From Herbidospora cretacea (lineage in GTDB: Bacteria > Actinomycetota > Actinomycetes > Streptosporangiales > Streptosporangiaceae): 64,000 nt of DNA. The position numbers were made by a program, and so were the translations under genes. Shown here piece by piece: positions 1-64,000 of the stretch; position 1 is the first letter of the stretch, and each line of letters opens with the position of its first letter. The stretch lies in contig NZ_BBXG01000006.1 of NCBI RefSeq assembly GCF_001570605.1, positions 186,001-250,000 on the forward strand. The letters run 5' to 3'. The notes below the pieces were generated by a model. That model did no database searches. It was not told where the DNA came from and was given only the letters and a program-made list of their open reading frames with translations.

Positions 1-255
1 GGTCCGGCCGCACTTCACGCAGACCAGGTGATGGTGGTGGCTGTCGGTGGCGCAGGCGCGGTAGACGGTCTCGCCCGCGTCGGTGTGGAGGACGTCGACC
101 CGGCCGTCGTTGTTGAGGGCCTGGAGGGCGCGGTAGATCGTCGTCAGGCCGATCTTCGAGCCGTCGGCGCGCATCTCGGTGAAGATGTCCTGGGCGCTGC
201 GGAACGCCTCGCTCTGCCGAAGGATCTCGTGCACCGCGTCGCGGCTTCTGCTCAT
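1..255 (-). CDS. zur: Fur-family zinc regulator Zur, N-terminal part
   Basis: Metal-responsive repressor of the Fur family; only the first 85 residues are visible because the gene runs off the left edge. The visible part has the winged-helix DNA-binding fold (FRSAQDIFTEM, GLTTIYRALQAL) and the start of the metal/dimerisation domain, with a histidine cluster followed by CVKCG, the first zinc-binding CxxC. The ATG overlaps the permease stop as ATGA. The N-terminus before the first helix is a little short for the family. It is called Zur rather than Fur because it closes a znuA-znuC-znuB operon headed by a Zur box, so it probably represses its own operon when zinc is plentiful. Confidence 0.87.
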   Translation of the reverse strand, partial: MSRSRDAVHEILRQSEAFRSAQDIFTEMRADGSKIGLTTIYRALQALNNDGRVDVLHTDAGETVYRACATDSHHHHLVCVKCGRT

Positions 256-1082
256 GCTGTCGACTCCCCTGTACGGCTCCGCCTCACGAATCTACCGATC
301 CCGAGCGCGACCGCGAACCCGGCGAGGGCGAGCAGCACGATCGTGGCCCCGGAGGGCACGTCGAGGTAGAACGACGACGTGAGACCGCCGACGGTGGCGA
401 GGACGCCGAAGACCATCGACAGGGCCATGGTCGTCCGGAAGCTCCGGGTGAGCTGCTGTGAGGTGGCCACCGGCACAACCATAAGCGCGCTGACGAGCAG
501 CAGCCCCACGGCCCGCATCGCGACGACCACCGTGACCGAGGCGATCACCGCGATGAGCAGGCCGAGGAACCTGACCGGCAGGCCGCTGGCCCTGGCCACC
601 TCCTCGTCCTGGCAGAGCACGAACAGCTCCCGGCCGAAGACGGCCAGCAGCGCCAGGACGGCCACCGCGAGGCCCGCGATGACCCACAGGTCGGTGGCGT
701 CGACGCTGGTGATCGCGCCGAACAGGTAGGAGTTCAGGGAGGCGGTGCTCTCGCCCGGCGTCAGGTAGATGATCATCACGCCGCCGGCCAGGCCGCCGTA
801 GAACAGCAGGGCAAGCGCGACGTCGCCGCTCGTCTTCCCGCGCGCCCGCACCATCTCGATCGCCACCGCCCCCAGCGCGGCCACCACCACGGCGGTCGCC
901 ACCGGGGCCGTGCCGGTCAGGAACCCCAGCGCCACCCCCGTCAGCGCGACATGGCCGATGCCGTCGCCCAGCAGGGCCAGCCGCCGCTGCACGATGAAGG
1001 TGCCGACGGCGGGCGCGGTCAGACCGACCATGACGGCGGCCACCAGGGCGTACCGCATGAAGTCGAGATCGAAGATGGTCAT
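252..1082 (-). CDS. znuB: Zinc ABC transporter permease ZnuB
   Basis: Integral membrane subunit (276 aa) of a metal-type ABC importer (ABC-3 family). It has roughly eight to nine hydrophobic segments and starts MTIFDLDFMRYALVAAVMVG. The ATG at 1082 is preceded by AGGAGAAGGC inside the end of znuC, and the two genes overlap by ATGA; the same arrangement links its end to zur. It forms the zinc channel served by the ZnuC ATPase and fed by the ZnuA lipoprotein. Manganese transport by the same family is possible, but the Zur box and the histidine-rich ZnuA favour zinc. Confidence 0.92.
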   Translation of the reverse strand: MTIFDLDFMRYALVAAVMVGLTAPAVGTFIVQRRLALLGDGIGHVALTGVALGFLTGTAPVATAVVVAALGAVAIEMVRARGKTSGDVALALLFYGGLAGGVMIIYLTPGESTASLNSYLFGAITSVDATDLWVIAGLAVAVLALLAVFGRELFVLCQDEEVARASGLPVRFLGLLIAVIASVTVVVAMRAVGLLLVSALMVVPVATSQQLTRSFRTTMALSMVFGVLATVGGLTSSFYLDVPSGATIVLLALAGFAVALGIGRFVRRSRTGESTA

Positions 1083-1861
1083 GCCTTCTCCTGGGCCAGC
1101 GCCCAGCCCGGCAGGGTGGTCTCCGCCGGCTCGGGCTCGTGCGGGTGGACGTGGTCGTGGCCCGGGAGCGCGTGGGTGCCGACCGCCGTCGGCGGGGCGC
1201 CGTCGTGGACCTTGCAGCCCTGGTTGAGCACGACCGCCCTGCTGATCAGCGGCTCCAGGGGGCCGAGCTCGTGGGCCACCAGCACCACCGTCTTCCCCCG
1301 TTCGACCAGGGCCGACAGGGTCTCGGCGAGCATCTGCTGGCTGCCGGAGTCGACCCCGGCGGTCGGCTCGTCGAGGACGAACGCGTCGGGCTCCCCGGCC
1401 AGCGCGCGGGCGATCAGCACCCGCTGCTGCTGGCCGCCCGACAGCGACGAGACGGGGTCGCCCGCGCGGTCGGACAGGCCGACCTCGTTCAGCGCCGCCG
1501 CGACCGCCTGCCGGTCGGCCGAGCTGGTGAGACGGCCGCGCCGCTGCCGGGCGATGCGGCCCGAGGCGACCACCTCGCGGACCGTCGCCGGAACCCCGCC
1601 GCCGACCGACAGCCGCTGGGGGACGTAGCCGATCCGCCACCACTCCCGGAAACGGGCGGGCGGGCGGCCGTACAGGAGAGTGGTGCCGCCGGAGAGGGGC
1701 TGAACCCCGAGCAGGGCGCGGACCAGCGTCGACTTGCCGGAGCCGTTGGGGCCGAGCACGGCCACGACCTCGCCGTCGTCGACGGTCAGGTCGACGCCGC
1801 GCAGGATCTTCCTGCCGTCGATCGTCACCTGACCGGCGGTCATGTCGAAAGCCGTGCTCAT
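1079..1861 (-). CDS. znuC: Zinc ABC transporter ATP-binding protein ZnuC
   Basis: Cytoplasmic ATPase of the zinc importer, 260 aa. Walker A is GPNGSGKST, the signature LSGGQQQR, and Walker B AFVLDEPTAGVD, all intact and in the usual order. The C-terminus contains a His-rich stretch (HALPGHDHVHPHEPEP), common in zinc-linked ATPases and perhaps a zinc-sensing or buffering tail. An ATG at 1879 overlaps the znuA stop, but the ATG at 1861 is preferred because GGAAGG lies six bases before it. It is the second gene of the znuA-znuC-znuB-zur operon. Confidence 0.92.
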   Translation of the reverse strand: MSTAFDMTAGQVTIDGRKILRGVDLTVDDGEVVAVLGPNGSGKSTLVRALLGVQPLSGGTTLLYGRPPARFREWWRIGYVPQRLSVGGGVPATVREVVASGRIARQRRGRLTSSADRQAVAAALNEVGLSDRAGDPVSSLSGGQQQRVLIARALAGEPDAFVLDEPTAGVDSGSQQMLAETLSALVERGKTVVLVAHELGPLEPLISRAVVLNQGCKVHDGAPPTAVGTHALPGHDHVHPHEPEPAETTLPGWALAQEKA

Positions 1862-1875
1862 GGGTCGCCTTCCGG

Positions 1876-2790
1876 TCATTGGCAGCCGAGTGCGGTGCGG
1901 AGCTCGGTGAGGTTGGCGGTCATGCCGGAGATGTAGTCACCGCCCTGGGGAGGGCTCTCCAGCGGATTGAGAACCGCCGTCTTGGCCCCGACCTCGCTCG
2001 CGAGGACCTCGGCGACCTTGGGGCTGACGAGTTCCTCGGTGAAAATGGTAGTCACCTTCTTCTCCTTCGCGATCCGGGCGGCCTCGGCCAAACGGGCAGG
2101 AGACGGCTCCCCGTCGGGGTCGATGCCGCCGATGCCGACCTGGTCGAGCTTGTAGCGGTTCGCGAGGTAGCCGAAGGCGGTGTGCGCGGTGACGATGGTC
2201 CGGTTGGCGCAGGTCTCCAGGCCCTTGGCGAACTCCGCGTCGAGGGTGGTCAGCGCCGCCGCGGTCTGCTTCGCCCGTTCCTTGTACGCCGCCCCGTGGG
2301 CCGGATCGGCCTCGGCCAGCCGCCCGCCCAGCGCGGTCGCCAGCGTGGCCATGCGGGAGGGGTCGAGCCACAGGTGGGGGTCGTAGGGGAGCTCCGCCTC
2401 CTCGTGGCCGTGCTCCTCCTCCTCTTCCCCGGAGTGGACGGCCTCCAGGGTGGGCACCGCCGTCGCCGCGTCGAACCCCCGGTCGGCGGCGTGCTGGGCC
2501 ACGGCCTCGTCGACGGCGGGCTGCACGCCCTTGACGTACACGACCAGAGAGGCTTCGGCGACCCCGGCCACCTGCTGGGGGGTCAGTTCGAGGTCGTGGG
2601 GCTCGACTCCGGGCTTGGTCAGGCCCTCGACCGTGACGTCGGGGCCGCCGACCTTCTCGGCGAGCCACTGGAGGGGGAAGAAGGCCGCGTCGACGACCGG
2701 CTTGCCCGAGTCGGCCGCGGTGGTGCCGCCGCAGGCGGCGGTCAGGGCGAGGGCGGACAGGGCTATCGAACGCGCAATATTTCCGGGCAT
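1876..2790 (-). CDS. znuA: Zinc-binding lipoprotein ZnuA
   Basis: Extracellular solute-binding lipoprotein (304 aa) of the zinc importer, cluster A-I. It begins with a lipoprotein signal ending in the lipobox LTAAC. A loop of acidic and His residues (GEEEEEHGHEE) precedes the conserved PHLWLDP motif; further metal-ligand histidines lie in TAHTAFGYLA. A GTG lies directly before the chosen ATG. First gene of the operon, with a Zur box about 25 bp upstream of the start, so expression should rise when zinc is scarce. A manganese or iron binding protein of the same fold is less likely given the His/acid loop. Confidence 0.93.
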   Translation of the reverse strand: MPGNIARSIALSALALTAACGGTTAADSGKPVVDAAFFPLQWLAEKVGGPDVTVEGLTKPGVEPHDLELTPQQVAGVAEASLVVYVKGVQPAVDEAVAQHAADRGFDAATAVPTLEAVHSGEEEEEHGHEEAELPYDPHLWLDPSRMATLATALGGRLAEADPAHGAAYKERAKQTAAALTTLDAEFAKGLETCANRTIVTAHTAFGYLANRYKLDQVGIGGIDPDGEPSPARLAEAARIAKEKKVTTIFTEELVSPKVAEVLASEVGAKTAVLNPLESPPQGGDYISGMTANLTELRTALGCQ

Positions 2791-2814
2791 CACCTCATCG
2801 AGTGTGCCAGAAAA

Positions 2815-2829
2815 TGAAAATGATTGTCA
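2815..2829 (-). promoter_or_regulatory. Zur box overlapping the znuA promoter
   Basis: TGAAAATGATTGTCA is a near-palindromic 15-mer that closely matches the actinobacterial Zur-box type (TGAAAATcATTtTCA). On the minus strand it overlaps a TTGACA hexamer (2825-2830) that could be the znuA -35 element, which fits repression by Zur. Confidence 0.85.
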
Positions 2830-2836
2830 AAACGGC

Positions 2837-3220
2837 TCAGAAGCCGCCGAATCGGGTCACCGCCACTGCCAGCAGGAACGCCAGCAGGGCCAGCCGCAGC
2901 ACCCGCGAGCCGACCCTCAGCGACGGCCACGACAGGTAGGCCAGCCACCCCGTGAACGCGATCACCGGCAGCATGCACAGGCCGCCGCGCCAGTCGGGGA
3001 AGGCGAAGCCGCCGATGAAGAAGGCCACCAGCACGATCGGCAGGACGATCTTCGGCAGCTGGTAGAGGAAGACGAGCAGCGGCGCGCTGCGGGTCTCGAC
3101 GGTCTTGCGCAGCCCGGTCGCGCCGGGCGTGAAGAACTGCTCGCCGGGCGGCAGCGGCCGCGGTGCCTTCTTGGTCTTCCGAGGCTGGGCGAGAGGATGG
3201 CGAGGTCGACGGTTGGCCAC
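2837..3220 (-). CDS. Small membrane protein, DUF6703-like
   Basis: A 127-residue actinobacterial protein with a basic, proline-rich N-terminus (RRPRHPLAQPRKTKKAPRPL), a segment resembling a linker helix, then about three membrane segments between residues 45 and 125 (for example LPKIVLPIVLVAFFIGGFAF). The layout matches the conserved hypothetical family DUF6703; no enzymatic motif is visible. It lies upstream of znuA in the same direction, with only the Zur-box region between. It could be an unrelated gene whose transcription runs into znuA. Function unknown. Confidence 0.7.
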   Translation of the reverse strand: MANRRPRHPLAQPRKTKKAPRPLPPGEQFFTPGATGLRKTVETRSAPLLVFLYQLPKIVLPIVLVAFFIGGFAFPDWRGGLCMLPVIAFTGWLAYLSWPSLRVGSRVLRLALLAFLLAVAVTRFGGF

Positions 3221-3273
3221 CCGTCGAGGTTACTCGCAGGTGGAAGACCCCCGCCTGATGGCATGCTGGGCTC

Positions 3274-3555
3274 ATGCTGGCCGTGATCCGCTATTCCGTG
3301 CCCGAAGCCAGGGCCGAGGAGTTCGCCCTCCACGCCCGCGAGGTGATCGACCTCTTCTCGGCCCAGAGCGGCTACCTGCGCGGACAGGTCGGCCGCTCGG
3401 TCGACGAGCCCAACCTGTGGGCGCTGGTCAGCGAGTGGGAGGGCGCCGGCTTCTACCGCCGCGCCCTGTCGGCGGCCCGCATGACCATGTATCCCCTGAT
3501 GACCCTGATGATCAATGAGCCCGGGGCGTTCGAGCAGGTCTATCCCAAGGGCTGA
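3274..3555 (+). CDS. Antibiotic biosynthesis monooxygenase-type protein
   Basis: A 93-residue protein with the alpha-beta ferredoxin-like barrel pattern of the ABM superfamily: starting strand [11 protein letters not shown], helix with the [13 protein letters not shown] segment, [28 protein letters not shown]. Members are small monooxygenases or simply dimeric binding folds. It ends 64 bp before glyS and is probably transcribed with it or from its own divergent promoter opposite the DUF6703 gene. No residue that decides substrate can be read. The family assignment is reasonably secure; the function is not. Confidence 0.7.
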
Positions 3556-3619
3556 GGCCACTAGGCTTGCGGCTATTCCTTTCACCATCGCCGACACCCA
3601 GCCGGATGGAGCACCACTC

Positions 3620-5005
3620 ATGGCACGTCGCACCGACGTCATGGAAACCATCGTCAGTCTCGCCAAACGCCGCGGGCTCGTCTACCCGTCGAGTGAGATC
3701 TACGGCGGTCTGCGGGCGTCCTGGGACTACGGACCCCTGGGTGTCGAGCTCAAGAACAACGTGAAGCGCGAGTGGTGGAAGTCCATGGTGCAGGGCCGCG
3801 ACGACGTCGTCGGCCTCGACTCCTGCGTGATCCTGGCCCGTGAGGTCTGGCAGGCCAGCGGCCACGTCGAGACCTTCACCGACCCGCTGACCGAGTGCCA
3901 GTCGTGCCACAAGCGCTACCGCGCCGACCACCTCGAAGAGGCCTACGCCGAGAAGCACGGCAACCCCCCGGCCAACGGCCTGGCCGACATCACCTGCCCC
4001 AACTGCGGCAACAAGGGCACCTTCACCCAGCCCAAGCAGTTCAGCGGCCTGCTGAAGACCTACCTGGGCCCGGTCGAAGACGAGTCGGGCCTGGCCTACC
4101 TGCGCCCCGAGACCGCGCAGGGCATCTTCATCAACTACCTCAACGTGCAGCAGTCGGCCCGCAAGAAGATCCCGTTCGGCATCGGCCAGCAGGGCAAGTC
4201 GTTCCGCAACGAGATCACCCCGGGCAACTTCATCTTCCGCACCCGCGAGTTCGAGCAGATGGAGATGGAGTTCTTCGTCAAGCCCGGCACCGACGAGGAG
4301 TGGCACCAGTACTGGATCGACGAGCGCCTGCGGTGGTACGTCGACCTCGGCATCTCCAAGGACAACCTGCGTCTCTACGAGCACCCCAAGGAGAAGCTGT
4401 CCCACTACTCCAAGCGGACCGTCGACATCGAATACCGCTTCAACTTCACCGGTTCCGAGTGGGGTGAGCTGGAGGGCATCGCCAACCGCACCGACTACGA
4501 CCTGTCGAGCCACGGCAAGGCCTCCGGCACCGACCTGTCGTTCTTCGAGCAGGACAGCGGCGAGCGCTACGTGCCCTACGTCATCGAGCCGGCCGCCGGC
4601 GTCGACCGCGCCACGCTGACGTTCCTGCTCGACGCCTACACCGTCGACCAGGCCCCCAACGCCAAGGGCGTCATGGAGGAGCGCACGGTCATGCGCCTCG
4701 ACCACCGGCTCGCCCCGGTCAAGGTCGCGGTGCTGCCGCTGTCGCGCAACGCCGACCTCACCCCGAAGGCCAAGGACCTGGCCGCGCAGCTGCGCCGCCG
4801 CTGGAACGTCGACTTCGACGACGCCGCCGCGATCGGCCGCCGCTACCGCCGTCAGGACGAGATCGGCACCCCGTTCTGCATCACCGTCGACTTCGACACC
4901 CTCGACGACCACGCGGTGACGATCCGCGAGCGCGACACGATGGCGCAGCAGCGCATCGCGCTCGACCAGGTCGAGTCCTACCTCCGCCAGCACCTCAACG
5001 ACTGA
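3620..5005 (+). CDS. glyS: Glycyl-tRNA synthetase (single-chain type)
   Basis: Class II aminoacyl-tRNA synthetase that charges tRNA-Gly; 461 aa, the normal size of the homodimeric bacterial/archaeal type. The glycine-specific start ([19 protein letters not shown], then SWDYGPLG) is clear. The zinc-type insertion [11 protein letters not shown] and CPNCG is present, as are class II motifs ([19 protein letters not shown] as motif 2 and the late [13 protein letters not shown]) and the anticodon-binding domain at the end. The ATG at 3620 follows GGAG at good spacing. Its stop abuts the stop of the convergent hydrolase with no room for a separate terminator. Confidence 0.96.
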
Positions 5006-6427
5006 TCAGGTCGCCGGGCAGACGGTGCCCTTCTTGGGCACCGTCCCGTTGATCAGGAACGCGTCGACGGCGTCGGTGATGCACGCCGTCTGGCCGTAGG
5101 CCCCGTGGCCCTCGCCCTCGAACGTCAGCAGCACCGCGTTGCCCAGTTCCGCGGTGAGCTTCGGGGCCCACACATACGGGGTGGCCGGGTCGTTCTTGGC
5201 CCCGACGACGACGATCGGCAGGGCCGTGCCGCGCGCGTCCACCCGCTTGTTGGTGTCCTCGCCCGGGACCGGCCAGATGCTGCAGATGCCGGCGCTGGCC
5301 GCGTCCGGGCCGAAGATCGGCGAGACCTTCGTCAGGTCCCTGGCCAGCGCCTCCGACTGCGCGAAGGTCGGCCGGTCGGTGGTGTCGGCGCAGAGCACCG
5401 CGTTCAGTGACGACAGCAGGGTGTTGTACGTCCCGTCGGGCTGACGGCCGGCGTACTGGTCGGCGAGGGACTGGAGGCCTGTCCCGTCGCCCTTGATGGC
5501 GGCGGCCAGCGCCTCCGAGAGCAGCGGCCAGGTGGCCTTGCTGTAGAGGGCCTCGCTGATGGCCGACCGCGCGGTGTCGTCGGTCACCTCGCGCCCGTTC
5601 ACGACCAGCGGCTTCTTCTGGAGCTGGTCGAGCAGGGCGACCACGGCCGCGTTCCCGCCGAAAGGGCAGTTCTGCCGCAGGCAGTCGGCCAGATAGTTCT
5701 CGTACGCCTTCTGGAAGCCCAGCACCTGGGTCTTCGACTGGTCGAGCAGGCCGACCGTCGGGTCGAGGGCGGCGTCGAGCACCATCCGGCCCGTCTTGGC
5801 GGGATAGAGGGTGGCGTAGGTGGCGCCGAGGTGGGTGCCGTACGAGAAGCCCAGGTAGTTGAGCTTGGGGTCGCCGAGGCCCTGCCGGAGGAGCTCCATG
5901 TCCTTGGCGGCGTTGACCGTGCCGACGTAGGGGAGGATGCGCCCGGCGTTGCGCTGGCAGCCCTGGGCGAACTCGACCGACAGGTTCCGCTCGGTGGCCT
6001 CGTTCAGCGACGGCTCGGCCTCCAGGAACTCCTCGAACTCCTTGGGCGGCAGGCACTGGATGCCGCTGCTGCGGTCGACGCCGCGCGGGTCGAAGCTGAC
6101 CAGGTCGTAGTTGCGGTTCAGGGTGCCGAAGGCGGCGCCCGAGGCGATCAGGGTGGTCACCCCCGAGCCGCCGGGGCCGCCGAAGTTGAAGACCAGCGAC
6201 CCGATGCGCGGCCCGGTCGCCCGCAGGCGGACCACGGCGAGGTCCAGGGTGCCCTTCGACGCGTCGGCGTAGTCGAGCGGCACGCGCAGCGTCGCGCATT
6301 CGTAGGACGCCAGCGGGGCCTCGGCGCACCGCGCCCATTTCAGGCCCGGCGGATCGGCCGGGCCGCCGCCCCCGCCGACACCGGTCATCGCCACCAGGGC
6401 GATCGCGACCAACTTCGCTCGGCTCAT
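5006..6427 (-). CDS. Secreted alpha/beta hydrolase, S33 tripeptidyl-aminopeptidase type
   Basis: Exported serine hydrolase of 473 aa, TAP/SCO7095-like family, expected to remove short peptides or cleave esters outside the cell. Oxyanion motif NFGGPGGSG is near residue 82, the nucleophile elbow GFSYGTHLG puts Ser at residue 195, an acid lies in AKNDPATP and the catalytic His in GEGHGAYGQ. Conserved cysteines typical of the family are present. The N-terminus is hydrophobic and followed by a glycine run where many relatives have a lipobox cysteine, so this copy looks secreted rather than lipid-anchored. DasR-like sites lie in its upstream region. Confidence 0.88.
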   Translation of the reverse strand: MSRAKLVAIALVAMTGVGGGGGPADPPGLKWARCAEAPLASYECATLRVPLDYADASKGTLDLAVVRLRATGPRIGSLVFNFGGPGGSGVTTLIASGAAFGTLNRNYDLVSFDPRGVDRSSGIQCLPPKEFEEFLEAEPSLNEATERNLSVEFAQGCQRNAGRILPYVGTVNAAKDMELLRQGLGDPKLNYLGFSYGTHLGATYATLYPAKTGRMVLDAALDPTVGLLDQSKTQVLGFQKAYENYLADCLRQNCPFGGNAAVVALLDQLQKKPLVVNGREVTDDTARSAISEALYSKATWPLLSEALAAAIKGDGTGLQSLADQYAGRQPDGTYNTLLSSLNAVLCADTTDRPTFAQSEALARDLTKVSPIFGPDAASAGICSIWPVPGEDTNKRVDARGTALPIVVVGAKNDPATPYVWAPKLTAELGNAVLLTFEGEGHGAYGQTACITDAVDAFLINGTVPKKGTVCPAT

Positions 6428-6481
6428 CCGTCACCCTCCGGAATGGGATCTTGTCGGAGGGTGTTTCCACGATAACAGGGC

Positions 6482-6497
6482 ATTGGTCTGAACCAAT
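6482..6497. promoter_or_regulatory. DasR-like operator 1
   Basis: ATTGGTCTGAACCAAT: a 16-bp near-perfect palindrome of the dre type (consensus close to ACTGGTCTAGACCACT) recognised by GntR/HutC regulators such as DasR. It is in the 300-bp divergent region between the S33 hydrolase and ppdK. Confidence 0.6.
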
Positions 6498-6527
6498 TGT
6501 CGGGGGTCGTGAAAAATGCTTGGTCGA

Positions 6528-6543
6528 ATTGGTTCAGACCAAT
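6528..6543. promoter_or_regulatory. DasR-like operator 2
   Basis: ATTGGTTCAGACCAAT: same 16-bp layout as the site 46 bp to the left, and its exact reverse complement apart from a 2-bp difference at the centre. Confidence 0.6.
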
Positions 6544-6585
6544 CTGAGTCTCCGGAAAAAACGGCCGTTCTTTACGTTCCGGCGA

Positions 6586-6601
6586 ATTGGATTAGACCGG
6601 T
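6586..6601. promoter_or_regulatory. DasR-like operator 3 (weaker)
   Basis: ATTGGATTAGACCGGT: a degenerate third copy of the same palindrome, 58 bp from the second. It retains TTGG and AGACC half-sites. Confidence 0.45.
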
Positions 6602-6726
6602 TGTACCCGCTCTGCCTGCGGGAACACTTATAGATGACAGCCGTGAGGTTTCATGCTGTGCTTAATCGGTAGAGTCCCGCTCGCGGGGTGGATCCGCGAT
6701 TGTTTGGGCCCCTGGAGGAGACTGTC

Positions 6727-9324
6727 GTGCCGAAGCTCGTCTATGACTTCACTGAAGGAAACAAAGACCTCAAGGATCTTCTCGGGGGCAAGGGCGCCAA
6801 TCTCGCGGAAATGACGAACCTCGGTCTCCCGGTCCCGCCCGGCTTCACGATCACCACCGACGCCTGCCGCGCCTACATGGAGGACGGCTCGATCCCCGCC
6901 GAGGAGATCGGCACGCACCTGGCCAAACTCGAGGCCGCCATGGGCAAGCGCCTCGGCGACCCGGAGGACCCGCTGCTGGTGTCGGTCCGGTCGGGGGCCA
7001 AGTTCTCGATGCCGGGGATGATGGAGACCGTCCTCAACATCGGCCTCAACGACAGGTCGGTGCTCGGCCTGGTCCGCCAGGCCGGCAACGAGCGCTTCGC
7101 GTGGGACTCCTACCGCCGCCTGATCCAGATGTACGGCAAGACCGTCATGGACATCGACGGCGACCTGTTCGAGGCGGCCATCGACGAGCTCAAGGCCGGC
7201 CGGACCGACCTCGACCTGACGGCCGAGGACTTCAGGGCCCTGGTGGGGACCTACAAGGAGATCGTGCGCCGCGAGAAGGGCCGCGACTTCCCCGAGGACC
7301 CCAAGGAGCAGATGGAGCTGGCCATCAAGGCCGTCTTCGACTCCTGGAACGCTGACCGCGCGATCCTCTACCGCCGCCAGGAGCGCATCCCGGCGGACCT
7401 CGGCACGGCGGTCAACGTGGTCGCGATGGTCTTCGGCAACCTCGGCATGGACTCGGGCACCGGCGTCGCCTTCACCCGCGACCCGGCCAGCGGCCAGCAG
7501 GGCGTCTACGGCGACTACCTCCAGAACGCCCAGGGCGAGGACGTCGTGGCCGGCATCCGCAACACCGTGCCGCTCCAGGACCTGAAGGAGATCGACCCCC
7601 ACTCCTACGGCGAGCTCATGGACATCATGGCCAAGCTCGAGGGCCACTACCGCGACCTGTGCGACATCGAGTTCACCATCGAGCGCGGCAAGCTCTGGAT
7701 GCTGCAGACCCGGGTGGGCAAGCGCACCGCCGGAGCCGCCTTCTGCATCGCCACCCAGCTCGTCGACGAGGGCCTGATCGACCTCGACGAGGCGCTGCGG
7801 CGCGTCACCGGTGACCAGCTCGCCCAGCTCATGTTCCCCCGCTTCGCGGCCGACCACGGCAACAGCGTGCTGACGAAGGGCATGAACGCCTCCCCGGGCG
7901 CGGCCGTCGGCAAGGCGGTCTTCTCCTCGGCCCGCGCCACCGAACTGGCCGCTCAGGGCGAGCACGTCATCCTGGTCCGCCGCGAGACCACCCCCGACGA
8001 CCTGGCCGGCATGATCGCCGCCCGGGGCGTGCTGACCTCACGCGGCGGCAAGACCTCCCACGCCGCCGTGGTCGCCCGCGGCATGGGCCGGACCTGCGTC
8101 TGCGGCGCCGAGGAGATCGAGGTCGACGCGCAGGCCAGGCGCTTCACCGTCGGCGACGTCGTCGTCGAGGAGGGCGACATCATCTCCATCGACGGCGGCA
8201 CCGGCCGCGTCCACCTCGGCGAGGTGCCCGTGGTCGCCTCCCCGGTCGTGGAGTACTTCGAGGGCTCGGACAACAGCGACGAGCTGGTCCGCGCCGTCGA
8301 CACGATCATGAAGCACGCCGACGGGCGCCGCCGCCTCGGCGTCCGGGCCAACGCCGACACCCCCGACGACGCCGGGCGGGCCCGCCGGTTCGGCGCGAGC
8401 GGCGTCGGCCTGTGCCGGACCGAGCACATGTTCCTCGGCGACCGGCGGGTGCTGATCGAGGACCTGATCCTGGCCGACACCCCCGAGGAGCGGCAGGCCG
8501 CGCTCGACGCCCTGGAACCCCTCCAGAAGGCCGACTTCGCCGGGCTGTTCGCGGCCATGCAGGGCCTGCCGGTGACGATCCGGCTGATCGACCCGCCGTT
8601 GCACGAGTTCCTGCCCGACATCATCGACCTGTCGGTCAAGGTCGCCACCGGCAAGGGCACCAAGAAGGACCGCCGCCTGCTGGAGGCCGTGCAGCGCCTC
8701 CACGAGCAGAACCCGATGCTCGGCCTGCGCGGGGTCCGCCTCGGGCTCGTCGTGCCCGGCCTGTTCGCCATGCAGGTGCGGGCCATCGCCGAGGCCGCCA
8801 AGGCCACCGAGGGGGCCGAGCCCGAGATCATGATTCCGCTCGTGGGGGCCGTACAGGAACTGGAGAGCGTGCGCGAGGAGGCCAGGCGGATCCTCGCCGA
8901 GGTCGGGGTGGACGCGCTCATCGGCACCATGATCGAGGTGCCGCGCGCGGCCCTGACCGCCGGGCAGATCGCCGAGGCGGCCGAGTTCTTCTCCTTCGGC
9001 ACCAACGACCTGACCCAGATGACCTGGGGCTTCTCGCGGGACGACGTCGAGTCGGCGTTCTTCGGCACCTACCTCGACAAGGGCATCTTCGGGGTCTCGC
9101 CCTTCGAGTCGCTCGACCGCGACGGCGTCGGCCGCCTCATGAGGGTCGCCGTCGAGGAGGGCCGCCGGGCCCGGCCCGGCATCAAGATGGGCATCTGCGG
9201 CGAGCACGGCGGCGACCCCGACTCGGTCAGGTTCTGCCACGAGATCGGCCTCGACTACGTCTCCTGCTCACCTTTCCGGGTGCCGGTCGCCCGGCTGGAG
9301 GCGGGCCGCGCGGCGGTGCTGTAA
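6727..9324 (+). CDS. ppdK: Pyruvate, phosphate dikinase
   Basis: Interconverts pyruvate, ATP and phosphate with phosphoenolpyruvate, AMP and pyrophosphate; 865 aa, normal length. N-terminal ATP-grasp domain (LLGGKGANLAEM, GVAFTRDPASG), central swivelling domain with the phosphorylated His in RGGKTSHAAVVARGMGR, and C-terminal PEP/pyruvate barrel (GLCRTEHMF, SFGTNDLTQMTWGFSRDD, GICGEHGGDP, SCSPFRVPVARL). The GTG at 6727 is chosen because GGAGGAG lies six bases before it. Three DasR-like sites lie 125-245 bp upstream, hinting at control by amino-sugar state, which would fit a gluconeogenic/glycolytic switch. Confidence 0.96.
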   Translation: MPKLVYDFTEGNKDLKDLLGGKGANLAEMTNLGLPVPPGFTITTDACRAYMEDGSIPAEEIGTHLAKLEAAMGKRLGDPEDPLLVSVRSGAKFSMPGMMETVLNIGLNDRSVLGLVRQAGNERFAWDSYRRLIQMYGKTVMDIDGDLFEAAIDELKAGRTDLDLTAEDFRALVGTYKEIVRREKGRDFPEDPKEQMELAIKAVFDSWNADRAILYRRQERIPADLGTAVNVVAMVFGNLGMDSGTGVAFTRDPASGQQGVYGDYLQNAQGEDVVAGIRNTVPLQDLKEIDPHSYGELMDIMAKLEGHYRDLCDIEFTIERGKLWMLQTRVGKRTAGAAFCIATQLVDEGLIDLDEALRRVTGDQLAQLMFPRFAADHGNSVLTKGMNASPGAAVGKAVFSSARATELAAQGEHVILVRRETTPDDLAGMIAARGVLTSRGGKTSHAAVVARGMGRTCVCGAEEIEVDAQARRFTVGDVVVEEGDIISIDGGTGRVHLGEVPVVASPVVEYFEGSDNSDELVRAVDTIMKHADGRRRLGVRANADTPDDAGRARRFGASGVGLCRTEHMFLGDRRVLIEDLILADTPEERQAALDALEPLQKADFAGLFAAMQGLPVTIRLIDPPLHEFLPDIIDLSVKVATGKGTKKDRRLLEAVQRLHEQNPMLGLRGVRLGLVVPGLFAMQVRAIAEAAKATEGAEPEIMIPLVGAVQELESVREEARRILAEVGVDALIGTMIEVPRAALTAGQIAEAAEFFSFGTNDLTQMTWGFSRDDVESAFFGTYLDKGIFGVSPFESLDRDGVGRLMRVAVEEGRRARPGIKMGICGEHGGDPDSVRFCHEIGLDYVSCSPFRVPVARLEAGRAAVL

Positions 9325-9438
9325 CGCCAGTAACACGGGACGGCGGCTCAGGCAATCAGATGTTTCCAGGGTGTTTGTCGTGAAGCCCGATATTTGCGGG
9401 TACCTTCTAGCTCCCTCGCCGCGACGAAAGGGGGAGCC

Positions 9439-10671
9439 GTGAGGCCATACAGCCAGCACGACGAGGCACGATGGGTTCCCGAGCCGCCGGGGAACCCGGA
9501 GAGAAGCCCGTTCGAACGCGACCGCGCCAGGGTGCTCCACAGCGACGCCCTGCGCCGGCTCGCCAGCAAGACCCAGGTGGTCGCGCCGGTCGACCAGATG
9601 ATGCACAGCCCGCGCACCCGCCTGACCCACTCCCTCGAATGCGCCCAGATCGGCCGCGAGATGGGCAAGGCCCTGGGCCGCGACCCCGACCTGGTGGAGA
9701 CCGCCTGCCTCGCCCACGACCTGGGCCACCCGCCGTTCGGACACAACGGCGAGTTCGCCCTCAACCAGATCGCCGAACGCTGCGGCGGCTTCGAGGGCAA
9801 CGCCCAGAGCCTGCGCCTGCTGTCGCGCCTGGAAGCCAAAGTCATCACCGAGGACGGGATCAACGCCGGCCTCAACCTGACCCGGGCCACCCTGGACTCC
9901 GCGATCAAGTACCCGTGGGACCGCTCCTGCGGGGAGAAGTACTGCGTCTACCCCGACGACATGCCGATCTTCGAGTGGGTCCGCCAGGGCGCCCCGCCCG
10001 GCTCGGTCAGCTTCGAGGCCCAGATCATGGACTGGGCCGACGACGTCGCCTACTCCGTCCACGACCTGGAAGACGCCCTGCACAGCGGCTATGTCACGCC
10101 CACCATGCTCCGCGACCCGGCCGAGCGCCTGGAGGTCTGCAAGCTCACCCAGGAGTGGTACCTGCCCGACGCGGACCTCAACGAGTTGGAGGACACCTTC
10201 ACCCGGCTGATCGGCGAGCCCCTGTGGCCCGGCCGGTTCGACGGCGGCTTCCCCGACCTGGCCGCGCTCAAGCAGCTCACCAGCACGCTCATCGGCCGCT
10301 TCTGCCGCCGCGCCCAGGACGCCACCCGCGACGCCTACGTCCTCGACGAGGCCGGCCGCCACGACGCCGACCTGGTCGTGCCCCACGTGACCCGGCTGGA
10401 GTGCGCCCTGCTCAAGGGCGTCACCGTCCGGTTCGTGATCGGGGAGGCCGACAACCAGACCGTCCGGGCCCGCCAGCGGGAGCTCCTGGCCGAACTGACC
10501 TCGCTCACCATGCTGGGCGCCCCCCACACCCTCCAGCCCGCGCTGCGCCCGGCCTTCGAGAACGCCAAGGACGACGCGGGGCGGCTGCGGGCGGTGATAG
10601 ACCAGATCGCGTCGCTGACGGACGCGTCCGCCACGGCGATGCACCGCATGCTGTCCGCCAGGAGCGCCTGA
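9439..10671 (+). CDS. dgt: Deoxyguanosinetriphosphate triphosphohydrolase-like protein
   Basis: HD-domain phosphohydrolase of 410 aa that converts dNTPs to deoxynucleosides and triphosphate. The metal ligands are visible: His in RLTHSLECAQIGREMG, the HD pair in CLAHDLGHPPFGHNGE, and the final Asp in DWADDVAYSVHDLEDA. The arginine-rich N-terminus RDRARVLHSDALRRLASKTQV is typical of dGTPase type 2. GTG at 9439 is preferred because GGGGGAG stands just before it. In most actinobacteria dgt lies close to dnaG, as here, separated only by a reductase, the TnpB relic and a lipoprotein. Confidence 0.93.
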   Translation: MRPYSQHDEARWVPEPPGNPERSPFERDRARVLHSDALRRLASKTQVVAPVDQMMHSPRTRLTHSLECAQIGREMGKALGRDPDLVETACLAHDLGHPPFGHNGEFALNQIAERCGGFEGNAQSLRLLSRLEAKVITEDGINAGLNLTRATLDSAIKYPWDRSCGEKYCVYPDDMPIFEWVRQGAPPGSVSFEAQIMDWADDVAYSVHDLEDALHSGYVTPTMLRDPAERLEVCKLTQEWYLPDADLNELEDTFTRLIGEPLWPGRFDGGFPDLAALKQLTSTLIGRFCRRAQDATRDAYVLDEAGRHDADLVVPHVTRLECALLKGVTVRFVIGEADNQTVRARQRELLAELTSLTMLGAPHTLQPALRPAFENAKDDAGRLRAVIDQIASLTDASATAMHRMLSARSA

Positions 10672-10681
10672 AGGAGCACCC

Positions 10682-11875
10682 ATGTTCGTCATCATCGGAG
10701 CCGGCCTGGCCGGGGCCAAAGCCGCCGCCACCCTCCGCGAGGAGGGCTACGAGGGCGGGATCACCCTCCTCGGCGCCGAGCACGAACGCCCCTACGAGCG
10801 CCCGCCGCTCTCGAAGGGCTACCTCCAGGGCTCCTCGGAACTGGAGAAGGCCTACGTCCACCCCGAGGGGTGGTACCGCGACAACGACGTCGACCTCCGC
10901 CTCGGCACGGCCGCGACCTCCGTCGACCGCGCCGCCCGCGAGGTCGTCGTCGGCACCGGCGAACGGCTGGGCTACGACAAGCTCCTGATCGCCACCGGCG
11001 CCACCCCCCGCCCCCTCCCGTTCGAGGGGGCCGACCTCGACGGCGTCCACTACCTGCGCACCGTCGCCGACAGCCAGGCCCTGCGGGCCGCCTTCGCCCA
11101 CGGCGGCAACGTCGTGGTGATCGGCGGCGGCTGGATCGGCCTGGAGACCGCCGCCGCGGCCCGCAAGGCCGGCTGCGACGTGACCGTCGTCGAGCCCGAG
11201 CCGACGCCCCTCCACCGGACGCTGGGCGCCGAGATGGGCGAGGTCTTCGCAGGCGTCCACCGCCGCAACGGCGTCGACCTGCGCCTGGGCGCCAAGGTCG
11301 CCCGGCTGACCGGCGACGGGCACGTCCGCGAGGTCGTATTGGAGAGCGGCGAGTCGATCCCCGCCGACGACGTGATCGGCGGCATCGGCGCCGCCCCCAA
11401 CGTCGAACTGGCCCGCGACGCCGGCCTGGAGATCGGCACCGGCATCCTGGTCGACGCCTCCCTGCGCTCCAGCGACCCGGACATCTACGCGGCCGGCGAC
11501 GTCGCCGAGGCCTACAACCCCCTGCTGGGCCGCCGCATCCGCGTCGAACACTGGGCCAACGCCCTCAACCAGGGCCCGGTCGCCGCCAGGGCCATGCTCG
11601 GCCAGGACGTCGTCTACGACCGGGTGCCCTACTTCTACACCGACCAGTTCGAGATCGGCATGGAGTTCTCCGGCGACATCACCGGCGCCGACGACCTCGT
11701 CGTCCGGGGCGAGGGCCTGGAGTTCATCGCCTTCTGGCTCCGCGAGGGCAAGGTCGTCGCGGGCATGAACGTCAACGTGTGGGACGTCGTGGGCGACATC
11801 CAGAAGCTGATCCGCTCCGGCGAGCCCGTCGACGCCAAGCGACTGGCCGACCCCGACACGCCACTGGCAGGTTGA
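10682..11875 (+). CDS. FAD-dependent ferredoxin/rubredoxin-type reductase
   Basis: Flavoprotein disulfide-reductase-like enzyme of 397 aa that moves electrons between NAD(P)H and a ferredoxin or similar partner. FAD-binding GAGLAGAKAA at the start, PPLSKGYLQG next to the flavin, NAD-binding GGGWIGLETA around residue 145, second FAD motif DIYAAGDVAEAYN near 270, and a C-terminal reductase domain. No CxxC redox pair, as in BphA4-type reductases. Starts ten bases after dgt with AAGGAG before the ATG, so it is likely co-transcribed. The partner ferredoxin or P450 is not in the window. Confidence 0.88.
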   Translation: MFVIIGAGLAGAKAAATLREEGYEGGITLLGAEHERPYERPPLSKGYLQGSSELEKAYVHPEGWYRDNDVDLRLGTAATSVDRAAREVVVGTGERLGYDKLLIATGATPRPLPFEGADLDGVHYLRTVADSQALRAAFAHGGNVVVIGGGWIGLETAAAARKAGCDVTVVEPEPTPLHRTLGAEMGEVFAGVHRRNGVDLRLGAKVARLTGDGHVREVVLESGESIPADDVIGGIGAAPNVELARDAGLEIGTGILVDASLRSSDPDIYAAGDVAEAYNPLLGRRIRVEHWANALNQGPVAARAMLGQDVVYDRVPYFYTDQFEIGMEFSGDITGADDLVVRGEGLEFIAFWLREGKVVAGMNVNVWDVVGDIQKLIRSGEPVDAKRLADPDTPLAG

Positions 11876-11898
11876 CCTTCCCCAGCGGGATTCCTGCT

Positions 11899-12973
11899 TC
11901 ATCGCCGGCCGCCCGCCCGGGACGGCTCCCGTTGGGGTCTCACATCGGCTCCACAGGCGTTTCGTCTCTCCGCCAGTCCGGCGGCGAGGATGTTCAGGGC
12001 CGCGTTCACGTCCCGGTCGTGGGACGCGCCGCAGGCGCACTCCCACGACCGGATGTCGAGCGGGAGGGGGCCACGGTGTGTCCCGCACGAGGAACACATC
12101 TTGGAACTGGGGAACCACCTGTCCACGATCACGAGTTCCCGTCCGTACCACTGGGACTTGTAGTCCAGCATCGACCGGAGTTCGTGCCAACCGGCCCTGG
12201 AGATGGCCCGGGCGAGGTGGCGATTTTTGATCATGGAGGAGACGGTCAGGTCCTCAACGGCGATCACTTGGTTGTCGCGAACAAGCCGTGTGGAGAGTTT
12301 GTGCAGGTGATCCCTGCGGCGGTCGGTGATGCGGGCGTAGATTTTCGCGACCTTCAGTCGTGCCTTGGCACGGTTGGCTGATCCCGGCGCCTTGCGGGCG
12401 AGCGCCCGCTGGGCTTTGACCAGCCGCCGCTCGTCGTGCCCATTGCGGGGGTTGAGAACTTTCTCTCCCGTGGACAATGTGGCAAGAGTGGTGATCCCCA
12501 AGTCCACACCGACCGACCCTGATGACGTGGGGAGCGGGTCGATGGTCTCCTCTACCAGGATCGACACGAACCAGCGGCCCGCCGGATCTCTGGAGACGGT
12601 CACCGTCGACGGCTCGGCGCCCGCGGGGAGCGGGCGTGCATCGTGATCGCTTCTTGGACTTGAACGCCGGACATCCGGCGCGCCCGGCGTAGAAGTTCGC
12701 ATATGCCGACTGAAGGTGCCGCAGCGCCTGCTGTAGCGGCACGGACGACACCCGGTTCAGGAACGACAGTTCCGGGCTTCTCTTCCAGTTGGTCAGCGCT
12801 GCCGACGACGCGGAGTAGGAGATGGTCCGGCCTTCGGAGCGGGCGGTGTTTCGTTCCTCAAGGGCTTTGTTGTAGACCAGGCGTACACACCCGAAGGTCC
12901 GGACCAGTTCTTCGGCCTGCCCGGGGGTGGGGTGGAAGCGGTACTTGTACGCCCGCTTCACCGTTCTCGCCAT
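11899..12973 (-). pseudogene. Decayed TnpB (IS200/IS605-type RNA-guided nuclease)
   Basis: Remains of a TnpB/OrfB gene in two reading frames. The N-terminal half (from ATG 12973) has the typical RAYKYRFHPTPGQAEELVRTFGC start and breaks off after AFKSKKRSR. The rest continues in another frame from about 12650 with EPSTVTVSRDPAGRWFVS, the RuvC motifs GVDLGIT and AVEDL, the zinc finger CSSCGTHRG...CACGASHDRDVNAALNI, and the usual C-terminus. Compared with the family, a stretch of about 30 residues is missing at the junction, so a deletion with frameshift inactivated it. No TnpA partner is nearby. GGGATTCCTGCTTC at its 3' edge resembles the transposon right end, only a few bases from the reductase stop. 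Confidence 0.85.
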
Positions 12974-13147
12974 AACCGGCTTTATACAAGACGGCCCGGA
13001 CAGAAATCGCGCAGATGTTCGGATGGGGGCCAGCTTTCTTCCGGCCCGCTGGAGGTATGGCGATGGAGCGGGCAGGATGACATCACCTTCGGTTCAAACC
13101 GGCCGTTGGGTCATCTCGCGTCAGATAACGTCATGAGGGTGGAGATC

Positions 13148-13999
13148 ATGCGACCGGGGATCCTGGCCCTCGTGGTGGTCGGCCTCACCGCGGCCTGTAG
13201 CGCCCCGGCGGGCGTCGCGGGCGTGAGCACGCATCCCCCCGAGCCCGCCACGGCCCTGCCGCTCGACGACTCGACCTCGCCGGAGCCGGCCTTCATCGCG
13301 GCGGCGGTGCCGCCCACCGGTGACGAGCCGGTGCGGCTGCCGCCGCCGAAGCTGTCGAAGTTCCAGTACGCCTTCCCGGTCAAGGGGTGTGAGGTCAGCT
13401 ACGCGCGCAAGCTGCTCGTGCTGCCCAAGACGACGATCTGGGCCGACAAGGGGTGCGCCTTCGTGGCGCCGGTGTCGGGGACGATCCGCGAGGTCAACGT
13501 CCAGAACCGGTGGGTGCCCTCGACCGACAGGGGCGGCGACCGCGAAGGGCGGTTCGTCACGCTGCTCGGCGACGACGGGGTGCTCTACCTGGGCGGCCAC
13601 CTCGACACCGTGAAAGAGGGGATCACGCCGGGGACGAAGGTGAAGGCGGGGCAGCAGCTCGGGACGGTCGGCAACACCGGCAACGCGCGCGACACCGCCA
13701 GCAACCTCTACTTCGCGATGACCTGGAAGACCGACGCCAACGAGTGGTGGATCCGGCGCGGCATGGTCGAGCCGTGGGACTACCTCGACGCGTGGCGGAA
13801 CGGCAACCGCACCTACTCGCCGCTGGCGGAGATGCGGAGCGTGCGGAAGAAGACCGGGCCGCTGCCGGCGTGCTCGGTGGCGTGCGCGGCCAAGCCGGAG
13901 GTCAAGGGCGTCGAACGGCCCCGGCCCACGCCGACGAAGAAGCCCGTCAAGCCCGTCGAGGTCGGACCTCTGGGCGTCGACCTGCTGGCCGGTGACTAG
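13148..13999 (+). CDS. Lipoprotein with degenerate LytM (M23-like) domain
   Basis: Exported lipoprotein of 283 aa: signal MRPGILALVVVGLTAAC ends in a good lipobox. After a Pro/Ala/Ser-rich spacer comes an M23/LytM fold (residues about 85-230: FAPVSGTIREVNV-type region, GHLDTVKEGITPGTKVKAGQ, GTVGNTGNARDTASNLYFAMTW). The zinc ligands of active LytM peptidases (HxxxD and HxH) are not there; the HxH position reads LYFAM. It is therefore probably a non-enzymatic peptidoglycan binder or amidase activator. A Lys/Pro-rich tail follows. ATG 13148 has GAGGGTGGAG before it; an ATG at 13133 is possible. It ends nine bases before dnaG. Confidence 0.8.
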   Translation: MRPGILALVVVGLTAACSAPAGVAGVSTHPPEPATALPLDDSTSPEPAFIAAAVPPTGDEPVRLPPPKLSKFQYAFPVKGCEVSYARKLLVLPKTTIWADKGCAFVAPVSGTIREVNVQNRWVPSTDRGGDREGRFVTLLGDDGVLYLGGHLDTVKEGITPGTKVKAGQQLGTVGNTGNARDTASNLYFAMTWKTDANEWWIRRGMVEPWDYLDAWRNGNRTYSPLAEMRSVRKKTGPLPACSVACAAKPEVKGVERPRPTPTKKPVKPVEVGPLGVDLLAGD

Positions 14000-14008
14000 A
14001 CTCACGAC

Positions 14009-15841
14009 GTGGCAGGCCGGATCAGCGATGACGACATCGCCCTCGTCAGGGAGCGTTCCCCGATCGCCGACGTGGTCGGCGAATACGTCCAGCTCCGCAA
14101 CGCCGGAGGCGGCAATCTCAAGGGCCTGTGCCCGTTCCACGAGGAGAAGTCGCCCTCGTTCAACGTGACCCCCGCGCGGGGGATGTACTACTGCTTCGGC
14201 TGCTCCGAGGGCGGCGACGTCATCTCCTTCCTCCAGCGGATCGACGCGCTGACCTTCGCCGAGTCGGTCGAGCGGCTGGCCGGGCGGGCGGGCGTCCAGC
14301 TCCGCTACGAGCAGGGCGGCTACGTGCCGGGCCGGCAGCAGGGGGAGCGGTCGCGGCTGATCGAGGCCCACAAGGCCGCCGCCGAGTTCTACGTCTCCCA
14401 GCTGACCTCGCCCGAGGCCGCGGTCGCCCGCAAGTTCCTGTCGGAGCGCGGGTTCGAGCGGGCCGACGCCGACCATTTCGGGGTCGGCTACGCCCCCAAC
14501 GAGTGGGAGGCGCTGTCGCGCCACCTGATGGGGCGGGGTTTCGGCGTCCAGGAGCTGATCAAGGGCGGGCTGGCCCGGGAGGGCCGCCGGGGGCCGATCG
14601 ACCGGTTCCGGGGGCGGCTGATCTGGCCGATCCGCGACATCACCGGCGACGTCATCGGCTTCGGCGCCCGCAAGCTCCACGAATCCGACGACGGCCCCAA
14701 ATACCTGAACACCCCCGAGAGCCCGATCTACCACAAGAGCTCGGTCCTCTACGGCGTCGACCTGGCCAAGCGCGAGATCTCCAAGCGCTCCCAGGCGGTC
14801 GTGGTCGAGGGCTACACCGACGTGATGGCCCTCCACCTGGCGGGGGTGCCGACCGCCGTGGCCACCTGCGGCACCGCCTTCGGCGAAGACCACATCAAGG
14901 TGCTGCGCCGGATCCTGTTCGACCAGGGCCAGGGCGAGGTCATCTTCACCTTCGACGGTGACTCGGCCGGGCAGAAGGCCGCGCTGCGGGCGTTCCAGGA
15001 CGAGCAGAAGTTCGTGACCCAGACCTTCGTGGCGGTCCAGCCCGACGGGCTCGACCCCTGTGACCTGCGGGTCCAGAAGGGCGACGCGGCCGTCCGCGAC
15101 CTGGTGGCCAGCCGCGAGCCGCTGTTCGCCTTCGCCATCCGCAACGTGATCGGCCGCTACGACACCAGCACCAACGAGGGCCGCCTGGCGGCGCTCGACG
15201 CCGTGGTGCCCGTGGTCGGGTCGATCAAGGACCCCACGCTGCGCAAGATGTACACGGTCGACGTCGACCGGTGGCTCGGCATCATGGACGAGAGCCTGGT
15301 GAGCGCGAGAGTGGCCGAGGTCGCCGCCCGCCCGGCCGAGCCGCGTGCCAGGACGAAGGCCGCCGCGCCGATGGATCCGGTGGCCCGCCTGGAACTGGAG
15401 GCGCTGAAGCTCGCGATCCAGCGGCCGGCGCTGCTCGGGCCCGAGTTCGACGTCCTCGGCGCGGGGGCCTTCACCGTCCCCGAGCACGCCGCGCTGTTCG
15501 CGCTGGTCGCCTCGTGCGGCGGCACGGCGGCCGGCGGCCCCGGCGGGCGGCAGTGGGTCGAGACGCTCCTCGCGGCCGCCTCCGAGGATCTCAGGCCGCT
15601 GCTCACCCGTCTCGCGGTCGATCCGGTGAAGGTCGAGACCAACGTCGAGGAGCGCTACGGCATGGCCGTTCTGGCCAAGCTCCAAGAGGTCACCGTGGGT
15701 CGTCAGCTCGACGCGCTGAAGGCGACGATGCAGCGGCTGAACCCGGTCGACCAAGTGGCCGACTACAACCGGATGTTCGCCGAACTGGTCGCCCTCGAAC
15801 AGCAGCGACGCGTCTTGAGAGAACGCGCCGCCGGGGCGTGA
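14009..15841 (+). CDS. dnaG: DNA primase
   Basis: Makes RNA primers at the replication fork; 610 aa, normal size. CHC2 zinc finger at residues about 42-68 (CPFHEEKSPSFN, YYCFGCSEGG), catalytic RNA-polymerase/Toprim core (VVVEGYTDVMAL and TFDGDSAGQKA, with the acidic metal ligands), and a C-terminal helicase-interacting region with an Ala-rich linker. GTG start with no clear ribosome site. It sits nine bases after the lipoprotein gene and 133 bases before a primary-type sigma gene, the classic dnaG-sigma pairing. Confidence 0.97.
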   Translation: MAGRISDDDIALVRERSPIADVVGEYVQLRNAGGGNLKGLCPFHEEKSPSFNVTPARGMYYCFGCSEGGDVISFLQRIDALTFAESVERLAGRAGVQLRYEQGGYVPGRQQGERSRLIEAHKAAAEFYVSQLTSPEAAVARKFLSERGFERADADHFGVGYAPNEWEALSRHLMGRGFGVQELIKGGLAREGRRGPIDRFRGRLIWPIRDITGDVIGFGARKLHESDDGPKYLNTPESPIYHKSSVLYGVDLAKREISKRSQAVVVEGYTDVMALHLAGVPTAVATCGTAFGEDHIKVLRRILFDQGQGEVIFTFDGDSAGQKAALRAFQDEQKFVTQTFVAVQPDGLDPCDLRVQKGDAAVRDLVASREPLFAFAIRNVIGRYDTSTNEGRLAALDAVVPVVGSIKDPTLRKMYTVDVDRWLGIMDESLVSARVAEVAARPAEPRARTKAAAPMDPVARLELEALKLAIQRPALLGPEFDVLGAGAFTVPEHAALFALVASCGGTAAGGPGGRQWVETLLAAASEDLRPLLTRLAVDPVKVETNVEERYGMAVLAKLQEVTVGRQLDALKATMQRLNPVDQVADYNRMFAELVALEQQRRVLRERAAGA

Positions 15842-15974
15842 ATATCAATTCCTATCCGCCCCTCACAGAGGCGAAACACGGGTTTGATATCGATTCGGTA
15901 ATGACACAGATCTTACCTTCGGTGACAAAAATAGGCCTGCCGTTTTGTTGTGGTTGTACCGCAGACTGTGTTCC

Positions 15975-17126
<1,152 letters not shown>

Positions 17127-17138
17127 CCGTCATCGGAT

Positions 17139-17172
17139 ACGGCCCGTGCCCCCTTCGGAGGGCACGGGCCGT
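17139..17172. terminator. Terminator after the sigma factor gene
   Basis: Perfect 12-bp stem ACGGCCCGTGCC / GGCACGGGCCGT around a short loop, starting 12 bases after the sigma stop codon. No long T run, usual for high-GC hosts. Confidence 0.85.
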
Positions 17173-17192
17173 CCGCTTGTACATTCACCGGT

Positions 17193-17663
17193 ATGCCTCT
17201 GTTCGGGAACCGCCTGCCCGCCGACGTCCGCGCCCGCCTGTCGGGGGAGCGGCCGCTCAGCTCCGCCCGCACGCCGTCCGGCGACCACGCCGTCGCGACC
17301 TTCGTGGCGCTGCACCTGCCCGGAGGTGAACGGGTGCCGTGGCACACCGTCGACAAGGCCACCTGGGACGAAACCGGGGTAACCATTACAACCGTTACAG
17401 GCGGCGTTTATCGTGTCGATTTGGAAGAACCCGGCTTCCTGCCCGAAACCATCCGGGAAAGGGTGCAGAACTCCATCGTCGCCAACCGCTATGTGAAACT
17501 CACCACAAACGCGGGGGTCCGCTTCATCGCCCGGCGCATCGCGGGCAGTGATGTCATCGAGTGGGAACTGGCGTTCGACGACGGGATCGACGGCGGCGAC
17601 CCCGGCGTGCTGGCCGCCGCCGAGCAGGCCCTGGAGCAGGTCCGCCGCAGCCTCGGCGTCTGA
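17193..17663 (+). CDS. Conserved actinobacterial protein of unknown function
   Basis: A 156-residue soluble protein starting MPLFGNRLPADVRARLSGE. It is rich in beta-strand patterns (AVATFVALHLPGGERVPWHTV, GVTITTVTGGVYRVDLEEP) and ends with an acidic helix. Neither signal peptide nor catalytic motif is seen. I recognise it only as a type of short conserved protein often found close to the dnaG/sigma region of actinobacteria. It is flanked by strong terminators on both sides, so it is a single-gene transcription unit. Function unknown. Confidence 0.65.
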   Translation: MPLFGNRLPADVRARLSGERPLSSARTPSGDHAVATFVALHLPGGERVPWHTVDKATWDETGVTITTVTGGVYRVDLEEPGFLPETIRERVQNSIVANRYVKLTTNAGVRFIARRIAGSDVIEWELAFDDGIDGGDPGVLAAAEQALEQVRRSLGV

Positions 17664-17673
17664 TCCTCCCCAT

Positions 17674-17714
17674 ACGACGAGGGCCCGCCCCCTGCCGGGA
17701 CGGGCCCTCGTCGT
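17674..17714. terminator. Bidirectional terminator
   Basis: Perfect 14-bp stem ACGACGAGGGCCCG / CGGGCCCTCGTCGT between two convergent genes (17193-17663 and 17722-18003); it can serve both. Confidence 0.88.
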
Positions 17715-17721
17715 GTCGTTG

Positions 17722-18003
17722 TCAGGTGATCCGGTTGACCTCTGGGTCTGGCCAGCCTGTCGGACCGGCTGTGGTCTCCCCGTCCCAGGGGTCAGGCTTA
17801 CGCAGGAACGGGACCCTGTCCTTGGCCGCGACGGTCATCTTCGACACACGTGCCCCCACCAGCCCGGCCGCCTCCTGCACGGCGGGACTGTCGGACACCC
17901 GCTTCGTCGCACGCACGATCTGCTCATAGCGCTCACGCCCGGCGCGGGTGCCCAGGACGTATCCAAGACCCAGCCCGGCGGCGAACATCACCTTGTACCG
18001 CAT
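17722..18003 (-). CDS. Small membrane-anchored YtxH-like protein
   Basis: A 93-residue protein with one N-terminal membrane segment containing the glycine-rich YtxH signature (FAAGLGLGYVLGTRAGRERYEQI) and then a charged amphipathic helix. The ATG at 18003 is chosen because GGAGGTGGAAG lies immediately before it. Proteins of this type are common in actinobacteria and of unknown role, possibly stress or envelope associated. It is a single gene; a strong shared terminator follows at 17674-17714. Confidence 0.75.
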   Translation of the reverse strand: MRYKVMFAAGLGLGYVLGTRAGRERYEQIVRATKRVSDSPAVQEAAGLVGARVSKMTVAAKDRVPFLRKPDPWDGETTAGPTGWPDPEVNRIT

Positions 18004-18093
18004 CTTCCACCTCCGCGCTTCGCTACCTCGGCCCCTACCCAATGGGTCCTCTTCTATCCAAACCGGGCCGACTCAAAGCCTGGATCAATGGAT

Positions 18094-18124
18094 GTGACAG
18101 ACCACCCCCGGAGTGCGCTAATCT
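18094..18124 (+). promoter_or_regulatory. Possible promoter of tRNA-Asn
   Basis: GTGACA (18094-18099) and TAATCT (18119-18124), 19 bp apart, resemble -35 and -10 boxes and lie about 50 bp before the tRNA. Spacing is slightly long, so this is tentative. Confidence 0.4.
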
Positions 18125-18172
18125 AGTTCCGCGCCGCAAGGAAAGCCGCAAGGCAAGCGGAGCACCGCACGA

Positions 18173-18245
18173 TCCCGTGTAGCTCAATCGGCAGAGCAGC
18201 CGGCTGTTAACCGGCAGGTTATAGGTTCGAGTCCTATCGCGGGAG
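18173..18245 (+). tRNA. tRNA-Asn (anticodon GTT)
   Basis: 73-nt cloverleaf: acceptor TCCCGTG pairs with CGCGGGA, D-arm GCTCAATCGGCAGAGC, anticodon stem CCGGC/GCCGG enclosing TGTTAAC-type loop with GTT, T-arm TAGGTTCGAGTCCTA, discriminator G. CCA is not encoded. Confidence 0.96.
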
Positions 18246-18251
18246 CTGCCA

Positions 18252-18286
18252 GAAAGCCCCGGCCTGAGAGATCAGGCCGGGGCTTC
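18252..18286. terminator. Terminator after tRNA-Asn
   Basis: Stem GAAAGCCCCGGCCTGA / TCAGGCCGGGGCTTC followed by TTCG; seven bases after the tRNA end. The 230 bp from here to the NOS gene hold nothing else recognisable. Confidence 0.88.
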
Positions 18287-18518
18287 TTCGTGTGCGCACC
18301 CACCTGTCGATCCTGACGCTGTGTCGCGAAGGATGCACAGAGATAGATGACAAATCCGGTGCAAGCGCAGAAAATGTGATCCGCGCTGTGCGTCTGCCGA
18401 CGGGCGGCGTGGTCGCCGCGGACCAAACTACGCACCGGCGGTGGGGAGAGGGCCACCGCCACGAGGGTCGTCGTCGCCGCCCGGAACGGCCACCGGCGAT
18501 CCGCGAGGGGAATTCGCG

Positions 18519-19631
18519 ATGCGGACGTGGTGGAGAAGATCCGATGACGAGAGCGGTGGCGAGGGGGTCGACTGGGAAGAGGCGGCGGAGTTCGTCCGGC
18601 TGCACCATGCCGAGGTGCCCTCGGCCGGGCCCGTGGAGGTGCGGCTGCGGGAGATCGCGGCCGAGATCGAGCAGACCGGCACGTACACGCACACGCTCGA
18701 CGAACTGACTTTCGGCGCGCGGGTGGCCTGGCGGAACAGCGGGCGGTGCATCGGGCGGCTCTACTGGCAGTCGCTGCGGGTCCGCGACCGGCGTGAGGTC
18801 GACACGGCCGACGCCATCGCCGACGAGTGCGTGGCCCATCTGCGCGAGGCGACCAACGGCGGCCGGGTGCGGCCGACGATCACCGTGTTCGCCCCCGACC
18901 GGCCCGGTCAGCGGGCTGCCCGGATCCGCAACGACCAGCTGATCCGGTACGCCGGCTACGAACGCGACGGCGAGGTGGTCGGCGACCCGGGCTACGTGGA
19001 GTTCACGCGGGTGGCCGAGGCGCTCGGCTGGGAGGGCGACGGCGGGCGGTTCGACGTGCTGCCGCTGCTGATCGACGTGAAGGACCACGTGGAGATGCGC
19101 GAGCTGCCGCCCGAGGTGATCCTGGAGGTGCCGCTGATCCATCCCCACTACCCGTGGTTCGCGGAGCTGGGGCTGCGCTGGCACGCCGTCCCGGCGATCT
19201 CGAACATGTGCCTGGAGATCGGCGGGGTCTGCTATCCGGCGGCGCCGTTCAACGGGTGGTACATGGGCAGCGAGATCGGCGCCCGCAACCTCGCCGACAC
19301 CGGGCGCTACGACCAGCTCCCGGTGATCGCGCGCAGGCTCGGCATGGACACCTCCAGCGACCGCACGCTCTGGCGCGACCACACCCTCGTCGAGCTCAAC
19401 GTGGCGGTGCTCCACTCCTTCGCCGAAGCGGGGGTGACCATGACCGACCACCACACCGAGGCCCGGCGGTTCATGACCCATCTGGAGAAGGAGGAGCGCT
19501 CGGGGCGGGTCTGCCCCGCCGACTGGTCGTGGATCGTCCCGCCGCTGTCGGGGGCGCTGACGCCCGTCTTCCACCGCTACTACGACGAGGTGACGCTCAA
19601 GCCGTCCTTCACCCACCACCGAGCGCTGTAG
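18519..19631 (+). CDS. nos: Bacterial nitric-oxide synthase oxygenase
   Basis: Heme enzyme of 370 aa that oxidises L-arginine to citrulline and nitric oxide; oxygenase domain only, so it needs an external reductase. The proximal heme cysteine is C77 in WRNSGRCIGRLYW, and the arginine-binding Glu is E252 in NGWYMGSEIGARN. The pterin-side DWSWIVPPLSG and C-terminal Tyr/Phe motif are also visible. ATG 18519 follows AGGGGAA; length equals other bacterial NOS proteins. It stands alone: no nitration P450 or peptide synthetase is beside it, unlike the thaxtomin cluster. A role in oxidative-stress protection or NO signalling is inferred from the family. Confidence 0.95.
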   Translation: MRTWWRRSDDESGGEGVDWEEAAEFVRLHHAEVPSAGPVEVRLREIAAEIEQTGTYTHTLDELTFGARVAWRNSGRCIGRLYWQSLRVRDRREVDTADAIADECVAHLREATNGGRVRPTITVFAPDRPGQRAARIRNDQLIRYAGYERDGEVVGDPGYVEFTRVAEALGWEGDGGRFDVLPLLIDVKDHVEMRELPPEVILEVPLIHPHYPWFAELGLRWHAVPAISNMCLEIGGVCYPAAPFNGWYMGSEIGARNLADTGRYDQLPVIARRLGMDTSSDRTLWRDHTLVELNVAVLHSFAEAGVTMTDHHTEARRFMTHLEKEERSGRVCPADWSWIVPPLSGALTPVFHRYYDEVTLKPSFTHHRAL

Positions 19632-19644
19632 TAGAACTTTGTTC

Positions 19645-20424
19645 GTGAGTGACTTGGTGCTGAGCGAGATCGCCGGCGGCGTCCTGACGCTGACCTTCAA
19701 CCGTCCCGAGCGCCTCAACGCGTGGACCGACGCGCTCGGGACGCGCTACTTCGACTTGCTCACCCAGGCCGAGGCCGATCCGGCGGTGCGGGTGATCGTG
19801 GTGACCGGCGCAGGACGGGGGTTCTGCGCCGGGGCCGACTTCGAGACGCTCACCGCGCTCCAGGAGGGGACGCTCACGGGCTCCACCGAGACCCGGGCCA
19901 CCACCTTCCCCACGACGATCGGGAAGCCGATCATCGCGGCCGTGAACGGCGCGTGCGCGGGCCTGGGCATGGTGCACGCCCTCCTGTGCGATCTCGTCTT
20001 CACGGCCGCCGAGGCGAAGTGGACCACCGCCTTCTCCCGGCGCGGCCTCATCGCCGAATACGGTCTCGCCTGGGTGCTGCCGAAGCTGATCGGCCAGGGG
20101 CGCGCGCTCGACCTGCTGCTGTCCGGCCGCACCTTCACGGGAGAGGAGGCGGCCGGGCTCGGGCTGGCCCTGCGCGCGGTGCCCGGGTCCTCGCTGACCG
20201 AGGTGGCCGGCGCCTACGCCCGCGACCTGGCCGCCCACAGCTCGCCGACCTCGATGGCGGTGATCAAGCGGCAGGTCTGGGGCGACTGGGAGCTGTCGCT
20301 CGACTCCTCCCGTACGAACGCCGAGCGCCTCATGGCCGCGTCGTTCGGCCGGGCCGACTTCGCCGAGGGAGTGGCCAGCTTCCTGCAGAAACGCCCGCCG
20401 GAGTTCCCGCCCTTCACTGGGTAG
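19645..20424 (+). CDS. Enoyl-CoA hydratase/isomerase family protein
   Basis: Crotonase-fold enzyme of 259 aa acting on acyl-CoA thioesters. Visible features: ADP-CoA-binding LTFNRPERLNAW, oxyanion-hole segment GRGFCAGADFETL, and the second oxyanion strand AAVNGACAGLGMV with the active-site region DLVFTAAEAKWTTAFSRRGLIAEYG. The Glu pair of true hydratases is not both evident, so it may be an isomerase or degradative acyl-CoA enzyme. GTG 19645 is 14 bases after the NOS stop (a TTG lies two codons earlier), so it could be read through from NOS, though a functional link is not obvious. Confidence 0.88.
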   Translation: MSDLVLSEIAGGVLTLTFNRPERLNAWTDALGTRYFDLLTQAEADPAVRVIVVTGAGRGFCAGADFETLTALQEGTLTGSTETRATTFPTTIGKPIIAAVNGACAGLGMVHALLCDLVFTAAEAKWTTAFSRRGLIAEYGLAWVLPKLIGQGRALDLLLSGRTFTGEEAAGLGLALRAVPGSSLTEVAGAYARDLAAHSSPTSMAVIKRQVWGDWELSLDSSRTNAERLMAASFGRADFAEGVASFLQKRPPEFPPFTG

Positions 20425-20447
20425 GGCCACAGGCGAGGTGATGCGAC

Positions 20448-21332
20448 ATGGCGTTCCCAATCGTCACACGGACCCTGCACCGTCACATCGACGTCGACGG
20501 CCTGCGGGTCTTCTACCGCGAGTCCGTACCGGAGACCGAGCAGGCGCCGACGCTGCTCCTGCTGCACGGCTTCCCGTCGGCCTCCCACCAGTACCGGCGG
20601 CTCATCGACGCGCTCGGCGCCCACTACCGGCTGATCGCGCCGGACATGCCCGGCTTCGGCCACAGCGACGTCCCGCACGGCCCGCTGACCTTCGACCGGC
20701 TCGCCGACGTCATGGCGGGCTTCGTGCAGAGGCTCCGCCTCGATCATTTCGTCCTGTACGTCTTCGACTACGGCGCCCCGGTCGGCTTCCGCCTGGCCCT
20801 GCGCCACCCGGACCGGATCGCCGGCCTGGTGATCCAGAACGGCAACGCCTACGAAGAGGGCCTCTCGCCGATCATGCGGAACCTGATCGCCCTGGAGCCG
20901 GGCCCCGCCGGGGAGAAGGCGGCCCGCGAGATGCTGACCCTGCCGACCACCCGCCACCAGTACGAGGCCGGCACGACCGACGTCAGGCTCGTCTCGCCGG
21001 ACAGCTGGGTGCTCGACCAGTACTTCCTCGACCAGCCCGAACGGGCCCGCCCGCAGGTCGAGCTGCTGCTCGACTACCGCCACAACGTCGGCCACTACCC
21101 GGAGTGGCAGGAGTGGCTCCGGACGTCCACGCCACCGACCCTGATCACCTGGGGCCGCGACGACATGTTCTTCCCGGAACCCGGCGCGCGGGCCTACCTC
21201 CGCGACCTGCCGGACGCGCAACTCCACGTGTTCCCGACCGGGCACTTCGCCCTGGAGGAGCACCTGCCGGAGATCGCGCCGCTGATCGCCGACTTCCTCG
21301 ACGCGACGTGGAAGCTGGTCAGCCCCAGGTGA
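20448..21332 (+). CDS. Alpha/beta hydrolase, haloalkane dehalogenase/epoxide hydrolase-like
   Basis: Cytoplasmic alpha/beta-fold hydrolase of 294 aa. Oxyanion motif LLHGFPSASHQYR, nucleophile elbow VFDYGAPVGF with Asp (not Ser) as nucleophile, cap helices in the middle, acid in ITWGRDDMFFPEPG, and His in TGHFALEEHLPEI. An aspartate nucleophile marks the dehalogenase/epoxide hydrolase branch; the halide-binding Trp next to the nucleophile is absent (Tyr instead), favouring epoxide hydrolase or a general detoxifying role. GAGGTG precedes the ATG. It follows the hydratase gene by 23 bases and its end overlaps the convergent kinase by 14. Confidence 0.85.
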   Translation: MAFPIVTRTLHRHIDVDGLRVFYRESVPETEQAPTLLLLHGFPSASHQYRRLIDALGAHYRLIAPDMPGFGHSDVPHGPLTFDRLADVMAGFVQRLRLDHFVLYVFDYGAPVGFRLALRHPDRIAGLVIQNGNAYEEGLSPIMRNLIALEPGPAGEKAAREMLTLPTTRHQYEAGTTDVRLVSPDSWVLDQYFLDQPERARPQVELLLDYRHNVGHYPEWQEWLRTSTPPTLITWGRDDMFFPEPGARAYLRDLPDAQLHVFPTGHFALEEHLPEIAPLIADFLDATWKLVSPR

Positions 21333-22037
21333 GCGGATCGAGGCAGAGGTAGAACCGGAGCCGGTCGGGGTCGACGTCGAAGAGCCCCGCCCTCGGCGTC
21401 TCCCCGGCGGTGGCGAAGAGCAAGGCGTAGTCGGCGTGGGGATCGGCCAGGCCCAGCCGCCCGAGGTCGACGAAGCCGGTGACCGTCAGGGTCGCCGGGT
21501 CGACCACGATGTTGGGCAGGGTCAGGTCGCCGTGGCACACGACGGCCTGCTCGGCCTCCTGCCGGTGACGCAGGTCGAGTTCCGGCGTCAGGCGGGCCAG
21601 GAGCTCGGCCGGCGGGGTCCCGACCTGGTCTTCGGGGAGGAAATCGGGGTTGACCGCGTCGCGCGCGACGACGTCGGCGGCCTTGGCGTACATGAGCGAC
21701 AGGTCCCGGGAGAACGGGCAGCCGGGGAGGGCGTGGAGGCGGCCCAGCACCTCCGCGATCGACGGCCAGGTCTTCCGGAGGTCGTCGCGGGAGAGCCGGT
21801 CGGCGGGCACGCCCCGCACCGCTGAGGTCACCAGGCAGGCGCCCTCGTCGGTGATCCGCCAGTCGAGCACGCGCTGGCCCGGGAAGTCCTGGGCGGCGAG
21901 CCACTCGACGCGGTCGCGTTCGGCCGCCAGGTCGTCGGCGGGGCCGTACTTGGCGTAGCGGGCGCCGTCGGGCGACCGGAACACCCGCGCTCCTGATTCG
22001 CCGTGGGCGACGGGCGTCCAGTCGTCGTGACCGGTCA

Positions 22038-22038
<1 letters not shown>
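21319..22038 (-). CDS. APH(3'')-like aminoglycoside phosphotransferase
   Basis: Small-molecule kinase of 239 aa in the aminoglycoside phosphotransferase family. Glycine-rich start HGESGARVFR, catalytic HGDLTLPNIVVDP, metal-binding GFVDLGRLGLADPHADYALL, and the closing FYLCLDPLTWG all match the streptomycin 3''-phosphotransferase branch. At 239 aa it is shorter than characterised APH(3'') (about 265-275). Chromosomal members often have weak or unknown substrates, so resistance is not proven. The ATG overlaps the galK stop (TGATG), so the two are co-translated. The link to galactose metabolism is unexplained. Confidence 0.85.
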
Positions 22039-23144
<1,106 letters not shown>

Positions 23145-23162
23145 GGCCGTTAGGTTATCGCT

Positions 23163-23954
23163 GTGGTCTCGCCGCTCACCCCCGCCGACGGGGTCCTGTT
23201 GAAGCGGGACGACCTTCTTCATCCCGACATACCAGGCAACAAATGGCGGAAGCTCAAGTACAACATCACGGGCGAACCGCTGGTGACCTTCGGAGGGGCC
23301 TACTCCAACCACATCCGCGCGGTCGCGGCGGCCGGGCGCGCGCTGGGCTTCGCCACCGGCGGGGTCATCCGCGGCGAACCGGTCCGCAACGAGGTGCTCG
23401 ACTTCGCGGTGGCGTGCGGGATGCGGCTGGTGTTCGTGACCCGGGCGCTCTACCGGGAGAAGGGTTCGGCGGAGATGCTCGGCCTGCTCGACGCCGAGTT
23501 CCCCGGCCACCGCGTGCTGCCCGAGGGCGGCTCGAACGCCGCGGCGGTGCGCGGGTGCATGGAGATCGGGCCGGAGCTGGCCCACCTGGGCGAGGCGGTG
23601 GTCTGCTGTCCCGTCGGGACCGGCGGCACGCTGGCCGGGCTCGCGGCCGGGCTGCCGCCGGGGTTCACGGCGGTCGGCTTCTCGGTGCTCAAGGGCGGCG
23701 GGTTCCTCGACGACGAGGTCGCGCGGCTGCAGACCGAGGCGCTCGGCCACGTCACGACCAACTGGCGCATCGAGACCGGGTTCCATTTCGGGGGCTATGC
23801 CCGGACCACTCCGGAACTGAGCGCGTTCATCCGTGATTTCGAGGCGCGCCACGGGCTCCGGCTCGACCCTGTCTACACGGCCAAGATGATGTACGGGATC
23901 CGCTCGCTCGGGCTCGGTCCCACGGTGGTCGCGTTGGTCACCGGTAAGGTGTGA
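23163..23954 (+). CDS. PLP-dependent D-cysteine desulfhydrase / ACC deaminase-like enzyme
   Basis: Tryptophan-synthase-beta-fold PLP enzyme of 263 aa. The Schiff-base lysine is in DIPGNKWRKLKYN, the phosphate/carboxylate site is TFGGAYSNHIRAVAAAG, and a glycine-rich phosphate cup GTGGTLAGLAAG is present. It is shorter than E. coli DcyD (about 330 aa), mainly in the linker regions. D-cysteine desulfhydrase and 1-aminocyclopropane-1-carboxylate deaminase cannot be separated by eye; the former is likelier. GTG start with a very short leader. Overlaps the next gene by GTGA. Confidence 0.85.
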   Translation: MVSPLTPADGVLLKRDDLLHPDIPGNKWRKLKYNITGEPLVTFGGAYSNHIRAVAAAGRALGFATGGVIRGEPVRNEVLDFAVACGMRLVFVTRALYREKGSAEMLGLLDAEFPGHRVLPEGGSNAAAVRGCMEIGPELAHLGEAVVCCPVGTGGTLAGLAAGLPPGFTAVGFSVLKGGGFLDDEVARLQTEALGHVTTNWRIETGFHFGGYARTTPELSAFIRDFEARHGLRLDPVYTAKMMYGIRSLGLGPTVVALVTGKV

Positions 23955-24670
23955 GGGTGCTGCTGGGCGAGGGCGTACACGCCGCGATCACCGACCGTCA
24001 CGGGGGCGTGAGCGGGCCGCCCTACGGCAGCCGCAACCTCGGCGGGGCGGTCGGCGACGACCCCCGCAGCGTCGAGGCCAACCGCCGCGTGACCGCCGAA
24101 GAGTTCGGCGTCGATCCGTCCCGCGTCGTCATGATGCGGCAGGTCCACGGGCGCGACGTCGCCTATGTCGACCGGCCGTTCACGGGTGAGCCGCCCGAGG
24201 TCGACGCGATCTTCACCGCCGAAGAGGGGCTGGCGCTGGTGTCGCTGGCCGCCGACTGCGCCCAGGTGCTGGTGGCCGATCCCGCCGCGCGGCTGGTCGG
24301 CGCCGCCCACTCGGGGCGGCCGGGGACCCTCGCCGGGGTGGTGCCCGCGCTGGTGGAGGCCATGGCCGGGCGCGGGGGAGACCCGTCCCGGATGGTCGCG
24401 CTGGTCGGGCCGGCCGCCTGCGGGCGGTGCTACGAGGTGCCCGCCGCGATGCGCGACGAGGTCGCCGCCGTCGTCCCCGAGGCCTGGGCGACCACCTCGC
24501 GCGACACCCCGTCGGTCGACCTGCGGGCCGCCATCGCGGCGCAGCTCGCGCGGGCCGGGGTGGCCGACGTCAGGCACGACGACCGGTGCACCATCGAATC
24601 GGCCGATCTGTATTCATACCGCCGGGAAGGCCGCACCGGGCGCTTCGGGGCCTATATCTGGCTCGACTAG
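23951..24670 (+). CDS. pgeF: Multicopper laccase-domain (YfiH/PgeF) protein
   Basis: 239-aa member of the YfiH/LACC1 family, first called polyphenol oxidase and now assigned purine nucleoside phosphorylase/adenosine deaminase or peptidoglycan-editing activity. Family hallmarks are all present: MMRQVHGRDV, SLAADCAQVLV, GAAHSGRPGTLAGV, and GPAACGRCYEVP, which supply the His/Cys metal site. In most actinobacteria pgeF follows ftsZ; here it is elsewhere, coupled to the desulfhydrase gene by a four-base overlap. This may be a second copy. Confidence 0.85.
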   Translation: MRVLLGEGVHAAITDRHGGVSGPPYGSRNLGGAVGDDPRSVEANRRVTAEEFGVDPSRVVMMRQVHGRDVAYVDRPFTGEPPEVDAIFTAEEGLALVSLAADCAQVLVADPAARLVGAAHSGRPGTLAGVVPALVEAMAGRGGDPSRMVALVGPAACGRCYEVPAAMRDEVAAVVPEAWATTSRDTPSVDLRAAIAAQLARAGVADVRHDDRCTIESADLYSYRREGRTGRFGAYIWLD

Positions 24671-24704
24671 GAACTTTCCCTCGTGTTCCGCTCGTTCTCC
24701 GGGC

Positions 24705-24881
24705 ATGGGATGGGACTACAGGAAGTCCGTAAAAGTCGGACCGATGCGCTTTCACCTTTCACGTCACGGCGTCTCCCGCAGCTACGGAGGCCGCCGTTTC
24801 CACGTCTACCGCACCCCTGACGGCCGCCGCCACGTGAGCGTGCGGCTGCCCGGCGGGTTCCACCTCGGCAAGACGTTCTAG
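24705..24881 (+). CDS. Small DUF4236-like protein
   Basis: A 58-residue basic protein. The start MGWDYRKSVKVGPMRFHLSR and later strands (GVSRSYGGRRFHVYRTPDGRRHVSVRLPG) follow the DUF4236 pattern of short beta-strands with Gly turns (FRKSFKIGPGVRVNVSKSGVS type), usually found at the N-terminus of longer proteins. Here it is the whole protein. No Shine-Dalgarno was identified, and it lies 34 bases after pgeF. Function unknown. Confidence 0.6.
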   Translation: MGWDYRKSVKVGPMRFHLSRHGVSRSYGGRRFHVYRTPDGRRHVSVRLPGGFHLGKTF

Positions 24882-24903
24882 TCTCACTATCTGATACATA
24901 TCC

Positions 24904-24918
24904 TCTCGCATCGCGAGA
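24904..24918. promoter_or_regulatory. Palindrome before the methyltransferase gene
   Basis: TCTCGCATCGCGAGA: perfect 6-bp inverted repeat around 3 bases, 15 bp upstream of the GTG start at 24933 and next to a GATACT hexamer that may be the -10. Likely a repressor operator. Confidence 0.45.
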
Positions 24919-24932
24919 CTGGGGATACTCTC

Positions 24933-25721
24933 GTGCCCATGCACTACACGCATGGGCACCATGAGAGCGTGCTGCGGTCCCACCGCTGGCGCACCGCCGA
25001 GAACTCCGCGGCCTACCTCCTGCCGCACCTGACCCCCGCCACCACCCTGCTCGACGTGGGATGCGGCCCCGGCACCATCACCGCCGACCTGGCCGCGCGG
25101 GTCGCCCACGTCACCGCCACCGAGATCGGCCCCGGCGAGCTCGACCTCGCCCGCGCCGAGGCGGCGCGACGCGGGACTCCGAACATCGCCTTCGCGGTGG
25201 CCGACGTGCACGCGCTGCCGTACCAGGACCGGGAGTTCGACGTCGTGCACGCCCACCAGGTGCTGCAGCACGTCGCCGACCCGGTGCGGGCGCTGCGCGA
25301 GATGGGCCGCGTCGCCGGTCTGGTCGCCGCCCGCGACAGCGACTACGGCGCCTTCACCTGGTTCCCGGCGCTGCCGGAACTCGACGAGTGGCTCGCGCTC
25401 TACTACGCGGTCGCCGCCCTCAACGACGGCGAGCCCGACGCGGGCCGGCGGCTGCTCTCGTGGGCCCGCGCGGCCGGGTTCACCGACATCGAGGTCTCCA
25501 CGTCGACCTGGTGTTACGCCAATCCGGAGGACCGGGCCTTCTGGGGCGGCATGTGGGCCGAACGCGTCGTGAAGTCGTCGCTGGGCCGCCAGGCGCTGGC
25601 GGCGGGCCTGGCCACCGAGCGGGACCTGCGGCGCATCGCCGACGGCTGGCTGACGTGGGCGGCCGACCCCGACGGGTTCCTGTCGATCACTCACGGCGAG
25701 GTCCTCTGCCGTGTTTCCTGA
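24933..25721 (+). CDS. Class I SAM-dependent methyltransferase
   Basis: Soluble methyltransferase of 262 aa, UbiE/Methyltransf_25 type. The SAM-binding loop TLLDVGCGPGTITADLA is motif I, followed by an acidic residue (TEIGPGELDLAR), motif II VADVHALPYQDREFDVVHAHQVLQH, and post motifs. The start is rich in His (MHYTHGHHESVLRSHRWRT), seen in a subgroup of small-molecule methyltransferases. Substrate cannot be read. GTG start without an SD, probably leaderless; a palindrome immediately upstream suggests local repression. Confidence 0.85.
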   Translation: MPMHYTHGHHESVLRSHRWRTAENSAAYLLPHLTPATTLLDVGCGPGTITADLAARVAHVTATEIGPGELDLARAEAARRGTPNIAFAVADVHALPYQDREFDVVHAHQVLQHVADPVRALREMGRVAGLVAARDSDYGAFTWFPALPELDEWLALYYAVAALNDGEPDAGRRLLSWARAAGFTDIEVSTSTWCYANPEDRAFWGGMWAERVVKSSLGRQALAAGLATERDLRRIADGWLTWAADPDGFLSITHGEVLCRVS

Positions 25722-25775
25722 GGCAGATTCAGAGCGCGAGCCACAGCCGGCCTTCGGCCGTCAGCGTCTCGCTTG

Positions 25776-25797
25776 ACCTTGACGCTGATGTCAAGGT
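25776..25797. promoter_or_regulatory. MerR-type operator
   Basis: ACCTTGAC and GTCAAGGT form a perfect 8-bp inverted repeat around 6 bases. It lies between TTGACC (25773-25778) and TTAACC (25798-25803), a 19-bp spacer typical of MerR-controlled promoters. The ATG is at 25811, so the mRNA is nearly leaderless. Confidence 0.75.
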
Positions 25798-25810
25798 TTA
25801 ACCTGCGGGT

Positions 25811-26149
25811 ATGCGGATCGGTGAGCTGGCACGGCGCTCGGGAGTGAGCACCCGTTCGCTGCGCCATTACGAGGAGAAGGGCCTGCTGGTCTCCCGCCGG
25901 AGCACCAACGGATACCGCGACTACGACGAGACCCATGTCAGGCTCGTGCAGGAGATCCGGGCGCTGATGGCGGTCGGCTTCACCCTGGAGGACGCGCGCC
26001 CGTTCGTCGCCTGCCTGCAGGCCGGCAACGAGTCGGGCGGCGTCTGCCCCGAGTCGGTGGAAGTGGTCCGCCGCAAGCTCATCGAGATCGACACCGAGAT
26101 CCGGGACCTGATGGCCCGCCGCGACGAGATGCTACGGAGGAACACATGA
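25811..26149 (+). CDS. MerR-family transcriptional regulator
   Basis: DNA-distorting regulator of 112 aa. N-terminal winged helix MRIGELARRSGVSTRSLRHYEEKGLL and NGYRDYDETHVRLVQEIR are standard, followed by a dimerisation helix and a short C-terminus with one cysteine (GGVCPES). The operator lies 15 bp upstream, so it is autoregulated. It overlaps the thioredoxin ATG by four bases, an arrangement known from actinobacteria, and probably activates the pair in response to a redox or drug signal. The inducing signal is not known. Confidence 0.9.
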   Translation: MRIGELARRSGVSTRSLRHYEEKGLLVSRRSTNGYRDYDETHVRLVQEIRALMAVGFTLEDARPFVACLQAGNESGGVCPESVEVVRRKLIEIDTEIRDLMARRDEMLRRNT

Positions 26150-26460
26150 TCGAGGTCACCGCCGAGACGTTCGAGCGTGACGTGCTGGGCAGCGATCGCC
26201 CGGTGCTGCTCGACTTCTGGGCCGAGTGGTGCCCGCCGTGCAAGATGATCGCGCCCGTGCTGGAGGAGATCGACCGCGACCACGGCGACAAGGTGGTCGT
26301 CGCGAAGATCAACGCTGACGAGAACCCGTCGATCGCGCTCCGCTACAACGTCCTCGGGCTGCCCACCCTGAACCTCTATCGCGACGGCGAGGTCGTCCAC
26401 CAGATCAAGGGCACCCGCCCCAAGCGGGCCATCCTCGACCAGATCGCCCCTCACATCTGA
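26146..26460 (+). CDS. trxA: Thioredoxin
   Basis: Small disulfide reductase of 104 aa. Active site is WCPPCK (C29 and C32), a Gly-to-Pro variant of the classical WCGPC that raises the redox potential, so it may act as an oxidant or isomerase-like thioredoxin. The cis-proline is in LGLPTLNLY. Translationally coupled to the MerR gene (ATGA), which makes it likely to be induced under the same stress. Its 3' end overlaps the convergent macro-domain gene by ten bases. Confidence 0.92.
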   Translation: MIEVTAETFERDVLGSDRPVLLDFWAEWCPPCKMIAPVLEEIDRDHGDKVVVAKINADENPSIALRYNVLGLPTLNLYRDGEVVHQIKGTRPKRAILDQIAPHI

Positions 26461-26954
26461 GCCTGGAACTGCTCGAACGCCTCATCGGTGAACAGGACGA
26501 ACCGCACCTCCTCCACCTTCGTGGGGGTGTCCCTGACGGTCCCGACCGCGATGCGCGCCGCGTCGTCCATCGGCCACCCGTAGATGCCCGCCGAGACCGC
26601 CGGGAAGGCGACCGTTCTGGCCCCCAGCTGGTCGGCCACGTGGAGCGACTCGCGGTAGCACGACCTGAGGATGTGCGACCGGTCCTCCGACCTGCTGTGG
26701 ACCGGCCCGACGGTGTGGATCACCCATTTCGCCGGCAGCCGCCCGGCCGTCGTCGCCACCGCCTGGCCCGGCGGCAGCCCCTTGCCGTAGGCGGAGGCCC
26801 GCAGTTTGCGGCAGGCCTCCAGGATCTCGCTGCCACCCTTGCGGTGGATCGCGCCGTCGACGCCGCCCCCTCCCAGCAGTGAGGAGTTGGCGGCGTTGAC
26901 GATCGCGTCGGCCCGCTGATCGGTGATGTCACCCTGAACCACAATGATCCGCAT
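26451..26954 (-). CDS. Macro-domain ADP-ribose hydrolase (YmdB-like)
   Basis: 167-aa macro-domain protein that binds ADP-ribose derivatives and removes O-acetyl groups or ADP-ribose from targets. Signature GDITDQRADAIVNAANSSL, substrate loop GGGGVDGAIHRKGG, and PAVSAGIYGWPMDDAARIA are all intact. Similar proteins occur alone or beside ADP-ribosylating toxins; no toxin partner is adjacent here. No SD is obvious. Confidence 0.9.
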   Translation of the reverse strand: MRIIVVQGDITDQRADAIVNAANSSLLGGGGVDGAIHRKGGSEILEACRKLRASAYGKGLPPGQAVATTAGRLPAKWVIHTVGPVHSRSEDRSHILRSCYRESLHVADQLGARTVAFPAVSAGIYGWPMDDAARIAVGTVRDTPTKVEEVRFVLFTDEAFEQFQAQM

Positions 26955-26975
26955 GGCCGGATCCTGCCCGCTGGA

Positions 26976-28547
26976 TCAGACGTTCACCACGTCGAACTGC
27001 TCCCAGGGCCCGACGGCGGTCCGGTTGGCGATGAGGGGCTGCGCGCCCCCGCCGTCGGCGCAGACGTAGTTGCCGTTGGCCTGGGCGCGGAGGCTGATCG
27101 TGCCGTTGGGGTTGTTGACGACCTGGAAGGTCTCCCACGGCCCGACGGCCGTCCGGTTCGCGACGAGCGGCTGGGCTCCGGCCGCCTCGGCGGCGACGTA
27201 GAGGTTGTTCGCCCGCGAGCGCAGCGCGATGTTGCCGTTGCCCAGGTCGATGCGGTCGAACGTGGTGGCGGTGCCGTTCGCGACCAGGGTCGGCCCGGCG
27301 TTGACGAGCTGGTTGTTGGCGCGCGAGCGGAGCTGGATGCCCGGCGTGCCGCTCGTGGCCCCGAACCAGGCCAGGTCGAAGGCGTTGGCCATCGCCTGGA
27401 AACCGGCGTCGTTGGGGTGGAGGTGGTCGCCCGGGTCGTAGGCGGGCAGGAAGCGCGTCGGGTTGGCCGGGTCGCGGGTGGCGGCGTCGAAGTCGACCAC
27501 CCGGTCACAGCCGCTGCCCGCGCTGCGCACCCACGCGTTGTACGCGGCCCGGCTGTTCTCGCCCTCCTGCGTCCAGTAGTTCGCGCCCTGGAAGGGGGTC
27601 AGCGTGGCGCAGATGAACTGGATGCCCCGGGCGTGCGCCCGGTCGACGAGGTTCTGCGCGCCGGTGATGAGCTGCTGCGCCGTGGGCACCGGCCGGTTGG
27701 ACCCGACGTCGTTGATGGGATTGTCGGCGAAGACGACCCACTTCACCCCCGTCTGGTTGAGCACGTCGCGCTCGAACCGGTTGATGGCGCTCTGCCCCGC
27801 GCCGTCGCGGAGCAGCTGGTTGCCGCTGATGCCCTGGTTCACCACGCCGACCGTCCGCCCGGAGGCGTTGAGCCGGTCGGACAGCAGGTTCGGCCAGCGC
27901 CGGTTGGCGTTGTGGCTGGACGCGACCCCGTCGACGATCGACGCGCCCAGCGCGACGATCGTGCCGGCGCCGGCGGGGTTGTCGACGTCGACGCCCGACA
28001 GGATGAAGTTGTCACCCGTCTCGCCGGTCGGCGTGATGGAGGCGTTGCCCGCCACGTTGCCCGCCGCGATGTAGCTGGTCTGCAGCGCCGTCTGGTGGTA
28101 GGTCGCCGGCCCGGTCGCGGACGGCAGGTGGAAACTGACCGCCAGGTCGGAGGAGGCCGCGACCGGCACGCTCGCCGCGTCGCTGATGGCCAGCCCCCCG
28201 ATGGGGATCGTCACCGACTGCTGCCCGCCGAACGTCACCAGCCGGTCGCTGGCGGCGTCGACCGACGACCCGCTCGTCCTTCTCGCCACGTGGACGTTGG
28301 AGACGGTGAGGGCCCGGGTGCCGAAGGCGTTGGAGAGCTGCACCCGCACGGCCGTCCCGCCGATGCTGGTGCGCACGATCTGCCGCAGCGTCTGGTTGCT
28401 GAACTCCCGGTTGGATCCGCTCTGGGGCGACGCGCCCCAGGTGCCGTTCCAGGTGGCGGCCGAGGCCGGAGCGGGCAGGTTGGCCGCGACCAGGAGCGCG
28501 ACGAGGGCCGCGATGAGCGCCCGGGTTAACCGATGGAACCGATGCAT
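26976..28547 (-). CDS. Secreted SGNH/GDSL esterase with beta-trefoil tail
   Basis: Exported hydrolase of 523 aa with a Sec signal (about residues 1-30, ending PASAAT). An N-terminal beta-rich region is followed by the SGNH core (about 200-395): block I VALGASIVDG (Ala where most have Asp of GDS), block III FADNPINDVG, and block V DHLHPNDAGF with the catalytic Asp/His. The last 125 residues are three imperfect fascin-like repeats (for example LRSRANNLYVAAEAAGAQPL and LRAQANGNYVCADGGGAQPL), visible at DNA level as repeats around 26985-27350. It probably deacetylates or de-esterifies plant polysaccharide, with the trefoil binding sugar. No partner genes. Confidence 0.88.
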   Translation of the reverse strand: MHRFHRLTRALIAALVALLVAANLPAPASAATWNGTWGASPQSGSNREFSNQTLRQIVRTSIGGTAVRVQLSNAFGTRALTVSNVHVARRTSGSSVDAASDRLVTFGGQQSVTIPIGGLAISDAASVPVAASSDLAVSFHLPSATGPATYHQTALQTSYIAAGNVAGNASITPTGETGDNFILSGVDVDNPAGAGTIVALGASIVDGVASSHNANRRWPNLLSDRLNASGRTVGVVNQGISGNQLLRDGAGQSAINRFERDVLNQTGVKWVVFADNPINDVGSNRPVPTAQQLITGAQNLVDRAHARGIQFICATLTPFQGANYWTQEGENSRAAYNAWVRSAGSGCDRVVDFDAATRDPANPTRFLPAYDPGDHLHPNDAGFQAMANAFDLAWFGATSGTPGIQLRSRANNQLVNAGPTLVANGTATTFDRIDLGNGNIALRSRANNLYVAAEAAGAQPLVANRTAVGPWETFQVVNNPNGTISLRAQANGNYVCADGGGAQPLIANRTAVGPWEQFDVVNV

Positions 28548-28916
28548 TCTGTCCTTCTCGCCTGTACGGGACCACGCTCGTGATCAGGCCGAGATTAAGC
28601 TGACAGGCCTTTGTCGTCAACAGATAGGTTGGATGTATAGGCGTGGGAACGGTGCAAACGGGGCGTTCGAGTGGCTCGAAATCGGACATAGGTCGGATCT
28701 TGAGGGTGGCGGGGGTTCGGTTGTCTGGGTTTTGCATGCGAGGGGGGACCGGACAAGTTCGGATATTCGGGGATTTGAAGCATTGTCAGGATGGCCGTTT
28801 GGAGTGTTTTGTAACTCCGGAAACAGGGATATCTCTGGAATTCCTGCGCATCAAGTGGCGTGCCCTATACCCTCTGCGGCGTCACGTTTTCATATGAGTG
28901 TCCAGAGGGAACCGGC
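28548..28916. other. Lower-GC leader upstream of the three-gene island
   Basis: 369 bp without a convincing gene, visibly richer in A/T than the surroundings. It carries an imperfect inverted repeat GGAGT/ACTCC (28801-28818, spacer 8, extended by GTTT and GAAAC on the outer sides) about 100 bp before the first gene of the island, and it must hold promoters for the secreted esterase (leftward) and the island (rightward). No tRNA or att-like repeat was recognised. Confidence 0.5.
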
Positions 28917-29981
28917 ATGCCATTCGCGTGGGGCGATCTCCCGGTGGGGAGGGTGCTCCGCATTGCCGGGGTCGATTCCAGCATTGACGCCAATGTCATG
29001 GAATTGTTGCTGGACCCTTTACCGGAGACCGGTCCCGCGGTCGTCACGTATGCGGCGGCGGAGTGCGACTCGCTGCCTGAGCTGGTCGGATCCATCCTCC
29101 GCGAACTGGAGACCCTGGCCATCGGCCTGTTCCCCGCATGGTTGCCCGAAGGGGAGAAGCTCGACGGCCCGGGTGGCGCCGGAATGGCGGCCGCGCGTGT
29201 TCTCGCGATGCGCATGGCCTCCGGTACCCGTCATTTCGGACCGTTCCTGGCGGAACTCGCCTGCCACGCGATTCAGCACCAGGGCGCGTTCGCGCCCCGG
29301 CCGAAACGCGCGTTCCCCGCAGAAGTGCGCGCGGCCGGGCTCGCCCGGGTCATCGCCGCCACATTCCAGCGGGAGGAGGCGGCGCTCGTCGTCCACGTCC
29401 CCGAGAAGCTGAGCCCCCACGGGGAGACGGTGTTCGTCGCCGGGTGTGAATGGCTGGCCCATCAGAGCGGAATGGGCGTCTGGCTGGTCGGACGCGAACT
29501 CAAGCGGGTCGAGACCGTTCATCTGCTGGTCCCCCCGCCGGTCACCCGGCTCGCGGCCGAATTGCCGTCACCGGAGGCACCGCCCGCCGAGAGCGTCGGG
29601 GTGCCGCCGCTGTGCGGGCGGCCCGCCAGGTACAGCGTGGTGGAACAGGCCGTGGAGCGGGCGCTCGGCGAGTGCCCATGGGCCTACGGCCGCACCTGGA
29701 ACCAGACCTACGCGTCGCCCGATCCCCTTTTCGTGCCGATCCGTACGGATCTCATGTGGGCGGCGGAGAAATGCGTCGTCGAACTCGACGGTCCCGAACA
29801 CCGGACGCCGGCCCGGATGGAGCTCGACCGGCTCCGCGACCGCCATTTGGAACGTGCCGGGTTCACGGTGCTGCGCTTCACCAACGAGCAGGTGCTCGAC
29901 GATCTTCCGGCGGTGCTCCGCCGGATCAGGGATTTCCTCCTGGGGCGGCGGAGCCTCGGGCTGAACGAAGGAGCGGTTTGA
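28917..29981 (+). CDS. DUF559/Vsr-like nuclease-domain protein (island gene 1)
   Basis: 354-aa protein in two parts. Residues 1 to about 230 have no fold I recognise. Residues about 255-345 form a DUF559/Vsr-type PD-(D/E)xK-like domain: Asp278 in RTDLMW, E289 and D291 in VVELDGPEHR, then ELDRLRDRHLERAGFTVLRFT and a final helix. This suggests a DNA endonuclease or nickase. ATG 28917 follows AGAGGGA; a GTG at 28860 is in frame. The stop overlaps the next start (TGATG), so it belongs to a three-gene operon with a winged-helix-like protein and a double ATPase. Defence role is inferred from composition only. Confidence 0.75.
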   Translation: MPFAWGDLPVGRVLRIAGVDSSIDANVMELLLDPLPETGPAVVTYAAAECDSLPELVGSILRELETLAIGLFPAWLPEGEKLDGPGGAGMAAARVLAMRMASGTRHFGPFLAELACHAIQHQGAFAPRPKRAFPAEVRAAGLARVIAATFQREEAALVVHVPEKLSPHGETVFVAGCEWLAHQSGMGVWLVGRELKRVETVHLLVPPPVTRLAAELPSPEAPPAESVGVPPLCGRPARYSVVEQAVERALGECPWAYGRTWNQTYASPDPLFVPIRTDLMWAAEKCVVELDGPEHRTPARMELDRLRDRHLERAGFTVLRFTNEQVLDDLPAVLRRIRDFLLGRRSLGLNEGAV

Positions 29982-30607
29982 TGTCCGAAGAACGACTGAC
30001 GTATCAGCAGGTCGCGGCTCTGCTTGTCCTCAAGACATTAGGGACCGAGGTCGGACGCAAGGAACTGGTGGAGACCTGGGGCCTCGACCTCAGCACCAAG
30101 AACCGCGCCGGGCTGGTCGACCACAAGTTGATGGAGGTGGAGAAGCGGGGGAACAGCCTTTGGTACTCGATCACAACCGCCGGTGAGGACCGGGCGCTCG
30201 AAGAAGTTCAGAAGGGTGTCGCGGTGACTTCGCGGTCGGGCAAGACCTTGGCCCTGCTCTACCTGCACACCCTTCTTTCGCCCGCCTTGCCTCAGGCCGC
30301 TGCGCCGGAGCCGCCCGCAGTTGCCGCCGACCTCACCGACGAGGAGGTTGAGGACCGCATTCGTGCGGCCTACGCGAAGATCACCCCAGGTGTGGGGGAG
30401 TGGGTCTCCCTGACGAGATTGCGGCCACTGCTCGACGGCATCGACCGGAGCAGGCAGGACAACGCGCTGCGCAGCATGCTGCTGAACTCCTCTGAGGTGC
30501 ACATCCTCGCAGCCGCGATCCCGGGCCGCCTGTCGCCCGAGGACCACGCGGCCGCCGTCGTGATCGGTGACGAGCCGAACCATCAGCTGCGAATCGGGGA
30601 GCGTTGA
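29981..30607 (+). CDS. Small winged-helix-like protein (island gene 2)
   Basis: 208-aa soluble protein. The first 85 residues (LTYQQVAALLVLKTLGTEVGRKELVETWGLDL..., NRAGLVDHKLMEVEKRGNSLWYSITTAGEDRA) read like a winged helix with recognition helix and wing. A Pro/Ala linker follows, and a second helical half contains EVEDRIRAAYAKI and GEWVSLTRLRPLLDGIDR, also resembling a winged helix. It may bind DNA or bridge nuclease and ATPase. Overlaps both neighbours by one to three bases (TGATG), so strict co-translation is expected. I know no named family. Confidence 0.7.
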   Translation: MSEERLTYQQVAALLVLKTLGTEVGRKELVETWGLDLSTKNRAGLVDHKLMEVEKRGNSLWYSITTAGEDRALEEVQKGVAVTSRSGKTLALLYLHTLLSPALPQAAAPEPPAVAADLTDEEVEDRIRAAYAKITPGVGEWVSLTRLRPLLDGIDRSRQDNALRSMLLNSSEVHILAAAIPGRLSPEDHAAAVVIGDEPNHQLRIGER

Positions 30608-33600
30608 TGATCACTGATTGGTATGCCCTCAGCTCCCTGAACTTCATCTCAAGCGTCGCTGGAGAAGAAGACGTCTGGCAGCCGGTCCCCTTCCACGTGG
30701 ATGGGATGCACCCCCAGGCAACGCGAGCGCTGACGGCGGGCCTCGAAGCCGCCGCCCGGAGCGTGGGCACCTCCAGCCCGATCGGGGTTGTCCTCGAAGG
30801 CACGTCGGGAAGCGGCAAGACCCACCTGATGAGCTGGCTCCGGGAACAGGCCATCCAGCGCGACGGCTACTTCTTCCTGATGAGCGTGCTCGACGCGCGC
30901 AACTTCTGGGACAGCACCCTGGTGTCCATCCAGGATGGCCTGGCCAGAGTCGGGACCGATGAGGAGAGCCAGCTCAAGCGCTTTCTCCGCAACCTGACCG
31001 CGCAGCTGGCGCTGCCGCGCCGGACCCAGCAGGCGGTCATCGGGAACCAGCCCCTGGAGAAGGGGCACCTCGACGAGTTCCTGCAGGCGCTCTACAAGAA
31101 GGACCGCAGAGTCTTCCAGGAGGCCCAGGACACCGCGCGGGCTCTGGTGTTGCAGGCCACCAACGACTACAACCTGGCCAGCGTGGGCGACAGCTACATG
31201 TATGGCCTTGACGACGTCGACGGCGGCCGGGGCGAGTGGGGATTCCGCCAGATCGCGCGCAGCCCGCAGGAACTGGTCCGGGACATCTCACGGCTGCTGG
31301 CCATGACCGGACCGAGTGTCATGGCCTTCGACCAGCTCGACCCGCTCATCAGCTCGATGGCGCTGTTCGGGACCGGGGAGGTCGACCCGAAGACCCGGGC
31401 CACCGCCTTGCAGATCGCCCACGGGCTGACCTCCCTGAGAGAGGTATCCAGCAGGACCCTCTCAGTCGTCTCCTGTCTGCCGGACACCTGGATACTGCTC
31501 AAGGAATTGGCAGTGTCCAGCTTCAAGGACCGGTTCGAAGGAACCACGATCCTCAAGCGTATCCCGAGTCCTGAAGTGGGCCGGGAGCTCGTGACCCGGA
31601 GGCTTGCTGAGCACTTCAAGAGCATCGGGTTCGAACCGCCCTATCCCACGTGGCCGGTTCGGCCGGAAGCCTTCGCGGAAGCGCCGTTCTACACTCCGCG
31701 GAAGGTCCTCAAGGCTCTCACCGAGCACATCAAGACCTGTGTGGCTAGGGGTGAGGTCAAGGAACTGCTGCGGTTCGACGGAGTCGAGACGCACCAGGTC
31801 GAGCCGACCACCGCGATCCAGTCGACGCTCAGCGAGATCCACGGGATCGAGACGAAGTTCGCTCTCCTTGAGGACTCCGCTCACGTCACTGGTGCACTCG
31901 ACCCGACGCAGGAGGACGCCGTCCTGCCCAGCCTGCTCGCCGCCGGGCTCCAGGCGTGGGCCATCGAAAAGGGCGACGACGCCACCGCCTACAAGGTCGA
32001 CCCGACTTTCGGGCAGCGCACCTCTCTGCACGCTCGTCTCCGGCAGGTGCTCGACGAGACCCGGGAGGACGAGATCCACTGGGCGATTCGCGGTATCAGC
32101 GCCAAGCACCCGAACGCGGCGCTGACCCGGCTCAAGCGGGCCGTCATCGCGGCCGGTCTCGAAGCCGAGACGCCCAAGCGCAGGCTCGTCATCATCAGGA
32201 ACGTTCCGTGGGCGGGCGGTCCGAAGACCCAGCAGGCCCTGGCCGACTTCCGCGCGCGGGGCGGGCGGGTCGTCAAGGTCGACGAGGACGACCTGAAGAC
32301 CCTCAGCGCCCTGCGCGACCTCATGGCGCAGAATCCGCCCAGCATCAACAAGTGGCTGGTCCTGAAGCGCCCGGCCAGCGCGATCAAGCTGCTCAGAGAC
32401 CTCTTGGAGGACTGGTCGGACGAGCCGCAGCCAGCCGGGGCCGCCCCGGTCGAGGTGGAGCCGAGCGCCCCGCAGGTGCCGCAAGCCCCAAAAGCACCTG
32501 AGGGCGACATCCTCGAGGAGCCGCCCGCACCCGCGCAGTCGCTGCCCACCCGTGAGGCCGGGGTCTCGGGCCACGGTCCGCAGAACGTCCCCGTCGGGGT
32601 GCCGTCGCTGATCGTCGGGCGCTCCTATGAGCGTGGGCTTCCCGTCTCCGTCGAGCTGGAGGCGTTGCGGAAGCACGTCGCGATCTTCGCCGGTTCCGGT
32701 TCCGGCAAGACCGTTCTGATCAGGCGCATCGTCGAGGAGTGCGCCATCCAGGGTGTCTCCTCGATCGTGCTCGACACCAACAACGACCTCGCCCGGCTCG
32801 GCGACCCCTGGCCCGAGGAGCCCTCCGCCTGGGGTCCCGGTGACGCCGCGCGGGCCGCTCGCTACATCGCGGACACCGACGTCGTCGTGTGGACGCCTCG
32901 CCGGGAGAAGGGACGGCCGCTGGCCTTCCAGCCGCTGCCCGACTTCGCCGGCGTCCGGGACGACGTCGACGAGTTCAACGAGGCCGTCGACGCCGCCTTC
33001 GCCGCGCTGGTCCCCCGGGCCAAGCTTGAGGGGAACACGAGCAAGGCCGAGGTGGCGCGGGCGGTGCTGAAGGAGGCCGTCGTCCACTTCGGGAGGTACA
33101 AGGCCGGCGGGCTCAACGGGCTGGTCAACCTGCTCGCCGACTTCCCGGAGGACATCAGCCGGATCAGCGGAGCGGTGAAGATCGCGGATGGGCTCGCCCA
33201 GGTGCTCAGGGCCGCGATGGTGAACGACCCGCTGTTCGGGGGTGCGGGGCAGCCGGTCGATCCGGGGCTGCTGCTCACCCCGGCGGCCGGCAAGCGGGCG
33301 CGGGTATCCGTCATCTCGTTCGTGGGGTTGCAGAGCGACTCCGAGCGGCAGTCGTTCGTGAACCAGCTCCAGATGGCGCTGTTCGCGTGGATCAAGAAGA
33401 ACCCCGCGGGGGACCGGCCTCTCGGGGGGCTCTTCGTCATGGACGAGGCGCAGAACTTCGCGCCCTCCGGCGCCGGCACGGTGTGCACGCAGAGCACGCT
33501 GGCGCTGGCGTCGCAGGCGCGCAAGTACGGGCTCGGGCTGGTGTTCGCGACCCAGGCTCCGAAGGGGCTGCACAACCGCATCCCGGGCAACGCGGCCACC

Positions 33601-33825
33601 CAGTTCTACGGGCTCCTCAACGCCCAGGTGCAGATCGAGGCGGCCAAAGAGATGGCCCGGGTGAAGGGGGGCAAGGCCGACGACATCGGGTCGCTCATGA
33701 GCGGGCAGTTCTACGTCGCGCCTGAGGGGGCGGGGTTCGCGAAGGTGCGCACACCGCTCTGCCTGAGCCACCACCCCGCCTCGCCGCTGACGACCGAGGA
33801 GGTCATCGAGCGAGCCGGCCGGTGA
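30607..33825 (+). CDS. Double P-loop ATPase: AAA module fused to HerA/FtsK module (island gene 3)
   Basis: 1072-aa cytoplasmic protein. The N-terminal AAA/STAND-like module has Walker A GTSGSGKT (65-72) and a Walker-B-like VMAFDQLDP (Asp242). A middle helical part and a Pro-rich hinge (about 605-650) follow. The C-terminal HerA/VirB4-type module has Walker A GSGSGKT (696-702), Walker B LFVMDEAQNFAP (D946, E947) and the sensor-like LVFATQAPKGL. HerA modules form hexameric DNA translocases that work with nucleases. ATG 30607 overlaps the previous stop (TGATG) and follows GGGGAG. Both motor domains look intact. I do not recognise the full architecture; candidates are DptH-like, PglY-like or a new defence ATPase. 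Confidence 0.85.
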   Translation: MITDWYALSSLNFISSVAGEEDVWQPVPFHVDGMHPQATRALTAGLEAAARSVGTSSPIGVVLEGTSGSGKTHLMSWLREQAIQRDGYFFLMSVLDARNFWDSTLVSIQDGLARVGTDEESQLKRFLRNLTAQLALPRRTQQAVIGNQPLEKGHLDEFLQALYKKDRRVFQEAQDTARALVLQATNDYNLASVGDSYMYGLDDVDGGRGEWGFRQIARSPQELVRDISRLLAMTGPSVMAFDQLDPLISSMALFGTGEVDPKTRATALQIAHGLTSLREVSSRTLSVVSCLPDTWILLKELAVSSFKDRFEGTTILKRIPSPEVGRELVTRRLAEHFKSIGFEPPYPTWPVRPEAFAEAPFYTPRKVLKALTEHIKTCVARGEVKELLRFDGVETHQVEPTTAIQSTLSEIHGIETKFALLEDSAHVTGALDPTQEDAVLPSLLAAGLQAWAIEKGDDATAYKVDPTFGQRTSLHARLRQVLDETREDEIHWAIRGISAKHPNAALTRLKRAVIAAGLEAETPKRRLVIIRNVPWAGGPKTQQALADFRARGGRVVKVDEDDLKTLSALRDLMAQNPPSINKWLVLKRPASAIKLLRDLLEDWSDEPQPAGAAPVEVEPSAPQVPQAPKAPEGDILEEPPAPAQSLPTREAGVSGHGPQNVPVGVPSLIVGRSYERGLPVSVELEALRKHVAIFAGSGSGKTVLIRRIVEECAIQGVSSIVLDTNNDLARLGDPWPEEPSAWGPGDAARAARYIADTDVVVWTPRREKGRPLAFQPLPDFAGVRDDVDEFNEAVDAAFAALVPRAKLEGNTSKAEVARAVLKEAVVHFGRYKAGGLNGLVNLLADFPEDISRISGAVKIADGLAQVLRAAMVNDPLFGGAGQPVDPGLLLTPAAGKRARVSVISFVGLQSDSERQSFVNQLQMALFAWIKKNPAGDRPLGGLFVMDEAQNFAPSGAGTVCTQSTLALASQARKYGLGLVFATQAPKGLHNRIPGNAATQFYGLLNAQVQIEAAKEMARVKGGKADDIGSLMSGQFYVAPEGAGFAKVRTPLCLSHHPASPLTTEEVIERAGR

Positions 33826-35482
33826 CCAGGCAGGTCAGCCAGAACTCGCCCGGGGCGTGCTCGCCCCGCAGGGTGGGGAGGATCGTGCGCGGCACCAGGA
33901 CGTTGGTCCCCGGGTGCGGCTGCACGACCTCCCCCTCCCGCCGGACCCCCGTCGGCCATGCGGGGTCGGCCGCGTCTTCTATGCGCGACACGCCCTGGTT
34001 CGAGGCCGCCCACGCGTAGCCCGCGCCGCTGTCCCTTTCCGTCTCGGTGTCGCGGTCGACGGCGAAGCCGGCCTCGGCGGTGAACAGGCGGCGGGGCGAC
34101 ACGATGCGGTGGACGCGCAGGTGGCCCGGTGGCCGGGGGACCAGCCAGGTCTCGATCTCCACGTCGTCCCACGGCGACCAGCGCAGGTGCAGGTCTCCTT
34201 CGGCTGACGGGACCTCGCAGCAGCGCCAGTGCCGGCCGTCCTCGCTCAGGGCCAGGGTGCTGTCGTAGGCGCCCTGCTCCAGGCCGTGGGAACCGGCGGG
34301 GACGCTGAAGCCGAACACCGTCGAGTACGCGAACTTGGCGTACTTCGCCGCGCCGCCTCTGGCCCACATGTTGTGCTGCGCGCCGCTGAGCATCACCACG
34401 TGGCGGCCCTCGTCGGAGCGCATCAGCGTCACTCCGGGTTCGGGCTGGTGGACGACCCCGTCCGGCAGCGGCGCGGGGGTTTCCGGGGTGGTCCAGAACG
34501 GGTGGGCCTCCGGGAGGGCCAGGGGGAGGAAGGCCTTCATGGCCCAGTAGGGGGAGCCGGGCGCGTTGTACTGCTCGGCCAGCAGCGGCTGCGGGTAGGC
34601 GTAGCCGATGGTCAGCAGACCGTCCCGGCCGGCCGCCTCGCGGCTCTCCCACCAGCGCAGATGGCGGAGCAGGTAGCCCTTCGTCTCACCCCACGGCAGC
34701 GCGTCGACGCCCGCGAACGCCGTCGCGCCCCAGAACGCGGCCTGCGCGTGGCGGTAGGTCATCGACCGGCCGAAGGGCACCGCCGCGCCGTCGGCGGCGA
34801 ACCAGTGGCGGAAGTCCAGGGCGAAACGGGCGGCTCGGTCGCGGAAGCGCTCGGCTCGGGCGTCCTCGCTCAGACCGGCGTAGATCAGGCCGTAGTAGTG
34901 CATGGCGAACGGCACGTAGTAGTCGCGCTGGGCGGTCGGGCCGTCGGAGTACCAGCCTCGCCCGAGGTCGAACGACTCCAGCCGGTCGAGGCGGGGTTCC
35001 AGTGCCTTCTCGTCGAACGCGACCCCTACCCGTCTCAACCCGAGGCCGACCATGACGGGGAAGAACTGCCAGTTGTTGTCGACGCCGGCGCGGTCGAGCG
35101 CCTGGGACAGCCAGGCCACCACGCGATCCCGCTCGATTCCGCTCAGACCGTCCCATAACTGCTCGGGGGCCAGGGCGAGGGCGAAGCCCAGTGCCGCCGT
35201 CTCGACCAGGCGCTGGTCGATCTCGGCGATGTCGCCCCAGTATTCGGGGTGTGCCGGGTCGGTTCCGGCCGCCAGGCCCTCGCGCCACGGGTCCAGGCCC
35301 TCGCCCAGCGGGGCCAGGCCCCACAGCGGCCGGGCGAACGCCTCCAGTTCGGCCGCCGCGTCGTCGTAGTGGGCGGTGTTCACGCCCAGGCGCAGGCGTG
35401 CCCGTCCGGGGCTGAAGAGAGGCAAGAGCGGGTCGGTCAGATCCCGTACGAGCTGGGCCATCGCCGCACGATCCGCTGCCAT
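33803..35482 (-). CDS. DUF2264 family protein
   Basis: 559-aa soluble protein matching DUF2264: an N-terminal alpha/alpha-toroid with repeated helices (EAFARPLWGLAPLGEGLDPWR, GVDNNWQFFPVMVGLGLRR, GRGWYSDGPTAQRDYYVPFAMHYY) and a C-terminal beta-sandwich. The family lies near polysaccharide lyases and unsaturated uronyl hydrolases, so a role on oligosaccharide or uronic-acid substrates is inferred; no activity is established here. ATG after GACAGGAGCGAG. It is divergent from the aldehyde dehydrogenase gene across 55 bp of A/T-rich DNA and converges on the island ATPase, overlapping its end by 23 bp. Confidence 0.85.
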   Translation of the reverse strand: MAADRAAMAQLVRDLTDPLLPLFSPGRARLRLGVNTAHYDDAAAELEAFARPLWGLAPLGEGLDPWREGLAAGTDPAHPEYWGDIAEIDQRLVETAALGFALALAPEQLWDGLSGIERDRVVAWLSQALDRAGVDNNWQFFPVMVGLGLRRVGVAFDEKALEPRLDRLESFDLGRGWYSDGPTAQRDYYVPFAMHYYGLIYAGLSEDARAERFRDRAARFALDFRHWFAADGAAVPFGRSMTYRHAQAAFWGATAFAGVDALPWGETKGYLLRHLRWWESREAAGRDGLLTIGYAYPQPLLAEQYNAPGSPYWAMKAFLPLALPEAHPFWTTPETPAPLPDGVVHQPEPGVTLMRSDEGRHVVMLSGAQHNMWARGGAAKYAKFAYSTVFGFSVPAGSHGLEQGAYDSTLALSEDGRHWRCCEVPSAEGDLHLRWSPWDDVEIETWLVPRPPGHLRVHRIVSPRRLFTAEAGFAVDRDTETERDSGAGYAWAASNQGVSRIEDAADPAWPTGVRREGEVVQPHPGTNVLVPRTILPTLRGEHAPGEFWLTCLVTGRLAR

Positions 35483-35537
35483 CTCGCTCCTGTCAAGACT
35501 TATTTTTATATATACAATTAAGCATAGAATATAGCCT
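35483..35537. promoter_or_regulatory. A/T-rich divergent promoter region
   Basis: 55 bp between two divergent catabolic genes, with an alternating TATATATA tract (35508-35514 area) and TAGAAT (35525-35530), a plausible -10 for the rightward gene whose ATG follows after seven bases. A shared regulator site is likely but cannot be read. Confidence 0.5.
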
Positions 35538-36926
35538 ATGCACTACATCGATGGGGCTTTCGTCCCCGCCGCGCACACGGGCTCCGTGCAGGAGAAGGCC
35601 ACCGGCGCCGAGATCGGGCGCTACGCCCTCGGTGACGCCGCCGACGTCGACCGGGCCGTCGCGGCGGCCCGCAGGGCGCAGCCCGGCTGGGCGGCTCTGG
35701 GCGCGCCCGAGAGGGCCGCCCATCTGACGGCGTTCGCCGACCAGCTCCGCGGCAGGTACGACGAGCTGGTCGAGCTGTCCATGAAGGAGACCGGGGGAGT
35801 CCGGGCCAAGGCCGTCGACGAGGTGTCGGCGGGGCTGAAGCAGCTCGGGATCTCGGCCGTGGAGGCGTGCGGGACGGCGGGGGAGGTGCTCCAGCCGTAC
35901 AAGGCGGGGAAGTTGTCGCTGTCCCGGGCGGTGCCGCTCGGGGTGCTCGGGATCATCACGCCCTGGAACTATCCGGTCAATCTGGCCATGCGGGCGGTGG
36001 CTCCCGGGCTGGCGTTCGGGAACACGATCGTGCTCAAGCCGGCCGAGCTCACCCCGATCATCGGCGGGCAGGTGCTCGCCGAGGCCGCGCACGCGGCCGG
36101 GCTGCCGCCGGGGGTGTTCAACGTGGTCGAGGGCGACGGGCCCTCGGCCGGGCACGCGCTGGCCGAGCACCGGGGGCTCGACCTGCTCGACTTCACCGGG
36201 TCGCGGGAGGTCGGGACGGCCATCGCGCTGTCGGCGGCGCGCGATCTGCGGCCGGTCCGGCTGGAGCTCGGAGGGAGCAACGCGTTCGTCGTGCTCGACG
36301 ACGCGGACGTCGAGCTGGCCGCCTCGTGCGCGCTGATCGCGTCGCTGGAGTTCCAGGGGCAGACGTGCATCAGCGCGAGCCGCCACATCGTGCTCGAACC
36401 GGTCGCCGACGCGTACGTCGCGGCGCTCACCCGCAAGGTCGAGGCGCTCAAGGTCGGCGACCCGTTCGACGCCGGGGTGGACCTCGGGCCGCTCATCAGC
36501 GAGGTCCAGCGCGACCGGGTGCACGAGCGGATCGTGCTGCCGTCGGTGGCGAAGGGGGCCGTCGTCGCGACCGGCGCGACCTACGACGGGCTGTTCTACC
36601 GGCCGACGGTGCTGACCGGGGTCACCCCCGACATGCCGGCGTTCGCCGAGGAGATCTTCGGGCCGGTGCTCCCCGTCACGGTCGCGAAGACCACCGAGGA
36701 GGCGATCGACCTGGTCAACGGCTATCCGATGCTGATGAACTCCGTCTTCAGCCGCGACCTGATGCGCGGGCTGGCCGTCGCCGAACGGCTCGACGCCGGT
36801 GAGGTCCACGTCAACGACGCGCACGCCCGGCACGGCGCCGAGAACCAGATGCCCGGGTTCACCCGGCGTCAGTGGATCGGCGTCCAGCGCGGGACGCTCG
36901 ACCTGCCCGCGTGGACGCGGGGATGA
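35538..36926 (+). CDS. NAD(P)-dependent aldehyde dehydrogenase
   Basis: 462-aa ALDH-superfamily enzyme that oxidises an aldehyde to the acid. Proline-helix and substrate motif LGIITPWNYPVNLAMRAVAPGLAFG, nucleotide motif LDFTGSREVG, general base Glu in RLELGGSNAFVV, and nucleophile Cys in EFQGQTCISASRHIVLEP are intact, with the late EEIFGPVLPV motif. It resembles the benzaldehyde/vanillin-type branch. Overlaps the 2-hydroxyacid dehydrogenase gene by ATGA and is in a locus with a sugar importer, so an aldose or sugar-derived aldehyde is a plausible substrate. Confidence 0.92.
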   Translation: MHYIDGAFVPAAHTGSVQEKATGAEIGRYALGDAADVDRAVAAARRAQPGWAALGAPERAAHLTAFADQLRGRYDELVELSMKETGGVRAKAVDEVSAGLKQLGISAVEACGTAGEVLQPYKAGKLSLSRAVPLGVLGIITPWNYPVNLAMRAVAPGLAFGNTIVLKPAELTPIIGGQVLAEAAHAAGLPPGVFNVVEGDGPSAGHALAEHRGLDLLDFTGSREVGTAIALSAARDLRPVRLELGGSNAFVVLDDADVELAASCALIASLEFQGQTCISASRHIVLEPVADAYVAALTRKVEALKVGDPFDAGVDLGPLISEVQRDRVHERIVLPSVAKGAVVATGATYDGLFYRPTVLTGVTPDMPAFAEEIFGPVLPVTVAKTTEEAIDLVNGYPMLMNSVFSRDLMRGLAVAERLDAGEVHVNDAHARHGAENQMPGFTRRQWIGVQRGTLDLPAWTRG

Positions 36927-37861
36927 GGGTCGACTACGCGATGTACCCGGAGCTCCCGGTCCGCCTGTTCGGGCGGGCCGAGGCTCCGCTGACCGAGTTC
37001 GCCAGCCCGGACGCGCGGCGCAGGCTGAGGACGGCCGAGATCCTCGTCACCGGCTGGGGGTGCCCCGTCCTCGACGCCGGGGCGCTCGACGCCGCCCCGC
37101 TGCTCAAGGCGGTCGTGCACGCCGCGGGCAGCGTGAAGGGGCACGTCACGCCCGAGGTGTTCGCGCGGGGGATCGTGGTCAGCTCGGCGGCCGACGCCAA
37201 CGCGATCCCGGTCGCGGAGTTCACCCTCGCCATGATCCTGCTGGCCGGCAAGGCCGTGCCGCGGCTGGCCCGCGAGTTCCACGCCGAGAGAAGGGACCTC
37301 GGGCTGCTCACGAGGCAGAGCGACATCGGGAACTACCGCAAGACCGTCGGGATCGTCGGCGCCTCCCGGATCGGGCGGCGGGTCATCGAGCTGCTGCGGC
37401 CCTTCGACCTTCAGGTTCTGGTCGCCGATCCCTACGCGGACGATCTGGTCACCCACGACCTCGACGAGGTGGTCCGCCGCAGCGACGTGCTCTCCATCCA
37501 CGCTCCGGCCACGCGGGAGACGTACCGGATGATGGGCCCTGAGCGCCTGAAGGCGCTCAAGGACGGAGCGACCCTCATCAACACCGCGCGGGGGTCTCTC
37601 GTGGACGAGCCGGCGCTGGTCGAGGAGCTGCGAACGGGGAGGATCTCCGCGATCCTGGACGTCACCGACCCCGAGCCCCCGGCGGCGGACTCGCCGCTGT
37701 GGGACCTGCCCAACGTCGTGCTGACGCCGCACGTCGCGGGGGCGCTGGGGTCGGAGGTCGCGCGGCTCGGGGCCGCCGCTCTCGACGAGGTGGTACGACT
37801 GACGCGCGGTGCCCCCCTCCTGTACGAGGTGGACCCGCGCGCCCTGTCCCACCAGGCCTAG
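36923..37861 (+). CDS. D-isomer-specific 2-hydroxyacid dehydrogenase
   Basis: 312-aa NAD(P)-dependent enzyme that interconverts 2-oxo and 2-hydroxy acids. Rossmann loop GIVGASRIGRRVIELL, Asp-ending strand VLVADPYADD, catalytic Arg in INTARGSLVDEPAL, catalytic Glu in DVTDPEPPAADSPL and His in VLTPHVAGALG. It starts at the ATG overlapping the previous stop (ATGA) and ends against the stop of the convergent permease gene (overlapping TAG codons). Together with the aldehyde dehydrogenase it could process a sugar acid. Confidence 0.92.
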   Translation: MRVDYAMYPELPVRLFGRAEAPLTEFASPDARRRLRTAEILVTGWGCPVLDAGALDAAPLLKAVVHAAGSVKGHVTPEVFARGIVVSSAADANAIPVAEFTLAMILLAGKAVPRLAREFHAERRDLGLLTRQSDIGNYRKTVGIVGASRIGRRVIELLRPFDLQVLVADPYADDLVTHDLDEVVRRSDVLSIHAPATRETYRMMGPERLKALKDGATLINTARGSLVDEPALVEELRTGRISAILDVTDPEPPAADSPLWDLPNVVLTPHVAGALGSEVARLGAAALDEVVRLTRGAPLLYEVDPRALSHQA

Positions 37862-38703
37862 CTCTTCAGGCCCGAGAACGCGATGCCCTGCATGATGCGC
37901 CGCTGGAAGATCAGCAGCACGACCATGACCGGGATCACCGCGAGCGCCGCGCCCGCCATGATGTAGTAGGCCCGGCCCGACTCCGTGCTCGCGAGCTGCT
38001 GCAGCGCCAGCGGCAGCGTGTAGTAGTCGGGGCTGTTGAGCACGATCAGCGGCCACACCAGGTCGTTCCAGTGGAAGATGAAACTGGTGATCGTCACGAC
38101 GGCCAGCACCGGCTTCGACAGCGGCAGGATGACCCGCCAGAAGATCGCCATCCGGCCCGCGCCGTCGATGCGGGCGGCCTCCTCCAGTTCGACCGGAAGT
38201 GTGCGGAAGAACTGCCGCATGAGGAAGATGTCCAGGACCGAGGCCACGTTGGGCAGGATGATGCCCCATGGGGAGTCATAGACGCCGAGCACCTGGGTGA
38301 CGTGCAGACGCGGCACCAGCAGGGTGATCGTCGGCACCATCATGCCGGCCAGCATGAGGACGAAGATCTTGTCCCGGCCCGGGAACGGGATGCGCGCGAA
38401 CGCGTAGGCCGCCAGGGCGTCGATCAGGAGCTTCACCGGGACCAGCACGCAGGTGATCCACACGCTGTTCCAGAAGGCCGTGCCCAGGCCGCTGATCGAC
38501 AGGACGTACTCGTAGTTCCCGAGCGTGGGGTTCCACTCGCCGGTCTTCTTGTCCAGCGGGAGGAGCTGCGGCACCTGAGTGTAGACGTCGGGGCCGTTCT
38601 TGAACGACGTCGCCAGCATCCACACGAAAGGCACGACCGACACCAGCGCCAACAGGATCAGCGCGATGTAGATGGGCAGGCGGCGGACCGTCTTCTGGTT
38701 CAC
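37858..38703 (-). CDS. Sugar ABC transporter permease (MalG type)
   Basis: Second membrane subunit of a CUT1 carbohydrate importer, 281 aa with six membrane helices. The coupling loop EEAARIDGAGRMAIFWRVILPL contacts the ATPase. GTG 38703 overlaps the upstream permease stop (GTGA). No ATPase gene is in this cluster; actinobacterial CUT1 systems usually share the MsiK ATPase encoded elsewhere. Last gene of the binding-protein/permease operon. Confidence 0.93.
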   Translation of the reverse strand: MNQKTVRRLPIYIALILLALVSVVPFVWMLATSFKNGPDVYTQVPQLLPLDKKTGEWNPTLGNYEYVLSISGLGTAFWNSVWITCVLVPVKLLIDALAAYAFARIPFPGRDKIFVLMLAGMMVPTITLLVPRLHVTQVLGVYDSPWGIILPNVASVLDIFLMRQFFRTLPVELEEAARIDGAGRMAIFWRVILPLSKPVLAVVTITSFIFHWNDLVWPLIVLNSPDYYTLPLALQQLASTESGRAYYIMAGAALAVIPVMVVLLIFQRRIMQGIAFSGLKS

Positions 38704-39668
38704 GACGCCTCCTGCTTCATGAACTTGAACTGCACGAACGTGATGATCATGATGAAGACCAGGAGGATGAACGACATCGCGCAGGCGGCGCCCATCGCGT
38801 TGTAGCGGAACGCGTAGAGATAGATGTGCAGCACGTAGGCCAGGCCCGACTGCTCGGGGCCGCCGGTGACGCTGCGGTTGCCGCCGCCGCTGAAGATGAC
38901 GTACACCAGCCCGAAGACCTGGAGCGCGGCGATGATGCCGGTCACGACGAGGTAGAAGGTCGTCGGGCGGAGCATCGGCACGACCACCTTGAAGAAGCGC
39001 TGCACCGGGCCCGCACCGTCGATGACCGCAGCCTCCCTGATCGACTCGGGGATGCTCTTCAGGCCGGCCAAGTAGATGATCATCGAGATGCCGCACTGCC
39101 ACGCGGCGATGAACGCCAGCGCCGGGATGACCAGCTCCGGGGTGTTCAGCCAATTCTGGCGGGGGATGCCGACCAGGCCGAGCACCGCGTTGACCAGGCC
39201 GTACTGCGGGTCGTAGAGCCAGCGCCAGATGGCGCCGACCGCCGCCTCCGCGGTCACGACGGGCAGGAACAGCAGCAGGCGGAACAGGTTCGAGCCGCGC
39301 CTGATCGAGTTGATCAGCAGCGCCTGGCCGAGCGCCGCGATCAGCGTCAGCGGCACGGCGACCAGCGTGTACTGCAGGGTGACCTGGACCGACTTCCAGA
39401 AGTGCGGGTACTTCACGTCGTCGAAGAACAGGTCCGTGTAGTTCTGCAGGCCCACCCAGATCGGCGCGGAGTGCAGGTCCCACTCGGTGAAGCTGTAGTA
39501 CAGGGCGGCCAGGGCCGGATAGAGCAGGAAGATGATGAAGTACACCAGCGCGGGGGCGATGAGGAGCCACCCGATCAGGTGGTCGCGCCTGCCGATGCCC
39601 GGACGGCGGCGCCGTCCGGGCCTGGCCGGCGTCTCGGCGGGCCGCTGGGCCACGACCGGAGATGCCAC
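38700..39668 (-). CDS. Sugar ABC transporter permease (MalF type)
   Basis: First membrane subunit of the CUT1 importer, 322 aa. After a basic, Pro/Arg-rich N-terminus it has about six helices (LIGWLLIAPALVYFIIFLLY, LFRLLLFLPVVTAEAAVGAI). The EAA-type loop SIREAAVIDGAGPVQRFFKVVVPML couples to the ATPase. Placed 27 bases after the binding-protein gene and overlapping the next permease, so one operon. Confidence 0.93.
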   Translation of the reverse strand: MASPVVAQRPAETPARPGRRRRPGIGRRDHLIGWLLIAPALVYFIIFLLYPALAALYYSFTEWDLHSAPIWVGLQNYTDLFFDDVKYPHFWKSVQVTLQYTLVAVPLTLIAALGQALLINSIRRGSNLFRLLLFLPVVTAEAAVGAIWRWLYDPQYGLVNAVLGLVGIPRQNWLNTPELVIPALAFIAAWQCGISMIIYLAGLKSIPESIREAAVIDGAGPVQRFFKVVVPMLRPTTFYLVVTGIIAALQVFGLVYVIFSGGGNRSVTGGPEQSGLAYVLHIYLYAFRYNAMGAACAMSFILLVFIMIITFVQFKFMKQEAS

Positions 39669-39695
39669 GGTTGCCTCGCTTCCGTGATGGCTGGG

Positions 39696-40925
39696 CTAGC
39701 TGTTCCAGCCGAGCAGGGCGCGGGTCTTGTTCGCCGCGTCGGTGAGCGACTCCTGGGCGGTCATCTTGCCGCTCAGCGCCGACTCCAGGGCCGGGGCGAT
39801 GATCTCGTCGTTGATCTGGATCCACTGCGGGAGCGCCGGACGGGCCTGCGCCACCTTGAGCTGCTCGAGGAAGGCCTGCTGCTGCTCGCCGAAGGTGGCG
39901 GCGTCGCGCTCGGCGGCCTCCTTGTTGACCGGGAAGCCGCCCAGGGCCTGGGCCAGGGTGGTGTTGTTCGTGGAGTTGGTCAGGTGCTGCAGCCACTTCC
40001 AGGCCAGCGCCTCGTTCTTGCCCTTGGTGAACACGACCGCGTTCTCGCCGCCGATGTTGCCGGCGGGAGTGGTCTTGTACGGCAGCGGCGCGACGTTGAA
40101 GTCGAGGTCGGGGAACTGGTCCTTGATGGTGGCGACGTCCCACGGGCCGGAGATCATCATGCCGGCGAGGCCGTTGGCGAAGGCCTGGTCGGAGTCGGTG
40201 ATCTCACGGGGTGAGGACGGCAGCAGGTCGACCCAGAGCTGGAGGGCCTCCACGGCCGGGGCCTGGTCGAACAGGATCTTCTTGTTCGCCTCGTCGACCA
40301 TCTGGCCGCCCGCGCCGCCGACCACGCCCGGCCACATCCAGGCGCCGTAGCCGTCGCCCTTCGGCACCACGATGCCGGCGACCTTCGGGTCCTTCTGGTG
40401 GATCCCGGCGCTGATCGACTTGAGCTCGTCCCACGTCTTCGGCGGGGTCGGGACCAGCGCCTTGTTGTAGAAGAGGGCGACGGCGGTGTGGTCGATCGGG
40501 AAGCCGTACAGCTTGCCGCCGACCTTGTTGGTGTTGAGGGCGCCCTCCCAGAAGTCGGCCTCGTTGAGCGTGCCGGCCGGGACCTCCTTGATGGTGCCTT
40601 CCTGGGCGAAGCGGGAGACCAGGGGCTGGTCGAGGATCCCGACGTCGGGGACGGTGTTGCCGGCCAGAGCGGAGCCGAGCTTGGTGTTGTAGTCGTCCTT
40701 GGGGATCTTGACGATGTTCACCTTGACCCCGGGGTTGGCCTTCTCGAAGTCCGTGCGGATCTTCTCGACCACTTCGCCGGCCTGAGGGGTGCGGTCCTGG
40801 AACATCCAGTAGGTCAACTCCGTCGTGGCAGAGCCCGCGCCGCCCTCCTCGGAGCCGCCGCCGCAGGCGGCGAGCCCGGCGAGCAGCACCGCTGCGGCTG
40901 CCGCCCCAGTGACTCTCCTGATCAT
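39696..40925 (-). CDS. Extracellular sugar-binding lipoprotein (CUT1)
   Basis: Substrate-binding lipoprotein of 409 aa that feeds the two permeases. Signal MIRRVTGAAAAAVLLAGLAAC ends in a lipobox, followed by a Gly/Ser/Glu-rich tether. The mature part has family-1 solute-binding features (YNTKLGSALAGNTVPDVGILD, YGFPIDHTAVALFYNKAL, GLAGMMISGPWDVATI). ATG 40925 is preferred over ATG 40931 since GAAGGAG lies six bases before it. Ligand unknown; oligosaccharide or uronate is suggested by DUF2264 and the dehydrogenases. Likely controlled by the divergent ROK gene. Confidence 0.93.
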   Translation of the reverse strand: MIRRVTGAAAAAVLLAGLAACGGGSEEGGAGSATTELTYWMFQDRTPQAGEVVEKIRTDFEKANPGVKVNIVKIPKDDYNTKLGSALAGNTVPDVGILDQPLVSRFAQEGTIKEVPAGTLNEADFWEGALNTNKVGGKLYGFPIDHTAVALFYNKALVPTPPKTWDELKSISAGIHQKDPKVAGIVVPKGDGYGAWMWPGVVGGAGGQMVDEANKKILFDQAPAVEALQLWVDLLPSSPREITDSDQAFANGLAGMMISGPWDVATIKDQFPDLDFNVAPLPYKTTPAGNIGGENAVVFTKGKNEALAWKWLQHLTNSTNNTTLAQALGGFPVNKEAAERDAATFGEQQQAFLEQLKVAQARPALPQWIQINDEIIAPALESALSGKMTAQESLTDAANKTRALLGWNS

Positions 40926-41066
40926 TTCCATCTCCTTCTCGGGGGGTTGAACAGACGATAATGTAAGACGCGAAAAAAGATCAGTCCCTCGTCGGAAACG
41001 CTTTGGTAACGCGGCACCCGCTACCCTGTGCGGCGGCACTTGCCTGGTAGCCGTTTCGTTTACGCA

Positions 41067-41075
41067 TTGAACTAA
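41067..41075. promoter_or_regulatory. TTGAACTAA half-site before the ROK gene
   Basis: TTGAACTAA is the same 9-mer that forms one arm of the palindrome after the ROK gene (42295-42318). It lies in the 179-bp divergent region shared with the sugar-binding lipoprotein gene, so it is a candidate ROK operator. A related TTGAACAGA occurs near 40947. Confidence 0.5.
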
Positions 41076-41104
41076 CATGTCGGCATAAAGCGGGAGGACA
41101 GGCC

Positions 41105-42292
41105 ATGGCAAGGCCGGAGCGTAAGACGGTCAGGGATGTCCGGAAGGGCAACCGCGGCATGCTGCTGCGGACTCTGTACTTCGGCGGCCCCCGGAGCCGT
41201 CACGAGCTGACCGGCCTCACCGGCCTGAGCGCGGCGACCATCAGCACCATGACCGGCGACCTGCTGTCGGAGAAGATCCTCATGGAGGCCGGCCAGGTCG
41301 AGAGCGACGGCGGGCGGCCCCGGGTGCTGTTACGGGTCAACCCCGGATACGCCCACGTCATCGGCGTCGACGTCGCCGAGACCCACGTCAGGGTCGAGCT
41401 GTTCGACCTGGAGATGACGGAGAAGGCCCGGGTCGACTACACGCTCCGGCCCTCCCACCACGACATCGAGCTGGTCGCGCGGCGGATCCTGGCCGGCATC
41501 GACGTGGTGCTGGCCGACGGGCAGGTGACCGCCGAACAGGTGCTCGGCGTGGGGATCGGGGTGCCGGGCATCGTCGAGCGCGGCGCCGACACGCTGATCC
41601 ACGCCAAGACCTTCGGGTGGGACGGCGTGCCGCTGGGGGCGTTGATGCGGGCCGGGACCTCGCTGCCCGTCTTCATCGACAACGGCGCCAAGACCATGGG
41701 GCAGGCGGAGCTGTGGTTCGGGGCCGGCCGGGGGGCCGACCATGCGGTGATCGTGCTGATCGGGTCGGGTGTCGGAGCCACGGTGGTGGCCGACGGGCTG
41801 GCCGTGCGGGGGACCTCGAACAGCGCCGGCGAATGGGGTCACACCAAGATCGAGATGAGTGGACGGCTGTGCCGCTGCGGGTCCCGGGGCTGCCTGGAGG
41901 CCTACATCGGGGCCGAAGGGCTGCTCGCCCGCGCGGGGGTGCCCGCCCAGACGACCGACTGGCCGTCGGCCCTCGGGCGGGTGCTGGAGGCGGGCGGTGA
42001 CGTGGTCCAGGAGACGGTGACCTATCTGGGCACCGGTCTGGCCAACCTGATCAACATGCTGAACCCCGAGCGGATACTGATCGGCGGCTGGGCCGGGCTG
42101 ATGATCGGCGAACGGCACCTCGACGAGATCCGCGTGGTGGTGGGCGAGAACTCCCTGACGCAGCCCTACAACGCGACCTCGATCGTGCTGGGCGAACTCG
42201 GCCCCGACGCGGTGGCGATGGGGGCGGCGACGCTGGTGCTGGAGGAGTTCCTTGACACGAGCGCTCCACTGAGGCTCCACGCCGCCAGTTGA
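41105..42292 (+). CDS. ROK-family transcriptional regulator
   Basis: 395-aa regulator: N-terminal winged helix (RKGNRGMLLRTLYFGGPRSRHELTGLTGLSAATISTM) joined to a ROK sugar-kinase-like domain. The zinc motif CRCGSRGCLEAY is intact. The ATP loop IGVDVAETHVRVELFD is diverged from the kinase consensus and the catalytic-Asp region reads PVFIDNGAKTMG rather than NDANA, so it is a repressor without kinase activity. Divergent from the CUT1 operon, which it probably represses until sugar is bound. GGGAGG stands before the ATG. Confidence 0.92.
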   Translation: MARPERKTVRDVRKGNRGMLLRTLYFGGPRSRHELTGLTGLSAATISTMTGDLLSEKILMEAGQVESDGGRPRVLLRVNPGYAHVIGVDVAETHVRVELFDLEMTEKARVDYTLRPSHHDIELVARRILAGIDVVLADGQVTAEQVLGVGIGVPGIVERGADTLIHAKTFGWDGVPLGALMRAGTSLPVFIDNGAKTMGQAELWFGAGRGADHAVIVLIGSGVGATVVADGLAVRGTSNSAGEWGHTKIEMSGRLCRCGSRGCLEAYIGAEGLLARAGVPAQTTDWPSALGRVLEAGGDVVQETVTYLGTGLANLINMLNPERILIGGWAGLMIGERHLDEIRVVVGENSLTQPYNATSIVLGELGPDAVAMGAATLVLEEFLDTSAPLRLHAAS

Positions 42293-42294
42293 TG

Positions 42295-42318
42295 CTTAGT
42301 TCAAAGGGTTGAACTAAG
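42295..42318. repeat. Perfect palindrome after the ROK gene (operator or terminator)
   Basis: Arms CTTAGTTCAA and TTGAACTAAG around AGGG, starting three bases after the ROK stop. The A/T-rich arms and shared TTGAACTAA half-site upstream of the ROK gene point to an operator; a terminator role is possible but there is no T tract. Confidence 0.6.
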
Positions 42319-42469
42319 GTCCCGGCCAGATCATCAGGACCACCCGCTGGGGCGTCTGCCGTTCGACGCCGGGCAGGGCGTGGGGCCAGCGGCTGATCCT
42401 TAGGTTTTCCCAGCCGCCCCATATGCCGGCGTGAGGTAGATCCACGATCTTCGGGACACGGGCGGTCAC
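42314..42469 (-). CDS. Possible short gene or gene remnant
   Basis: A 51-codon minus-strand frame from GTG 42469 with host-like codon use (PHAGIWGGWENLRISRWPHA, then PQRVVLMIWPGP). Its stop lies inside the ROK palindrome. No ribosome site and no known family; it may be the tail of a lost gene, since the frame stays open for some codons further upstream. Nothing else is visible in the 42319-42500 interval. Confidence 0.3.
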   Translation of the reverse strand: MTARVPKIVDLPHAGIWGGWENLRISRWPHALPGVERQTPQRVVLMIWPGP

Positions 42470-42500
42470 CCTGGCGAGAGCCTCCGACAGAGTGGTATAA

Positions 42501-42528
42501 AACCTTCCAGTTACATAACTGGAAGGTT
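42501..42528. promoter_or_regulatory. ArsR operator (13-bp arms)
   Basis: Perfect inverted repeat AACCTTCCAGTTA / TAACTGGAAGGTT with 2-bp spacer, ending eight bases before the ArsR start; the promoter must overlap it, so the operon is autorepressed. Confidence 0.85.
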
Positions 42529-42536
42529 ATCTGCCT

Positions 42537-42845
42537 ATGTTGGACGCCACGTTCGCCGCGCTGGCCGATCCCACTCGCCGGGCGATCCTGGCGCGGCTGG
42601 CCCAGGGGGAGGCCACCGTGACCGAGCTCGCCGCGCCCTTCGCGATGAGCCAGCCGGCCATCTCCAAACACCTCAAGGTGCTGGAGAAGGCCGGTCTGAT
42701 CACCCGGGGCAGAGACGCCCAGCGCCGTCCCTGCCGGCTGGCCGCCGAACCGCTGGAGGAGGCGACTCAGTGGCTGGCGGGCTATCGGGAGTTCTGGGAG
42801 GCCCGCTACCGGCAGCTCGACGCGGTGCTGAAGGGCATGGAATGA
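42537..42845 (+). CDS. ArsR-family transcriptional repressor
   Basis: 102-aa winged-helix repressor: FAALADPTRRAILARLAQGE, recognition helix MSQPAISKHLKVLEKAGLI, wing with RGRDAQRRPCRLA. Like others linked to SRPBCC genes it has no metal-binding ELCVCDL motif, so it is not a metal sensor; the trailing TQWLAGYREFWEARYRQLDAVL helix is typical of this subgroup. Leaderless or weak SD. Its stop overlaps the following start as ATGA, and a 28-bp operator is directly upstream. Confidence 0.92.
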   Translation: MLDATFAALADPTRRAILARLAQGEATVTELAAPFAMSQPAISKHLKVLEKAGLITRGRDAQRRPCRLAAEPLEEATQWLAGYREFWEARYRQLDAVLKGME

Positions 42846-43714
42846 CCGGCGTCGTCACCCGGGGCGACCGGGAGATCGTCGTCACCCGCCGCTTCGCCGC
42901 GTCCCGGGACCGGGTGTTCGCCGCGCTGACCACGCCCGACCTGCTCGTTCAGTGGTACGGCGCACAGGGGTGGCGGCTGGTCGAGTGTTCCTTCGAGGCG
43001 TCGCCGGGCGGCGCCTACCGGTTCGTCTCCGAGGGGCCGGGCGGGGCGCGGATGGTGCAGCGCGGGGAGGTGCGGGCCGTCGAGCCGCCTCGGTCGATCA
43101 CCCTCAGCGAGGTCTTCGACGAGCAGTCGTATCCCGGCGTCACCCTGATCACCCACGATCTCACCGACGAGGGCGCGGGCACCCTCCTCACCACCACGAT
43201 CCGCTACGCCACCCCGGACGGCAGGGCGACGGCGCTGCGCTATCCGATGGCCAGGGGGATGGCGCAGGCGTACACGAAACTGGATCTTCTGCTGGAAAGG
43301 AACGGCATGAACTGGACCCTCGAAGTGGTCGTCGTGCCCGTGTCGGACATCGACCGGGCCAAGGACTTCTACGCCGGCAAGCTGGGCTTCACCGTCGACC
43401 ACGACACGGCGTTCGGCGACGATGTGCGGATCGTGCAGCTCACCCCGCCCGGGTCGGGCTGCTCGGTGGTGATCGGGAAGGGCGCGGTGCCCGCGATGGC
43501 TCCGGGGTCGCTCCGGGGGCTCCAGCTGGTGGTGCCGGACATCCGCAAGGCCCACGCCCAGCTCGTGGAGCGGGGGGTGGACGTGAGCGACGTGCAGAAG
43601 ATCGGCGAGAACCCCCATCCGGTGCCCGATCCCCTCGACAACGTCGGGTTCGTGTTCTTCGACGACCCCGACGGGAACGGATGGGCGGTCCAGCAGATCT
43701 CGTCCCGAGGCTGA
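42842..43714 (+). CDS. SRPBCC (AHSA1) and VOC domain fusion protein
   Basis: 290-aa protein joining two folds usually encoded separately. Residues 1 to about 152 are an AHSA1/START-like hydrophobic-ligand domain (REIVVTRRFAASRDRVFAAL, PDLLVQWYGAQGWRL). Residues 156-290 are a glyoxalase/VOC domain (LEVVVVPVSDIDRAKDFYAGK, GFVFFDDPDGNGWAVQQI). The joint is at an internal ATG (43307) with GGAAAGG seven bases before it, so a separate VOC protein might also be made. Controlled by the coupled ArsR gene. Substrate unknown; detoxification or lipid binding is typical of such pairs. Confidence 0.85.
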   Translation: MTGVVTRGDREIVVTRRFAASRDRVFAALTTPDLLVQWYGAQGWRLVECSFEASPGGAYRFVSEGPGGARMVQRGEVRAVEPPRSITLSEVFDEQSYPGVTLITHDLTDEGAGTLLTTTIRYATPDGRATALRYPMARGMAQAYTKLDLLLERNGMNWTLEVVVVPVSDIDRAKDFYAGKLGFTVDHDTAFGDDVRIVQLTPPGSGCSVVIGKGAVPAMAPGSLRGLQLVVPDIRKAHAQLVERGVDVSDVQKIGENPHPVPDPLDNVGFVFFDDPDGNGWAVQQISSRG

Positions 43715-43728
43715 CCGCCCACCCGCTC

Positions 43729-43935
43729 TCAGCCGGTGGCGAGGATGACGTCGGAGGCCTTCACGATGGCCGTGACCTGGCTGCCGACCCCCAGCCCCAG
43801 TTCCTCGGCCGCTTCGGCCGTGACCGACGCGACCAGCCGGAGCCCGCCCGCCGACAGTTCGACGTTGGCGGTCGCCTCGCCACGTGTGATCCCGGTGACC
43901 TCGGCTGGGATCGCGTTCCGCGCACTCAGTTTCAT
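43729..43935 (-). CDS. Molbindin-like TOBE/Mop protein
   Basis: 68-aa single Mop/TOBE domain (SARNAIPAEVTGITRGEATA, LGLGVGSQVTAIVKASDVIL). Such proteins form hexamers that store or buffer molybdate/tungstate in the cytoplasm. AGAGGTGATC lies before the ATG. No molybdate transporter is adjacent. It is 38 bases after the GH16 gene in the same direction and may be read through from it. Confidence 0.88.
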   Translation of the reverse strand: MKLSARNAIPAEVTGITRGEATANVELSAGGLRLVASVTAEAAEELGLGVGSQVTAIVKASDVILATG

Positions 43936-43973
43936 GATCACCTCTTTCCCGGCGAGGCAGCGGCGGAATCTCG

Positions 43974-45167
43974 TCACACCCGCTCCCAGATGGAGACCCA
44001 GTCGATCTGCACGTTCCCGGCCGCCGTGTCGGTGGGGCCGTTCGGGATCGCCGTCTCGGTCTGGAGCACCCAGTGCATGGGCTTGACCGGCATCAGCGCC
44101 GTGTTGGTGAAGGTGCCGATGGTCGTGCCGTCGAGGAGGAAGCGCACCGACTGCGGGGTCCACTCGACGACGGCGGTGTGCCAGCCGCCGAAGGTCACGC
44201 CGGTCGGATACGGCGAGGCGACCTGTGGGTTGCCCCGGTGGTGCATGAACGCCTCGATGTGCCCGTCGAGGCTGCCCTCTGGGAAGTCGATCTCGCCGTC
44301 CGACCAGACGCCCGGAGGGTCCGGCCAGAGGAGCCAGGCCGTCTTGTAGCCGGGCACCGGGTCGGCGCGGAACCGGACCGCGTAGCGGCCGTGAAGGAGA
44401 CCGTCGTAGGCGTTGGCGTGGCCGGGGATGATCGGGAGCGGGGCGGAGACCAGGTGCTGGCCGTTCTCGGTGTGCAGGAACATGTTGAGCGCGCCGTTGT
44501 GGACGCTGACCACGCGGTCGGGGGCGTACCGCCCGTGGCCCGAGGTGTCCGCGAAGCCGGAGTAGGCGGTCCACCTGCTCGCCACCGCCGACGGGAAGGC
44601 GCCCAGCGGGACGGTCTGGGTGAAGTCGTCGGTGAAGACCTGCCGCCAGCCGGGCAGGTCGCCGACCGGCATGGCCTGGCCCGACGGGGCGGGGGTGGCC
44701 AGCGGGGGCGTCCAGATCTGGGCCGGGCCCGCGTCGCAGGTGTAGACCCAGATGGGGTTGCCGTCGGCGGTGCCCACGTTCTTGGACGACAGGCACAGGC
44801 CCGAGTTGGGGTTCACGAGCGTGCCGTTGGGGCGGGGGCTCCAGATCTGGGCGGGGCCGCCGTCGCACGTGTAGAGCCAGACGGGGGTGGTCGAGACCGT
44901 GCCGGCGTTCTTGACCGCCAGGCAGTGGTTCCCCTGCACCCGGACGGTGCCGTCGCCGGGCAGCGTCCACTGCTGGTGGGCGGTGCCGTTGCAGGTCCAG
45001 AGCACGATTGGGTTGCCGTTGGCGGTGTTGCCGGCCGCGTTGTCGAGGCATTTGGCGGCGATGCCGCGGATCGGCCCGGTGGCCGCGGCGTGGGCCGGCG
45101 GCGCCAGGCTGAGCAGGGACGCCAGCAGCACGAGTGCCAGCGTCGCGGCGTGTCTCACCGTTCGCAT
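43974..45167 (-). CDS. Secreted GH16 glycosidase with ricin-type lectin domain
   Basis: 397-aa exported enzyme. Sec signal to about residue 28, then a ricin B-type beta-trefoil (30-170) with three QxW-type repeats (HQQWTL, AQIWSP, AQIWTP), a short linker, and a GH16 jelly roll with catalytic EIDFPE (general acid/nucleophile pair, E-x-D-x-x-E) in WSDGEIDFPEG. It would cleave beta-1,3/1,4-glucan or a related gel polysaccharide outside the cell. AAGGAGGG precedes the ATG. A LacI-type palindrome lies about 120 bp upstream, suggesting sugar-dependent control. Confidence 0.9.
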   Translation of the reverse strand: MRTVRHAATLALVLLASLLSLAPPAHAAATGPIRGIAAKCLDNAAGNTANGNPIVLWTCNGTAHQQWTLPGDGTVRVQGNHCLAVKNAGTVSTTPVWLYTCDGGPAQIWSPRPNGTLVNPNSGLCLSSKNVGTADGNPIWVYTCDAGPAQIWTPPLATPAPSGQAMPVGDLPGWRQVFTDDFTQTVPLGAFPSAVASRWTAYSGFADTSGHGRYAPDRVVSVHNGALNMFLHTENGQHLVSAPLPIIPGHANAYDGLLHGRYAVRFRADPVPGYKTAWLLWPDPPGVWSDGEIDFPEGSLDGHIEAFMHHRGNPQVASPYPTGVTFGGWHTAVVEWTPQSVRFLLDGTTIGTFTNTALMPVKPMHWVLQTETAIPNGPTDTAAGNVQIDWVSIWERV

Positions 45168-45283
45168 GGATCCCTCCTTGGAGGTGGGTGACGTACCGAG
45201 CCTTGGGGGAGATCGGGCCGTCCGGGAGGCGGCTGGCGTTCCACGTAACGTTTCAGGCCGTGGCGCTGCGTGATCGCGACGAG

Positions 45284-45297
45284 TGTGAAACGTTCCA
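45284..45297. promoter_or_regulatory. LacI-type operator-like palindrome
   Basis: TGTGAAACGTTCCA resembles LacI/GalR operators with central ACGT. A related TAACGTTTCA lies at 45246-45255, giving an inverted pair in the divergent region between the GH16 gene and the HTH membrane protein. Confidence 0.5.
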
Positions 45298-45300
45298 GAG

Positions 45301-46104
45301 ATGGACCGAACCCCCTCAAAGCGACGTCCCCCCGGCCCGTTGCGTGACCTGTCACCCGATCTGGCGCTGGCCCAGGCGGCTCTGGCGATCGAGCTCCGGG
45401 CCGGGCGCGACAAGGCCAACATGGGGCTCCAGGAACTCGCCTCGCAGGTGTACTGGTCCAAGGCGACCGTGAGCCGCTGGCTCAACGGCCAGGCGATGCC
45501 GACCGAGAAACAGGCCCGGCAGTGGGCCGAGACGTGCGGGACCGACGTGCCGACCATGGCGCGGCTGTGGCAGCAGGCACAGGAAGTGCAGGAGCCCGTG
45601 GCCGCCGCCGCTCCCGGGCCGTCTCGGCGGCGGGTCCGGCTCTGGCCGATCCTCGTCGGCGTCGCCGTCGTCGTCGGCGCCGCCGTGCTCTGGTTCTCCC
45701 GGGACGATCGGCCGCCGTGCGCGCTGGACCACCCGATCTCCCTGCACGTCCCCCCGCAGAGCGGCGAGCGGATGAGCGTCACCGCCGAGATCCGCTGCGC
45801 GCTGCCCGCCGACCGGCGCTACTTCGTGGTGGAGGAGGTGCCGAACGTCGACGTGCGCAACCCCCACCCGGCGTTCTACGTGAAGGCGCAGGTCAGCGAG
45901 GTCCGGATCGGCGCCTCCTCGGTGCTGTCGATGATCCTCAAGGAGCCGGTGACGACCCGGGCCAAGTTCTACGTGATCAGCGTCGACGAGGCGGGCGAGC
46001 GGGCGCTGGAGGAGAACCGCGTGATCGACAACGGCCTGCTCGACCTGCCCGAAGGGTCCCGTCAGGAGTCGGCGGTCGGCTGGCACGTGAAGGCCTGGGA
46101 GTAG
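45301..46104 (+). CDS. Membrane-anchored HTH protein
   Basis: 267 aa. An N-terminal XRE-like helix-turn-helix (QAALAIELRAGRDKANMGLQ, SKATVSRWLNGQAMPTEKQ) is followed by a linker, one membrane helix (LWPILVGVAVVVGAAVLWF, about 118-136) and a C-terminal extracellular domain with two cysteines. This resembles actinobacterial RodZ-like or signal-transducing HTH membrane proteins; the outside domain may sense cell-wall or sugar state. Leaderless start next to a LacI-like site. No ligand is known. Confidence 0.75.
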   Translation: MDRTPSKRRPPGPLRDLSPDLALAQAALAIELRAGRDKANMGLQELASQVYWSKATVSRWLNGQAMPTEKQARQWAETCGTDVPTMARLWQQAQEVQEPVAAAAPGPSRRRVRLWPILVGVAVVVGAAVLWFSRDDRPPCALDHPISLHVPPQSGERMSVTAEIRCALPADRRYFVVEEVPNVDVRNPHPAFYVKAQVSEVRIGASSVLSMILKEPVTTRAKFYVISVDEAGERALEENRVIDNGLLDLPEGSRQESAVGWHVKAWE

Positions 46105-46144
46105 CGTCTGCCTAGAGTGGAAGCCTGGACATAGGGGGTTCATC

Positions 46145-46903
46145 ATGCGCCTTGTCGGAACGGTCGCCCTGGTCACCGGGGCGTCGAGCGGGATCGGCGA
46201 GGCCGCCGCGATATCGCTGGCGCAGCAGGGCGCGACGGTCGCGGTGGTGGCCCGGCGGCGGGAGCGGCTGGAGGACCTGTCCGCCCGGATCGGCAAGGAC
46301 GGCGGCCGGGTCCTGGTCATCGAGGCCGACATCACCCAGGAGGCGCAGGCCGCCGAGGCGGTCGAACGGACCGCCACCGAGCTCGGCCGGATCGACACGC
46401 TCGTCAACAACGCCGGGGTCATGCTGCTCGGGCCGGTCCAGCACGCGCCGGTCGCCGAGTGGCAGCGGATGGTCGAGACCAACGTCCTGGGCCTGCTCTA
46501 CTGCGCCCACGCCGCGCTGCCGCACCTGATCAGGGCCGCCGACGACGGGCCCCGCTACGTCTCCGACATGGTCAACGTCTCCTCGGTCGCCGGGCGGATC
46601 GCCCGCACCGGGAGCGGCGTCTACAACCTGACCAAACACGGCGTCGGCGCGTTCAGCGAGTCGCTGCGCCAGGAGGTCACCCGCAAGCACGTGCGGATCT
46701 CCCTGGTCGAGCCGGGCGCGGTCGAGACCGAGCTGGCCGGGCACAACCGGCCCGAGGTGCTGGAGACGATCCGGAGCAACTTCGACGACGTCGAGCGGAT
46801 GCAGCCGGAGGACATCGCCGACGCGATCACCTACATCGTCACCCGTCCCCGCCACGTCGCGATCAACGAGGTGCTGATCCGGCCGACCGAACAGGAAAGG
46901 TGA
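46145..46903 (+). CDS. Short-chain dehydrogenase/reductase
   Basis: 252-aa classical SDR. Cofactor loop VTGASSGIGEAAA, NNAGV motif, catalytic Ser in NVSSVAGRIA and Tyr/Lys in VYNLTKHG. The pattern PGAVETEL follows. Cofactor-strand end VVARRRERL favours NADP. It is 18 bases before the quinone oxidoreductase gene, which may share its mRNA. Substrate not readable. Confidence 0.92.
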   Translation: MRLVGTVALVTGASSGIGEAAAISLAQQGATVAVVARRRERLEDLSARIGKDGGRVLVIEADITQEAQAAEAVERTATELGRIDTLVNNAGVMLLGPVQHAPVAEWQRMVETNVLGLLYCAHAALPHLIRAADDGPRYVSDMVNVSSVAGRIARTGSGVYNLTKHGVGAFSESLRQEVTRKHVRISLVEPGAVETELAGHNRPEVLETIRSNFDDVERMQPEDIADAITYIVTRPRHVAINEVLIRPTEQER

Positions 46904-46921
46904 CTCCGAGGAGGTCCCGAG

Positions 46922-47836
46922 ATGCCGAAAGCCTACGTGTACCGCGAATACGGAGGCCCTGAGGTCGAGGAGTTCGCCGACCTGCCCAAGCCGACCGCCG
47001 GACCGGGCCAGGTCGTCGTCCGCGTGCGGGCCGCCGGGGTCAACCCGGCCGACTGGAAGCGCCGCACCGGCTGGTGCCGCCCCGGCACCGGCCCCGACCA
47101 CTTCCCGGCGGTCTTCGGCAACGAGGTCGCGGGGGTCATCGCCGAGATCGGCCCCGGCGTCACCGGCCTCAAGCCGGGCGAGGCCGTCTTCGGCAGCCCG
47201 CTGAAGGGCGGCTACGCCGAATACGCGGTCCTCCCGGCGGCCGGCGTCGCCCACAAGCCCGACGAGGTGTCGTTCGAGGACGCCGCCACCCTCCCCGTCG
47301 CCGCCGCCACGGCCTACGACGGGGTCCGCCAGCTCGGCGTGCCGCCCGGCGGCACCCTGCTGATCACCGGCGTCGGCGGCGGCGTCGGCACGGCGGCGGC
47401 CCAGATCGCCCGCAACGCGGGGGTCAAGGTGGTCGGCACCGCCGACCCCGGCAAGCGCGCGTTCGTCGAGTCGCTCGGCGCGACCTACGTGGAGCCGGGC
47501 CCGGGTGTCGCCGAGCGCGTGCGGGCGGTGGCGCCGAAGGGCGTCGACGGGATCTACGACCTCGTCGGCGGCGACGCCCTGCGCGAGGTCGCGCCGGTCC
47601 TGGGCGACCACGCGAAGCTGATCTCGGCCGGGGACCAGTCGACGGCCAAGGACCTCGGCGGCGGCCCGGTCACCCGCGCCCGCACCAAGGAGGTGCTCGG
47701 CGCGGTCGCCGGGATGGTCGCCGACGGGAGCCTCAACCCCTACGTGACCGCGACCTATCCGCTGGAGGAGGCCGACCGCGCGCTGAGGGAGGTCGAGAAC
47801 GGACACGCCAGGGGCAAGATCGTCATCACCGCGTGA
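46922..47836 (+). CDS. NADP-dependent quinone oxidoreductase-like MDR protein
   Basis: 304-aa zinc-free medium-chain dehydrogenase. N-terminal GroES-like domain (VRVRAAGVNPADWKRRTGW, GNEVAGVIAEIGPGV) and Rossmann domain with GVGGGVGTAAAQIARNAGV. No structural zinc cysteines. GAGGAGGTCCCGAG gives a good SD. It reduces quinones or enones with NADPH by analogy. The following gene's N-terminus reads out of its 3' end. Confidence 0.9.
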   Translation: MPKAYVYREYGGPEVEEFADLPKPTAGPGQVVVRVRAAGVNPADWKRRTGWCRPGTGPDHFPAVFGNEVAGVIAEIGPGVTGLKPGEAVFGSPLKGGYAEYAVLPAAGVAHKPDEVSFEDAATLPVAAATAYDGVRQLGVPPGGTLLITGVGGGVGTAAAQIARNAGVKVVGTADPGKRAFVESLGATYVEPGPGVAERVRAVAPKGVDGIYDLVGGDALREVAPVLGDHAKLISAGDQSTAKDLGGGPVTRARTKEVLGAVAGMVADGSLNPYVTATYPLEEADRALREVENGHARGKIVITA

Positions 47837-47855
47837 GCGGTTCGCCTCGGCCCGG

Positions 47856-48197
47856 GTGGCCCGGCTGGCGACGTCCGGCCCCCGCGTGGTCCCGGTGACC
47901 TTCGCCCTCGACGGCGAGGTGATCGTGAGCGCCGTCGACCACAAGCCGAAGACCACCCGGCGGCTGCGGCGGCTGGAGGACATCGCGGCCGACCCCCGGG
48001 TGAGCCTGCTGGTCGACCACTACGACGACGACTGGGACAGGCTCTGGTGGGTACGGGCCGACGGGGTCGCCCGGGTGGTCGCCGCGTGGCCGGTGGAGTG
48101 CCTGGCGGCGAAGTATCCCCAATATCGGGAGAGGCCGCCCGAGGGGCCGTTCATCGTGATCGACGTGCGGCACTGGCAGGACTGGTCGGCCCGCTAG
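47856..48197 (+). CDS. TIGR03668-type PPOX F420-dependent oxidoreductase
   Basis: 113 aa from GTG 47856. The split-barrel flavin/F420-binding fold is clear (VARLATSGPRVVPVTFALDGEVIVSAVD, RLRRLEDIAADPRVSLLVDHYDDDW). The codons directly before GTG read RERFASAR in frame, exactly the first helix of this family, but no start codon exists before a stop upstream. The gene has therefore lost its normal start or uses a rare one; it may be inactive or slightly shortened. Four-base overlap with the following convergent gene. Confidence 0.75.
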   Translation: MARLATSGPRVVPVTFALDGEVIVSAVDHKPKTTRRLRRLEDIAADPRVSLLVDHYDDDWDRLWWVRADGVARVVAAWPVECLAAKYPQYRERPPEGPFIVIDVRHWQDWSAR

Positions 48198-48469
48198 CCG
48201 AAGATCACGGTGGCCAGCGCCGCCGCCGACTCGGCCAGCGCCGCGTAGGAGGCCAGCCGCTCCAGCCTGGCCCGCAGCACCGCCCGGTCGGGCTCCGGCC
48301 GGGCCAGTTCCGCGGTCACGGCGGCCAGGTCGGCCCGCGCCTCCGGCAGGTCGTGCCGCTCGATGAGGCTCGCCAGGTCGTTGACCTGCACGGCTTTCGC
48401 GTTCGCCCCCGCCGCCATCGGCCCCGACACGGTGCCACCCGAGATGGTGATGCCGTAGTTGTCGTTCAC
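48194..48469 (-). CDS. Small protein with GGTV-GP-AAG motif
   Basis: 91-aa protein from GTG 48469 (AGGGAG before it). It opens with NYGITISGGTVSGPMAAG, a Gly-rich beta motif that recurs at the very end of the upstream membrane protein (NYGAWVSGGTVNGPIAAG). A leucine/alanine-rich coiled-coil-like helical pair follows (residues 35-91). I recognise no family; similar Gly-motifs occur in actinobacterial signalling/conflict proteins. The start overlaps the membrane-protein gene end, so the two are made together and may bind through the motif. Confidence 0.65.
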   Translation of the reverse strand: MNDNYGITISGGTVSGPMAAGANAKAVQVNDLASLIERHDLPEARADLAAVTAELARPEPDRAVLRARLERLASYAALAESAAALATVIFG

Positions 48470-50091
48470 GACGCTCCCTGCTGAGTCGCCTGCGCCTGAT
48501 GACCCGCGGCGATCGGCCCGTTGACCGTTCCCCCGCTCACCCACGCGCCGTAGTTGACGATGGCCTGCTGACGGTAGGACGTGGTGTCGATGTCGTGCGC
48601 CTCCAGGTAGTCGAGGACCGCCTCGTTGAGCCGCTGCGAGATCAGCTTGCTGTACTTGTCGATGTCCAGGACCTGCATGAACGACGTCGGCTCACGCTCG
48701 GCCCCCAGCTCCCGGACACTGGCCCGGGCGCCGTAGGGATAGGCGAGGAACCGGTCGGGACGCTGCTGCCGGTTCTGCTCGAACACCGACCGCACCAGCC
48801 GGACCGGCGCGAACAGCACCTCCTCGAACAGCCGCAGCCGCAGCGCCGCCAGCGCCTTGCCCACCACGGCGATCGGGGACAGCGCCGGCAGCACGTCGAT
48901 CACGTGGAAGCTGCGCCGGCACGGAGGCAGTGCCATGATCAGGCACTGGGTGTACATCATGCGCCCCTCGACCGCGAGGTGGATGTAGGCCGAGATGTCG
49001 GTCTCCCGGTCGGAGGACGGCACGACCAGCGTCCCCGAGTCGGTGACGATGGGCGGCCCCTCGGCGCCCACGGTGACCCGCTGGTAGTAGCGCATCGCGC
49101 CCTGCGGGTTCCGCTTGACGGCGTCGATGGAGGCGGGGTCGAGCGTGAAGCGCGGCATGCCGTCGGGCCCGAGCAGCGGATGGCCGCCGCCGCCCCGGTG
49201 CAGCGTTCCGGGGGCGGTCAGGTGGTCGCTGACGGTGAGCCTGGCGATGCTCTCGCGCTCGTTGAGCACTCCCGTGCGCATCTGCTCCAGGCGTTCGCGG
49301 ATGAAGGCGTGCAGGTCGGCCGGGTCGATGGTGGCGTTGCGCCGCTCACCCGCCGCCGCGCCGGGGGTGGGCGGCTTCCGGTCCAGTTCGACCACGATCG
49401 ACCAGGTCTGGTGGGTCTCACCCGACCCGACGAACGGGTCCTCTCCGCCGTAGAGCGCGAGGTTGCCCCACTGGGCCTGGTCGATGTACCAGTCGCGCTG
49501 AGCGGGGACCGACTCCTGGGGAGTCGTGTGGGGACGGCCGAAATCGAAGGTGGTGGAGAGCTGGATGTACTGGAAGACCCAGTAGGCGATCGCCGTGAGC
49601 AGGGCGAACATCAGCATGACGTATCCCGGCCGCACGACGCCCAGCGCGGCGGCCGGCGCTCCGACGGCGAAGGCGGAGGTCAGCGCCTGGAAGGCGAGGA
49701 GGGCCATCACCTGCAGGATGAGGCCCAGCACGACCAGCGCCGCCCAGACGATCATGAACACCCGCAGGACCGTGTTGGCCTGGACGGACCGGCGTGACAG
49801 CAGGGCCAGCGGCACCATGCTGATCAGCAGGCCGGCCGTGATCCCGAAGTCCAGACCCAGTCCGAGTAAGAGCAGCAGTGAGATCACCGCGTCCCGGGCC
49901 ACGGTCACCCGCCGCGCCCGCAGGCAGTGCATCAGCACGGTGCGGGCGTCGGTCCGGCCGTGCGACGGCGCCACGGCACGGTGCCTGTCGCCGAGGAGCT
50001 CGTCGATGACGGCGTCCCGGAACTCGGCATCGATGTACGCGCCCGCGGACAGGTACCGCGTGCTGTTGGACAGAACCGTAGGAACCGACAT
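48466..50091 (-). CDS. Membrane protein with C-terminal GGTV-GP-AAG motif
   Basis: 541 aa, no signal peptide. A cytoplasmic N-terminus is followed by four to five membrane helices between residues 65 and 178 (AVISLLLLLGLGLDFGITAG, VFMIVWAALVVLGLILQVMA, YVMLMFALLTAIAYWVFQYI), then a 360-residue soluble domain, with no enzymatic motif seen, and the terminal NYGAWVSGGTVNGPIAAG. The next gene shares this motif at its N-terminus and overlaps by four bases. Function unknown; a sensor or effector complex is an inference from the paired motif. Confidence 0.7.
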   Translation of the reverse strand: MSVPTVLSNSTRYLSAGAYIDAEFRDAVIDELLGDRHRAVAPSHGRTDARTVLMHCLRARRVTVARDAVISLLLLLGLGLDFGITAGLLISMVPLALLSRRSVQANTVLRVFMIVWAALVVLGLILQVMALLAFQALTSAFAVGAPAAALGVVRPGYVMLMFALLTAIAYWVFQYIQLSTTFDFGRPHTTPQESVPAQRDWYIDQAQWGNLALYGGEDPFVGSGETHQTWSIVVELDRKPPTPGAAAGERRNATIDPADLHAFIRERLEQMRTGVLNERESIARLTVSDHLTAPGTLHRGGGGHPLLGPDGMPRFTLDPASIDAVKRNPQGAMRYYQRVTVGAEGPPIVTDSGTLVVPSSDRETDISAYIHLAVEGRMMYTQCLIMALPPCRRSFHVIDVLPALSPIAVVGKALAALRLRLFEEVLFAPVRLVRSVFEQNRQQRPDRFLAYPYGARASVRELGAEREPTSFMQVLDIDKYSKLISQRLNEAVLDYLEAHDIDTTSYRQQAIVNYGAWVSGGTVNGPIAAGHQAQATQQGAS

Positions 50092-50146
50092 GCAGGCGAA
50101 CGTAGACCTCTATGTCATAAAGTAACGGGAAAATCACCGGTTGGAG

Positions 50147-51070
50147 TCACGACTTTTCCAGGGACTTACGCAGATTCCGGGCCAGGTACTCCCTGGCCTC
50201 GTACGCGGCGTCGAAGAAGCCCGGGAAGGTGAAGAACCCGTGCAGGGCCCCGGCGAACTCGCGGTAGTCGACCGGCACCCCGGCCTCGTGCAGAGCGTGC
50301 GCGTACGCCCTTCCCTCGTCCCGCAGCGGGTCGTACTCGGCCGTGATCACGGTCGCCGGAGCGAGGCCCGACTTGTCGGCCAGGTGGAGAGGGGACAGCC
50401 GGGGATCACGGGGATCTACGCCCGGGGCGTACTTCCCGACGACCCAGGCCATGTCGGCCGCGCTCAGGCCGTAGCCGGAGTGGAATCGGTTGTAGCTCGG
50501 GGTGTCCATGGCCACGTCGGTCACCGGGTAGACGAGGGCCTGATGGGCGAGCGGCAGGCCGGCGTCGCGGGCCAGCCAGGCGGCCACGGCGGCCAGGTTG
50601 CCACCGGCGCTGTCACCCGCGACGGCGACCCGTCCCGGGGCGGCGTCGTAGCGGGCGGGGTGGTCGAAGACGTCGCGGACGACCGCCCAGGCGTCGTCGA
50701 CGGCGGCCGGGAAGACGTGGTGGGGGGCGAGGCGGTAGTCGACCATGGCGACGGTCGCGCCGGTGCGGACGGCCAGGTCGCGGCCCATGGGATCGTGCTG
50801 GGGAAGGGTGCCGTAGACCCAGCCGCCGCCGTGGAGGTAGACGACCACGGGGAGGGCGGGGTCGCCGGTGGGGCGGTACAGGCGTACCGGAACATCCCCC
50901 ACCGTCGTGTCGGTCACGGAGAAGACGTCGACGGGAGCGCCGCGCTCGGCCTTCTTGTTGTCCAGATGACGGAGCACCTCCACCTCGTCGTCGGTGATCG
51001 AGTCGAGGTCGGCGCCCGGGATCGGGGGGAAGCGGTCCAGATACGTCTTGGACTGCGGGTGGAGTGGCAT
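50147..51070 (-). CDS. Hormone-sensitive-lipase-type alpha/beta hydrolase
   Basis: 307-aa serine esterase. Oxyanion motif YLHGGGWVYG, nucleophile GDSAGGNLAA, acid in ITAEYDPLRDEG and His in GALHGFFTFPG are all in place, with the HSL cap at the N-terminus. ATG 51070 is chosen; an ATG at 51082 adds four residues. No SD, probably leaderless. Acts on short-chain esters or an acyl intermediate; substrate unknown. Single gene next to tRNA-Met. Confidence 0.9.
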   Translation of the reverse strand: MPLHPQSKTYLDRFPPIPGADLDSITDDEVEVLRHLDNKKAERGAPVDVFSVTDTTVGDVPVRLYRPTGDPALPVVVYLHGGGWVYGTLPQHDPMGRDLAVRTGATVAMVDYRLAPHHVFPAAVDDAWAVVRDVFDHPARYDAAPGRVAVAGDSAGGNLAAVAAWLARDAGLPLAHQALVYPVTDVAMDTPSYNRFHSGYGLSAADMAWVVGKYAPGVDPRDPRLSPLHLADKSGLAPATVITAEYDPLRDEGRAYAHALHEAGVPVDYREFAGALHGFFTFPGFFDAAYEAREYLARNLRKSLEKS

Positions 51071-51240
51071 GCGCGAGAACATAGTCGACTTCGCGGGACG
51101 AACGCCCTCTGACGGTGCGCAACCGACCTGACACCAAGGGCTGACCAAAGAAAGGTCAGGGGACCCTAACGAACGAGCTGATCACAAGTGCACTTCGGTG
51201 GGTCCCCCGGAAGAAGAACTGTGAGAGACTCCAGCATTGC

Positions 51241-51314
51241 GGGGCGGTAGCTCAGCCGGTCAGAGCATCGGACTCATAATCCGTGGGTCGTGGGTTCAAG
51301 TCCCACCCGCCCTA
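51241..51314 (+). tRNA. tRNA-Met (elongator, anticodon CAT)
   Basis: 74-nt cloverleaf: acceptor GGGGCGG/CCGCCCT (one G-U pair), D-arm GCTCAGCCGGTCAGAGC, anticodon stem CGGACTCATAATCCG, T-arm GTGGGTTCAAGTCCCAC, discriminator A. The initiator features (CGGGG acceptor start and GGG/CCC anticodon stem) are lacking, so it is an elongator; Ile-CAT is less likely. CCA is not encoded. Confidence 0.92.
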
Positions 51315-51323
51315 CTCAAAACC

Positions 51324-51340
51324 CCAGGCCAATCGCCTGG
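51324..51340. terminator. Weak hairpin after tRNA-Met
   Basis: Six-base stem CCAGGC/GCCTGG with a 5-base loop, ten bases after the tRNA. Possibly its terminator. Confidence 0.4.
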
Positions 51341-51568
51341 CCCCGGGTGTGGCCCCACGCCCCAAGGATAACCACAGATCACACCAGGATGATCACTTCG
51401 ACGGTTCAGATCCGGCCGTCAGGAGAGTGCTTGGGCCGGAATCACCTGGACGCCACGTCGGGGACAAAATGCCAATGAATGGCATACATCCCCACACGGT
51501 CAGTGGCGCGATGGACGGCGGACGCAGTTCCGCAGAGAACGGGATCTCCACGACCCTGTTCTTGGGCG
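51341..51568. other. Gene-free interval after tRNA-Met
   Basis: 228 bp with no convincing gene. It contains a nested hairpin: outer GGGG/CCCC (51460-51463, 51490-51493) and inner ATGCCA/TGGCAT (51469-51485). tRNA 3' ends are common integration points, so this might be a worn island edge, but no repeat of the tRNA end was found. Confidence 0.35.
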
Positions 51569-52135
51569 TCATTCCAGGCCCAGGTGGCGGAGGGCGGTTC
51601 GGGCCTGGGCGGCGGCCTCCTCGCGGGTGGGGGCGGGGCGCAGGCCGAGGAGGCGCTGGCGGTGGGGCTCGCCCAGGAGCAGGGTGAACACGGAGTGGGC
51701 CAGGTCGAGGTCGGGCTCCGGCAGCCGCGTGGCGATGGCCGCGATGTAGGCCTGCGGCCCGTCGCGGTAGAAGCCCTCGGCCAGGTCGGGGAAGCTGTGC
51801 GCCTCGGTGACCAGCAGGCGGTGCAGGCCGATCGCCTCGTCTGAGTGCAGACCGGAGACGATCTTGGTGGCCAGCTCCAGCAGGGTGTCGCTCTCGGTGG
51901 GCTGGTCGAGGGTGCGCAGGCGGCGGCGTTCCACGGCGGCCAGGAAGATGGCGGTGCGGTCGCCGAAGTAGTCGTAGAGGGTGCGCTTGGTGACGCGGGC
52001 CTCGGCGACGATGTCGTCGAGGGTGACCTGGCGGAAGCCGCCGGCGACGAACAGGCGTACCGCGACGTCGAGGATCTCGTCGCGGCGCTGGGCGCGCTCC
52101 GCCGCCGTCGGGCGGCCCCGCTTTCGGGGAAGCAT
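51569..52135 (-). CDS. TetR-family transcriptional regulator
   Basis: 188-aa repressor: basic KRGRPTAAERAQRRDEILD, helix-turn-helix VTLDDIVAEARVTKRTLYDYFGDRTAIF, then an all-helical ligand domain. The 72-bp intergenic region to the divergent dehydrogenase E1-alpha gene holds two inverted repeats, so it most likely represses that operon and itself. AAGGAGG precedes the ATG. Ligand unknown, perhaps an acyl-CoA or the 2-oxoacid. Confidence 0.92.
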   Translation of the reverse strand: MLPRKRGRPTAAERAQRRDEILDVAVRLFVAGGFRQVTLDDIVAEARVTKRTLYDYFGDRTAIFLAAVERRRLRTLDQPTESDTLLELATKIVSGLHSDEAIGLHRLLVTEAHSFPDLAEGFYRDGPQAYIAAIATRLPEPDLDLAHSVFTLLLGEPHRQRLLGLRPAPTREEAAAQARTALRHLGLE

Positions 52136-52151
52136 CCTGCCTCCTTGCCAG

Positions 52152-52183
52152 AATGAACCATGTTTCGTTTCATTATATGGTTC
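52152..52183. promoter_or_regulatory. TetR operator region
   Basis: Two overlapping inverted repeats: AATGAA/TTCATT (52152-52174) and GAACCAT/ATGGTTC (52155-52161, 52177-52183). They lie between the TetR and E1-alpha starts and near an A/T-rich segment suited to promoters. Confidence 0.6.
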
Positions 52184-52207
52184 GGCTGAGCGAGAAGGAG
52201 ATCCGAC

Positions 52208-53197
52208 ATGCTGTTGGCGTTCTACCGGCAGATGGTGCTGGTCCGGCGGTTCGAGGAGCGGGCGGCACGGGCGTACACCGAGGCGAAGATCGGCGGCTAC
52301 TGCCATCTCAACCTCGGCGAGGAGGCCACCGTCGCGGGGCTGATGGCGGCGCTCGAACCGAGCGACTACGTGTTCACCAACTACCGGGAGCACGGCTACG
52401 CCCTCGCCCGCGGCATCGCGCCCGAGCGGGTGATGGCCGAGCTCTACGGCCGGACCGACGGGGTCTCCCGGGGGTGGGGCGGGTCGATGCACATGTTCGA
52501 CGTCGCCTCCCGGTTCATGGGCGGCTACGGCATCGTCGGCGGTCAGGTGCCGCTCGCGACCGGCGCCGCGCTGGCGATCGACTATCGCGGCGGCGCCGAA
52601 GCGGTGGTCTGCCTGATGGGTGACGGCACGACCAACATCGGGGCCTTCCACGAGTCGCTGAACATCGCGGCGCTGTGGGAACTGCCGATCGTGTACGTCG
52701 TGGTCAACAACGGCCTCGGCATGGGCACCCCGGTGGAGCGTTCCTCCGCCGAGCCCGAACTCCACAAGCGCGCCTCCGCCTACCGGATGGCCTCGGCCCG
52801 CGTCGACGGCAACGACCCCGTCGCGGTGTTCGACGCCGCCCGGGTGGCCCTCGACAGTGCGCGCGCCGGGCGGCCCTATCTGCTGGAGACCGTCTCGGGG
52901 CGGCTCAAGGGCCACTCGGTCGTCGACCCGGCCCGTTATCGCAGCCGCGCGGAGGCCGAGGCGCTCCAGGCCGCCGACCCCGTCGCCGCCTACGCCGTCC
53001 GCCTGCACGAACAGGGCGTCCTCACCGACGACCTCATCGCCGGGATCGACGCCGAGGCCACCGCGATCGTCGCGGCCGCGGCCAGGTTCGCCGACGAGAG
53101 CCCCCACCCCGAGGTGGCGACGCTTTTCGACTACACCTACGCGACCTCCGTGCCCAACGACTCACGTCGACTTCCCGGTGAGGCCCTGTTCGCATGA
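52208..53197 (+). CDS. 2-oxoacid dehydrogenase E1 component, alpha subunit
   Basis: 329-aa thiamine-diphosphate subunit that decarboxylates a 2-oxoacid. TPP-binding motif GDGTTNIGAFHESLNIAALW...NN and the phosphorylation/active-site loop region GRLKGHSVVDPARYRS are conserved. Size and sequence match pyruvate- or acetoin-type E1-alpha. AAGGAG precedes ATG 52208. The stop overlaps the E1-beta start (ATGA). E1-beta and E2 follow, but no lipoamide dehydrogenase gene is present, so E3 must be shared. Confidence 0.93.
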   Translation: MLLAFYRQMVLVRRFEERAARAYTEAKIGGYCHLNLGEEATVAGLMAALEPSDYVFTNYREHGYALARGIAPERVMAELYGRTDGVSRGWGGSMHMFDVASRFMGGYGIVGGQVPLATGAALAIDYRGGAEAVVCLMGDGTTNIGAFHESLNIAALWELPIVYVVVNNGLGMGTPVERSSAEPELHKRASAYRMASARVDGNDPVAVFDAARVALDSARAGRPYLLETVSGRLKGHSVVDPARYRSRAEAEALQAADPVAAYAVRLHEQGVLTDDLIAGIDAEATAIVAAAARFADESPHPEVATLFDYTYATSVPNDSRRLPGEALFA

Positions 53198-54195
53198 GCG
53201 TCATCAGCTACCGCCAGGCCCTCCACGACGCGCTGCGCGGCGAGATGCTGCGGGACGACGACGTCTTCCTGATCGGCGAGGAGATCGGGCTCTTCGAGGG
53301 GTCGTACAAGATCACTGCGGGGATGCTCGCCGAGTTCGGCCCCAAGCGGGTCAGGGACACCCCGATCGCCGAAGAGGGCTTCACCGGCGCGGCCATCGGG
53401 GCGGCGATGCTCGGGCTGCGGCCGGTCGTGGAGATCATGACGATCAACTTCTCGCTCCTCGCGCTGGACCAGATCGTCAACCACGCCGCCAAGATCTACG
53501 GCATGTTCGGCGGGCAGGCCCGCGTGCCCCTGGTGATCCGCACGCCCGGCGGCGGCGGGCAGCAGCTCGGCGCCACCCATTCGCAGAACATCGAGCTGTA
53601 CTACGCGTTCGTGCCCGGCATGAAGGTCGTCGCCCCCTCCAGCCCGGCCGACGCGAAGGCGCTCATGCTCGCCGCGATCCGCGACGACGACCCCGTGCTC
53701 GTGCTGGAGAACCTCGCCCTCTACAACACCACCGGCGAGGTCCCCGACCACGACGAGCCCGCCGAGATCGGCAGGGCCGCCGTCACCCGGCAGGGGGCCG
53801 ACATCACCGTGGTCGCCTACTCCCGCATGGCGGCGGTCGCCCTCCAGGTCGCCGCACGGCTCGAAGAGGAGGAGGGGATCGACGTCGAGGTCATCGACCT
53901 GCGCAGTCTCCGGCCCCTCGACCGCGACACGATCGTCGCGTCGGTGCGGAAGACCAACTGCGCGGTGGTCCTGGAGGACGACTGGCTCACCTACGGGATC
54001 GGCGCCGAGATCGCCGCGACCATCTCCGACGGCGCGTTCGACTGGCTCGACGCCCCGGTCCGGCGCGTGGCCATGGCGGAGGTCCCTCTCCCGTACGCCA
54101 AACCGCTGGAGACCGCCGCGCTGCCCTCGGCGGCCGACGCGATCACCGCCATCCGCGAGACCCTCGACGCCGTCGCCCGGAGGAGACCCTCATGA
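53194..54195 (+). CDS. 2-oxoacid dehydrogenase E1 component, beta subunit
   Basis: 333-aa partner of E1-alpha. The transketolase-like pyrimidine domain (GEEIGLFEGSYKITAGML, TPIAEEGFTGAAIGAAMLG, NHAAKIYGMFGG) and C-terminal domain (VEVIDLRSLRPLDRDTIVAS, VVLEDDWLTYGIGAEI) are complete. Overlaps E1-alpha and E2 genes by four bases each, giving an operon that yields equal amounts of the complex parts. Confidence 0.94.
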   Translation: MSVISYRQALHDALRGEMLRDDDVFLIGEEIGLFEGSYKITAGMLAEFGPKRVRDTPIAEEGFTGAAIGAAMLGLRPVVEIMTINFSLLALDQIVNHAAKIYGMFGGQARVPLVIRTPGGGGQQLGATHSQNIELYYAFVPGMKVVAPSSPADAKALMLAAIRDDDPVLVLENLALYNTTGEVPDHDEPAEIGRAAVTRQGADITVVAYSRMAAVALQVAARLEEEEGIDVEVIDLRSLRPLDRDTIVASVRKTNCAVVLEDDWLTYGIGAEIAATISDGAFDWLDAPVRRVAMAEVPLPYAKPLETAALPSAADAITAIRETLDAVARRRPS

Positions 54196-55289
54196 TCGAC
54201 ATCCTTATGCCCCGCCTGTCCGACACGATGACCGAGGGCGCCATCTCGACCTGGCACAAGAAGCCCGGCGACCGCGTCTCGCCGGGTGACGTGCTCGTCG
54301 ACATCGAGACCGACAAGGCCCTGATGGAGTACGAGGCCTACGAGGCCGGAACCCTGGCCGAGATCCTCATCCCCGAGGGTCGCAACGCCCCGATCGGCGC
54401 CCCCATCGCCCGCCTGGACGACGGATCGGACGACATCCGCCCGGAGCGGATCGCGGCGACGCCGCTGGTCCGCAGGCTCGCCCGGGAGCGCGGCATCGAC
54501 CTCGCCGCCGTGGCGGGGTCCGGCCCGGGTGGCCGCATCATCAGAGCCGACCTTGAAACGAGCCGGGAACCGGCGAGGGAGAAGCCCGTCACGGTTCCGG
54601 CGCGACCGGATCAGCGCGAGCCCCGATCGGTGCCGTTCGACCCGATCCGCCAGGCCGTCGCCGCCCGGCTCACCGAGAGCGGCACGACCGTCCCCACCTT
54701 CACCGCCACGGCCTCGGCCGACGTCGAGGACCTGCTCGCCCTGCGCGCGCAGATCAACGAGGCCCACGCGGACACCGGCGTGAAGGTCAGCGTCAACGAC
54801 CTGCTCGTCCGCGCCGTCGCGCTCGCCCTGCGCGCCCATCCCGGCGTGAACGCCTCCTACTCACCCGAAGGACGCGGCCACACCCTGATCCACCGGCGGA
54901 TCCACGTCGGCATCGCGGTCGCCTCCCCGGCGGGCCTCGTCGTGCCCGTCGTCCGCGACGCCGACCGCGCCACGGTCACCGCCATCTCCACCGCCGCCCG
55001 CGACCTCGCCGGCCGGGCGGCCGACCGCACCCTCACCGCCGCCGACATGAGCGACGGCACGTTCACCGTCAGCAACCTCGGCATGTACGGAGTGGAGCAC
55101 TTCACCGCCATCATCAACCCGCCCCAAGGGGCGATCCTCGCCGTCGGCGCCGCCCGGCCGGAACCCACCCGCAGGCGGCTCCGCTACACGATCACCGCCG
55201 ACCACCGGATCATCGACGGCGCCCTCGCCGCGCGCTTCCTCGCCACTCTCACCGGCCTGCTGGAACACCCACTACGCGTGGTGGCCTGA
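54192..55289 (+). CDS. 2-oxoacid dehydrogenase E2 acyltransferase
   Basis: 365-aa E2 core: one lipoyl domain with lipoylated Lys42 in ETDKALMEYEA, a short linker, peripheral-subunit-binding domain (ATPLVRRLARERGIDLAAVAG, SGPGGRIIRADL; about 86-120), and the catalytic domain with DHRIIDG near residue 338. A single lipoyl domain suits the pyruvate/acetoin type. GGAGGAG is placed before ATG 54192. Last gene of the E1a-E1b-E2 operon. Confidence 0.94.
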   Translation: MIDILMPRLSDTMTEGAISTWHKKPGDRVSPGDVLVDIETDKALMEYEAYEAGTLAEILIPEGRNAPIGAPIARLDDGSDDIRPERIAATPLVRRLARERGIDLAAVAGSGPGGRIIRADLETSREPAREKPVTVPARPDQREPRSVPFDPIRQAVAARLTESGTTVPTFTATASADVEDLLALRAQINEAHADTGVKVSVNDLLVRAVALALRAHPGVNASYSPEGRGHTLIHRRIHVGIAVASPAGLVVPVVRDADRATVTAISTAARDLAGRAADRTLTAADMSDGTFTVSNLGMYGVEHFTAIINPPQGAILAVGAARPEPTRRRLRYTITADHRIIDGALAARFLATLTGLLEHPLRVVA

Positions 55290-55378
55290 CCGCGCTCCCG
55301 CCGTGGGGCCGGCGACCACGCCCGGCCCTGGCCGTCGAGGCGTGGCTGCTGGAGATCGAGGCTATCGCGGCCCGGTAG
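55290..55378 (+). pseudogene. Possible tail fragment of a RidA-like gene
   Basis: The 90 bases after E2 read, in one frame, PRPALAVEAWLLEIEAIAAR and a stop, like the C-terminus of a RidA/YjgF protein (VEIEAIA). The rest of such a gene is missing. Short, so the match may be chance; its end overlaps the convergent HD gene. Confidence 0.3.
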
Positions 55379-55913
55379 GGAGGTCGGGCAGGCCGTACCT
55401 CCCGCACATCGCCTGGAAGATCGCGACCTTGTCGTCGCCGTAGCGCCGGACGTGGGCGGCGTAGGACTCGGCGGAGACGAACCGGGGCGGATGTGACTTG
55501 GTGTGGAACTTGTCGGCGTACATGACGAGTTCCTCCTCGCCGGTCTCCGCGAGGTAGTCGGCGACCGGCAGGGGCAGGGACTGCCGCCGGACGTCGTCGG
55601 CGGTGAGGCCGACGCCCGTGTGGTGGGAGGCGAAGCGGCAGAGCTGCTCGGGCAGGCCCTCCTCGGCGAGCAGTTCGTGGCCCAGCACGCCGTGCCGCAC
55701 GTAGGGGGCGTCGCCCAGCCGGTAGACGCCGATGTCGTGGAGGAGGCTGCCGGCTCTCACCAGGTCGGCGTCGAGTTCACGGCCGGTGTGGGGCAGGAGC
55801 TGCTCGGCGATCCCGCGCACGACCTCGCAGTGGCCGTGGACGAGCTCGAACATCTCCCGGGTCGGCGCGTGTTCGCGGTGCAGCGCGCGGATCTCCGCGT
55901 CCGAGGGGATCAT
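55362..55913 (-). CDS. HD-domain phosphohydrolase-like protein
   Basis: 183-aa soluble protein with an HD metal centre: HCEVVRGIAEQL, the HD pair in GSLLHDIGVYRLG, HGVLGHELLAEEGLPEQ, and SHHTGVGL. The layout resembles the small YqeK/HDIG-type hydrolases of uncharacterised nucleotides. No other domain. Single gene; function unknown. Confidence 0.85.
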   Translation of the reverse strand: MIPSDAEIRALHREHAPTREMFELVHGHCEVVRGIAEQLLPHTGRELDADLVRAGSLLHDIGVYRLGDAPYVRHGVLGHELLAEEGLPEQLCRFASHHTGVGLTADDVRRQSLPLPVADYLAETGEEELVMYADKFHTKSHPPRFVSAESYAAHVRRYGDDKVAIFQAMCGRYGLPDLPTGPR

Positions 55914-55937
55914 GACCGGAGCCTACGGCATGCGGGC

Positions 55938-56927
55938 TCAGCCGATGTTCGACAGGATCCGGGGTCGCAGGACCATCGCCGCCACCGCGGCCAGGGCGGT
56001 CAGCGCGGCCACCACCATGATCGGCACGGAGGTGATCTCGACGCCGGCCGACGCCACGATCACGGCGGAGGTCGCCGTCAGGCTCAGCACCGTCGTCGCC
56101 ATCAGCAGGCTCGTGGTGATCGTCGTCTGCCGGCCCATGTACGAGGTCAGCGCCGCCCCCACCACCAGTAGCGACCCGACGACGCCCAGCACCGGCGGCA
56201 GCGTCTCGGCGGTCACGTCGCCGGAGGCCAGCATCTCAGCGTGGGTCATGACCTCGTAGTCGTTGCCCAGAGCGGCGCTCAGCCGGTCGCGCAGCTCGCC
56301 GGGGTCCACCCCGGGGGCGGCCTGCACCTGGACCGACTCCAGCTCCAGGTCGCCGACCAGGTCGGCCGCCGCCATCGGCAGCAGCCCGATGGTCCCGCGC
56401 ACGTCGAGGCTGGGGTTGCCGCGCGACTCGGTCACGCCGGTGATCTCGAAGGCCCTGTTGGCCCCGTTGCCGTGCACCATGATCGTCTCACCGACCTCCA
56501 GGTGGAGCTGGTCGGCGGTCCGCCGGTCCAGCACGGCGTCCGAGGCGCCGTGCGGCGGCTCGCCCTCCATGCCGGGCGCGGAGGCCGACAGCAGGGCCAT
56601 GTCCAGCGCCACGGCCTCCAGCGGGACCAGGGAGCCGAACCCGACCAGGCCGACGCCGCCGCCCTGGACGGGCATGGCCGCGGCCACGCCGGGCACGGCC
56701 CGGATCTCGGTCAGGGTCGTCTCGGGCAGGGTCGGGATGGTTTCGAGGCCCGGATATCCCGCGGGCAGAACGGCGGCGTCGATGGGGGATTCGTCGCCGG
56801 AGAGGCAGCGGGCGAGGTGCCAGCCCGCCCCTGAGAGGTGGAGGCCCGTGCCGATCAGGAACAGCCCGGCGACGGCTGCGATGACGCAGCCCGCCAGCGC
56901 CCTGAGGTGGCGGCTGGTGCCCGACAT
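55938..56927 (-). CDS. Membrane protein with MacB/FtsX-like extracytoplasmic domain
   Basis: 329 aa: one N-terminal membrane helix (LAGCVIAAVAGLFLIGTGLH), a 200-residue extracytoplasmic domain that reads like the MacB periplasmic core (LPETTLTEIRAVPGVAAAMP, RRTADQLHLEVGETIMVHGN), then three to four helices at the C-terminus. MacB-type permeases have an FtsX domain and an ATPase partner; no ATPase is next to it, so this is a shortened or orphan member. GGGGGAAG precedes the ATG. Confidence 0.7.
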   Translation of the reverse strand: MSGTSRHLRALAGCVIAAVAGLFLIGTGLHLSGAGWHLARCLSGDESPIDAAVLPAGYPGLETIPTLPETTLTEIRAVPGVAAAMPVQGGGVGLVGFGSLVPLEAVALDMALLSASAPGMEGEPPHGASDAVLDRRTADQLHLEVGETIMVHGNGANRAFEITGVTESRGNPSLDVRGTIGLLPMAAADLVGDLELESVQVQAAPGVDPGELRDRLSAALGNDYEVMTHAEMLASGDVTAETLPPVLGVVGSLLVVGAALTSYMGRQTTITTSLLMATTVLSLTATSAVIVASAGVEITSVPIMVVAALTALAAVAAMVLRPRILSNIG

Positions 56928-56974
56928 TGCGCTTCCCCCATACACGTCATCTGAAAAGGTCTCAAAATGGTCAA

Positions 56975-57006
56975 CACCGCCGGGCCGCAAATAAAGCCCG
57001 ACGGTG
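56975..57006. terminator. Terminator after the S1 protease gene
   Basis: Stem CACCGCCGGGC/GCCCGACGGTG with one mismatch, about 25 bases after the protease stop on the minus strand. Confidence 0.6.
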
Positions 57007-57031
57007 CTGTTTTGGCCGAAAACTTTACGTA

Positions 57032-58462
57032 CTACGGACGGGTGTAGGTCAGCGTGAAGGAGCCCGAGCCGCTGTAGGCGTGGACGCGGTAACGGTAGGT
57101 GCCCGCGCTGCCGGTGTAGGTGATGGACTCGTCGGCGGCGGCGCTGGTGCCGCTGGCGACGGTGGTCCAGGTCGAGCCGCTCAGGCGCTGGAGGTAGAGG
57201 TCGAAGTCGGTGCCGTTCGGGCCGTCGAGGCAGACGGTGTGCGTGCCGGCGTTGGCGGTGAACTGGCTGCTGTTGCCGTACTGGCCGCTGCTCAGCGAGC
57301 CCGTGAGGGTGCCGCCGTTGCAGGAGCCGCCGCCACCGCCGCCCGTGGTGGTCAGGGTCAGGCCGTAGGCCGACAGGATCTCGTTGACCGGCTGGAAGTA
57401 GGTCGTGCCGCCGACGGAGCAGTTGCCGCTGCCGCCGGAGGTGACGCCCTGGGCCTGGGTGCCGGAGATCCACGAGCCGCCCGAGTCGCCGGGCTCGGCG
57501 CAGACGTTGGTGCGGGTCACGCCCGAGACGGTGCCCTGGGAGTAGGTCACGCTCGTGCCGATCTGCTGGACGGTGCCGCAGTGCCAGCCCGTGGTCGAGC
57601 CGGAACGGCAGATCGAGCCGCCGACGACCTGCGCCGTCGAGCCCGCCACGGTCGCGGAGGTGCCCGCCACGGTCGGCGTCGGGACCCAGTTGGAGTTGAC
57701 CGCGACCCAGGCGTAGTCGTTGCCGGGGAACGAGGAGCCCTGGAAGGTGCCCTGCGCCACGCGGTTGTAGCCCTGGGTGGAGGCGCCCACGTTGCCGCAG
57801 TGGCCCGCGGTGACGAAGCCGGGGGTGCTGCCCCGGGTGATGGAGAATCCGATGGAGCAGCGGCCGGAGTTGTTGATGTAGTAGGCGTCGCCGCCGCGCA
57901 GGTCGTAGTAGGTGACCGGCTGCTCGTTGCTGGCCACGAACCGGACGGCCGCCTTGTCGACGCCCGCGGCGGCCACGAACGCCTCGGCGGCGGCCTGGTC
58001 GCGGGTCTCGACGACGACCGAGTTGGTCTTCACGTCGACGTAGTACACCGGCACGGTCTGCGGGGCCGCGGCGGTGTCGAGCTTGTCCTTGAGCGCGGTC
58101 AGGTCGCCCAGCGAACGGGTCACGAGCTGTGCCTTGGCGCCGCCGGCCTGGATGGCGGCGACCTTGGAGGCGTCGGAGGTGGCCACCGTCAGCGAGCTCG
58201 CGGTGTCGCCGCTGAGCCAGGAGCCGCCGAACGAGGCGCCGAGGTCGGTGCGGACCTTGCCCTCCAGCTTGCCGAGCCGCGCCTCGTTCACGAGACGGAG
58301 CTGGGCCTGCTCGGCGGAGAGGTTCAGGTCACGCTGGAGGGCCTCCAGCATCGAGGGTGCCGGTTTCGCCGGCGCCGCCACGGCGGCCGGAGCGGAGGAC
58401 AGGACGAGGGCGAAGCCCATGGTGAGGGCGCTCGCCGCGCTCAGGATGTGCCTGCTGCGCAT
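57032..58462 (-). CDS. Secreted streptogrisin-like S1 protease with PPC domain
   Basis: 476-aa pre-pro-protease of the alpha-lytic type (S1E). Signal to about residue 30, a pro-region that chaperones folding (40-185), and the mature chymotrypsin-fold domain with triad His in FVTAGHCGN, Asp in GNDYAWVAV and Ser in AEPGDSGGSW; disulfide cysteines are present. After a Gly linker a C-terminal pre-peptidase (PPC) domain follows (FDLYLQRLSGSTWTTVASGT). AAGGAG before the ATG. Extracellular protein degradation, cleaved to maturity after export. Confidence 0.94.
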   Translation of the reverse strand: MRSRHILSAASALTMGFALVLSSAPAAVAAPAKPAPSMLEALQRDLNLSAEQAQLRLVNEARLGKLEGKVRTDLGASFGGSWLSGDTASSLTVATSDASKVAAIQAGGAKAQLVTRSLGDLTALKDKLDTAAAPQTVPVYYVDVKTNSVVVETRDQAAAEAFVAAAGVDKAAVRFVASNEQPVTYYDLRGGDAYYINNSGRCSIGFSITRGSTPGFVTAGHCGNVGASTQGYNRVAQGTFQGSSFPGNDYAWVAVNSNWVPTPTVAGTSATVAGSTAQVVGGSICRSGSTTGWHCGTVQQIGTSVTYSQGTVSGVTRTNVCAEPGDSGGSWISGTQAQGVTSGGSGNCSVGGTTYFQPVNEILSAYGLTLTTTGGGGGGSCNGGTLTGSLSSGQYGNSSQFTANAGTHTVCLDGPNGTDFDLYLQRLSGSTWTTVASGTSAAADESITYTGSAGTYRYRVHAYSGSGSFTLTYTRP

Positions 58463-58559
58463 CGATTCTCCTTGGGGGCTGGGAGTGACCTGAACGTAAG
58501 CTGCAGGACCACTCTCAGAGGAGCCGTCGTTTGCCCCCTATCACCGTGTTATGACCCCC

Positions 58560-59519
58560 TTATGGCATGGTTCCGAACCCCGGGTTACGGGCCAGCCAGT
58601 TCGAGTAGGGTGCGCTCTGCCGGACCGCGTCCAGGTGGGAGAACTTGGCGTGGCTGACCACAGCCGGTGCCAGCTGGGCGGCCGGGGTCTCCGGATGCCA
58701 GCCGAGGAGCTGCCGCCAGCGCAGCGGCGCGCCGCGCACGGGTAAGGCCACCAGCCCCTCACTCATCCGGAACGTGGCCTGGCACAGCGCCACCGCGCGG
58801 CCGACCCTGACGAGGTGGATGCAGGTGGCGACGTCGGTCTCGTAGATCGCCTTCGGGGCGAACCCCGACCGCGAGGCGGCCACCGCGAAACACTCGCCGA
58901 AGCAGCCGTCGCCGGGGGTGACCGCCCACTGCTCCCCGGCGAAGTCGCCGAACTCGACCTCCCGTTCCCCGGCCAGCGGGTGGGAGGCCGCGACCAGCAC
59001 GAACACGGGGTCGTTGGCGACCAGCGTCCACGACAGCGCCTCGCCGCCGGGGGGACGGGAGTCGCCGCAGACGCCGATGAGGGCGTAGTCGAGGCGGCCG
59101 AGCATCACCTTGGTCGACAGCTCCCCGGTCGACCACGACGTGGCGGTGGTGATGACGGCGCCGGGCTCGGCGGCGGCCAGCCGGTCGACCAGGCCGCCCA
59201 GGATCGGGCCGTTGGCGGCGCCGATCCGGTAACGCCGGCCGATGGGCTCGCCGTTGGCGAGCCGGGCGGCCTCCTCCTGCAACTGCTGCACGGCCGGCAG
59301 CAGCACTTGGGCGCGGGCGAGCACCAGCTCGCCGAGCGGGGTCGGGCGGGAACCGGTGTGGTCCCGCTCGAACAGGCTGCCCCCCAGTGCCCGTTCGATC
59401 CGCTTCAACTGTGCGGTGAGCGCGGGCTGGGCGAGCCCGAGCGCACTGGCCGCCTTGGTGACGCTGCCGGTCTCGGCGACCATGCGCACGATTCTCAGAT
59501 GGCGCAGCTCCAGGTCCAT
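58560..59519 (-). CDS. LysR-family transcriptional regulator
   Basis: 319-aa LysR protein: winged helix (LRHLRIVRMVAETGSVTKAA, LAQPALTAQLKRIERALGG) and the two-lobed effector domain. The effector part lacks a readable ligand motif. It is in the same direction as the protease gene, 97 bases away, and divergent from the binding-protein gene (155 bp), either of which may be a target. Confidence 0.9.
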   Translation of the reverse strand: MDLELRHLRIVRMVAETGSVTKAASALGLAQPALTAQLKRIERALGGSLFERDHTGSRPTPLGELVLARAQVLLPAVQQLQEEAARLANGEPIGRRYRIGAANGPILGGLVDRLAAAEPGAVITTATSWSTGELSTKVMLGRLDYALIGVCGDSRPPGGEALSWTLVANDPVFVLVAASHPLAGEREVEFGDFAGEQWAVTPGDGCFGECFAVAASRSGFAPKAIYETDVATCIHLVRVGRAVALCQATFRMSEGLVALPVRGAPLRWRQLLGWHPETPAAQLAPAVVSHAKFSHLDAVRQSAPYSNWLARNPGFGTMP

Positions 59520-59673
59520 AACGTGACGGTATGACCCCCGAATAACTCCAGCAATGATGATTTGTCACACAATCTGACTAGTCATGTCGGAAAAGGTCTC
59601 CCAAGACTGTGCCGCCACCGTTACCCCACGGGAAGGCCCAGGGTAGGCCTCACCAAAAGAACGGGGGACATGG

Positions 59674-60750
59674 GTGAGGGTCTTTCTCGCGCTGGCGATC
59701 ATCGTCGTCGGCGTGGCCGCCTGTGGTCCCGAGACCCCCGTGCCGGACGGTCCCGCCGCCAAGGTCAGGCGCGGGTTCAAGATCGGGCTGATGCTGCCCG
59801 ACAAGACGACCCCCCGCTGGGAGAAGTTCGACCGCCCGTACATCACCTCGTCGGTCGCCCAGCTCTGCCCCAACTGCCAGATCATCCCCCTCAACGCCGA
59901 GGGCGACCCGGTCGCGCAGCGCCGCCAGCTCGACCAGCTCACCGCCCAGGGGGTCAAGGTCGTCATCCTCACCCCGGTCGACGCCCGGGGCATCCAGCCG
60001 TCGGTCGACCAGGCGGCCCGGCGGGCCGTCAAGATCGTCTCGTACGACCGCCTCGCGCAGGGCGCCATCGAGGCCTACACCTCCTTCGACAACGTCGACG
60101 TGGGCCGCCTCCAGGGCCAGGCCCTGGTCGAGGCGGTGAAGGCGAGCGGCCGCAAGGGCGACATCATCATGCTCAACGGCCCGACCACCGACCCGAACTC
60201 CGACGAGTTCAAGGCGGGCGCGCACGCGGCGATCGACGGACGGCTCCGCATCGGCGCCGAGTACGACACCCCCGGCTGGAGCCAGGACGAGGCCGAGCGC
60301 GAGACGGAGATGGCCATGGACCGGCTGGGCACCGACAACGTCGTCGGCATCTACGCCGCCAACGACGGCCTGGCCGGCGGCGCCGCGGCGTCGATCCGCG
60401 ACTCGGGCCTGGCCCCGAACACCCCGCTCACCGGCATGGACGCCGATCTCGACGCCATCCAGCGGCTGATGCTCGGCACCCAGACCATGACCATTTACAA
60501 ACCGATCCAGCCCGAGGCCCAGAACGCCGCCCAGCTGGCGGTCGACCTGGGCGCCGGGCGGCCGATCCAGGGCACCAGCATGGTCAGCAACGACACGAAG
60601 GAGGACATCCCGGCCGAGATCACCAGGGCGATCGTGGTGACCCGCGCGACGATCAAGGACACGGTCATCAAGGACGGCTTCTGGACGGTCAACGAGGTCT
60701 GCGGCCCGCCCAACCTCAAGCCGGTCTGCCAGCAGCTAGGCATCACCTGA
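59674..60750 (+). CDS. Xylose-type sugar-binding lipoprotein
   Basis: 358-aa periplasmic-binding (family 2, XylF/ChvE-like) lipoprotein: signal MRVFLALAIIVVGVAACGPE with lipobox VAAC, then typical RRQLDQLTAQGVKVVILTPVD, VKIVSYDRLAQ, and GLAGGAAASIRDSGL segments. GTG 59674 has GGGGGA before it. No CUT2 permease or ATPase is nearby, so it is an orphan binding protein that may use a distant transporter or act as a sensor. Ends against the small membrane protein gene, overlapping by 15 bases. Confidence 0.87.
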   Translation: MRVFLALAIIVVGVAACGPETPVPDGPAAKVRRGFKIGLMLPDKTTPRWEKFDRPYITSSVAQLCPNCQIIPLNAEGDPVAQRRQLDQLTAQGVKVVILTPVDARGIQPSVDQAARRAVKIVSYDRLAQGAIEAYTSFDNVDVGRLQGQALVEAVKASGRKGDIIMLNGPTTDPNSDEFKAGAHAAIDGRLRIGAEYDTPGWSQDEAERETEMAMDRLGTDNVVGIYAANDGLAGGAAASIRDSGLAPNTPLTGMDADLDAIQRLMLGTQTMTIYKPIQPEAQNAAQLAVDLGAGRPIQGTSMVSNDTKEDIPAEITRAIVVTRATIKDTVIKDGFWTVNEVCGPPNLKPVCQQLGIT

Positions 60751-60969
60751 GGTCTCGTCGGAGGGGTCGGGCACGTCCTTGGGCCGCAGCCGCTCCCACA
60801 ACAGGAAGATCGCCGCGATGACGAGCATCCCGACCCCGGTCCACAGGTTGATCCGCACCCCCTCGGCCTTGGCGATCTCCTCGGCCCCGTCGAGGAGGCC
60901 GGCGACGACCAGGATCACGCCGTAGACGGCGAACAGGCCGCCCAGGATGCGGCGGATGTCGAACAGCAT
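60736..60969 (-). CDS. Small two-helix partner of the SSS symporter
   Basis: 77-aa membrane protein with two hydrophobic helices (GLFAVYGVILVVAGLLDG and TGVGMLVIAAIFLLWERL) and an acidic tail. Ten bases after the symporter gene; small proteins of this kind accompany SSS transporters in actinobacteria. Role probably accessory. Confidence 0.75.
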   Translation of the reverse strand: MLFDIRRILGGLFAVYGVILVVAGLLDGAEEIAKAEGVRINLWTGVGMLVIAAIFLLWERLRPKDVPDPSDETSGDA

Positions 60970-60979
60970 CGCGTCCCCC

Positions 60980-62644
60980 TTACAGGAAAGGCAGGTAGAA
61001 GGCGGCGGCCAGGACCAGCGCGCCGGAGCCGAGCACCACGGGGGAGCGGTACCACGCCTTGTCCCCGGCGAGGGAGTCGTCCTTGAGGTCGACGTCGGTC
61101 AGGCCGTACACCAGACCCCGCAGTTCCTCCTCCGGCTTGGGCGTGGTGACCAGCGTGATCACGACCGAGACGATCGCGTCGACCAGGAACGCCGCCCCCG
61201 CGGCGACGAACGAGGCGTTCAGGTCGGTGCCCAGGTCCAGGATCTCGGCGCGGTACGGGATGTAGACCGCGAACGCCGCCAGGGTGCCCGCGATGATGCC
61301 CCAGAAACCGGCCCAGGGGGTCATCCGCTTCCAGAACAGGCCGATGATGAACGTCGCGAACAGGGGCGCGTTGAAGAAGGCGAACAGCGCCTGGAGGTAG
61401 TTCATGATGTTCGAGAACCCGGCCGCGATGAACGCGGTGCCGATCCCGGCGACCACACCGCCGATGGTGGCGATGCGCCCGAGACGTACGTAGAACTCGT
61501 CGGGCTTGTCGCCGTTCACGTGACCCTTCCAGATGTCATACGTGAAGACGGTGTTGAACCCCGAGATGTTGGCCGCCATGCCGGCCATGAACGAGGCGAG
61601 CAGACCCGTGACCGCGACGCCGAGCACGCCGTTGGGCAGGAACTCGTTCATCAGCAGCGGGATCGCGTAGTTGTAGGCCGGACCGCCGTCCTTGCCGAGG
61701 TTGGAGAAGAGCACCAGGGCGATCAGGCCGGGGATCACGGTGACGACCGGGATCAGCAGCTTCGGATAGGCCGCCACGATCGGCGTCAGCCGCGCCGCGT
61801 TGGTGTTGCGGGCCGACAGGCCGCGCTGGACCTCGGCGAAGTTGGTCGTCCAGTAGCCGAACGACAGCACGAACCCGAGCCCGAACACGATCCCGACCCA
61901 GTTGGCCCCGAGCGGGTTGTCGGCCGTCGCGGTGTTCGACCAGGTGTGCAGCGCCCCCTCGCCGAGCACGCTCTCCCGCACCTTCTGCCCGAGCCCCTCG
62001 AACCCGCCGACCCGGATCAGCCCCAGCACGACCACCGGGACCAGCCCCGCGATGATCACGAAGAACTGCATGACCTCGTTGTAGATGGCCGACGACAGGC
62101 CACCCAGGGTGATGTACGCCAGCACGATCGCCGCCGACACGATCACCGACAGCCAGAGGGGCCAGCCGAGCAGCGCCTCCATCACCAGCGCCAGGGCGTA
62201 GAGGTTGATCCCCGCGATCAGCACCTGCGCGACGGCGAACGCGATGGCGTTGAACAGCTGCGTGGCCGGGTTGAACCGCCTCCGGAGGAACTCCGGGACG
62301 CTGTGCACCTTCGACCGGTAGTAGAACGGCATCATCACGATGCCGAGGAACACCATGGCCGGAATGGCGCCGATCCAGTAGTAGTGGACGGTCATGAGGC
62401 CGTACTGGGCTCCGTTGGCGGCCATGCCAAGGATCTCGATCGCCCCGAGGTTGGCGGAGACGAACGCGAGACCCGTGATCCACGCGGGCAGGGCACGCCC
62501 GGCGAGGAAGAAGTCGCTGGAGGAGCGGATGGCGCGGCGGGCGGCGAATCCGATGCCCACCACGACTGCGAAGTAGAGCGCCAGGATCAGATAGTCCAGC
62601 GCGTTGACATCCAGGCGGAGGTCCTGGGGAGCAAGAGCGAGCAC
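60980..62644 (-). CDS. Sodium:solute symporter (SSS family)
   Basis: 554-aa transporter with about 14 membrane helices. It follows the SGLT pattern (SSSDFFLAGRALPAWITGLA, GIEILGMAANGAQYG-like GAIEILGMAANGA, SFGYWTTNFAEVQRGLSA). Sugar or small-organic-solute import with sodium is expected. GTG 62644 is chosen with a weak SD. Operon with the small membrane protein. Near a sugar-binding lipoprotein but in opposite orientation. Confidence 0.92.
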   Translation of the reverse strand: MLALAPQDLRLDVNALDYLILALYFAVVVGIGFAARRAIRSSSDFFLAGRALPAWITGLAFVSANLGAIEILGMAANGAQYGLMTVHYYWIGAIPAMVFLGIVMMPFYYRSKVHSVPEFLRRRFNPATQLFNAIAFAVAQVLIAGINLYALALVMEALLGWPLWLSVIVSAAIVLAYITLGGLSSAIYNEVMQFFVIIAGLVPVVVLGLIRVGGFEGLGQKVRESVLGEGALHTWSNTATADNPLGANWVGIVFGLGFVLSFGYWTTNFAEVQRGLSARNTNAARLTPIVAAYPKLLIPVVTVIPGLIALVLFSNLGKDGGPAYNYAIPLLMNEFLPNGVLGVAVTGLLASFMAGMAANISGFNTVFTYDIWKGHVNGDKPDEFYVRLGRIATIGGVVAGIGTAFIAAGFSNIMNYLQALFAFFNAPLFATFIIGLFWKRMTPWAGFWGIIAGTLAAFAVYIPYRAEILDLGTDLNASFVAAGAAFLVDAIVSVVITLVTTPKPEEELRGLVYGLTDVDLKDDSLAGDKAWYRSPVVLGSGALVLAAAFYLPFL

Positions 62645-62707
62645 AGCCAGCCGCTACCCAGGAACCTCACGGTGTCACGTTGACCGGAGTGCGGTCTCGT
62701 GACCGTT

Positions 62708-63082
62708 TCAGCCGAGCAGGCCGAGATACTGGGCCAGACGTGCCTGGACCTGGGTCAGCAGGTCTTCGTCCAAGGCCCCACTGCGATCTTCCAGGACCGA
62801 CTTCATGAGCGGCTGGACCGCCGGGATCCTGATCCAGCACTTCTTGACGACCCCGCCCTGGCCCCGGGCGAGCTGGATGTCGAAGCGGGTGCGACGCGAG
62901 GTCGAGCCGGAGATGGGACAGACCAAGACGAACGGCCAGTGGGAGTCGCTGTTGGACTCTCCACCCGTGACCACGACGACCGGGCGGCGTTCGTCGTGGA
63001 CGACCCGCTCTTCCTCCGGAATCAGGCGAAGCGCTTTGTCGCTGACGAGGTAGACACCACCGGTCACATAGGGACCTGGCAC
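62708..63082 (-). CDS. MazF/PemK-like toxin
   Basis: 124-aa protein starting GTG directly before the antitoxin stop. The CcdB/MazF fold is recognisable: GGVYLVSDKALR, RPVVVVTGGESNSDSHWPFV, LVCPISGSTSRRTRFDI and the last helix DEDLLTQVQARLAQYLG. Expected to be an mRNA interferase, if active. Partner is the Panacea-domain protein just upstream, with the two genes separated by zero bases. The catalytic Arg/Thr pair is not certain by eye. Confidence 0.8.
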   Translation of the reverse strand: MPGPYVTGGVYLVSDKALRLIPEEERVVHDERRPVVVVTGGESNSDSHWPFVLVCPISGSTSRRTRFDIQLARGQGGVVKKCWIRIPAVQPLMKSVLEDRSGALDEDLLTQVQARLAQYLGLLG

Positions 63083-63757
63083 TCATTCCTCCATGAGGTG
63101 CCGGGTCGCCTCGGCACGGTGCTCCGCGAGCTGGGAGCTCTCTTCGACCAGATCGTCGATGCCGCCGGGCTCGTCTTCGGGCAGGGGGTTCCGATCGGCC
63201 CACCGGCGCAGGCGGTCGAGACCGGTGTTCAGATCGGGAAACGGCGCTCCGCCGGCCAGATCGAGTCGCACCTCACGCTGGTTCTGCTGGATCGCCATCT
63301 GCATGGGGCGCGTCTGGTAGGTCAGGCTCCTGAGCTGACCCGCGGACCATCGCCCGTATTCGCTGAGAACGTCGTCGATGATCTCGGCGAACTCGTCGTC
63401 GACGATCGTCTGAGGTGCGTCGATCAAGTGGATGACGCGTTCGCGGTGTCCGGCGAAGGGATCGGCGCTCTCCTCGACTTCGAGCACCCCGGCCTCGGAA
63501 AGGTCGCGCTCGACCTCCGCGAGGCGGAAGCTGTGAGGGCCGTGGTCGCGCCACCGCCATTCGACGCCGGACGCCGGCGGCAGGCCGCGTTCGACGGCGC
63601 GGAGGTCGGCCAGGTAGAGGAGCTTCGCCAACTTGGTGCGGTTGATGCGCATGCCACTCGTGCGAGCCGTCGCGAGCAGATAGGCGACGGCTGCGGCGGG
63701 ACCGCGGAGAGGCGCAGAGGCCGGCACGACGTCCAGTTTAAGGACCGGTTGAGCCAT
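63083..63757 (-). CDS. Panacea-domain antitoxin
   Basis: 224 aa. The Panacea/SocA (DUF4065) fold is visible: AVAYLLATARTSGMRINRTK, KLAKLLYLADLRAVERGLPP, WRWRDHGPHSFRLAEVERDL and the later IDDVLSEYGRWSAGQLRSL. Panacea proteins act as antitoxins for many unrelated toxins; the adjacent MazF-like gene is the likely toxin. GGAGG is placed nine bases before ATG. It precedes the toxin, so a promoter upstream of 63757 serves both. Confidence 0.85.
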   Translation of the reverse strand: MAQPVLKLDVVPASAPLRGPAAAVAYLLATARTSGMRINRTKLAKLLYLADLRAVERGLPPASGVEWRWRDHGPHSFRLAEVERDLSEAGVLEVEESADPFAGHRERVIHLIDAPQTIVDDEFAEIIDDVLSEYGRWSAGQLRSLTYQTRPMQMAIQQNQREVRLDLAGGAPFPDLNTGLDRLRRWADRNPLPEDEPGGIDDLVEESSQLAEHRAEATRHLMEE

Positions 63758-63864
63758 GACCAGTGCCTCCCGCCCGTCCCGTCATCGAGTGCGTGTGCTG
63801 TTTTGCCCGACCCGTGGCCGTGACAATACGCTACGGCTCGGTGGCGGGGAGTGTAAACAGGCGT

Positions 63865-64000
63865 TCAGGTTCGTTCCAGTGCGACGACGGGGATCCTGCG
63901 GCCGGCCTCCTTCTCGTGGTCGGCGAAGAAGGGGTAGTTCTTCTTGATCTGGGACCACAGGGCGTCATACTCGGCGCCCTCGGTGGGGCGCGCGTTGGCG
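63865..64000 (-). CDS. Ddn-like F420-dependent nitroreductase, C-terminal part
   Basis: Last 44 codons of a gene that continues past the right edge. The end (EYDALWSQIKKNYPFFADHE, then RRIPVVALERT) is the hallmark C-terminus of the deazaflavin-dependent nitroreductase family (Ddn/DUF385), which reduces quinones or nitro compounds with F420H2. The 107 bp to the antitoxin start hold the TA promoter region and nothing else readable. Confidence 0.8.
   Translation of the reverse strand, partial: ANARPTEGAEYDALWSQIKKNYPFFADHEKEAGRRIPVVALERT

Follow-up and report, generated by a model that had tools for sequence, protein, structure and literature searches.

What do three overlapping genes of Herbidospora cretacea do together, when they encode a nuclease, a small two-part protein and a fused double ATPase, and do they form a defence system of a new kind, as an initial annotation had suggested? 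The genes occupy positions 28917-33825 on the + strand of the window, by which we mean the whole stretch of 64,000 nucleotides analysed here. The operon was confirmed: the A/B and B/C junctions both read TGATG, and the gene coordinates were recovered as first described, together with GTSGSGKT at 65-72, GSGSGKT at 696-702 and D946-E947 in C, and D278, E289 and D291 in A. A longer in-frame GTG start for A is available at 28860. The features are as follows, gene coordinates including the stop codon.

28917..29981, + strand: gene A, nuclease partner (354 aa; DUF559 E=1.1e-12)
28917..29537, + strand: A N-terminal domain, residues 1-207, alpha/beta and weakly P-loop-NTPase-like
29601..29954, + strand: A nuclease domain, residues 229-346, Vsr/DUF559 fold
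29981..30607, + strand: gene B, fast-evolving two-part adaptor (208 aa)
30332..30598, + strand: B C-terminal domain, residues 118-206, also in plasmid and phage-like proteins
30607..33825, + strand: gene C, AAA ATPase, middle domain, linker and HerA/FtsK translocase (1072 aa)
30712..31776, + strand: C residues 36-390, STAND/Orc-like AAA (AAA_16 matches 16/17 members)
31816..32418, + strand: C residues 404-604, middle alpha/beta domain, from model secondary structure
32419..32595, + strand: C residues 605-663, linker, pLDDT ~30 over most of its length
32596..33810, + strand: C residues 664-1068, HerA/FtsK motor (Walker A 696-702, Walker B D946-E947, R972, Q983)

Each of the three proteins has a single match in its own genome. 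Ten flanking genes were scanned, and the families assigned among them are multicopper oxidoreductase, methyltransferase, MerR regulator, thioredoxin, Macro domain, GDSL lipase, DUF2264, aldehyde dehydrogenase and 2-hydroxyacid dehydrogenase; judging by these neighbours, the surroundings are not a defence island. Compared with five Herbidospora relatives, dN/dS amounts to 0.20-0.32 for A, 0.22-0.28 for B and 0.13-0.17 for C, pointing to purifying selection on all three genes; four flanking control genes range from 0.11 to 0.50.

Domain architecture of the three proteins

The assignment of A to the DUF559/Vsr-like nucleases held up, both by profile and by fold. E243, D278, E289, D291 and H295 are invariant in the nuclease domain, the active site is kept in 53/53 aligned sequences, and sequence and fold together support the prediction that A is catalytically competent, as expected of an active restriction-type nuclease; part of the loci are without A. 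The N-terminal domain, which lacks a Walker A motif in all 53 sequences, may be a pseudo-ATPase, and HH comparison gave no support for common ancestry with the AAA domain of C. Two relatives of A match DpdF (E=1e-4 to 2e-4), and since the match is confined to the nuclease domain, we took it as a shared DUF559-like domain and rejected a closer relationship.

Protein B had been described as two-part and winged-helix-like; the two-part layout stood, while the winged helix was not confirmed and B has no significant Pfam match. It is the fastest evolving of the three, standing at 75% in comparison with locus L002, against 84% for A and 89% for C. The C-terminal half of B is a detachable domain that turns up again in other proteins, in one case fused to a MerR-like HTH. 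This domain spans ~85 aa and is found, in up to three places, on a Thermobispora plasmid, within a giant protein encoded beside a phage portal gene; in viral contigs, within giant reading frames; and on a Nonomuraea plasmid, where it is fused with an HTH (L073:6833-9166; L080 and L081, reading frame 113-7219; L072:5818-6252; L074:957-1946). Possibly, it is a shared DNA-binding module or a decoy. Several other matches were set aside. Calmodulin hits of the B profile in PDB (best E=3e-5) were judged compositional, reflecting acidic helices rather than relationship, with no Pfam EF-hand match, and Cas2 (PADLOC E=0.023), CBP66 (Pfam E=0.25) and, on relatives, CATRA-C, POTRA_3 and DUF6306 did not reach significance.

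For C, the proposed fusion of an N-terminal AAA with a C-terminal HerA part was borne out by the Pfam matches of the window protein (AAA_22 E=1.4e-9; DUF87/HerA E=3.1e-11). Over 17 members, AAA_16 matches the AAA part in 16, AAA_22 in 11 and NACHT in 10. Both P-loop modules had been called intact, and this is true of their Walker A motifs (in the N-terminal one, G65..K71-T72), but the N-terminal Walker B reads D242-Q243-x-D245 in 24/24 sequences, with DQ rather than DE, which we take to be STAND-like. The C-terminal part is a HerA/FtsK ATPase domain with sensor Q and arginine finger. HerA matches on C begin past at least the first 100 residues of HerA, the HAS barrel; matches to terminase and Zot-like PHROG families were discounted as P-loop matches. 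Between the two ATPases, the modelled order of elements at 428-556 is compatible with an inactive restriction-endonuclease fold, which we assign tentatively. The middle domain has no significant profile match, neither to the restriction endonuclease 4f0p in PDB (E=0.15) nor to TCAD9 (2/17 members, best E=0.008), and HH comparison lent no support to common ancestry with the nuclease of A. Residues 605-663, which follow it, are probably a flexible linker according to the model.

B-C as the unit and its changing partners

We collected 45 relatives of C from one scan of bacterial genomes. Because the gene caller was rough and misplaced B in several loci, presence counts are based on profile searches. 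B lies beside C in 44/45 relatives, the exception (L043) being a contig-end fragment, and A is present in 37/45, two of the eight loci without it lying at contig ends (L041, L043). Where A and B are both present, their overlap is mostly 1 or 4 nt, and the spacing between B and C is mostly -4 to +17 nt. The operon is compact, with two or three genes in the lineage and less than 5 kb, and its relatives show comparable gene order in differing surroundings. C appears frame-disrupted in L041, L045 and L061, and from each of these we took single open pieces only. Two alphaproteobacteria have the trio as well, Xanthobacter (L037) and Methylobacterium (L071). Upstream of the Xanthobacter trio, a gene at L037:3784-7482 encodes a 1232-aa protein that carries a CHAT domain (E=2.8e-6) at its C-terminus, and on a Rhodococcus contig (L040:610-9579) A-B-C is followed by a second copy of B-C, a tandem duplication.

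The linkage of A to C was also seen in larger samples. Among 100 relatives including the genome itself, C (E up to 1e-60) was found in 23 and full-length A (E up to 1e-30) in 18, all within these 23 (Fisher p=1.1e-15, or 7e-11 without the own genus, neither corrected for relatedness). Among 396 phylum-wide genomes, again including the own one, C was found in six and A in three, all of them C-positive (p=1.3e-4 without the own genome, likewise uncorrected for relatedness). In these samples, A was thus never found without C, and C does occur without A; only part of the candidates was scored, so absences there are not absolute. In a search of 24 genomes, full-length A was present in three, each time beside B-C, and all other matches to A covered only the nuclease end of the profile.

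A different picture from that of a strict trio, which the initial annotation had taken as the unit, comes from the loci in which A is replaced or missing. Three Actinoplanes loci (L025, L026, L045) have no A and encode a protein of the AIPR family downstream of C. The one in L025 is AbiU by PADLOC (E=9e-114), and those in L026 and L045 resemble it, the latter in pieces. Immediately upstream of B, L059 has two genes with matches to PDC-M02A and PDC-M02B, which PADLOC lists as a candidate system, and homologues of both are found in L055. PADLOC was run only on the AbiU protein of L025 and the PDC-M02 proteins of L059, the other loci being matched to these by phmmer. We take AIPR/AbiU and DUF4365 proteins to be nucleases. 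We found no sequence similarity of A to the AbiU or PDC-M02 proteins, and B and C of L059 match neither model. Two further loci (L013:4667-9052, L075:11224-15598), which branch together on the C tree, carry a Trypco1 gene and a large WD40-repeat gene divergently beside B-C, and by eye the N-terminus of the WD40-repeat protein looks protease- and NTPase-like. In six more rows (L033, L034, L052, L058, L076, L077), B-C stands without any of these partners.

Mapped onto a tree of C with 66 rows (52 with DUF559, seven without partner, including the uninformative contig-end L041, three with AbiU, two with PDC-M02 and two with Trypco), the partner state requires nine changes, against a mean of 13.7 with shuffled labels, so that partner states are clustered yet have repeatedly changed. 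The tree was of a quick kind, without a mixture model and with long-branch warnings for L037/L071 and L055/L058; C pieces below 700 aa were dropped, and ten loci (L001, L043, L062-L068, L079) were left out as window copies, duplicates or fragments.

A further case is the genus g60, in which 38/148 genomes carry C. All 20 loci fetched have B-C, three with A and 17 without. The A-less loci gave no match to the other partner queries used, no full-length A was found elsewhere in their 17 genomes, and most surrounding genes are common to a locus with A (L107) and one without (L106). The coexistence of both forms identifies B-C as the unit, and A is its usual but optional partner. That homologues of the ATPase might sit in core loci without a nuclease, which the initial annotation had named as speaking against its own reading, proved partly true: 17 of the 20 g60 loci fetched have B-C without A, in neighbourhoods like those of the three A-bearing ones.

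Probable capture of invading DNA versus a possible role in genome maintenance

Taken together, we consider it likely that A-B-C is a machine that captures and cuts the DNA of invaders. Of the earlier proposal of a defence or DNA-processing machine, the linked operon of nuclease, adaptor, AAA and HerA parts stands, with an anti-invader role as its most likely use. C would act as a fused AAA switch and HerA/FtsK ring motor, B as a rapidly diversifying adaptor that helps to choose the DNA or phage trigger, and A, a nuclease of the Vsr type, as the executioner, whose degenerate ATPase-like N-terminal domain may serve for docking. In such a scheme, B and the AAA part would find their target, either invader DNA or an intermediate of replication or transfer, HerA hexamers would thread the duplex at the expense of ATP, and A would cut the threaded duplex. 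We infer that the motor assembles into rings, that A docks on C and that B recognises DNA, and so too the target DNA and the outcome in defence.

Two findings speak most strongly against a pure defence cassette: the A-less B-C loci of g60, and a quasi-core distribution of C in two genera, where it resembles a gene of the lineage rather than a mobile cassette. The surroundings of the operon, which do not form a defence island, and the lack of a match to phage records also count against the capture reading. C is present in 7/7 genomes of Herbidospora and in 36/37 genomes of the genus g95, which contains Rhodococcoides corynebacterioides and in which four genomes (G509, G519, G521, G522) have extra or broken copies. 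In addition, C lies between rplN and rpsQ, within ribosomal-protein operons, in 18/45 loci, and at least one of four ribosomal-protein markers is nearby in 25/45. Near-universal presence, ribosomal location, the HerA fold of C and the 17 A-less loci would all suit a lineage-level machine for genome maintenance (segregation, repair or recombination), with A as an accessory comparable to NurA beside HerA. We nevertheless regard this reading as unlikely, because C is unmatched in 77/100 relatives, 390/396 phylum-wide genomes and 110/148 genomes of g60 (candidates having been scored in part), because its partners are catalogued as defence proteins, and because the centre of the operon has been replaced by a divergent allele in one Herbidospora.

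This last case is H. yilanensis (L036), where the operon centre, from 29296 to ~32520, has 59-76% nucleotide identity to three other aligned Herbidospora, which share 75-89% with each other in the same region, and where the flanks and C from ~32520 onward reach 78-96%. For L036, dN is 0.525 in B, 0.182 in A and 0.204 in C, against 0.12-0.17, 0.10-0.11 and 0.07-0.09 for the other five Herbidospora, and L036 has dN/dS of 0.25 for A, 0.51 for B and 0.28 for C. Its C groups with rows from Acrocarpospora and Sphaerisporangium (SH-aLRT 99). This pattern looks like a mosaic replacement by a divergent allele, with B the most changed. In Tsukamurella (L070:5248-14659), the trio shares the rplN-rpsQ interval with VapBC, a DEAD/DEAH helicase and hypotheticals, and here the interval is an insertion spot inside ribosomal-protein operons.

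It is very unlikely, in our estimation, that the cluster is instead a domesticated module for transfer or segregation, derived from a mobile element, which would hinder or promote DNA transfer rather than act against phages, given the invariant nuclease site of A and, in the one locus with annotation, the lack of an integrase or relaxase gene. A phage origin of the operon was likewise rejected, as no homologue of C was found in 50,697 phage records and none was confirmed in viral contigs.

Returning to capture and cutting of invader DNA, the exchange of partners makes it tempting to speculate further that B-C, as a fused AAA-HerA pump with a fast-evolving reader, is a general capture chassis for exchangeable and unrelated effectors (A, AbiU or DUF4365/PDC-M02), which actinophages may answer with decoys of the B domain. 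We hold this extension to be possible rather than probable. If true, B-C would be a modular weapon that keeps recognition and pumping and exchanges the killing part. AbiU and PDC-M02 are linked here to one common motor, and this would explain how they could be aimed at DNA. The B C-terminal domain in giant phage-like proteins, one of which adjoins a portal gene, could compete with B. Since natural versions exist with and without a nuclease, and with differing partners on the same motor, the capture proposal can be tested by swapping partners.

Relation to described systems

The idea that the operon is new in kind was not supported by comparison with the literature. HerA/FtsK capture systems, proposed to intercept invader DNA, were predicted in 2024 (Rakesh, Aravind, Krishnan; PMC10853773), and according to the accessible portion of that paper they are built from an Orc/CDC6 ATPase, inactive and active REases, HerA/FtsK and wHTH proteins, the Orc/CDC6-HerA proposal being based on comparative genomics. 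As far as this portion goes, A-B-C resembles the Orc/CDC6 branch: both couple an AAA ATPase to HerA/FtsK, both have a nuclease predicted to be active, and in both the domains are variously joined in one or several proteins. The branch as delimited there has an inactive REase inserted after the AAA core, a wHTH protein or a fast-evolving one with 2-4 wHTH, active nucleases of two families, and HerA domains of clades 2, 4 or 5 of the published tree; the AAA part of C, its middle domain and the fast-evolving B may correspond to the Orc/CDC6 ATPase, the inactive REase and the wHTH adaptor. The accessible part of its main text makes no mention of DUF559, Vsr, DUF4365, AIPR, Rhodococcus or actinobacteria, and PMC12839542, also accessible in part, adds a BREX-related offshoot. 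Together with the PADLOC results, the comparison with these parts of PMC10853773 makes A-B-C a variant within a class known as a computational prediction. No published description of a DUF559-adaptor-AAA/HerA set, and no laboratory test of this system, was found in the literature searched, a search whose scope did not extend to preprints, most subscription journals and supplements.

That no named system fits remains true for A and B, which match no PADLOC (2023) model at E up to 0.01, those for HerA, Dnd and BREX included, whereas C matches only the HerA-type models and mad8. Comparison with the individual systems leads to the same result. Even with E values up to 1 allowed, none of the three proteins gave a PADLOC or NCBIfam Dnd match for DndF, DndG or DndH, and C does not have the eight-domain layout of DndH (whose C-terminal HerA domain is seen in 7es4) as given in the accessible part of PMC10853773. 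HerA-SIR2, HerA-DUF4297 and HerA-NurA differ in that the partner in A-B-C is a Vsr-type nuclease and the HerA part is fused behind an AAA domain; neither A nor B has a SIR2 or DUF4297 match in Pfam or PADLOC. For BREX, there was no PADLOC match on A, B, C or the ten flanking genes, and Pfam BrxC_BrxD reached only E=0.12 on C. In relatives, PDC-M02 takes the place of A upstream of B, and AbiU lies downstream of C.

A diverged member of a named system (MADS, DndFGH, HerA-SIR2 or HerA-DUF4297) is the least likely reading, and a highly improbable one: mad8 (residues 679-1047, E=1.2e-16, the best PADLOC match of C) and HerA models do match C, and mad1 and mad2 match two nearby genes, but the latter two matches are to a MerR regulator and a generic methyltransferase domain outside the operon, and A and B match none of these models. 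Membership in MADS was rejected on the same grounds, the mad1 match (window 25811-26149, E=1.1e-10) and the mad2 match (24933-25721, E=5.2e-15) being to generic domains in two of the ten flanking genes, with mad8 the only match inside the operon. Occurring together, the mad1, mad2 and mad8 matches could mislead an automatic MADS call.
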